A stretch of 5,987 nt of DNA, taken from positions 1,177 through 7,163 of the forward strand of contig JALGUK010000322.1 of the NCBI GenBank assembly GCA_029820875.1. The letters run 5' to 3'. The DNA is from Candidatus Zipacnadia bacterium (GTDB lineage Bacteria; Armatimonadota; UBA5377; JALGUK01). Below are positions 1 through 5,987 of the stretch, piece after piece. The first letter of the stretch is position 1. Every line of letters begins with the position of its first letter. Position numbers and translations under genes: made by a program. The notes beneath the pieces were generated by a model. That model had not been told where the DNA came from. It was given only the letters and a program-made list of their open reading frames with translations, and ran no database searches.

Positions 1-264
1 CCTATCCACGGCCCTGAGGATATCCCCATGTACGTCCTCATCCCTTCATTTATCATCAGCGAGCTTAAAACCGCATTCCAGGTTGGATTTGTAATCTACA
101 TCCCCTTCCTGATTATTGACCTCGTTATCGCAAGTATGCTCATGTCCATGGGGATGCTCATGCTTCCTCCGGTTATGATTTCCCTGCCGTTCAAAATCTT
201 GCTTTTTGTAATGGTTGACGGTTGGTATCTGCTTACTCGCTCGATTGTCTTCAGCTTCACTTGA
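1..264 (+). CDS. fliP: FliP, flagellar export-gate protein (3' end only)
   Basis: Inner-membrane subunit of the FliP-FliQ-FliR export gate of the flagellar type III secretion system. The reading frame is open from base 1, so the gene starts outside the window and only the last 87 residues are visible, out of roughly 220-250 usual for the family. They begin with the PEDIPM stretch typical of FliP, followed by the conserved block [11 protein letters not shown], a membrane segment ([17 protein letters not shown]), the Met-rich [10 protein letters not shown] stretch and the C-terminal hydrophobic segment ending in VDGWYLL. The TGA stop at 262-264 overlaps an ATG (TGATG), although fliQ more probably starts 38 nt downstream. 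Followed by fliQ, the standard order. Identification is secure; nothing is abnormal in the visible part. Confidence 0.97.
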
Positions 265-302
265 TGCTGCTCATTACCCTCTCACGGTGGTCAGACTGGC
301 AC

Positions 303-572
303 ATGACCGAGGCAACCGTCACAGAACTCGCCCGCCAGGCAATGCTCGTGAGCGCACAGCTTGCAGGCCCCGTACTCGCCCTTGCTCTGTTGGCCGGCAT
401 CGTTATCAGCGTCTTCCAGGCGGTAACACAGGTCCAGGAGATGACCCTGACTTTTATCCCGAAGATTATCGCAGCGGCATTGGGCATTCTCCTGTTTGGA
501 CCTTGGATGCTCCGGACACTGGTGAACTTCACCGCCCGGTTATTCACAGAGTTGCCCTACATTGCACGTTGA
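303..572 (+). CDS. fliQ: FliQ, flagellar export-gate protein
   Basis: Small integral-membrane subunit that packs around FliP and FliR in the export gate. From ATG 303 the product is 89 residues, the usual FliQ length. It has a short N-terminal amphipathic stretch, a hydrophobic hairpin arm at about 15-38, the conserved polar loop QAVTQVQEMTL (39-49), then PK and a second hydrophobic arm at about 53-75 ending in GPWML. The start is chosen because the protein then begins like other FliQ proteins (MTEATVTELARQA). An in-frame ATG at 264, overlapping the fliP stop, would add 13 residues ([13 protein letters not shown]) and would allow translational coupling. An ATG at 222 would lie inside fliP. 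The Shine-Dalgarno before 303 is poor: only GGTGG at 286-290, 12 nt away. The function is certain; the exact start is not. Confidence 0.95.
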   Translation: MTEATVTELARQAMLVSAQLAGPVLALALLAGIVISVFQAVTQVQEMTLTFIPKIIAAALGILLFGPWMLRTLVNFTARLFTELPYIAR

Positions 573-605
573 AAATCATTTGAATTCTTTCCACCCCTCT
601 CTTCG

Positions 606-630
606 GGATACAGACTGGACGACGGTATCC
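606..630 (+). promoter_or_regulatory. Small stem-loop in the fliQ-fliR spacer
   Basis: GGATAC (606-611) and GTATCC (625-630) are perfect inverted repeats around a 13-nt loop, with a possible extra G-U pair at 605/631. Three T residues follow, but the 6-bp stem and short T run are too weak to call a terminator. It lies just upstream of the second set of inverted repeats in the same spacer. A function is inference only. Confidence 0.35.
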
Positions 631-636
631 TTTACC

Positions 637-665
637 CCCTCCTGTTAATGGAGGGCTACAGGAGG
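637..665 (+). promoter_or_regulatory. fliR ribosome binding site with two mutually exclusive hairpins
   Basis: AGGAGG at 660-665 is the best Shine-Dalgarno in the spacer and sits 8 nt before ACG 674. The upstream segment CCTCCTGT (638-645) is a perfect 8-bp complement of ACAGGAGG (658-665), with a 12-nt loop, which would hide the ribosome site. The overlapping CCCTCC (637-642) can instead pair with GGAGGG (650-655) around a 7-nt loop, which would leave AGGAGG free. The complementarities are directly visible. That they form an on/off switch for fliR translation is inference; polypurine/polypyrimidine tracts can pair by chance. Confidence 0.45.
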
Positions 666-673
666 CGGGACCA

Positions 674-1438
674 ACGCCTTCCAATGCTCAGATAGTCACA
701 TTCTTCCTCGTCCTTGCACGCGTGATGGGCGTCACCATCTTCGCCCCTCTCATCGGTACTCGATTCGTCCCGACAGCCGTGAAGATGGCCGTTGCCGTGG
801 CCCTCGCTGTGATACTGGCGCCGCTGATTCCGACACTCCGCGTTCAAAACCTCCAACTGACGGCCTACGCGCTGTTGGCTCTCAAGCAGCTTGCAGTCGG
901 AATGATGATAGGCTACCTGGCATCCCTTCTGTTGATTTGTGCCGAGATGGGCGGTCGGCTCCTTGACGTTCAAATTGGCATCAGCGCCGCCCAGTTGTTC
1001 GACCCCTCCGCTGGTGACCAGATTGCGGTTTTAGGCCGTATGTATCACACTATCGCCATGATGGTATTCCTCGCCATCAATGGTCACCATTGGCTGATTC
1101 TCGGCGTTTTCAAGAGTTTTCAGCTTGTCCCGGTGGGAGAGATTTCTCTTTCCCCGGGTAGCTTCAATGCTGTTTTCATTTTGCTCTGGCGGTCTTTGGA
1201 GATTACTCTTCGAATTGCCGCCCCGGGCATCGCCGCCCTTTTCCTGGCCGATGTTACCCTTGGCCTCATTGCACGTGCAGTCCCGCAGATGAACGTTTTC
1301 TTCGTTGGTATCCCGCCTAAGATTTTTTTGGGCATCATTATCCTCGCCCTCGCATCGCCCTTTATCGTCTCTGCGATGAGCAGCGTTATCGGCAACATGC
1401 CTTATTATCTCGACGCATTGCTGAAGAGCCTTAGATAG
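674..1438 (+). CDS. fliR: FliR, flagellar export-gate protein, probable ACG start
   Basis: Third membrane subunit of the FliP-FliQ-FliR gate, with a predominantly hydrophobic sequence. Conserved FliR blocks are present: FFLVLARVMG, FAPLIGTRFVP, a Met/Gly-rich GMMIGY segment, GGRLLDVQIG and a C-terminal FLGIIILALASPF. The first conserved block is encoded at 701-727, upstream of the first in-frame GTG (722), so GTG 722 would cut off the N-terminal helix and has no Shine-Dalgarno. The frame is open back to the TGA at 581-583 and has no ATG, GTG or TTG in that stretch. ACG 674 lies 8 nt after AGGAGG and gives a protein starting with PSNAQIVTFF after the initiator. It is 254 residues long, close to the usual 255-265. 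The out-of-frame ATG at 684 stops after three codons. The frame and family are certain; the start codon is an inference. Confidence 0.88.
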   Translation, partial: TPSNAQIVTFFLVLARVMGVTIFAPLIGTRFVPTAVKMAVAVALAVILAPLIPTLRVQNLQLTAYALLALKQLAVGMMIGYLASLLLICAEMGGRLLDVQIGISAAQLFDPSAGDQIAVLGRMYHTIAMMVFLAINGHHWLILGVFKSFQLVPVGEISLSPGSFNAVFILLWRSLEITLRIAAPGIAALFLADVTLGLIARAVPQMNVFFVGIPPKIFLGIIILALASPFIVSAMSSVIGNMPYYLDALLKSLR

Positions 1439-1460
1439 TTAGTGCGGGTGATGTCCTGCT

Positions 1461-2546
1461 ATGGACGCCGCATCGAAAACTGAAGCCCCAACTGCCCTCA
1501 GGCGTAGGGAGCTTCGGGAAAAAGGTCAGGTCCTCAAAAGCCCTGATGTCACCGCAGCTCTGGCATTTTTGGGAGCCGTGTTGGTCATCAAACTCGCTGG
1601 TCCATCCTGCCTGCGCCGCCTGCTGGGAACAATGGCCGCTCTACTCTCCCTCCCGCCTCTCCCCCACTCTCCGCCGGTGACGGTAAGATGGCTTGTGTTC
1701 TGGCTGTCTGAGGGCGCAAAGGCGGCGATTCCTCTGGTCGCTGCGTGCCTGGTGGTAGGCCTCGCCGCAAACTTTGCCCAGGTCGGCTTCTTGGTGACAG
1801 CCAAACCTCTAAGCCCTCGATTTGACCGCATCAACCCTGCTGCCGGCGTCGCCAGGTTATTCTCCAAGCGCTCGCTTGTCGAGTTGTTTAAGGCCTTTGT
1901 AAAGATTCTGATGATTGCCCTCGTCGCCCTCGCCACTTTGCGCAGGTACATCCCCGACGTTGCCAATCTTTCCAACTTTTCTCTGCTTGCTGCGGGTACG
2001 GTGGTTGCAAGAATCGCCTTTGAGGTGGCAGCCCGTACATGTGTTGTCTTTATTGTAATCGCCGCTATAGACTATCTGTATCAGCGCTTTGAACACGAAC
2101 GGGCGATAAAAATGAGCCGTGAGGAACTCCGTGAGGAACTCAAGCGAACCGAGGGGGACCCCCATATCAAAGCCCGGCGCAGGCAGCGTTACCGTGAAGC
2201 CATCTTTGAGGGGATTACTCCAGCCATTCGTGACGCCAATGTGGTCATTACCAACCCCACCACTTACGCAGTTGCTCTCAGCTATATCCGATACCACAAC
2301 AACGCCCCTGTGGTAGTTGCCAAAGGCCGCGGCCTGCTCGCCATCCGTATTCGGGCGCTCGCTGAACAGTTCCATATACCGGTTGTTGAAAGCCCGCCCC
2401 TCGCGCGCTCCCTTTATCGTTCCACTCGGCTCGGCCAGGAAATTCCAGCGAGCCTCTATAAGGCCGTCGCCCAGATACTTGTAACCATCTATCGCCAGGC
2501 CGCCGAGCGCCGCCGGCGCATCTTGCGCCGGAGCGCCTTCGCGTAA
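1461..2546 (+). CDS. flhB: FlhB, export specificity-switch protein with NPTT cleavage motif
   Basis: Inner-membrane export protein whose cytoplasmic C-terminal domain switches the secretion system from rod/hook to filament substrates after autocleavage. It is 361 residues, near the family norm. The N-terminus carries KTEAPT and REKGQVLKS (19-27). Four membrane segments lie at about 30-48, 88-112, 142-165 and 193-212. The MSREELREELKRTEGDP linker follows, with TEGDP at 230-234, then the cytoplasmic domain. The cleavage motif, NPTH in most FlhB/YscU proteins, reads N265-P266-T267-T268. The Asn-Pro scissile pair is kept but the His is replaced. The C-terminus is Arg-rich (ERRRRILRRS). The ATG follows the fliR stop by 22 nt with a weak GGGTG (1446-1450) as ribosome site. 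The family assignment is secure; the effect of the Thr is not known from sequence. Confidence 0.96.
   Translation: MDAASKTEAPTALRRRELREKGQVLKSPDVTAALAFLGAVLVIKLAGPSCLRRLLGTMAALLSLPPLPHSPPVTVRWLVFWLSEGAKAAIPLVAACLVVGLAANFAQVGFLVTAKPLSPRFDRINPAAGVARLFSKRSLVELFKAFVKILMIALVALATLRRYIPDVANLSNFSLLAAGTVVARIAFEVAARTCVVFIVIAAIDYLYQRFEHERAIKMSREELREELKRTEGDPHIKARRRQRYREAIFEGITPAIRDANVVITNPTTYAVALSYIRYHNNAPVVVAKGRGLLAIRIRALAEQFHIPVVESPPLARSLYRSTRLGQEIPASLYKAVAQILVTIYRQAAERRRRILRRSAFA
2513..2531 (+). other. GC-rich 8-bp hairpin in the last codons of flhB
   Basis: CCGGCGCA (2513-2520) and TGCGCCGG (2524-2531) are perfect inverted repeats separated by TCT, 13 nt before the flhB stop. No T run follows, so it is not an intrinsic terminator. 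It falls in an Arg-codon cluster (CGC/CGG), which can create such symmetry by chance. A role in mRNA stability is possible but unsupported. Confidence 0.4.
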
Positions 2547-2618
2547 GCGCCTCTCCCCTCTTCGCGACACTGGGGATGGATGGCTTCCTCCAGGCATGGA
2601 CAAGGGAACCATAGCGAT

Positions 2619-3131
2619 ATGAACATCAAGCGCCGATTCAAGCAAATCTCCAACTACTCGGACGTTGCCCTTGCCGTCGGCATCGTCGCCATCATACTCG
2701 TCATGGTCATTCCGCTGCCGCCGGTGGTCCTCGATATGTTGCTTTCACTCAATATCGGCGTGAGCCTGTGCATTCTCCTTGTTGCCACCTATATCACCCA
2801 GCCCCTTCAGTTCTCCGTCTTCCCTTCCATCCTGTTGCTTGCTACTCTCTGGCGCCTCGCCCTCAACATCTCCGCCACCCGCCTTATCCTCCTGCATGCC
2901 TACGCTGGCCGAGTCCGCCACCCGCCTTATCCTCCTGCATGCCTACGCTGGCCGAGTCATAGAGGCATTCGGCAGTTTCGTCGTTGGCGGCGATTTCGTC
3001 ACTGGCCTGATTATCTTCCTGATAATTGTCGTCATCCAGTTTGTCGTCATCACAAACGGCGCTCAACGAGTAGCGGAAGTCGCCGCCCGCTTCACCCTCG
3101 ACGAAATGCCCGGCAAGCAGCTCAGCATTGA
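2619..3131 (+). CDS. flhA: FlhA 5' fragment, the frame that would be translated from the flhA start
   Basis: This is the 170-residue product as the sequence stands. Residues 1-98 are genuine FlhA: a basic cytoplasmic N-terminus, membrane segments at about 15-35, 37-60 and 68-90 including PPVVLDMLLSLN, LQFSVFPSILLL and WRLALNISATRLIL, and the loop up to HAYAGR. From V99 onward the frame is wrong, giving an Arg/His/Pro-rich tail of about 70 residues (starting RHPPYPPACLRWPS) that resembles nothing in FlhA, ending at TGA 3129-3131. A product with only three FlhA membrane segments should be inactive. Confidence 0.75.
   Translation: MNIKRRFKQISNYSDVALAVGIVAIILVMVIPLPPVVLDMLLSLNIGVSLCILLVATYITQPLQFSVFPSILLLATLWRLALNISATRLILLHAYAGRVRHPPYPPACLRWPSHRGIRQFRRWRRFRHWPDYLPDNCRHPVCRHHKRRSTSSGSRRPLHPRRNARQAAQH
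2871..2956 (+). repeat. Exact 43-bp tandem direct duplication inside flhA
   Basis: Copy 1 spans 2871-2913 and copy 2 spans 2914-2956, identical at all 43 positions. Each begins TCCGCCACCC and ends GCTGGCCGAG. The two bases after copy 2 (TC, 2957-2958) match the first two bases of the unit, so the 43-bp periodicity runs to 2958. This is the 2-bp microhomology expected at a slippage or recombination junction. Because 43 is not a multiple of 3, it shifts the flhA frame by one. The unit encodes SATRLILLHAYAGR in the loop after membrane segment 3. Confidence 0.97.
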
Positions 3132-4827
3132 CGCCGACCTCAATGCCGGAATCATCTCCACCGAGGAGACCGAGGAGGCGAAGCAACGCCGCCGTGACAT
3201 CGAGCGCGAGGCCGACTTCTACGGCGCGATGGACGGGGCCAGCAAGTTCGTACGGGGTGACGCCATCGCCGCCATCGTCATCATTATCATCAACATCATC
3301 GGCGGCCTTGTAATCGGCACCCTCCGCATGCACATGAGTGCCCTGGAAGCTCTCGAAACCTACACCCTCCTGACCGTCGGCGACGGGCTTGTCAGCCAGA
3401 TACCGGCCCTCCTCGTCTCTACTGCTACAGGCATCGTTGTCACGCGCGCAGCCTCTCAGAATAGTCTCGGTGCAGATATCCTTTCCCAGCTCACATCACG
3501 CCCCCGGGCGCTGATTATCGTCGCCGCCATATTGCTCCTTTTCGCCCTCGTCCCAGGGCTCCCAAAGGCCAGCTTCCTGTTGGCGGGTGCCCTCAGCGCT
3601 CTGATTGCATATGCCCTCCACCGCACGCCCAAAAAGCCCGCTAAGCCCCAGCCCGAACCCGCCCGCGAGCCTGACGACTTCGCAAGCCTCCTGACCGTTG
3701 ATACGCTTTCCGTGGAGATCGGCTATGGCCTGGTCGCCCTGGTGGACGAAACGCTTTCCCCTCGTCTTGCCGAAGCCGGTGCCGGTTCATCAGGCTTGGA
3801 TTCGCAGCCGCGCTCCCAAGATCAAGCCGCCGCTGACGCCGCTCTTCCTGCGAGTCGCCTGCTGGCCCGAATCACCAATATCCGCCGCCAGATGGCCCGG
3901 GACCTTGGAATCTTGGTCCCGCCCGTACACATTCGCGATAATGTCGAGCTATCCCCAAACGAATATGTCATTCGTATTCATGAAACCATTGTCGCTCGCG
4001 GGGAGGTATTTCCCCACCGTCTCCTTGCCATGTCTACTACCGACGGCGCTGAGCCTCTCCCTGGCACGCGGACGACCGAACCCGTCTTTGGTCTCCCTGC
4101 ATTTTGGATAACTGAAGCCGACCGCCCCGTCGCCGAGGCGCGCGGCTACACAGTCGTGGATGCCTCAACCGTCATCGCCACACATCTGAGCGAAACCCTC
4201 AAACGGCATGCTCACGAGATACTCTCGCACCAGGACGTCCAGGAACTGGTTGACCACCTCCGGGAATCACATCCCGCTCTGGTCAAAGAATTGATACCCG
4301 ACCTTGCCACCGTCAGCGATGTCCAGAAGATTCTCCAGGCCCTCCTCCGCGAGGGCGTGCCTATTCGCAATCTCCCTGTGATTCTCGAGGCCATCGCCGA
4401 CGGAGCGCGTGCTGAAGCTTCAGCCGACGAAATTGTCGAACTGGCCCGCGCAAGCCTTGCACGGACGATTACCGGCAGGCTCCAGGATGCTGATGGCACC
4501 CTCAATGTCCTCACCCTCTCGCCTGAGCTGGAGCAGAGAATACTAGATGCTGCCCAGCAAGCCCCGGGACGCGCCCAGCTGATACTTGACCCGCAGACCG
4601 CGCAGACGATTCTCAAAGGCGTCTCCGACGCCGCTGAACGCATGACCATCTCCGGCTGCGAGCCTGTCTTGCTTGTCTCTCCGAAAATCCGCTCGGCTGT
4701 CCGTCGCCTATTAGAACGCTCCATGCCTCATATCGCTGTCCTCTCCCATATGGAACTTCCCCCGGACATTCACATCCGCGCCGTCGGTACTGTCGACATC
4801 CCCTTGCAAGAGGCGACTATTACCTGA
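2914..4827 (+). CDS. flhA: FlhA 3' fragment: membrane segments 4-8, linker and cytoplasmic domain
   Basis: Residues here are numbered on the repaired 721-residue protein. The fragment holds a fourth membrane segment at about 109-133 (FVTGLIIFLIIVVIQFVV). The FHIPEP-family signature follows from R136 (RVAEVAARFTLDEMPGKQL then SIDADLNAG), and then the READFYGAMDGASKFVRGD loop. Four more hydrophobic segments include VGDGLVSQIPALL. A Pro/Lys/Glu-rich linker leads to the cytoplasmic domain with IRRQMARDLGIL, NEYVIRI and RNLPVILEAIADGA. A low-complexity Ala/Ser/Gln insert at about 370-398 is absent from the FlhA proteins I know. The frame is open from further upstream, including an ATG at 2779, but bases before 2914 do not encode FlhA in this frame. 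The first ATG inside the true coding part is at 3106, after membrane segment 4, so independent translation would give only a truncated protein. Confidence 0.85.
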   Translation, partial: SATRLILLHAYAGRVIEAFGSFVVGGDFVTGLIIFLIIVVIQFVVITNGAQRVAEVAARFTLDEMPGKQLSIDADLNAGIISTEETEEAKQRRRDIEREADFYGAMDGASKFVRGDAIAAIVIIIINIIGGLVIGTLRMHMSALEALETYTLLTVGDGLVSQIPALLVSTATGIVVTRAASQNSLGADILSQLTSRPRALIIVAAILLLFALVPGLPKASFLLAGALSALIAYALHRTPKKPAKPQPEPAREPDDFASLLTVDTLSVEIGYGLVALVDETLSPRLAEAGAGSSGLDSQPRSQDQAAADAALPASRLLARITNIRRQMARDLGILVPPVHIRDNVELSPNEYVIRIHETIVARGEVFPHRLLAMSTTDGAEPLPGTRTTEPVFGLPAFWITEADRPVAEARGYTVVDASTVIATHLSETLKRHAHEILSHQDVQELVDHLRESHPALVKELIPDLATVSDVQKILQALLREGVPIRNLPVILEAIADGARAEASADEIVELARASLARTITGRLQDADGTLNVLTLSPELEQRILDAAQQAPGRAQLILDPQTAQTILKGVSDAAERMTISGCEPVLLVSPKIRSAVRRLLERSMPHIAVLSHMELPPDIHIRAVGTVDIPLQEATIT

Positions 4828-4868
4828 CGGAGCGCCTTCCCCCGCCGCATCCTTCTGATATTGCGCCC

Positions 4869-4895
4869 TCAAGGTTTTACCCTTTGCGCCGATAT
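4869..4895 (+). promoter_or_regulatory. Candidate sigma-28 (FliA/SigD) promoter for flgF-flgG
   Basis: TCAA (4869-4872), a 15-nt spacer, then GCCGATAT (4888-4895). The flagellar sigma-28 consensus is TAAA, about 15 nt, GCCGATAA; Bacillus SigD prefers GCCGATAT. That gives 3 of 4 bases in the -35 box, 7 or 8 of 8 in the -10 box, and ideal spacing. The site lies in the 109-nt flhA-flgF gap, placing the likely transcript start near 4902, about 35 nt before the flgF ATG. Position and match both support it, but no transcript data are available. Confidence 0.65.
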
Positions 4896-4936
4896 ACTCC
4901 TTGAACGTGACTTCGACCGCTACAGGACGGGGAAAG

Positions 4937-5689
4937 ATGGTTCGAGGTCTGTATGCCGCCGCTTCTGGAATGATAGCTCGCATGTCCGAGCAGGACGTGC
5001 TTGCCGACAACCTCGCCAATGCCGGCACCCCCGGCTTTCGGCGGGGTTCACCTGTCATCTCCTCTTTCCCCGACGCTCTGGCACTTGCCTGGCGAACGTC
5101 CAGTTCGCCCGCCGCTTCGCCGGGCGCCGTCCCCATCACCGGCGGCGCTCAGCTCGGGTATTCCATCCCCGATTTGTCCCCGGGCCCGATGCGCGAAACC
5201 GGCAACCCTCTGAACATCGCCATTGACGGCCCCGGCTTCTTTGTGGCTCTCTCCGATGCTGGCTACATTTACACCCGCGCCGGCAACTTCACACTAAACG
5301 ACTCGCGCGTCCTCGTCACCGCCAACGGTGAGCCTGTCCTCGGAACCGGCGGCATCATCCGGCTTCCCGAGGGGGAACAGATTAGCTGCGACCGTGACGG
5401 CGTCATATCTGTTGATGGTCAAATCGTTGCCCGCTTGCTCATCTGCACTCCGCCCGACCCGCCGGCGCTCTTGCGTGCTGTCGGTGGGCTGGCCTCCTCC
5501 GACCAGACTCTGGAACCCTTGCCCAATCCGTCCGTCCGACAGGGGTACCTTGAGGATTCCAACGTAAATGCGATAAAGGAGATGGCCGCGATGATTGTCG
5601 CCTATCGAATCTATGAGGCCAATCAGCGCGCCCTCCAGGCCCAGGACCAGACCCTCGACAAGGTCATCAACGATGTCGGCCGCATCTAA
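4937..5689 (+). CDS. flgF: FlgF, flagellar basal-body rod protein
   Basis: Rod protein of the flagellar axial family, exported through the FlhA/FlhB/FliPQR machine and assembled between the proximal rod and FlgG. It is 250 residues from ATG 4937. The N-terminal rod motif is complete ([12 protein letters not shown], then [13 protein letters not shown] at 22-34). The middle holds [10 protein letters not shown] and YTRAGNF, shared by FlgF, FlgG and FlgE. The C-terminal coiled-coil block (200-250) has [34 protein letters not shown] and ends VGRI. No signal peptide, as expected for a type III substrate. In-frame ATG 4901 would add 12 residues unlike the family and is rejected. The ribosome site is AGGA (4923-4926) or GGGG (4929-4932). 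FlgF and FlgG are paralogues; FlgF is preferred because a more canonical FlgG follows directly. In Gram-positive genomes this position can be named flhO. Confidence 0.9.
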
Positions 5690-5738
5690 GCCGAACAGGC
5701 TGTCGCTCTACGCGAACCAACAAATCTCGTGATTCAGT

Positions 5739-5742
5739 GAGG
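5739..5742 (+). promoter_or_regulatory. Ribosome binding site fixing the flgG GTG start
   Basis: GAGG, within GTGAGGT (5737-5743), lies 9 nt before GTG 5752. It supports GTG rather than the in-frame internal ATG, which is 11 codons later and would remove the conserved start of the rod motif. Confidence 0.6.
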
Positions 5743-5751
5743 TCTTTTCCC

Positions 5752-5987
5752 GTGATACGCGCACTTTGGTCCGCCGCCTCAGGTATGGCTGCCCAGCAGC
5801 TCAACATGGACACGATTGCCCACAACCTCGCCAACGTCAACACCACCGGCTTCAAGCGCACCCGCGTTGATTTCCAGGACTTGCTCTATCAGACCCTTCG
5901 CGTCCCAGGTTCTGTGGTCGCTGAAGGTGCCGAAATCCCTACCGGCATTCAGGTCGGCCTGGGCGTCCGCACCGCAGCGACGCAGAA
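5752..5987 (+). CDS. flgG: FlgG, distal rod protein (5' end only)
   Basis: Distal rod protein, the main component of the flagellar drive shaft, exported by the same apparatus. Only the first 78 residues are in the window; the family is about 260 residues. The start codon is GTG. The N-terminal motif is complete and canonical: [16 protein letters not shown], then [15 protein letters not shown] (22-36) and FQDLLYQ. After this comes the start of the rod-specific stretch, [11 protein letters not shown]. This stretch is close to textbook FlgG, which separates it from the more divergent FlgF upstream. It follows flgF after 62 nt, and the two are probably co-transcribed. Confidence 0.95.

Follow-up and report, generated by a model that had tools for sequence, protein, structure and literature searches.

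The closest described counterparts of the lesion analysed here lie in capsule, flagellar and other genes; one of them lies in the pneumococcal type 3 locus, in the gene named cap3A. In the accessible part of the source, sequence duplications in this locus, in cap8E and in tts are reported to control capsule phase variation (PMC4022640). Phase-variable flhA in Campylobacter coli and fliP in Helicobacter pylori are described, in the portion of the report at hand, as similar to changes in homopolymer tracts (PMC3930126). For ssp1 of fission yeast, the available text of a review describes microhomology-mediated tandem duplications that introduce a premature stop and are reversible (PMC13207564). 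Spontaneous lrp mutations of Xenorhabdus include tandem duplications of 26–116 bp, which their authors, in the sections available, hold not to be phase variation (PMC6786866).

The window considered here, that is, the whole stretch of 5,987 bp that was analysed, carries two tandem copies of a 43-bp unit inside flhA. Like the changes in C. coli flhA and H. pylori fliP, it puts a gene for flagellar export out of frame, but the unit is 43 bp long and present in two copies, and the listed relatives lack the repeat (PMC3930126, from the part available). The pneumococcal capsule genes share with it a duplication within an open reading frame, which there switches off a surface structure; that variation was shown by culture, whereas the flhA duplication is known from one contig (PMC4022640, as far as the accessible text goes). 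Two tandem copies, short boundary homology and a premature stop are likewise found in yeast ssp1, although the homology in flhA amounts to 2 bp, which is at chance level, and the host belongs to another domain of life (PMC13207564, in the text available). With Xenorhabdus lrp the common trait is a tandem duplication inside a gene; there, according to the available sections, such duplications are one of several kinds of loss-of-function mutation in isolates of known phenotype, and the gene and organism are different (PMC6786866). A literature search that covered mainly freely accessible papers returned no paper that joins spontaneous tandem duplication, a non-motile phenotype and flhA.

The window is a flagellar export operon with all genes on the plus strand, in the order fliP (end), fliQ, fliR, flhB, flhA, an flgF-like rod gene and a further rod gene of which the start is present, the last being identified by resemblance and by eye. 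The features needed below are these:

674–1438, plus strand: fliR, an open frame with a likely ACG start at 674
1461–2546, plus strand: flhB, intact; the identical protein P0121 is listed on 5 contigs
2619–3131, plus strand: upstream flhA frame, within the listed open reading frame 2580–3131; start placed by alignment to the relative P0002; PF00771, E 1.8e-27
2779–4827, plus strand: downstream flhA frame, a listed open reading frame that is FlhA from its residue 45 on; PF00771, E 5.1e-224
2871–2913, plus strand: copy 1 of the 43-bp unit, belonging to the upstream flhA frame
2914–2956, plus strand: copy 2, identical to copy 1 and belonging to the downstream flhA frame
2957–2958, plus strand: TC, the 2-bp boundary homology; 2 bp or more is reached by 16% of random 43-bp segments
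3160–3177, plus strand: a second derived repeat, the 9-mer ACCGAGGAG twice, in frame and adding ETE, from the exact scan and comparison with relatives

The fliP, fliQ, fliR, flhB and flgF-like genes match their families and contain neither a stop nor a frame change. At the expected start of fliR, ATG, GTG and TTG are all absent in frame, and an ACG (674–676) lies 8 nt past an AGGAGG (660–665); judging from these bases, fliR may initiate at ACG, or its start codon may be mutated. A 12-bp repeat in flhB (2117–2141, product REELREEL) was considered as a further duplication and rejected, because REELREEL is kept in P0122–P0124 and is therefore ancestral. Scans of viral contigs with FlhB and with a 36-base piece of the 43-bp unit gave no match.

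Both Tandem Repeats Finder (TRF) and an exact scan identified a period-43 tandem pair of 100% identity at 2871–2958 (88 bp, two copies plus TC) as the only long tandem repeat in the window, confirming the exact duplication described in an earlier note on this DNA. Twenty mononucleotide shuffles of the window contained no exact tandem pair of 9–60 bp, and the 43-bp pair is far beyond chance expectation. Division of 43 by 3 leaves 1, and the two parts of flhA sit in different frames, with an upstream stop at 3131; the gene is indeed out of frame, as had been claimed. From the ATG at 2619, the upstream frame encodes a good FlhA sequence of 99 residues whose end, ...SATRLILLHAYAGRV, lies in the first copy, and after it 71 out-of-frame residues and the stop at 3129–3131. 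The downstream frame continues with SATRLILLHAYAGRVIEAFG... from the second copy through to its stop at 4827, and its product is catalogued as a 643-aa protein (P0001), with an ATG start inside the first copy. Because both readings contain the same residues, one 43-bp copy is surplus. The PF00771 (FlhA/FHIPEP) matches on the two sides of the break are both above the curated cut-off, and the NCBIfam equivalog TIGR01398 (FlhA) gives the two parts 100.5 and 714.5 bits, below its cut-off of 772.1, as is expected of a split gene.

Comparison with relatives shows that the duplication is derived. The relatives compared were P0002–P0120 (119 proteins), the listed part of 8,000 FlhA matches, and all but P0005, that is 118, cover the site. 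None of these 118 carries the 43-bp repeat: 115 have the standard 30 residues, and the other three (P0086, P0109 and P0111) have five extra residues of different sequence, without a repeat. With one copy in every one of these 118, the listed relatives mark the duplication as the derived condition. Programmed frameshifting was rejected as an explanation, since the second copy occurs in none of the listed relatives. The nearest full relative among the matches listed, P0002, is 90% identical in FlhA, 724 aa long and intact, and its longest contig measures 89.8 kb; P0003 and P0004 are full length as well. Organism-named FlhA matches among the 120 listed are 50–52% identical (Bacillota, Armatimonadota, Chloroflexota and others), and FlhA loci from species genomes are 42–55% identical. 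For FlhB, 193 of 291 genomes from the phylum to which the genome of locus L003 belongs gave matches, with a best identity of 45% among the matches listed.

The duplication is not the only derived repeat in the gene, and the earlier description of flhA as otherwise intact has to be amended for the in-frame 9-bp repeat at 3160–3177. The conserved FlhA stretch around this site counts 36 residues in the window, against a constant 33 in each of the 118 listed relatives. The control sets contain 3.3–4.7 exact period-9 repeats per 100 kb; a single one in 6 kb is unremarkable by itself, but its site within a stretch of fixed length is remarkable.

We regard a recent, spontaneous and private short tandem duplication in flhA as the best explanation of the 43-bp pair and, by a modest balance of probability, as the right one. 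The copies are exact, adjacent, derived and frame-breaking, as in spontaneous short tandem duplications, and a frame-breaking 49-bp repeat in a single-contig genome (L134, below) speaks for such a lesion being a real mutation, as do the tandem duplications among spontaneous lrp mutations of Xenorhabdus (PMC6786866). A strand would have slipped or switched template over 43 bp during replication, and the segment would have been copied twice. The TC microhomology that the earlier note placed at the junction is present at 2957–2958 but does not exceed chance, being matched by 2 bp or more in 16% of random 43-bp segments from the window; it is therefore uninformative on mechanism, and the duplication lacks the longer-than-chance boundary homology that would mark the microhomology-mediated class. 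The extra 43 bp shift the reading frame, so that translation yields FlhA sequence only through residue 99 and ends at 3131, and a restart inside the first copy would yield at best an FlhA that lacks its first part. From the known role of FlhA, carrier cells would be expected to lack a working flagellar export gate and to be non-motile. The term essential, used of flhA in the earlier note, goes too far: the gene is necessary for flagella but dispensable for viability. That a single deletion might undo the event, as also proposed there, is supported in principle by the exactness of the copies; loss of one copy could restore the frame, which would make this a revertible null like any exact tandem duplication rather than an evolved switch.

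A sister contig of 10,102 bp, whose FlhB (P0122) is 88% identical to that of the window, also has a broken flhA. The gene is split into P0242 (213 aa) and P0005 (503 aa), which, to judge from equal contig size and sources, lie on one contig. P0242 is in frame to ...AKQRRRD, and its last 37 residues correspond to another frame of the window from 3270 (26 of 37 identical), indicating that the sister lacks about 71 nt which the window has near 3199–3269. A 101-aa fragment of a close FlhA on a 655-bp contig (P0241) parts from its relatives at the very codon in which the repeat of the window finishes, perhaps simply because its contig stops there. Among the matches listed, two of the five closest FlhA genes, that of the window included, are broken in different ways, a curious situation that fits recurrent loss, recurrent misassembly and a switch alike. 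Against a single chance duplication, the 9-bp repeat in the same gene and the different break in the sister are more than it predicts. These lesions could be taken together as snapshots of a length-change hot spot in the lineage, with fresh tandem duplications turning motility off and their loss restoring it, although no simple repeat is permanently in place; both repeats of the window, the sister's 71-nt loss and the P0241 departure would all be instances. We judge this reading very unlikely. An FlhA search at E ≤1e-60 matched 186 of 291 genomes and gave, among the matches listed, eight places with an open frame below 650 aa. Those in G165, G231 and G164 are cut off by the contig end, that in G264 ends at the last base given for the contig of L013, that in G278 starts at base 237, and G121 is another short place. 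Only G009 and G044 have a frame change within flhA, and these two stretches contain no exact tandem repeat of 9–199 bp, which argues against a general hot spot.

The age of the break was approached through relative-rate counts, that is, sites at which one ingroup protein alone differs from the outgroup. Over 379 FlhA sites, the window has 5 unique changes, P0002 has 8 and P0005 has 17; over 505 sites, the window has 7 and P0002 has 14. In 73 sites of the N-terminal part, the counts are 1 for the window, 3 for P0002 and 0 each for P0242 and P0241, and in 359 FlhB sites the window has 4 against 11 and 15. The protein branch of the window is not long, and these counts give no sign of prolonged relaxed selection, so a long-standing pseudogene was set aside. 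With the other genes open and the branch not long, the break is either recent or an artefact, rather than old decay; if it is real, the recent origin proposed in the earlier note is borne out. The same data bear on the idea that the lineage has lost motility and that flhA is one of several flagellar genes gathering lesions. Two derived length changes within flhA, the lack of ATG, GTG or TTG where fliR should begin and the broken flhA of the sister contig would fit such decay, but the other genes of the window are free of stops and frame changes, its branch carries no surplus of unique substitutions, and P0002, P0003 and P0004 are full length. We hold decay to be highly doubtful.

The main rival, as the earlier note had foreseen, is an assembly or library artefact, in which the genome itself is single-copy and an assembler or a chimeric fragment doubled 43–45 bp. 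We consider this a serious possibility that nevertheless falls short of being probable. P0001, the truncated FlhA, belongs to a two-sequence cluster, and the listing gives it just one contig, a short one of 7,163 bp; for the window's exact FlhB it gives five, the longest of 73,725 bp. Other contigs of the species would therefore seem to lack exactly this truncated FlhA, with the qualification that a differing start call would count as another sequence and that the contig count seemingly covers the cluster representative alone; it fits equally well an error private to one assembly. A cluster representative is usually the longest member, and the notion that the second member is a one-copy FlhA was dropped, because P0001 is shorter than an intact FlhA.

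To place the duplication among comparable lesions, control sequences were scanned for exact tandem repeats with a period of 18–200 bp. Three single-contig genomes (60 stretches, 1.2 Mb) contained 5 repeats, 1 of them frame-breaking: an exact 49-bp repeat at 10045–10144 of L134, which breaks a dehydrogenase gene with NAD_binding_2 matches on both sides. The draft set (102 loci, 1,014,803 bp) contained 21 repeats, of which 6 were judged clearly frame-breaking: 44 bp in L015, 38 bp in L021, 53, 55 and 56 bp in L051 and 20 bp in L069. A script rule (period indivisible by 3, at least 60 open codons on each flank) had passed 8, from which two low-complexity cases, L049 at 11521 and L051 at 18715, were dropped by eye. 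One L050 repeat has period 56 or 28 depending on how repeat multiples are handled, and ten loci of the initial scan (L023–L032, 36,386 bp, one in-frame repeat) lie outside the 102-locus count. The difference between 6 in 1.01 Mb of draft and 1 in 1.2 Mb of single-contig sequence (p 0.04), although in favour of an artefact, is weak, and the species differ between the sets. The rate varies strongly among drafts, from 0 repeats in 281,549 bp of G270 to 11 in 241,875 bp of G001. Lesions like that of flhA are thus not unusual, and in some drafts they are common.

The 44-bp repeat of L015 (195–283) breaks fliH 194 bp from a contig end, with FliH matches on both sides, the left one below cut-off. In L021 (11860–11935), the 38-bp repeat breaks fliD, with matches to the flagellin hook and FliD_C families, and another frame change lies upstream in the same gene. 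For L069, an amidohydrolase match lies on one side of the 20-bp repeat. Three exact frame-breaking repeats of 53–56 bp (268–379, 7300–7405 and 7630–7741) occur in the single 20-kb draft stretch of L051, where family matches are restricted to a weak one, below cut-off, at one repeat and are absent at the other two; that two of these breaks lie 330 bp apart in what is apparently one protein favours an artefact.

The position of the draft repeats within their contigs points the same way. They are concentrated near the ends: 11 of 21 are no more than 1 kb away from one, where 16% would be expected (p 1.6e-4), 8 within 750 bp and 6 within 500 bp; the cut-offs of 500, 750 and 1,000 bp were picked after the pattern was noticed and the test ignores repeats that share a contig. 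Four of the six clear frame-breakers lie within 750 bp of an end. The flhA duplication itself, by contrast, has 2,870 bp or more between it and the left contig end and 3,029 bp or more between it and the right one in window coordinates, which sets it apart from artefacts of contig ends and leaves room for those of other kinds. Once the ends are left aside, moreover, the clear frame-breakers of the drafts come down to two L051 cases that lie close together, compared with one in the single-contig set, the repeats show no constant length that would indicate one k-mer size, and a graph assembler needs some reads that span a junction.

The earlier note had gone on to propose that motility switches off and on as the population gains and loses the 43-bp copy. 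Exact copies can revert by loss of one, and other changes of flhA exist in the sister contig and in the fragment P0241. Duplications inside pneumococcal capsule genes are reported, in the accessible part of the source, to control phase variation (PMC4022640). The proposal is nonetheless unsupported: a contingency locus has a standing ancestral repeat able to expand and contract, and here the ancestor was single-copy, 0 of 118 listed relatives having the repeat, with boundary homology of 2 bp that is not above chance. As the ancestral gene had no repeat to expand, the step from on to off would be an ordinary rare duplication rather than slippage in a standing repeat. The sister's 71-nt loss lies elsewhere in flhA and could not be reversed by copy loss, and in Xenorhabdus lrp, according to the available sections, the phenotypic reversions of eight tested mutants (which may or may not have included the duplication mutants) were never genetic (PMC6786866). 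Given frame-breaking exact repeats of 20–56 bp in other draft genes, nothing marks that of flhA as kept for switching. We therefore think a phase-variable switch decidedly improbable; in all likelihood the duplication arose by chance, as ordinary mutations do, or through faulty assembly, and is no switch for swimming.

Taken together, these results counsel caution against inferring phase variation from draft contigs, in which frame-breaking exact repeats of 20–56 bp occur at about 6 per Mb in the set examined, often near contig ends, and read support is needed before biological claims are made. If real, the flhA duplication would add a case from an uncultured lineage to the revertible null mutations seen in motility genes.
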